Assembly (NCBI RefSeq): GCF_000003815.2
Contig: NC_049989.1
Location: forward strand, 14,152,555 to 14,216,554
Direction: 5' to 3'
Length of the DNA stretch: 64,000 nt
Source: Branchiostoma floridae
Lineage: Eukaryota > Chordata > Leptocardii > Amphioxiformes > Branchiostomatidae
Shown here: positions 1 through 64,000 of the stretch, in pieces
How positions within the stretch are numbered: position 1 is the stretch's first letter
Layout: each line of letters opens with the position of its first letter
The notes under the pieces: generated by a model
What the model was told of the DNA's origin: nothing
Databases searched by the model: none
What the model saw: the letters and a program-made list of their open reading frames with translations, nothing else
Position numbers and translations under genes: made by a program

Positions 1-620
1 CTTTTTCAAAATATCTTTTCCAAATCCAGAAAAACACCCAACCAACCCCAAAAAAATCCAGAAAAAACACGGAAAACCAAAATTCCGAAAAATCATATCA
101 AAAATTGACACAATATCTCCCTGAATCTACGTGTTACGGCGTCATAACCAATGTGGAACGGTGCCTTCTGATTGGTCCGCGGCGCCTGGCTATATGATAT
201 GATAGAATACAACACGGTGTATTCCGTGCTCACGAAGTTGAATAAATTTGGTGCCCTCAAACAAAAAGTGTTACAACAGTAATGTTCCAATGTCCGAATC
301 CGGTATTCGGTATTCGAATTTTCGATGACGCCCCAATCGTCCCGCTCAAAATAGTTTGATTTATTTGAATGGAGTCCGTGTGATACAACTTAGAGCCCGT
401 CTGATACGGAAGTTATCATCTGGTCCGGAACACCCGTATCGAACGTTTTAGTTATCACCCGGTCCGGAACACCCGTATCGAACGTTTTCGCATCACAGGT
501 ATGACATAAAGATGTGTAAATAGATACAGATACTGGTGTGTGAACACAATGGACAGTTATACCTCATACATATATAAGTACACTGTATCTGATACAGAAG
601 TTAAGTATATCTGTCCTTAC
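1..620. repeat. BLTP2 intron with a copy of the foldback family seen around the 41.6-42.1 kb gap
   Basis: Intronic sequence downstream of the last BLTP2 exon in the window. About 150-520 resembles the arms around the assembly gap near 42 kb. Shared pieces include the words around the CACGGTGTATTC motif, the TTTGGTGCCCTC stretch, and two direct copies of a block ending CACCCGTATCGAACGTTTT (about 424-448 and 465-489). The right end, near ACAGGTATGACATAAA at about 495-511, matches the ends at about 41545 and 42375. No coding exon was recognised in the stretch. Confidence 0.5.
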
Positions 621-31584
<30,964 letters not shown>

Positions 31585-32035
31585 CTGTTTTTGTATGTCG
31601 CCAGGATTTCGTGGAAATCTAATATTTTGGGGGAACTTGTCAAATTTTCAGTTTTCCGTCGGCCATCTTGTATCCCACCTACTTTAGCTGCTCGCTGTTT
31701 TCAACTTTCTGCCTCACAAATTAGCACCAACTTATGACGTAATAAATTAAATTTCAACGACGTTTTATCAATTTGTTACGTCACAAATAATTGATAATGA
31801 TAAAAACTGGTACGTTTTGTACGAAACAGATGTGTAAAGTGTGTTTTTGAGGAAAATTTGTTCATTAGTTCGTGCACTGAAAATCGTTATGCAGGAGACA
31901 GCTTGGGTCCTCGCTCATGTGCGGAAGCAAAGAGACGTCTCGAAGGTTGGAGCGGGTAGTTCAAGAGATCTCTCCTCCAACTTTTGCTACATTTTCAGCA
32001 ATTCTCTTGCCAACCCTCGTCTGGTTTTCCTCGCC
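31585..32035. promoter_or_regulatory. Shared head-to-head promoter of BLTP2 and PGAM5
   Basis: The two start codons point away from each other, 451 bp apart, so both promoters must lie here. A YY1-like CAAGATGGCCG on the minus strand sits at about 31661-31671, some 80 bases upstream of the BLTP2 ATG. That word also opens a short upstream ORF (eight codons) in the BLTP2 leader. The stretch from about 31900 is CpG-richer than the flanks. No TATA box is obvious. Confidence 0.6.
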
Positions 32036-35000
32036 ATGCCTCCCTCGACGTACGGCAGGGCTGCTAGGGTAGTGTGCGGTGTCGGCGCGGTGGCGTTCGG
32101 AATTTATCTGGGTTATGAGAACCGGCACAGAACGACGCTCCGTGCATCGTGGACCACCAACTTCAAACCTAGTGTAGAATGGGACTGGAACTGGGACAGG
32201 TAGGGTATATTTGTGGAATTAGAATATATAGAGCGTCCTTTAATGTTTTTGGAGCTTCTAGAGTATGAGTGAGTGGTTCAAACTGGAGCAAGAAGCTCCT
32301 ACCTGCCCTTGCACCGAATCTCCTCTATGAAAAAAATAATTTTTTTGTGGACTGTTCCAAAAAATTATTAAGGGTGGAGAAGAGATCTCAATCCAGCTTC
32401 TGTCCCTGTACCCAACCCCTCCGTCCCCAGTCCTATTTCATTATTTTTACCCACCCCGGGGACCCAACCCCCCTGTCCAATCCAGATATTCCTGACCCAA
32501 CCCCCCTGTCCAATCCAGATTTTCCTGACCCAACCCCCCTATCCAATCCAGATTTTCCTGACCCAACCCCCCTGTCCAATCCAGATATTCCTGACCCAAC
32601 CCCCCTATCCAATCCAGATTTTCCTGACCCAACCCCCCTGTCCAATCCAGATTTCCCAGACCCGACCCCCCTGTCCAATCCGGATTTTCCTGACCCTATC
32701 CCCCTGTCCAATCTGGATTTTCCTGACCCAACCTCCCTATCCAATCCAGATTTTCCTGACCCAACCCCCCTGTCCAATCCAGATATTCCTGACCCAACCC
32801 CCCTGTCCAATCCAGATTTTCCTGACCCTATCCCCCTGTCCAATCCAGATTTTCCTGACCCAACCCCCCTGTCCAATCCAGATTTTCCTGACCCAACCCC
32901 CCTGTCCAATCCAGATTTCCCAGACCCGACCCCCCTGTCCAATCTGGATTTTCCTGACCCTATCCCCCTGTCCACAATCCAGATATTCCTGACCCAACCC
33001 CCTATCCAATCCGAATTTTTTTATATAAATAAAGTGAATTTCTAATCATTGCAAAAGTCCAGAATCTGTTATTGTAATCACCAAGGCATTATATTTCATG
33101 TATGACATGATACTATGGCAGCTAGCCAGTGGTTACCCTAGTAATAGGCTTACCTTGACATGCCTTAGTCTAGACATTTAGCATAGCTAGATCTCAACCT
33201 GACAAACCAGTTTTCAGTGTGCACAAATTTGGTAATTGCTGCAATTACACATTGCGTTTGGGCGCTGTATAGCTCATACTTGTAGAGGGCAAACCTGAAT
33301 TAAATTAAAAGAACTTGAATAAAATGCTTTGTCTGGATGAATTGAATCTTGAACAATCTTCTATAATAGTATCAAAGTTTATCTGTCTGCATTTGTAGAA
33401 GTCATTTTGAACTTATAGATTGAAGTGTTATTTCCAATCCAACTGCCCAAAATTCAGATAATATGTAGCACCATATTTATCCAATAACACACAAATAGAT
33501 AAAGAATTATCTTTTCATTCGTTCGTTCATTCATTCATTCACTCATTCACTCACTCTCAGACGTGAGCCCAGTAGCCTGGTGAAACCCCCTAAGACAGAA
33601 GATGAGAAGGACTCCAACGAGTACAACGTGAAGGTTGAGGCAGTCAAGTCCAAGGCCAACAGACACCTCATCTTCATCAGACATGGGCAGTATGACATGA
33701 GTCCCAAGAACGATGAGGGCAGGATACTAACAGGGCTAGGTTGTATTTGTTGTTTTGTTATATTTCTCTTCACAGATGGGAAACATATTGTTTTTGCTCC
33801 ATTTCTTCTTCCTCCACTTCTTCTCCATACAAATAAGGTCAATGACCTGGACAGACGACTGTTAGTCTGTTACCATGGTTAGTAATGAAAAAGAATTGGA
33901 GCAAAAAGAATATGTTTCCCATTGGTGAAGGTAAACATATTGTTTTTGCTCTGTTTCTTCTTCCTCTTCTTCTTTAAACAATTAAGGTCAATGACCTGGA
34001 CCATGCCACTGTCACCACTGTTACTGGTTTAAGTGGTTAAGTGGCAGACACCCTATGGCATTTGATTATGTAATATATATATAGCATTGCTACATTACTG
34101 ATAGGGCAGGGCTTAGGGGACTGGTCACCATATATATATGATTATGAATGTGTTTGAGTAAAAAAAAAAGAGAGCAATAGTTCATTAGACTAGACCATGT
34201 AAAGCTAAAACATGTGTATTGATTGGCAACAAACAATATGTATATTCATGGCAAATGTTACATTTCTAGTTGATTTGATCAGTTTGATTCTGTTACATAG
34301 ACCCACATTGTAAAGACAATGTAGATGATGTATTTACATGTATGTACTTATTTATATTACTAGCCTCACAGGATTCTAGCCAGAAAAAATCATCCCTTTG
34401 CTGATTAAAAGATAGTGTAAGGCCCTACATATAAATCACAGCATAGGGGTTCAAATCACAGCGTAGGAATACCTCACTACCACAATCCTTTGCTACCTAG
34501 AACACTGCATAGCATTTTAAGGAATAGTAATTGTTGACACTGATTGAATGATAAATAGCATTTCAATGAGTATCATTTCCTTAACAAGCACCACCATATA
34601 CAGTACTAGTACCTTTTTGTTTTCCATGATATAGGTAAAGAACAAGCAACTTTCACTGGAAAAAGGCTACAGGAGCTGAGTAAGGAGCTGGGTGACTTTG
34701 ACCTCATCATGCAGTCCACAATGACACGTGCGATGGAGACAGCGCAGATCATCTCAGGTTTTCTTCCCAAGGTGCCTTTGAAGAGTTGCGGGTTACTGCG
34801 GGAGGGCGCACCCATCCCCCCTGAACCACCCATCGGCCACTGGAGGCCTGAACCTTCTGTAAGTGAAGAGGACACGTTTTGCTTTTTTGTTTGTTTTTTG
34901 TTTGTTTTGTATTGCATAAGCAGTAAACTCCCTCATGGTGTAACATACCTGGTTTGTATTGAAGAGTACAGGCTGCATATGTACATTGTAGGATGTATCC

Positions 35001-36952
35001 TTCCTTTTTTTGATAGCTGCAAGATTCTTAAATCTGCTTGTGGTGTGGCGCTCTCATGCCATGGGACATTCTCTTTATCTAATATCCTATCCATGGAACA
35101 TCCCCAGCCGAAGCAAAGAAATAAGTGTGAAGTCTTTACTATATTTACTATGATAACCATTCACAATGATTGTGGTAATATATTGCTTCAATAGTGCTGA
35201 AAGTCAGCAGAAATTGCGAAAGGCATGGCTCCTCAAGCCAGAGCTGTCTCCATGACCCGTCCTTCTGTCCCAGAATTTTGCTTGTTGGGATGGAGAGAAA
35301 TTTCATCCCATCCCGCCAAAAGTTATCAACTTCATTAGAATTGTGGAAAATGTATTTTCATAACCTTAGGCCACACCAATTTAATTTCTTGGTTCACGGA
35401 TTTTTTCATAAAAAATATGGAGCGAGCGGGCGAAATAAGAATAAAAATAAAAATTGTAAAATGGTTGGGGTAAAGGTAAAGGCTAATCCAAAACATAAAG
35501 AAAAAAGTTTTCAGCTTGAAAAAAGTACAAAAACACTATTATTGTACAGTAACAGCACCTGTACCCACACTTTAAGAAGCTTATAATATAAAGGCCAATT
35601 TGCTACACCAGAAAGCTAATGAATGGTTTCATTAATGGTGAAAATTTGTTGAGTGGTAATTTTTGTTTTTTTATTTTTTTTCCAAAAAATAGGAGCGAGC
35701 GAATCCGTGAACCAAGAAATTAGATTGGTGTGGCCTTAACAAGACAGATTTAACAAAGGAAAATCAACAACATGGGCTCTCAAACCATGAGTGGGACAAA
35801 AAATTGAAACCTGGAGACAACCCTGACAGTTAAAAAGATGCATGTTTTAGGTACTAATCATCAGGTGATTGGGTTTTTAAGGTTAGTAGGAGTGTGACCA
35901 TTTTGTGTGTTGCAGCAGTTCTATGAGGACGGTGCTCGGATTGAGGCAGCTTTCAGGAAGTATGTCCACAGGGCGGACGCAGAGCAAACCGTGGACAGTT
36001 ACGAAGTTTTTGTCTGTCATGCCAACGTCATACGATACTTTGTCTGTAGGTATGTATGCGTACACACATGGTGCCATTCTTCATTGCTTTAACTACATAA
36101 ACAACATGTACTTAAGGTGGTAGAAATACTGGAAAAGTTATTTGATAGAAATACGACAGATACAATTTCTGACAGGTTAAAACAGCAGACGTACTAGATG
36201 TACATTTGTACCTTGCTAGTAGAGACTGTATATAGTTGTTGCCACATTTTAAACCAATCTTAATTTTTGTAGGTACCTTTAGATATTTAGCCTCACCTGG
36301 ATACCTGGGAAGTAGTTTGCTCCTATGCTCGCTTCTGCTACCCATCAGGGAAACTGTATATTCATCTTTTGGTGGTTAAGTCAGTTAATGAGTGAGTTCA
36401 GGAATGGGTTGTAGAGTGCTCTTACAAACAGGTGTTCCAGCACCTGTTCGGATACAGCACAAAGTTAATCATTTCAACTTTTTTTGGTGGCAGAAGCAAA
36501 CATAGGATCTAGGAGCAAACTACTACCCGGGTGGAACCAATTAATCAGTTAAAATTTTGACAAGAATTTAGTATTCCATATGTCAAAGTTCCCATACAGA
36601 CAGAATTATAGAGAGGTGACTGTATATAGTGTATAATAAATGTCGAATACTACACAGTTCAATTCAGTTTTCAGAATACTACTATCCGTATGTAATCTTC
36701 ACAAACGTACTATCCGGATGGTTCCCAGGCTATTAGATATTAGTATGACAGTAAACTTCTTTCTTGAAGATGAATATTTTTTCTTCCGCCTTATTGATCA
36801 GAGCGCTGCAGTTCCCGCCGGAAGCCTGGTTACGCATCAGTCTGAACCACGGTAGCATCACGTGGCTCACGGTACGCCCCAATGGCAGGGTCGTTCTGAA
36901 GGCGCTGGGGGACAGCGGCCACATTCCCGTGGACAAACTAACAACGTCGTAG
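32036..36952 (+). CDS. PGAM5: PGAM5, mitochondrial Ser/Thr/His phosphatase of the phosphoglycerate mutase fold, five exons
   Basis: Exons 32036-32199, 33561-33739, 34635-34858, 35916-36049 and 36802-36952, all in phase, giving 283 residues (human about 289). The family sits in the mitochondrial inner membrane through an N-terminal segment and acts in mitophagy, necroptosis and KEAP1/NRF2 signalling. Seen: a hydrophobic segment at about 11-26; the multimerisation motif WDWNWD at 49-54; the phosphohistidine motif RHG with His96; Arg146 in [43 protein letters not shown]; and the second catalytic His224 in [11 protein letters not shown]. The end is [20 protein letters not shown] then DKLTTS. The start was chosen because the anchor follows it and the context is GCC before ATG. 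The frame also stays open upstream to 31841. Intron 1 holds a 33-bp minisatellite. Confidence 0.95.
32461..33010 (+). repeat. 33-bp minisatellite, about 16 units, in PGAM5 intron 1
   Basis: The repeating unit reads roughly CCTGACCCAACC then CCCCTGTCCAATCCAGATTTT, and translates as an 11-residue unit [11 protein letters not shown] on the plus strand. Variants recur in order ([14 protein letters not shown]), which suggests duplication of blocks of several units. Because 33 is a multiple of three, several frames on both strands stay open, so the 258-codon plus-strand frame (32269-33045) is best explained by the repeat, not by a gene. The exon 1 donor at 32200 lies upstream and the exon 2 acceptor at 33560 lies downstream. 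Confidence 0.9.
33518..33556. repeat. (ATTC)n tract at the PGAM5 exon 2 acceptor
   Basis: Reads TTCGTTCATTCATTCATTCA then CTCACTCTCAG. The array itself supplies the pyrimidine tract of the exon 2 acceptor, so unit number could affect splicing. Confidence 0.85.
33740..34060 (+). repeat. Two direct copies of a pyrimidine-rich repeat in PGAM5 intron 2
   Basis: Two adjacent blocks (about 33771-33885 and 33920-34035) share a TTTTTGCTC..TTTCTTCTTCCTC core followed by AAGGTCAATGACCTGGAC. A third relative lies at about 37910-38035, past PGAM5. No coding potential is inferred, although the frame from exon 2 reads through the donor into the first copy. Confidence 0.55.
35213..35828. repeat. Nested foldback elements in PGAM5 intron 3
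   Basis: An inner foldback spans about 35366-35740, with arms containing TGGTTCACGGATT and its inverse AATCCGTGAACCA. It sits inside an outer element whose ends read AGCTGTCTCCATGACCCG and CCTGGAGACAACCCTGAC. The inner part includes an A-rich stretch. Such MITE-like elements are non-coding. Confidence 0.6.
36290..36735. repeat. Foldback element ending in GCCTGGGTACC-like repeats (copy 2)
   Basis: The left end reads like CACCTGGATACCTGGGAAGTAG with GTTTGCTCCTATG, and the right end reads CTATCCGGATGGTTCCCAGG. Both ends and the internal GAGCAAACTACT word match the element at 6189-6622. It lies in PGAM5 intron 4, just before exon 5. Confidence 0.55.
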
Positions 36953-38560
36953 CTGCCGATACCAAGCAGATGCTACATGCTCTAATCCTTTACATTTTAA
37001 ACCACTTTTACAGCGAGATTTTACCATACAAGTGTGAGGTATTTTCGTAGACTTTGATGCAAACCAAGGAGCTTTTATATTATATAAAAGCTCCTTGTCA
37101 AGTTGTGCAAACGGAATACAGTGTATGACAAACATACATGTATAATGTAATTCTATTAGTGGAAAAGTACCAGTATTTGATATTGTACACAGAGGACTGG
37201 AAGTTTGTACCAAATTTTTCTGCAGATGCAGACTGGGCTAAGTGGGAATATATCCACTCACGGTTTTCTCTTATGCTGCATCTCGCTGTTATGTGCATTT
37301 GTATACCAAAAATGTGACATTTTCTATACTATTTATACCTGTGAGTACATGTAGTATACATGGTGGTGGTATTTTGTATGCACAGATGTTGCTTACAGAA
37401 CCTGAAGTGTGGTGTGAATAGACATTGTACTGTGGTAGATTAAGTTTTCATGGTTTAGGCTAGGGTAAGTGATTGATTTGTTGAAGGCTTGGGTATAAAG
37501 GCAAAAATGGGAGCTCTACAGTTATGCGTGCATGGCATATCATTTGAAAAAGGGCTGAAAATGATGATGCTTATTATGCTAAGATTTCTTTTGCTAGGTT
37601 GATATCCAGCCATATTATAGCTCCCAAGTCTCTTATGTCCTCTTCGCAATATTTGCAAAGAGGACAGAAGAGACTCTGGAGCTATAATATGGCTGGATAC
37701 CAGGCTATTCTTTTGCTGCAATAAGACAAAATCAACCGTAGTTGTTGCAGTTTTGAGGTGTATTACTAGAGGGCGTAGTTTCTACATTCAGACTTGCAGA
37801 AATACACCTGGTGAAAGATTCTAGATGGTCTTCCAGATTAATTACCTGTGGAGGAAATAAAGTGATTATATAATCCATGGTCTTGACTTATGACTTTGAA
37901 CACTGAAGGGTAACATATTCATAAAGGAAATTGCTTTTTGTTCCCTTTCTTCCTCATCTTATTCTTACTCTTCTTCTTTCATTCCAAACAAGTAAGGTCA
38001 ATAACCTGGGCAAGACAGCTGTAACCATGGAATAGACACCCTATGGTCTTCATTACATGATGTAGCAAGTGGCAGGACAGAGCTGGAGAGGCTGATCAAT
38101 TTACATATGCATGTGAACAGAACAGAAAATTGTTAAACTATATAATAAAAAACAATGTAACATCGAATTATTTCGTTGTAAGTTGATACCTTTTTAGTTT
38201 TCAAGTTTTGATTGTGTCAGTCAGACTCACACTTTAAGGTTACCTTATCACAACAATGTCTAGCCTGTGTTTACACAATCTCTCTGGCTGGGGTTAATGA
38301 CCCTCCTAGGGCGGCAGCAATACTATAGGGCTGGCTGCTAGGAGCGTGATTTTAGTCAGGCTAAACAATGTCCATCTTCCCTAAAGAAAAGGACTAATAA
38401 ACAGTAAGATGACACTATCACAGTCCTTTTCGTCCTAAGATACAACTATAGCAAAATGATGAATAGAAGATTTTTACATTTATGCACGTTGATGCTCTTT
38501 ATAATATATGTCAAGGTACAGGTGCTGAAAAAGCCCCGAGGGCAGTTATTTTGTAACCCC
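36953..38560 (+). other. PGAM5 3' UTR and intergenic stretch with two strong hairpins
   Basis: Follows the PGAM5 stop. A perfect palindrome lies at 37066-37096 and a long imperfect hairpin at about 37600-37703 (see findings). AATAAA at about 37856-37861 is the first good polyadenylation signal, so the PGAM5 3' UTR may reach about 37.88 kb and include both hairpins. A relative of the intron 2 pyrimidine repeat lies at 37910-38035. No exon was seen. Confidence 0.5.
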
Positions 38561-38740
38561 CTCATCTACAATGGACTAGTCGGCCCTGTGGGATGATGGG
38601 TGGAAAACGTCACAGTGACGTCACGCCGACCTGCCGTTCCGTGATGTCACCATTTTGGTGATTTTCTTCACAAAGGTGGTGTTTTTAAAATGAGTTTGTC
38701 CAGGGAACTTCGACAGAAATCGGACACATTGTAGCGAGGA
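38560..38740 (+). promoter_or_regulatory. CpG-type promoter and leader with perfect CRE, for the zinc-finger gene
   Basis: A full palindromic CRE, TGACGTCA, is at 38616-38623, with a CRE half-match TGATGTCA at 38642-38649 and CACCATTTTGG close by. The leader contains a short upstream ORF (38690-38734, 14 codons) that ends only six bases before the main ATG at 38741, in the same frame. This arrangement suggests CREB/ATF control and upstream-ORF-modulated translation. Both are inference. Confidence 0.6.
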
Positions 38741-41700
38741 ATGGAAATCATAAGAACCCAGGCCAGCCCAGGAGCGATTCAGGTAAGTAGCTGATTGGGG
38801 ATGGTGTGAGAATAACGGGTTTTGTAGAGGGAAAAAATAATTTGTTATGGCGACGTCGCGTCTTCGAGCGAGCTTTTTAATGGTTGTTGAAAGATGTCGT
38901 CTGCATGAGTTGCACGTAAGAGCTCACATTTGACATTATCAGGTATTAATTTGATACATACATAACATGAAAATGATTTTGTTTTCATGCATATTTTTGG
39001 TGCAGGCAGAGAAATGAGATTCGCTTCGGATGATCCGATTGGAAATTTAATCTTTAGGTGGTGGACAAATGAACAAAAATCGACATTTATTTAGTTCAAA
39101 AATGGTATAATTTGACAGAATTTTTTTTTCATCCCAACATTTGGACCAGAAGTCATCCTATTTTGACATACATTACAAATTATTCTAACTTCTAGTTACA
39201 CATGCATAGGTCAAAGGTGAAAGCCCCTGACACGTAAACAAAACACGTCTGAAAATTGCAAGCATTGCTCTGCATACTAACCAATGGACGCCACATATAT
39301 GATCTGGACATAATACAAATGTATAAAGCAGGATAACGCTAGTTCACCTTTATCCGTGGGGTAGCCTTATATCCGTTGTTTTTCAAAACAGGGTTTTTAG
39401 GCACATGAAGCCGATAGATGGTAGTTTTAAACTGCAATATATTGAAAATATTGCAATTTGAAACCAACGTCCATTGGTGTGATTGTAGGAAGGGTACAAT
39501 TCTGCGTTACAAGCATATGTTACAAGTCCTAGAAAAGTACATTCTAAGTCGTACAACGGCAGTTTCCATGTCCCCGCTTGCGGACGGGCGCGAGTGTTCG
39601 ACGTCGAATAGCGACGTTTGCGCCCGTTCGCAGGTGGGGTATTCGAACGCGTTTGGAACGCGTTCGCACAATCAAATAAAAGTCAGTTGAGTTCAGGATT
39701 CAGAAGTGTCTGGACGCGTCATCTTTTGTCTCTTGTCTTTCTGTGCTTTCGGCGTCTAAAACCCTCTGCAACAACCTGGTACTTCAGGGGAACATCGATA
39801 CCATCAACGTTTCCTTACATTTGGCGTTGTCGGCAGGATGTTGCACGTCGTTTCCACCTCGACAAGGGTTCCTTGGAAAAAACGCCTGACGCACTAGGAG
39901 GACCGGAACAAAGTCACCACGAGGATGGGATCGTTGCGAGTACCATCGAGGGTCAGNNNNNNNNNNNNNNNNNNNNNNNNNNNNNNNNNNNNNNNNNNNN
40001 NNNNNNNNNNNNNNNNNNNNNNNNNNNNNNNNNNNNNNNNNNNNNNNNNNNNNNNNNNNNNNNNNNNNNNNNNNNNNNNNNNNNNNNNNNNNNNNNNNNN
40101 NNNNNNNNNNNNNNNNNNNNNNNNNNNNNNNNNNNNNNNNNNNNNNNNNNNNNNNNNNNNNNNNNNNNNNNNNNNNNNNNNNNNNNNNNNNNNNNNNNNN
40201 NNNNNNNNNNNNNNNNNNNNNNNNNNNNNNNNNNNNNNNNNNNNNNNNNNNNNNNNNNNNNNNNNNNNNNNNNNNNNNNNNNNNNNNNNNNNNNNNNNNN
40301 NNNNNNNNNNNNNNNNNNNNNNNNNNNNNNNNNNNNNNNNNNNNNNNNNNNNNNNNNNNNNNNNNNNNNNNNNNNNNNNNNNNNNNNNNNNNNNNNNNNN
40401 NNNNNNNNNNNNNNNNNNNNNNNNNNNNNNNNNNNNNNNNNNNNNNNNNNNNGGGTCGGGAGAGAGTTGCTGAGAATAGCAGAGGAAAAAGCGTGGATAT
40501 GTGATGTGACGGGAGACCAGAGAAGACCTGAACTATGGACACTTGAACAGACCCATGAACTGACTTAATTAGATATTTGCCATCTGAGGAGACCACTTAA
40601 AGTAGCAAATTTTAACATATGATAAACTATCTGTTTTTATATTGTCAAACTGATGTGGGTTGATTTACGTATGGTGTTTCACTCGCCGAGGACGGCGAGT
40701 ATTTAAACTGGGGGTGAGTGTAGGAAGGGTACAATTCTGCGTTACAAGCATATGTTACAAGTCCTAGAAAAGTACATTCTAAGTCGTACAACGGCAGTTT
40801 CCACGTCCCCGCTTGCGGACGGGCACGAGTGTTTGACGTCGAATAGCGACGTTTGCGCCCGTTCGCAGGTGGGGTATTCGAACGCGTTTGGAACGCGTTC
40901 GCACAATCAAATAAAAGTCAGTTGAGTTCAGGATTCAGAAGTGTCTGGACGCGTCGTCTTTTGTCTCTTGTCTTTCTGTGCTTTCGGCGTCTAAAACCCT
41001 CTGCAACAACCTGGTACTTCAGGGGAACATCGATACCATCAACGTTTCCTTACATGATCTCTCTGACGACCCTGTTTTTAAAAGCGGATATAGGTTACCC
41101 TTGGCGGATAAAGGTGAACTAGCGTTAGAGACACAAAAACTGTTTACGAGTCAGGGGCATTTACCTTTTGCATGCGCACTCAGAATCATGACCCTTCTTA
41201 TTTGTTATGCAACTAAAATACAACAAGGTGTATTCCATATCACCCGAGGTACCAGCCCAACCGCGGGTTGGATAACTGGATCACCCGAACGCCGGAGGGT
41301 GATCCGACCCGCGGTAGGGGCTTACTAGTATGTCATACCCACCTGAGAAAACACATATTTAGATGCGAAATGCGCCAGAAGTTGAGAAAATTTGGTGCCC
41401 TTGAATAAACAGCAATGTTCCGACATCCGAATCAGGTATTCGAGTTTTTGCCCGCGCAGCACTGGCGTGCACAAAGTATGTTCGAAGTATTCAACGGAAG
41501 CCTGTGTGATAAAACTTCTAAGCCTTGTGTGGTACGGCTTTTTATGTCATACCTGTGACGAAAANNNNNNNNNNNNNNNNNNNNNNNNNNNNNNNNNNNN
41601 NNNNNNNNNNNNNNNNNNNNNNNNNNNNNNNNNNNNNNNNNNNNNNNNNNNNNNNNNNNNNNNNNNNNNNNNNNNNNNNNNNNNNNNNNNNNNNNNNNNN

Positions 41701-44700
41701 NNNNNNNNNNNNNNNNNNNNNNNNNNNNNNNNNNNNNNNNNNNNNNNNNNNNNNNNNNNNNNNNNNNNNNNNNNNNNNNNNNNNNNNNNNNNNNNNNNNN
41801 NNNNNNNNNNNNNNNNNNNNNNNNNNNNNNNNNNNNNNNNNNNNNNNNNNNNNNNNNNNNNNNNNNNNNNNNNNNNNNNNNNNNNNNNNNNNNNNNNNNN
41901 NNNNNNNNNNNNNNNNNNNNNNNNNNNNNNNNNNNNNNNNNNNNNNNNNNNNNNNNNNNNNNNNNNNNNNNNNNNNNNNNNNNNNNNNNNNNNNNNNNNN
42001 NNNNNNNNNNNNNNNNNNNNNNNNNNNNNNNNNNNNNNNNNNNNNNNNNNNNNNNNNNNNNNNNNNNNNNNNNNNNNNNNNNNNNNNNNNNNNNNNNAAC
42101 TGTTTCGAGCGGGACTAGTGCGGCACCATCGAAAGTTCGAATACCTGATTCAGACATTGGAACATTACTGTTGCAACACTTTTTGTTCGAGGGCACCAAA
42201 TTTGTTCAACTTCTGGCGCATTTCGCATCAAAACGGGTTTTCTCAGGTGGGTATGGCATAAATAAAATACGATACGGTCTCCCAGCCCTCCCGCGGGTGA
42301 TACAGAATACACCGTGTTGTATTCTATATTTATCACACGATCCGGAACACCTGTATTGAACGTTATCACGGCCCAGGCATGACATAAAATAAGCTTTCGA
42401 TTATCTTCTACAGACCCATCCATCCGTGCGACTCAAGGGCACAGAGTTAAACTACACTCCGCAGTCATGTATCGATCAGACCTGCGCTAACAGAAACAGC
42501 GTACATTACCACTGTCCGCTGTGCACGAAGGCAGACTCGTACGGAGACCCCGTCATCCTCAAGGCACACTTCAGAGTGAAGCACGTGGACAAGAGCATCG
42601 AATTTGCTGGTAAAAAATCTACAACATATTTTTAGCAGTAAAACTGTCCAATATATACCAGGGTCTAGGTATACAATGTACATATACATTCAAACATTAA
42701 TCCCTTGACTCTTGAGAAAAAAGTTCTCAAATTCCAAAATTTTGATCAAATTCCAAAAGGTTTGAAAAAGAAAAAAGTTATGGAAGAAATTCAACAGAAA
42801 AAGTGCAGTCCTGGAATACCAAAAATATGAGTAGACTATTGGCACTGATGGAAAATTTTCCCTCATCTGTGATATACATTTTGGAAATATATCCATTGAG
42901 TGTATGATTATTGATATTATAGTTTTACTATATTATAGAGTCCATTTCAACTGAATTTGATGTTTATGATGTCTTGACATAAAAACACTTGTAAACACGT
43001 TAACCCATTGACAACTACATACCTTATTACAACTATTCCCATTGCCTTGACATTTCTAGGGCTGAAGGTCCTGCGATGCTGTAAGTCCTGTGAGATCGTG
43101 GGAGTGATTAAGGGTGAGAAGCGATTTAAGGGTGCCCACTGGCACTGCTACAGGTGCAGGAATGGCTTCAACAGGAGAGACGAGGCCGTCAAACACTACA
43201 AGACACACTTCCGCCACCCACAGACTACCTTCCAGATACAGATCCCAAACGTACGTTCTGATTGTGCTTGAGACTTCATTCTTTCCCTCTAATTGCTAAC
43301 TACATGTATACTGTGATACAAATGCAACCCAACAATCCGAAAATAATTTCATCAGTTTGGTAGAAGTTACTAGAACATAAGACAAAAGAGTTTTCTTTTA
43401 CACAGCCAGTTTCTCTCACCTGCTGACATTTCGATGTCTGTAAGACTTCTTCCCCAGAGCTTCTAACTGGAGTTCTACTTCTTGCCGCTATATGTAGCCG
43501 ATGTAGGTGGTGCTTTTGCAGTATGGATAAGAAAGTCCACCCCATTGATGAACCGGGACGAGGGGGGGTACAAGCTGAGCCACGTTTGGGATAGTGTTCT
43601 TTCCGCAAAAGCGTCACCTACATCGGCTACATTATAGTACATACAGCGGCAAGAAGCAGAACTTCAGTTAGAAGCTCTGAGGAAGATGTCTGACAGACAT
43701 TGAAACGTCAGCAGGTGAGGTAAACTGGTTGTGTATAAGTTATGTCTTACAACCCAACAATGAATTGAACTTATGGTGTACTACAGAAATAGCTCAACGA
43801 TACTGAACATTGCATTCATACATGTAGAAGTGTAAGAACTTGCAGCCTGTTGGAATTTGGATTGAAGATATTCATTGATACTCACAACTTGCAAATGGGC
43901 AACTCATAACTTGTTTTTACAGAAAATGATGTATTTGTCAGTCAATTCATTGCAATAGCCTCCTTTAAATGGAACTAAGGAAGTTGGAAAAATGTTACAC
44001 TTCCTTTTTCGATTACAGGAACTGATAAACACTGAGCCAGGCAAAGTTATTGAGAGTTTACATGGCAAAAACCTTGCTTTCTCCTAATGAAATTGTGGTT
44101 GACTTTGCCTTACCTTTGTTTGCTATTGGAATCTAAATTGTCTTTAGCTTGACTTTGTCTAACAAGGTCTCCTGTTGGACATCTAAAATTGTCTTCATAC
44201 ATAGTTAGGGTATAAAAGATCAGTTTCTTCCAGATCACTTCAGTGTCACTGACGAAGGATAGTGGATACTATCTGAAACGTCTGACTGTTTCCAAAACCA
44301 TATCCAGTTGCTTAAGTAACTACTTTTTTGAGTAATTTTTTATCTTTTGTGTACAGGAGCTGATGGACCCTGAGCCTGGTGACAGTTTACTAGAAGCCAG
44401 CAGTGCCTCCCACACCCTCACCACCACCACCTCCCAGTTCTCCAGTATCCACCCTGTCCTCACCGAGGCCGTCATGACAACCGCTCAGCTCACCAATGAC
44501 GGCAAGGGAGAGACCGCCGTGCCCAACGGTGTCGCAGCCAATGAGATCGTGGCTACTACGGATGGTCAGACGTATGTCATCATTCCAGAAAATGCTCAGG
44601 TATGTGAGGGGTCATATCATATTGATTTCATAAGCAGAAAAATGGTGAATGTTACACCCTTACTTTCATAACTGACATATCGTGCAAAATTGAAGTACTA

Positions 44701-47700
44701 CGGCAAAGATAAGAAGACACACAAAGCATGAAACATAAATGTTTTTATCTGTGAAATCTTTAAGGGATCTTTTGATTTTTTTGGTTGCAACACAATTACA
44801 GCACAGTTGCCACTAGTGGGGGAATAAGGTGTTGAGAGTGCCAGCAGTCATATTTTGCTCCCCTATTGATGTATTGTCATTTCAGTAATTTCTTTATCCT
44901 TGTAATTTCTTTATCCGTGTAACAAGGGTTTCTGGTGTGAGTGGATCAAACCTTACAGTTTGGTCGTATACAGCTTGTACTTACTGTACAAAACCGGTGT
45001 GTTAGTTTAACGGTTATGCAAAAACAAACCAACAATGTTGTATTGCCTCTTGGTAGTAGTAGTAGTAATTCAATTTGGTTTATTCATTGGTAAAACATTA
45101 ATCAAAAGCCTTGTAGTAAAAACTGAATTGCACTGAGATTTACAATCAACTTCTACTGTAAAACCAACGTAATAAGTATTACAATATGTACAAATAATGT
45201 TCGATCATTATCAATTAATATACTGTAAATGCATTTAAGTTTGCGGGGATTTAATTTCGCAGTAGCGGGTAAAAGGACTTTTCGCAGTGGTTTTAACTTC
45301 GCAGTAGCACCATGCACTGTGGTCTCTTACTGCCATGGAAAAATGTTCGCGGGGGATTTAAGAGGCCACCGCGAAAACTGCGAACATTAAACCACCGCAA
45401 AATTTTCTGCATTTACAGTATACTGATAGTTCTAGACTAACAGAATTAAAAGCGGATCTCTGTTTAAAAAATGATCAATATCAAATCTCCTAGGGAGACC
45501 TGGGTGCCGATCACTGTGAAGTCGTGAGTTACGAAGCCCAGTCGGACATGGTGGACGCGCACGGCCTGTCACAGGACGACCTCGAGGGGACCCTGACGCA
45601 GGACAACATCATCCGGCTACTGGAACAGCGCAGACAGCTGCAGACGGAGGTGGAACAGCTGCAGGCGCAGAACCAGCAGCTGCAGGTGGACAGGGAGAAC
45701 ATGGAGAAGCAGCTGCGGGAGGAGATAGCACAGCTGAAACAGCAGGTGAAAGGAACTACTAAGAATGCCACTCAGTCACTCACTATCTATCATGTGTGTG
45801 TAGTATGTGTAGTCCAGTGTTAAGTACCCATGCCTCTAGACTAGGGGTGGGTACGGGTACAGAAAATTCAGATACAGGTTCGGTTTAGGTCCAGATGATC
45901 AGGTCCAGATCCTTACTGGTAAGCACCAAAATGCTGGAGGAGATAGCACAGCTGAAACAGCAGGTGAAAGGAACTACTAGGAATGCCACTCACTCCCTCA
46001 CTATCCATTGTGTGTGTGTGTAGCATGATTTAACAGTTGATAACCAGCTATTTCTGTCTTGTAGGATGTGTTTTTTTTTAAACAGTAAGTGCACTCACTG
46101 TCTGGTTTATATCTGCAGGCATGCTTTAGCTTAAATTTCTTATAGGATGTGTATATGCTAACAAACTATCCTTTTTTTTCTTGTATGTACAATGTACAGG
46201 TGCAAGACCTTTCCTCATCAAGTCCCAGTTTGTCAGACAGACAGAGAACACAACAGGAACATCCTGAAGGTATGTTAGCTCAGCTATACAAACAAACAAA
46301 CAAACAAGCTATTTGATAGGATGTACATGTACATGCAGGGCTCGAAATACCAACTGCATATGCAGGTTAGTGCAGGTAACATTGGAGCTGTGCAGGTATT
46401 TCTGGTGTCTACCTGCACCTAACTTGCACTGGTCCATGTACTGGGTTTTATACATAAATGTCATATGATGTAAGTGTCTATGGATTATTATTAGCTGCAT
46501 TGACTGTTACCACCTACAAAGTATAGAAGAAAAAGTAGCAATGGTTCCTGAACAATTTTAGTATGATCCATACTTGCCAAATTCAGAGTGGTGCAGGTAA
46601 AATTTGCCCGGTGCATGTAATTTTCAATGTTACCTGCACCAGTGCAGACTTGCAGAAAAAAGTATTTCAAGCCCTGACATGTAAATGTACCAATTCCAAT
46701 ACCTGAATGAAGTTAAACTGTTAGGTCCAACATCTAAACGACATGAACTCACACAAATGCTTGTGTTGTCTAAATTATGTGTTGGAAAGTACAGTTTAAT
46801 GTCTTTCAGAATGACTACTATACCAACACATGTACAGATGAATTTTAAAGTTAACTCTAATGTCATTGTTGCATATCTGGCTCATCATTTAATGTTACAT
46901 AGTACAGAATATTGTCTTCTTTCTCAACTTGTCACAGCTGTTAGACCCTCTATATAATTGAGTGGTGGTGTTGAATGGCGGAGTAGTGAGGCTAGTGGAC
47001 ACGAGATTGAGTTTTCAATTCCTGGAAAAGATTTTTTCATTATACCACAGACACACAGGTCCAAGAGTTGATAGAGAAACTGAACAGGGAGCACAGACAG
47101 CTGTTGGAACAGCAGGTGGCCCTCCTCCGTCAGCAGGACCAGGGAAAGCATCAGGTACCCAACTCTCTACAAAGTTATGTTGTTCCAATTAGACATGTTT
47201 TCTTTTTATAGATGGTATTGTCACTGCTTGTGTCCTGTCACAATGCAGTTTTACAGCTATTGCGTAGTATGACCTACATGTACTAGTAGTAATTAGGGAG
47301 TAAGAAACCTTACATTACAACATTGATGGACAAACTGAACTGAAAATTGTACTAAGTTGTCTTGGAAATACTGTATCTATTTGTTTTGGAAGTATTGTGT
47401 CGGAAAGCTAGAAGTTATGACTTAGCTGTGGAAGACAGTACAGCTAACTTTTAATTGTATGCACGAGGTCATCATCATAGGTGCTTATGCACGAGTCAAA
47501 ATTTTAGACCAAAAAAGTCCAAACTGTACAAAGTGACCACATCTACATTGTATGTAATAAGGACCACCTCTATTTTGTGGTCCCTTGGATCATGGATGAT
47601 TTTCCCCATTGAAATAAGCATTAATAATCATACAACATTTCATTTCCTTTATTGATTCACAACATAACAGACATACACATTGTGGTAGCCTGAATGGCGT

Positions 47701-49738
47701 TGGAATGTACAACAGGCATATGGCCTGCTCCGTCCGCATATATACATAAGAACGATATAAAAGTACGCAAAAAAGTATACAACTCTAACAATTGAGTACC
47801 ATCATTACCACCATCATTACAAGCTAAGTGTCTATAGTCTTATTGTACAACTTGATGGCTTTGTGCAGGAAGGAGTTCTGGAGTCTTTTGGTTCTAGCTG
47901 GGGGGATGGAGATAGTGTTTTTGTTTCTTAGTGATCGTCCCGTAGCAGTTGATCTGTAAGCTGGGACCAGGTCATGTAGGGGATGCTCAGCATCCAACAT
48001 TTGTCTGAATAGTTTGACAGCTGCATCCTCGCGTCGCGACTGGAGGGTGGGCAGGTCGGGTACATCGCGCCTGCCCGCTCGGCTGATAATCCGTAGAGCT
48101 CGCTGTTGAACTCTCTGCATTGCACGTTCCTGTTCCTTGCTACAGCCTACAAGGAGGACGTGACCATATTCAAGGACTGGGCGCACGAGGGACACGTAGA
48201 TAGTCACTAGGTCGGCGACACTGGTCCCTTGCTTTGCAAGTAGTCTCAAGAAGTGCAGTCTACGAGAGGCTTTAGTAACCATTGAGGTTACTTGCTCTTG
48301 CAGGGTGAGGTTTTTGTCCAAGATGAAGCCCAGACCTTTTGCGGACCCGACCCACGGAACGCACACACCCCCAAGGGTTAACCTTGGCGGGCTGGGAACA
48401 GATCTGCAGACACAGATTTGTAGCAGTTGGCTTTTCTTCCCGTTTAGCAACATGTTGTTGGTGTCAGCCCACGAGTCGAGATGAGATGTTTCTTCCTCAA
48501 GCGTTTTATCCTCGATGGCTTGGGGTAGTGAAAGAGTTCTGGACATTCCGACATCGTCCGCGTAGCCCACGTTCATAGTGTCAGGATGTACTGTTGTCCT
48601 TGAGCTCATAAAGAGCAGGAAAAGGTACGGGGACAGCACACCACCTTGTGGGACACCAGATGTCGGCTCCTTCCAGGTACTGGCCACGCCATTGACTACT
48701 ACCCTCTGACGCCGACCGCTGAGGTAGCTGTGGATCCAAGACACCATGCGTGGACTGGCCTGGATGTCGATCACACGCTGTAGCAGTATGGCATGATCGA
48801 CTCGATCGAAGGCTTTAGACATGTCAGCAAATAAAGCTCTGACCAGAGTTGGCTTCTTAGAATCCAGCGCAGTTAGCCAAGTTTGTACCATACGCACAAG
48901 AGCGATCGTAGTTGAAGAGCCCCTCATGTACGCGTACTGATCTTTAATGACGGCGCGTAAGGAAGGAAGAAGTCTCTTCAGGATGCATCGCTCCATCAAC
49001 TTAGCCAGCACAGACAGTAGAGAGATGGGTCGCATGTCGCAAACATCAGTTGCTCCCGCGGACTTCGGGACAGGTGCAATGTTGGCTGATTTCCATATGA
49101 GGGGCACTATACCGTCTTCGTACGAGGCATTGAAGAGGTGAGTTATGATGGGTGCAAGATCTTCGGCGTGTTCTTTAAGGATCCAGCTGGGGAGATCGTC
49201 CGGACCACTTGCCTTTCTGGGGTTTATGGACTTCAGCAAGGCTTTTACTTCTCCAATCGAGCAGAGATGTCTATTGTAAACACCTTTCTGTATTGACCAC
49301 ATTTTCTTGGTCCCAAGTAGTCTTTTAAAGGCAGTTATGGCTGCTGTACTGTATTCATAAAATATTGTCTTTTTCTCTATGTGCCAGGCATCTCACCCCA
49401 TCCTAGTCACCATGTTGTCCCCATCCGAGTCTGGGACTACCACATCACAGGAGAACGACCAGTCCGTCTCAACCAGCTCACAGCTGTCACAACAACAGGT
49501 CCAGTTTCAGACACTGTACGTCACACACAACATGCACGGCGACTCAAACGGTCCCGAGAACGACAGCAGAGATTTGATGGCGTCCGACGGGGTCTCGGAG
49601 AGTTCCAACGTCATCATGGATGTAGGGGAAGATTCGCATCAACTTCTCGTGGACAGTATCGATGTTAGAATAGACAAGAGGAAATCAGAGGATGCTCTGT
49701 TGGAAGAACCCAACAAAAGAAGAAAAGACAGTCCATAG
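38741..49738 (+). CDS. Unrecognised nuclear-type protein: two C2H2-like fingers plus coiled coils, 482 residues, eight exons
   Basis: Exons 38741-38782, 42414-42609, 43060-43250, 44357-44599, 45494-45745, 46200-46269, 47051-47154, 49388-49738; every junction keeps phase. The start ATG has an in-frame TAG just upstream. Residues about 35-70 hold a finger (YHCPLC..HFRVKH). Residues about 83-140 hold a Cys-rich stretch (LRCCKSCEIVGVIKG) and a second finger (HWHCYRCRNGFNRRDEAVKH then KTH). A Ser/Thr-rich region follows, then a Gln/Leu/Glu coiled coil (DNIIRLLEQRRQLQTEVEQL) continued in exon 7 (LIEKLNREHRQLLEQQ). The C-terminus is acidic with a basic end (EEPNKRRKDSP), a possible nuclear signal. 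A DNA- or chromatin-linked role is inferred only from the fingers. I could not name a vertebrate orthologue. Confidence 0.85.
39484..41054 (+). mobile_element. LTR retrotransposon with two 336-bp LTRs; interior mostly in an N gap
   Basis: The LTRs at 39484-39819 and 40719-41054 start TGTAGGA and end CTTACA and differ at only about four sites. AATAAA occurs inside each LTR (39675-39680 in the left). A candidate tRNA primer site, TGGCGTTGTCGGCAGG, starts one or two bases after the left LTR, and a G-rich tract (AAACTGGGGGTGAG) precedes the right LTR. The flanking word TGAT appears on both sides and would be a 4-bp target duplication. The visible interior is about 400 bp plus 496 N, so gag/pol cannot be judged. 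It may be a short non-autonomous element, or the gap may be undersized. Confidence 0.85.
39957..40452. other. Assembly gap (496 N) inside the LTR element
   Basis: A run of N. Any reading frame crossing it is an artefact. Its true length is unknown. Confidence 0.99.
41200..42400. repeat. Large inverted repeat flanking an assembly gap
   Basis: Left arm about 41225-41560 and right arm about 42100-42390 are inverted relatives. Shared words in opposite orientation include TTTGGTGCCC / GGGCACCAAA, GATGCGAAATGCGCCAGAAG / its complement, and the ends near TGTCATACCTGTGACG / CAGGCATGACATAAA. The centre is the 533-base N gap (41565-42097), so a palindrome probably caused the assembly break. It lies in intron 1 of the zinc-finger gene. 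Confidence 0.7.
41565..42097. other. Assembly gap (533 N)
   Basis: A run of N between two inverted arms. It lies between exons 1 and 2 of the zinc-finger gene, whose phases already agree, so no missing exon is required. Confidence 0.99.
43418..43727 (+). repeat. Foldback element carrying a hammerhead-like motif at its right end
   Basis: The left end (CACCTGCTGACATTTCGATG) is the inverse of the right end (CATTGAAACGTCAGCAGGTG). The inner arms repeat CCGATGTAGGTG / CACCTACATCGG. It lies in the intron after exon 3 of the zinc-finger gene. The right end fits a hammerhead ribozyme core (separate entry); the left end is a decayed inverse copy. Confidence 0.7.
43674..43712 (+). ncRNA. Putative hammerhead ribozyme (dimer-type) in a dispersed repeat
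   Basis: Core CTGAGGA at 43677-43683. Stem II ATGTCT/AGACAT (43686-43691 with 43695-43700) has a 3-base loop, plus an outer A-T pair and one bulged G. GAAA is at 43702-43705, then C and GTC (cleavage after 43709). Helix III would be the palindrome ACGT, which can only pair between two copies. Helix I pairs GCT (43674-43676) with AGC (43710-43712). Such minimal hammerheads are known from Penelope-like retroelements. Activity is unproven. Confidence 0.5.
44014..44060 (+). pseudogene. Decayed duplicate of the start of zinc-finger gene exon 4
   Basis: After a pyrimidine-rich GATTACAG, the sequence reads GAACTGATAAACACTGAGCC and encodes ELINTEPG, close to ELMDPEPG at the start of the real exon (44357). 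Similarity fades after about 25 bases and a stop follows at about 22 codons, so it is probably a non-functional duplicate acceptor/exon edge. Confidence 0.45.
44245..44286 (+). ncRNA. Putative hammerhead ribozyme (dimer-type), best copy
   Basis: Helix I GTCA (44245-44248) pairs with TGAC (44283-44286). The core CTGACGA is at 44249-44255. Stem II A-T, G-C, one bulged G, then ATAG/CTAT (44259-44262 with 44269-44272) closes a six-base loop. GAAA is at 44275-44278, followed by C and GTC with cleavage expected after 44282. Helix III is the self-complementary ACGT. The stem II bulge sits where the neighbouring copy (43674-43712) has one. It belongs to a dispersed repeat also seen at 53.9 and 54.05 kb in decayed form. 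Confidence 0.55.
45221..45420. repeat. Foldback element, family B (TACTGTAAATGCA ends), copy 5
   Basis: About 200 bp with inverted ends TACTGTAAATGCA / TGCATTTACAGTA and internal CGCGGTGG / CCACCGCG-type words. The TA at both ends suggests a TA target site. It lies in the zinc-finger gene intron just upstream of the coiled-coil exon. Confidence 0.85.
45936..46022 (+). repeat. Tandem copy of the exon 5 3' edge and donor in the zinc-finger gene
   Basis: About 85 bases (GGAGGAGATAGCACAGCTG onward) repeat the end of the real exon at 45718-45745 together with its donor GTGAAAGG and the following intron to about 45805, with few changes. No acceptor was recognised directly upstream, so it is likely a silent duplicated donor. 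Confidence 0.75.
46336..46676 (+). repeat. Dispersed foldback-type element, family C (GTGCAGGT-rich), copy 2
   Basis: Starts CAGGGCTCGAAATAC and ends GTATTTCAAGCCCTG, an inverted end pair. The interior is full of GTGCAGGT / ACCTGCAC words. It is nearly identical in order to the copy at 10077-10416. Confidence 0.8.
47643..49320 (-). mobile_element. 5'-truncated non-LTR retrotransposon (LINE) with open reverse transcriptase frame
   Basis: A 492-codon open frame (49302-47824) encodes a non-LTR reverse transcriptase. Words in order: GPDDLPSWILKEH, SANIAPVPKSAG, MRPISLLSVLAKLMERCI, ALFADMSKAFDRVDHAI, SGVPQGGVLSPYLFLLF, and the catalytic GYADDV. C-terminal thumb-like sequence follows. The endonuclease and any ORF1 are absent, as expected for a 5'-truncated insertion. 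It resembles the CR1/L2/jockey side of the LINE tree; the exact clade is not claimed. It lies antisense in the last intron of the zinc-finger gene, and its 3' end is at about 47643. Confidence 0.88.
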
Positions 49739-52488
49739 AGTATTCTTGTTCTTTACATATCGCTTAAAGATATACCATCATGTAAATAATAATATTTTGT
49801 ATAAAAGATGATTAACTGACTACTGTTTCGAATCATCCGAAAGACCTGTACTGTAGTTGTATATATGATGTCTTGACGGTTACAGATAACTAATCATAAA
49901 ATTATTTTTGATGTAACATGTAAATATGATTGCAGGTAGTTGTGCATTGAATTTGGAAAGATGCTCTTCATTGTGAGTTAAGATGTGTCAACATTTTTAG
50001 CCTCAAAGATGCCTGAAAACATGCTTTGGAGGTTTGAACTGAAAGGACAAAATGGCTTTTGTAATATTATTGCTATTTATTTCAACCAGTTGTAAATTGT
50101 AATGGAAGCTTCGATGTGCAGTGATAAAAGTTTATGTACTACAGGAAACCGTGATCTGTCTTCAATTCTACAGGACCTTACATAAACTGTCATCTACATG
50201 TAACACAATGTTAGGAAACAGCCTAGTTTGACCCCCAAACAAAGTTGTCTTCATTATAAAGTCTAAGTGGCCAGGAAAGTTGAACAAATCGCACACAGAA
50301 TATGGTATACCGAACAAGAGATTCTTCATTTTTGTTCTTTCACGTCTTCTTTGACCTTGGAATATTCTATGACATTAGTGTAAGTTATCCGATATTTGTT
50401 TTTGCAATCCACAGCATATATTTGCTTATTTTGAAGCTGCTTTGTACAATTTAGAGTATGGATGAAAACATTTTTTATTTTTGGAAACGGCCAAAAATTT
50501 ATGCATGCTCGGATGTTATCCATATAATCAAATCAACATGGCCTAACCTCAATGTTCTTACCCTCAACCCTCATTCATAAAACTGACACATTTTACAGAC
50601 AATCACAGCATAATTCCATCACTTCATGGCTTTTATTCATTATGATTCATGCCTCTCTGGAGAAGCGAAACAGTGCACAAAAGTGTGGTATTGAACACTC
50701 CATGCATGGTGCATTTGGAGAACCTCTGGTGAGGTGTAAATAATACAGGTATAATATCCATAAAAAAAAGCTTCCAATAACACTTCAGCTCCTAGACCTA
50801 TCTTCTTGTAATAACATGAAACTTTAGGACATTTTTTTGCACAAGTCATACATGTATTTACACTGTACTGTGAGCTCCTCTTGCATTAGATACATTCTTT
50901 AAACTTTCCCAATTGTTTCACTCACATGTAACATTCAACTGTCCCCAAACTCCCCCCCTTTTCCAGACACATAAAATACATTTCTACATGTCCCCACAAA
51001 AGCCCTTGGTGCTATTTATCCCATAATTACATGAACATAGCAGTGCAAAATCTAAAAATACTTTTTTTTTTTCATCTTGGAAGATGCATCCTCATTTTCG
51101 TCAGCAATTCCAGATATGTGCATAACACGTGTGGGTGACACTTTTTGTTTCACTGTGCTTGCAATGAGTATTTTGTGATACCAATATAACACTGTGATAT
51201 TACACTACAAGGTGTATTTGTACAGTAGCCATAAATGCATGCAGAATTATTGCTTTGTTTACCTTCTTGCTCATGTAAGAGACAGTAAACTTCTTGAGGC
51301 TAAAAGAAGTATCTTTTGTCTCAGGTTCACTTAACCCTCATTTTGCACAAGGTATAGAAGCCCCCCTCCCCAATTATCTCATGATTACAGTGATATACCT
51401 GTTTAGACTGTACAGAATCTATGTAACGTGTATACACAAAGCAGTGTAAAAACTTTCAGTCCCCAGATTTTTGTCTCCACTGTATAAATCTCATCTGACT
51501 AAAACCAGTAAAATTCATTGTTGTTGAAATGGATTGGTTAAATAATAGAAGACATCTCCCTCTATACAAGGTGATATAAAAACCTGACATGTTAAAAATG
51601 TTGACATTTATGGTACAAATGCATTGAACTTACTGCAACAATGTATCAAAGTAACATACTTAGTTGAATACAGAGTGTGCCTTGCACTATATACAGGTGT
51701 GCTGCAGTTTCTTGTACAATCACTAGGAGGCGTTCATGACATGGCAGATTCTAGCTAATATTGGCATTGGCTGTTCATGATCTGGCATTCAAACTTGTAA
51801 AACTCGACAATCTTCTTCAGCACTCTTTATAAAAACCTGTTACATCAACTGTGTAACAATTATTGTACCATAATCATGAAGTGAAAACTCTTGTGTCAAG
51901 TCCAATCCTCAACAGTTGCATGATTCTCAAAAGTCTTTCCATCATTATAGTTGGCATGGATAGAAGAATGCATGTGTTGCACTTCTATTGTGTCACATAT
52001 ATTGTTTAACCTTTTCGTTGCTGCCTCACCCCGTAACTAAACAGAATTGGTAGCCAAACGGCTACCTTAGTGTGATTAAGGTTAAAAGGCACGTGCAGTG
52101 GTATAGAATATCTTTTCATATTGCAACACTTGGTGCACCTCTCTCAAAGACGTGCAGTCTGTCTCTCAACATTTGACCTTCTTAACCATAGTGTATGTCT
52201 ATATTACATGTATACTCACTAGTATGCTAGTCAATGTTGCCAGTGACCAATTGTTCAAATGTGCTCTTCACAACAAAAACTTCAAGTTCAAGAGGACACG
52301 TTCATCTTTGATTACCACAAAATATCAATTTCAAAATTGTAACATGTTATGGTAAGTTTCTAGAATCCTGTGGCATACACACTGTAGCTTGAAAACAAAA
52401 GAAAGCCCAAAAGCTGTTTGAGCAAGAGGTCAAAAGTTTGCCAGAATACATTTTTTTCATAAGTATCTATAAGAGCTAAGCATCACTC
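49739..52488. other. Convergent 3' region between the zinc-finger gene and the smoothelin-like gene
   Basis: No coding exon was seen. The zinc-finger 3' UTR enters from the left. On the minus strand AATAAA at about 50627-50632 could end a roughly 1.9-kb smoothelin-like 3' UTR. A small foldback lies near 52013-52085 (GGTAGCCAAACGGCTACC core). Confidence 0.45.
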
Positions 52489-52749
<261 letters not shown>

Positions 52750-53547
52750 TTATTGCAAGTTCATTGTATCAGGACTGATGGAATAATAAAAATAATATCG
52801 TACGAAGAAGACATTGAAATCTAAATCTACAAATCTAGACCAGGACTCAACAAAACAAAAATGCAGTTACTAGAAGTAGATAAGTCTGTATATGCTGAGG
52901 CGCAAAATGAATAGAAAAGTACAGAATCTTTTTCCAAATCTAACTGTATTACCTGCTACCAGTATATATATATATATATTAAGTACTTGAAAGCTAGCAA
53001 ACATACAAATAAAAAAGTAAGAAAAGAGGCAACTATATGGTTCAACATAACAAAAATGATTTTGGAATAAAGTTTCATTCAAGTATGTTGGAAAGGGTTA
53101 CAAATAATTGAACATTCTAAAAAAAGTGAAGCTCAAGGAACAATAACATTGGTCAGCGGGCATGACAATACACCTGAGTTAAGTGCTTTTTTGTAAAGAA
53201 AAAAAACAAAAGTATCTGTATTCGATAATAAAATAAGAATGCAGACAACAGTGAGAGAGACATAGCAATAAGGGAGAAGCAAGACATACAAAGACAACAG
53301 CTGAATATGACCTGGGAAACAGATGAATAAAGGAAGTTTAATGTACGAATGAAAGTGAAAACAACAGGGCATTAAAAACAGTCTGAACCTGGAAATAACC
53401 AACAGAGAGAACAGTCAGACAGATGAAAACTGAAACAATGGCATCATTAATCTTAGAAAGGAAGGACAAAACTGTGGTTCAGGGGACCAAATTACTAGTA
53501 AATTTGTAACCTGGTCCTCTAAGGTTTGAGAACATAGCTGAAAGGTA

Positions 53548-53772
53548 CTCTCCAAGCAGAGGTTAGGCTCCAGCTGTTTTTTTAACGTTTTTTTAGTCGT
53601 TTTTATCGGGCTTTCTATTTAGTATTTCATCTTGCTGTGTCAAAACTAAACTCCGCCCCGAGGTCAGTGCCGGCAGAGGTTTGGCTGGCGTACTTCAAGA
53701 AAAATGACAAAATAGAAAGCCCGATAAAAACGACTAAAAAAACAGCCGGAGCCTAACCTCTGCTTTGAGAGT
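53548..53772. repeat. Foldback element with CTCCAAGCAGAGG ends
   Basis: Left arm CTCCAAGCAGAGGTTAGGCT with GTCGTTTTTATCGGGC is mirrored by right arm GCCCGATAAAAACGAC with AGCCTAACCTCTGCTT. Arms are about 75 bp around a short centre. It lies between the two alternative last exons of the smoothelin-like gene. Confidence 0.85.
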
Positions 53773-53839
53773 AGCTGAAAGGGCCCATTTAGATCTTTTA
53801 GCACTTTTTTAGCTGTCCATCTTACACCAAATAGTAGTT

Positions 53840-54130
53840 ACTCACAAGCAACTGAACATGATTTTGGAAATGGTCAGACGTCTCTGGTAGCATTCACCAC
53901 CTTTCGTCAGTGACACTGGGCAAGTAGATCTGTCTCATTGGTTGGCAGGTTTAAACCCTAACTATAACGGTTTAAAACCTGTTGTGTTGTATAAAACCAT
54001 AATTCATGTTTAGAATTTAAAACACATTCTTCAACAGATCTTGCTCATTGTCACTGAAAGGTAGTGGATGCTACCTGAAATGTCTGACTGTTTCCAAAAT
54101 CATATCTAGTCGCTTGAGTAACTGCTATTT
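53840..54130. repeat. Two decayed copies, in opposite orientation, of the hammerhead-bearing repeat
   Basis: The minus-strand copy (about 53915-53872) keeps CTGACGA and helix I GTCA/TGAC but has GAGA instead of GAAA. The plus-strand copy (54050-54090) has GTCA, CTGA with two core bases lost, stem AGGTAG/CTACCT and GAAATGTC. Both continue into the shared CTGTTTCCAAAATCAT-like flank. Neither should cleave. Confidence 0.6.
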
Positions 54131-54835
54131 GGCGTATATTATTGCACAATGGATATCTAACATTCATCCAGATGCCCATCAGTTGATGCTCACAAATGAA
54201 AGACTTGACCTTTTTGGTCACTTTAATGAAAACATCATCTATTTGTTTTGTTTTTTGTTTTTCTGTTTTGAAGAAGTAGGGAGAAACCAGCCTGAAAATG
54301 ATAGCCTGGATGGCAGACATGTTAGCTCACGTTCACTCCCAGAGACTGCTGTGTTGGAGTAGACTGAGCTAATAAAGCAAGTATCCTTCTGAAGTTGCGG
54401 TACGTTGGTAGTCACTGCTAAGAGAATCTCAAAATGCGCTACCCCTTACTTTATATGGATAATATCATGCCAAATGTACACGTTTGACTAAAATGACTAT
54501 AAAACAAAGCATAAAAAGGTTCATTTTTCACCAATGAAATTCGTTGAGCATCAAATCACTCGGACGTAGGAACAATGCCAGCGTACCGCAGCTTCAGTGA
54601 GAAACCTACTCAAGGTCAGCATCCAGGCTATCAAAATGATACAACTGAAATTGATACAACAGAACAAGGAAACATGGCACAGATGAAGGAGTGGTTCTTG
54701 TGCAGAATGACACAGGGACAGACTTGGAGGCTCTATAAGACGTGGAACAAGACAGAATGAGTGCTGGAGACATTGTGACAGGTGTGAGGAGATGTCCGTG
54801 GCCTCTGGACAATCCGTCATGTCCCCACCTTTGTT

Positions 54836-54962
54836 CTACTTATCGAGTTCGTGTAGCTGGCGGTAGGCACACTGTAGGTAGGTGAAGACGCACTTCCAGT
54901 CGGGACACTTCATCCGCACCATGTCTTCAACGTCCAAGAGCTGGGGGACGTCCGCCTTTTGT
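54836..54962 (-). CDS. Smoothelin-like gene, proximal alternative last exon (CH domain C-half, 41 residues)
   Basis: The acceptor TTTCAG precedes ACAAAAGGC; the exon completes codon GA-A from the same upstream donor as the distal exon and reads QKADVPQLLDVEDMVRMKCP then DWKCVFTYLQCAYRQLHELD, ending K-stop. It is homologous to the distal exon but shorter, without the acidic tail. It resembles the second vertebrate smoothelin-type ending (MVR.REPDWKCVYTYIQEFYR, from memory). Either exon completes a CH domain, so they must be used alternatively. Confidence 0.85.
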
Positions 54963-55190
54963 CTGAAAGTTGACGGTGGGGAGGGGGGCACCACAGGTTA
55001 GTCGTTACGGCTAAACTACGCTTAAACAAGGCTCTCACTGCGCCTCCCTGTGTAAGGGGAGGCATGATCGAGAGCCGTGGTGCTACAGAATGGGTCGACG
55101 ATTGTGATGGAGGGAACACTGATGTCACAACAGACGTGGTACAATTATAACACTTTGAAATTCCACTGTCAGTACGTTAGCCTGATATGC

Positions 55191-55391
55191 TAATCTCCAA
55201 GCAGATTTAATAACGTTGCTCAGTCTTAGTGTTTTACATCTGTTTGCGGAGCGTATAGTACATCTGTGTGCATCTTCTTTACTCTTCACCCTCTCCTATC
55301 TAGGCAAAGGTGCATCAAGATGTACTAAATGCCCCAAAAATGTGTAAATCACTAAGACTGTGCTGGTACCTTACATCTGCTTGGAGATTAT
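55191..55391. repeat. Foldback element with TAATCTCCAAGCAGA ends
   Basis: Ends TAATCTCCAAGCAGAT / ATCTGCTTGGAGATTA are inverted, and internal AGACTTAGT-type words are also mirrored. It shares the CTCCAAGCAGA terminus with the element at 53548-53772, so both may belong to one superfamily. It lies in a smoothelin-like intron. Confidence 0.75.
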
Positions 55392-55436
55392 ACCCAATCC
55401 ATATTCAGCTTGTGTCTGCTTTCTAACAGTCGCTTA

Positions 55437-55621
55437 GGGAGCTGTCACATAGGTTGTGCGATAGTCGTAATGACTAAGATATTTGATGCCAGAGGATTTT
55501 CAAGCAGGCCAAAACAGCATTTTGTGTACCGAGACTTTGCAAAAGACATACATTTTTGTTCTCCAAAATGCCCGAAGTTAGCAATCTTATGACGATCACA
55601 CAACCTATGTGACCACGCCCT
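55437..55621. repeat. Foldback element with GTCACATAGGTTGTG ends
   Basis: The left end GTCACATAGGTTGTGCGAT is mirrored by the right end TCACACAACCTATGTGAC, framed by AGGG and CCCT with TA outside. Non-coding. Adjacent to the previous element, with a further inverted pair (AGCCTGATAT near 55181, ATATCAGGCT near 55666) enclosing both. Confidence 0.75.
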
Positions 55622-55917
55622 AAGATACAGTATGCATGAAAGCAGACCAAGCTGAACAAGGTTGAATATCAGGCTAACTGGGTATCATTTGACAAGGAAA
55701 TCGGTGCAGTGCAGCTACAAGCGTCACCTCCTATGCTACATGTACACGTATACATATTTGAAATGGCCGTGACGTTTTCTTTCTTTTAACAAACATCTCA
55801 TATATGATTTACCAATGACACAAACAGATACATCATTGAGAAAGAAGGAAAAACGAATTACAGTTGAAACGCATCACATCTGAAGTTTTCCGAGTAACGA
55901 CACCATTCATAGACTTA

Positions 55918-60631
<4,714 letters not shown>

Positions 60632-63600
60632 CTATGGGAGCAAAACCAAGGGTTCGGGTCAATATTATGGGTTTAAAAAATTGCAGGGGGTGTGTCAATC
60701 CCTCAGGTTAGCTGAAATGAAAGAAAAGTCTTGTTTGGACTCTTTGAGAAAAAGACGTTAAAGTGGTCAAAATTACCACATCAAAATCAAAGAATGGTGG
60801 ATGCCATGCAAAAGCTTCTCAGATCAATCCTACCCCTTTCTGTTGTGAGAATCAGTTTTATTTCCTTTAATACTTTAAATCACTCTTTTCTGCTTAAACC
60901 TTCTAATATATAACCCAGCGGTTTAAAAGACCATGATTATTCTTCTCAAACCATAAGACCCTTGTCAAGAAGAGTTAAGGAGCCCATGGCTAAAAATGTG
61001 AGACACAGTGAAGCTGGATCATTCTTTACCCCACTTGTGTTTAACGATTTTCCTTTTCTGCTTCTTTCAAAACGTCTAAACTGCATGATTATCGTTGCAT
61101 TCATACATATATGACGGTTTATAAGCGTACGTCATTTCGTGCACTTCTAACCTCAAGTCTAAAGCTCTGCGTCACAGTTTAAGTCTTCCTAATCTTAAAA
61201 GCTTTTCTAAAATAGTCTTGCATAATATCCTAACAAGCCAACATATCCTAACCCACCATTTATGTCTAACAAGTATGAATAATTAGGATTAGTATCTATA
61301 CTTCTATGTTGTTAGGCTTAGATGTAGACCTTGTAATTGTCGATTCAACAAAACAAAATGGATGGATTGCACTGCTCTAGCCTTGGCTAATGCTAAAATG
61401 ACAGTCTTCCTCCCACTGAAAGCCGGAGGGCACGTGTTTAAATGACTAACGGGTCACCAAGCATTAAGTCTGACTAAAGCCTGGATTCACAGACTCTTTA
61501 TAACTGCTGGTATACGTGAGTTACAACATGTAACTATACATGTACATATTCTAGCCCTGTTTTACTAATATCACTGGTAATGACATCAAAATGATATTGT
61601 ACAAGTTTGAAAATCAACTACAATGCACACTGAGAATACCTATAATAACTTTCAAATTTGCACACTGAAAAAAAGATGCTGGATGGCTGTCTAAAATGTC
61701 TGACCAAAACTGTTTCCAGTTGCTTGAGTAACTGCTTTTTTGCGTATCTTATTACCTGTCTAACCTTCATAGACGTATATTAGTTAACTTTAAAATTTGT
61801 TTTTGGTTTTGCTCATGCAGATACTACATGTAGTTTCTGCAGTGACTGTCCAAAAATATTCAGGGCATACATGTATACTTTTAACCATTACAGCCATCAA
61901 ATGTGACATTATCAAAGGTTCACACAGCTATCCTGTTCCGCCTGGTCTGGGTTGTAACCAGCCTGAAATCATATTTTGTCCCCTCAATTTTAAATTCAAT
62001 TGCACGCCGAAGGGGCGCTGTTCCTAGGGGTTCCGGGGCATGCTCCACAGGAAAACTTTGAAATCTACATGTAGACCCTCTGAAACGCTATTTCCTCCAT
62101 TTTGAGGGGTGAATTTTGCTGGTTGACTAAGCTGTTCAAACGCCATCTATTTTGGTGAAAAATTACACAAGGGAGACATTCTTTAAATATCTTTACATAT
62201 CGATATTCTTCGGTCACAGAGGAGGGGGCAAAATTCTTTTCCACCCAGAGCTTCAAAATTCTGTCAAAGGACAGTCAAAGGACAGAAGGACGGGTGCTGG
62301 ATACAACCCTGTGCCTGGTACACCGAGGATGAGTGATGATTACATACTGAACCAAGGGCATGTCAGCTTTAAGAGCTGATAGCAAAATGCCAGGGACACC
62401 TTTGTGACCCCAGGGTCAGCTGTGTGACAAAGGAGCGGCTTATTATAGACCACAGCGGTACAGAACACGGACTGATCTTAGAAAATATGGTATCACACTC
62501 TGAAAATTTCAATCTAAATTCTAAAATCCTTGTTAAAAATATTGAACGTCCTGGACCTGTCTGTTAAAAAAATTCTGCAAAAAGTTTTCAGGTTGAAATA
62601 AAGTTGTTTGAAAAGTGTCATTGCACAAAATGTCCCTTTTTTCATAAATCAGGGGGAAAGTTTTGAATCTTAGTTGTAGAGATGACTTGTTCCTAAGACA
62701 AGAAGAGTACAAAAAGATTTTAAAACAAAATCTCCCAAAAAAAGGTGGTAGGGGGCCCAAGTTTACAGCACTTAAAAATACTCTCTGCCCTAGAAGCTAC
62801 ATGTACATGTATGTATTGCTCAAAAATGACCAACACAGCCTGTCCAGAACACGCAATATTATCAAAACCAGAAGTTTTGCTGCAGTACCTTAGAAAGCTG
62901 CTACCGGGCCATAATCCAATTTTAACCCTTGTTTTTCAAACCCCTACCCACCTACCAAAACATCATCCAGATCCATCTACAACTTCTTGAGTTATACTGT
63001 TCAGAGAAAACAGACAGACATACATACGCATGTCAAACCATAACCTTCTTCTCAAAGGCAATAACTCCCAAACCCTGTTATTAGTGTTGTGATGAATCAT
63101 GTACCCTGGGCTACAACTGCCTATTATTCAACTTTACGACTTCCTACACAACTAACTCCTTCCCATCTGATAATATTTATGTCGTAAACATCCCGTCCTA
63201 ACACCTAAGCAGCAATCCATCAATCCTCATCAATTAGTTTTCCAGTAAAGAATCTGAGCAATGGACAATTATAGACAAGAATCCTAATGGCAAATCTGTT
63301 GACAAAACTGGATGCATATACTTGTAGCTATAGAAACTTGTTTACCATTTTGTTTGTAACTTCCTTACTGCAGAAGTAGCCTTTTTGGCCCCAACTTTCT
63401 ATTGTTAAAAGGATTAGCTAAGCAGGGAAATGGTTGAGACTTGAGAGATAAGATGTACCCAATCTTCTTATCCCTTCTCTTATCTACCTCCCAGTGTCTT
63501 CGCCCTTAGGACATATACCGGTAACTAAAATAGCCATTGTATTACAGCTAGCGATGAAGGAGATAAAAGTATTAAATCATTGACAAAAAAGAAAGAGCAT

Positions 63601-64000
63601 AATTCAGCTTTTCACACAACTCAAAACAACATTTTTTGCAGCTGTTAGTAAGTATTCTCCAAGGGATATTAAATTTATCTTCTGTTTGTAAGACAGAGGA
63701 GTTAATTTGCGCTCAGACTGATGTCAGAAGGGTGAGCACATTTAGAGTCTAATCTATTGTGATGATAACAATCGTTGGACAGTTTGAGTAGCCAGTGCCT
63801 CAGGCAAGTTGTGCCAGTAAGTCTCAGAGTTGTACAGTCTCTTCAGACCAGTAGTTACTGATATCCGTGGGACCTTTCAACATAGGGGTCCTGGTCCGCA
63901 ACTGAATAAAAGGAAATGTATGTTTGCCATAGGATAAGCTAAGACCTAATTTTAGGCAACAAGGCTTCACGCCTTAAGAAAGAATTAGGAAGACTCAAGT
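60632..64000. other. Smoothelin-like intron (or upstream region) with a few repeats
   Basis: I see no convincing exon. A family E element (ends GGTTGTAACCAGCCTG / GCTGGATACAACCCTG) lies at about 61946-62315, and a decayed piece of the hammerhead-bearing repeat at about 61675-61760. Confidence 0.5.
61946..62315. repeat. Foldback-type element, family E, copy
   Basis: The ends GGGTTGTAACCAGCC and GCTGGATACAACCC are inverted. The interior words TGAAACGCTATTTCCTCCAT and AATTTTGCTGG-TTGACTAAG match, inverted, the copy at 25138-25490. Confidence 0.7.

Follow-up and report, generated by a model that had tools for sequence, protein, structure and literature searches.

A 5′-truncated insertion in a predicted intron of the amphioxus Branchiostoma floridae carries a short motif that is very probably the minimal type I hammerhead of a Penelope-like retroelement. 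The motif lies at 44245-44286 of the window, by which we mean the whole 64,000-nt stretch of DNA that was analysed. Its parts, together with other related features of the window, are listed in Table 1. The evidence comes from the layout of the motif, from compensating changes in its stems among dispersed copies, and from the protein-coding frames that lie upstream of the same motif elsewhere in the genome.

Architecture of the motif

Read directly from the sequence, the motif runs GTCA CTGACGA A GGATAG TGGATA CTATCT GAAACGTC TGAC, and all parts of a minimal hammerhead follow one another in order, as the earlier note had claimed. With the core CUGANGA ... GAAA ... UH in this arrangement, the layout is that of a minimal type I hammerhead. 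The C at 44282 is taken by us to be the cleavage position, by analogy with hammerheads. The original description of stem II, as a paired stem with one bulge, was right about the stem but not about the bulge: what had been read as such is an extra nucleotide after CTGACGA plus a G.U pair. In the window copy stem II has 6 bp, of which the first, at the base, is G.U, because position 44274 is T, whereas C stands there in most of the 29 close copies. One canonical feature is absent, namely the direct joining of stem II to the CUGANGA box; one extra nucleotide is found there, and an offset of 1 gives the best pairing as compared with 0 or 2.

The ACGT palindrome leaves no loop, so that a single copy cannot close helix III, and pairing is possible between two copies. 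For the predicted cleavage, a lone copy should need a partner. The CG of helix III was found in 108 of 116 related motifs of the fetched loci, a set that was mostly recruited by ACGTC. The possible hairpin downstream of the motif (Table 1) sits near the short-class 3′ ends of element copies.

Table 1. Coordinates of the hammerhead motif at 44245-44286, the insertion that carries it and related motifs in the window.
Feature	Position	Strand	Basis
Stem I, 5′ strand, GTCA	44245..44248	+	sequence and pairing counts
Core CTGACGA, position 7 = C	44249..44255	+	sequence and pattern search
Extra unpaired A between core box and stem II	44256	+	A in 91/95 copies
Stem II, 5′ strand, GGATAG	44257..44262	+	pairing counts and RNAalifold
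Stem II, 3′ strand, CTATCT	44269..44274	+	comparison with close copies
GAAA box; helix III begins with its final A	44275..44278	+	sequence
Palindrome ACGT (helix III)	44278..44281	+	sequence; no loop left within one copy
Presumed cleavage nucleotide, C of the GTC triplet, predicted cut after C	44282	+	analogy with hammerheads
Stem I, 3′ strand, TGAC	44283..44286	+	sequence and pairing counts
Possible hairpin AGTTGC-TTAA-GTAACT, just 5′ of the insertion 3′ end	44306..44321	+	by eye
5′-truncated Penelope-like fragment, family F1, short 3′-end class	44099..~44334	+	similarity to 29 copies
Second hammerhead motif, family F2, same intron	43677..43709 (model match 43670-43715)	+	23.0 bits
F2 fragments, inverted head-to-head pair; decayed motif on left arm	43386..43748		inverted repeats I1 and I3; motif by eye
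F1 motif, changed core (GAGAC)	53871..53917	-	52.4 bits
F1 motif, 3-nt core deletion, head-to-head with the 53871..53917 motif	54047..54090	+	49.9 bits
Decayed F1 motif	13926..13972	-	20.3 bits, E 6e-4

Abundance and dispersal in the genome

Two matches of CTGANGA-N6-30-GAAACGT lie in the window (at 43677 and 44249), whereas 100 dinucleotide shuffles gave 0.03 on average. In a genome of 513.4 Mb in 431 contigs, the pattern CTGANGA-N6-30-GAAACGTC gave 1706 forward and 1582 reverse matches, 3,288 altogether, as compared with 52 + 55 = 107 for a control pattern read backwards. A chance match was rejected, as the counts for control patterns and dinucleotide shuffles lay far below those observed. 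That the motif belongs to a dispersed repeat, as had been proposed, was confirmed by a DNA search with positions 44180-44345 of the window, which returned 3,465 first-look candidates, of which 40 were scored.

An extra nucleotide other than A was found in 182 genome matches of a narrower pattern vs. 22 for the control. As a separate observation, a subfamily in which T replaces the extra A (CTGATGATGGTGTC...) occurs on contig C3 at C3:4323902-4324473 and C3:9436328-9438132, as two head-to-head pairs with members about 0.5 and 1.8 kb apart. At C5:27710097-28019991, nine 31-nt non-A pattern matches lie within 310 kb and perhaps represent one local expansion.

Pairing and covariation among copies

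Pairing was counted in 95 distinct copies (93 fetched plus the 2 of the window), each with the required 40 nt before and 60 nt after; the copies were drawn from the listed pattern matches, which cover only part of contig C1, with the last seven left out. With an offset of one nucleotide, the successive pairs of stem II form in 95, 95, 89, 89, 92, and 81% of these copies vs. 76, 74, 43, 52, 64, and 42% when the 3′ letters of the same copies are shuffled. Starting the stem immediately after the core box, or with an offset of two, gave no consistent excess over the shuffles. For stem I, the corresponding values are 91, 85, 67, and 66% vs. 58, 84, 51, and 48%; three of the four positions are above the shuffles, and the -2/+2 pair shows no excess. 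Position 7 of the core is C in 53 copies, A in 19, G in 15, and T in 8, and the spacer is 18, 19, or 20 nt long in 88 of the 95.

Two alignments were made. The first (A1) was made from 83 distinct copies whose spacers measure 18-20 nt, and its 18-nt class is out of register. The second (A2) holds 60 gap-free sequences, with the window excluded; left out of it are 15 copies of the 18-nt class, 7 of the 20-nt class, and copy L019. Since GAAACGTC and six letters of CTGANGA were fixed by the search pattern, their constancy in A1 and A2 is no evidence. In A2, 93.9% of the stem II cells and 78.3% of the stem I cells are paired, with changes on both sides in all six pairs of stem II and in three of four pairs of stem I. 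The covariation score of A2 is 0.581 vs. 0.258 when shuffled, a value that none of 500 shuffles reached, and versions with the stems slid along gave at most 0.184. Two of the five covariation measures were no better than the shuffles: pairs with double changes (9 vs. 7.7; reached by 116 of 500 shuffles) and the number of pair types (22 vs. 21.1; reached by 190 of 500). The outer two positions of stem I are unpaired in 17 and 20 of the 60 copies of A2, and RNAalifold, when unaided, recovered stem II and omitted stem I. Covariation in the two stems, for which the earlier note had suggested collecting genomic copies, is present: strong for stem II, weaker for stem I. That the sequence is conserved for coding and not for an RNA structure is unlikely, because the motif comes after the stop codon of the frame and spacer lengths differ by single nucleotides.

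The covariation of stem II is also compatible with inverted repeats in DNA, and the copies are often arranged head-to-head: of 20 loci found by protein search (described below), 13 have a motif in inverted orientation on the 5′ side, one of them weak. The motif might accordingly be read as a hammerhead-like inverted-repeat site in DNA and not as an RNA catalyst, for example as a binding site of the element's endonuclease. We consider this improbable, as families with differing stems have all the hammerhead core letters and the one free position, 7, takes all four letters, although this argument is limited by the fixing of the other letters in the search pattern and by the near-identity of 18 motifs found through the protein. 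Moreover, a relative of the element from Anolis is described as cutting RNA, and mutation of C3 or G8 abolishes the cutting (PMC11167929). An RNA hammerhead is the reading that we follow.

Covariance models

A covariance model built from A2, that is from 60 other copies, matched the window copy with 71.6 bits (E 5e-20). The Rfam hammerhead models gave no match in the window at gathering scores and none around the motif up to E 10. They also gave none in the 20 carrier loci, 19 of which hold intact motifs. The search with covariance models that had been proposed for the window was thus negative for Rfam and positive for the model made from the copies. Hammerhead motifs in the window and in the 20 carrier loci are missed by the Rfam models despite the presence of the pattern in thousands of genome copies. 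Non-hammerhead Rfam matches around the motif (JPX_2, FtrA, and others) were rejected as being far under gathering scores.

The matches of the A2 model in the window beyond the main copy, listed at E below 0.001, are included in Table 1. Elsewhere, in locus L143 (reverse-complement positions), two decayed F2 motifs lie head-to-head at 386 (-) and 457 (+), within 2 kb of an F1 fragment; F1 and F2 are also found together in the window intron.

The carrier element

Upstream of copy L009 we found a 172-aa frame with an endonuclease-like motif. Searching the genome with this protein, with 150 of 1,711 first-look candidates scored, returned 152 matches, of which the best 20 were fetched, including L123, the query's own locus. 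In 18 of the 19 other loci a hammerhead motif is present on the same strand, downstream of the frame; L142 is without the motif. The motif starts 187-247 nt past the frame end in 18 of 19 loci (L123 included), and in L136, the frame of which is cut short, this distance is 347 nt. All 18 protein-found motifs are intact and near-identical, 16 of them being the same, which suggests one young lineage.

The only Pfam match of the 658-aa frame of L137 at E 0.1 was RVT_1, with 33.0 bits (cut-off 29.6); for the reverse transcriptase there was also one weak match in the PDB, to an RNA-directed DNA polymerase (E 0.0077). The C-terminal parts of L125 and L128 matched GIY-YIG (PF01541) with 21.3 and 22.4 bits (E 3e-4 and 2e-4, respectively), which is just under the cut-off of 22.6. 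For the endonuclease frames of L009 and L020 Pfam reported no family, nor did it report GIY-YIG for the L137 frame, and the endonuclease part had no match among the solved structures of the PDB. In family F3 (L020), a related endonuclease, 44% identical to that of L125, lies upstream of the motif. Reverse transcriptase plus GIY-YIG in one frame is the arrangement given for canonical Penelope-like elements in PMC11167929. The RVT_1 match and the endonuclease frames upstream of the motif support the original guess of such an element, and, judged by these proteins, we take the carrier to be Penelope-like. This ties the motif to a protein-coding carrier.

Thousands of dispersed copies with a type I layout could likewise point to a non-LTR retrozyme, a small element with circular RNA whose type I hammerheads lie in short tandem repeats. 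Retrozymes are without a protein frame, whereas the longer copies here join a reverse transcriptase-endonuclease frame. Moreover, no tandem spacing of 150-450 bp was found in the fetched loci over 3 kb. In these loci there are four same-strand neighbour pairs, 572-1482 bp apart, vs. 16 on opposite strands (3 and 14 when overlapping loci are counted once). A retrozyme is therefore a very unlikely carrier, and we retain the Penelope-like element.

Two classes of 3′ ends

When 60 F1 copies recruited by the motif were aligned to one long copy (one of the 60 being this reference itself, and 15 of the 95 copies not being placed in any family), 31 ended at most 58 nt after the predicted cut and 28 ended at 61-105 nt. 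Among 19 protein-found copies, 15 stop after TTTTTGGCG (short class) and 4 carry about 35 nt more (long class). Depending on the class, the motif lies approximately 50 or 85 nt before the insertion end. For the Anolis element, reverse transcription is reported to start at two sites, both of which serve as insertion ends and enclose an optional tail of 30-40 bp (PMC11167929). The two amphioxus classes, some 35 nt apart, resemble this optional Penelope tail. As to the terminal repeats or tandem units of Penelope-like elements, the fetched loci, which reach about 1.5 kb each way, showed the inverted 5′ motif in 13 of 20 and no tandem unit.

The insertion and its predicted host intron

Similarity of the window copy to the 29 close copies begins at 44097-44100 in 12 of them and later in the rest, and it ends at 44326-44335 in 24, at 44345-44348 in four, and at 44322 in one. 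By this comparison the window copy is a short-end, 5′-truncated insertion of about 236 bp. The surrounding intron is inferred at 43251-44356 on the strand of the motif, with GT at 43251, AG at 44355-44356, and phase 0 on both sides. Of the earlier placement in an intron of a zinc-finger gene, the intron is upheld, as a prediction from splice signals and phase, and the zinc-finger assignment is not, no Pfam family being found up to E 5 for the two open stretches that precede the intron. Between the end of the insertion and the inferred 3′ splice site there are 22-28 nt, so that element sequence may include the branch-point region of the intron.

The closeness to the acceptor, the sense-strand orientation, and the second motif in the same orientation 572 nt upstream could be taken as signs of a ribozyme adopted by the host for regulating the splicing of the window gene. 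We regard such adoption as highly improbable. The window copy differs from the majority of its close copies at 5 of 149 positions, one of which is at the foot of stem II. Identity among the 29 close copies is 0.963 in the core vs. 0.967 in the flanks (0.976 vs. 0.968 without CpG). Nor can the two intron motifs share stem I, as GCT does not pair with TGAC; by inspection, a mixed dimer of the F1 and F2 motifs was rejected for this mismatch.

Selection on individual copies was not seen in the comparison of core and flanks. As the core is kept no better than the flanks, the decay of dispersed copies seems to be unconstrained, and the covariation would stem from constraint on the active source elements. 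A hammerhead left behind by a retroelement is how we read the intron motif; for the host intron it has little significance, the copy looking like an ordinary decaying insertion.

Proposed mechanism and folding

In longer copies the motif lies about 190-250 nt past the reverse transcriptase-endonuclease frame and near the insertion end, which, by analogy with Anolis, would be where reverse transcription starts. A double hammerhead would form when two adjacent units of the element pair through their ACGU segments, sharing helix III; by cutting after GUC it would trim multimeric transcripts to units. Sharing of helix III by two copies in one transcript is described for newt and viroid hammerheads (PMC6155905). 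The lone intron copy is most likely silent, because it has no tandem partner of its own family.

With ViennaRNA, 67 of 87 single copies preferred to fold into a hairpin in which CGUC pairs with the core GANG (the 87 being taken from the 95, and the hairpin being called at no fewer than 3 of 4 pairs). The preference varied with position 7: of the copies with C there, 51 of 52 gave the hairpin, as did all 6 with T and 10 of the 14 with G, but none of the 15 with A. For each of the six examples computed, the double hammerhead came out as less stable than two monomer hairpins. The folding result is only a hint, since a nearest-neighbour model takes no account of the tertiary core. We put forward tentatively, and with more doubt than confidence, that minimal hammerheads may be latched switches, in which the GANG-CGUC hairpin hides the core and the cut site and a partner RNA or the element's protein would open it.

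The predicted latch fold does agree with the behaviour of the Anolis ribozyme, which is reported to cut only with the element protein added, and the core mutants of which still insert; in that account insertion by the mutants is unchanged and no RNA reads end at the cut site (PMC11167929). If true, the latch would explain why this relative cuts only when its protein is supplied. The extra core nucleotide and the predicted latch offer cheap tests of a possible need of the Penelope hammerhead for a partner or a protein.

Relation to known hammerheads

This kind of motif is already known, and the parts that are possibly new may be limited to the extra nucleotide and the latch. De la Pena and Flores (2001) reportedly described a viroid hammerhead in which the CUGANGA box is followed by an extra A; that motif belongs to a viroid RNA, whereas the amphioxus motif belongs to a retroelement. 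Among the open papers listed for hammerheads or Penelope together with amphioxus or Branchiostoma, we recognised no report on amphioxus hammerheads.

Minimal type I hammerheads in Penelope-like elements, with thousands in animal genomes, are covered in published accounts (PMC7761336, PMC6155905, PMC7229834). Compared with these motifs, as presented in later papers, the amphioxus copies may be distinguished by their conserved extra nucleotide between CUGANGA and stem II. PAc, the Poseidon element of Anolis carolinensis, is described with a motif near the reverse-transcription start and with two insertion ends, like the amphioxus element; its frame starts at stem II and the cut falls 26 bp inside the frame (PMC11167929), whereas the amphioxus motif was seen past the frame end, in copies that are incomplete at the 5′ end. 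The protein alignment in the same paper includes a Branchiostoma floridae element from Repbase. Hammerheads of the axolotl and other amphibians likewise have a weak palindromic helix III and are reported to need a dimer for good cleavage, but they differ from those of amphioxus in forming tandem repeats, 330 and 350 bp long, and in having loop 1 in contact with loop 2 (PMC7229834).

Other features of the window

Three further features of the window were noticed. Two matches to the Rfam mir-2060 precursor lie on the minus strand at 27042-27127 and 27205-27289, with 64.5 and 61.1 bits, respectively. The stretch 32269-33045 is repetitive and open in several frames on both strands, with 12-residue units, and is perhaps a minisatellite. 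At 47824-49392 (-) there is an open reverse transcriptase frame of 522 aa (RVT_1, 86 bits), which was not linked to the Penelope element and perhaps belongs to a LINE.
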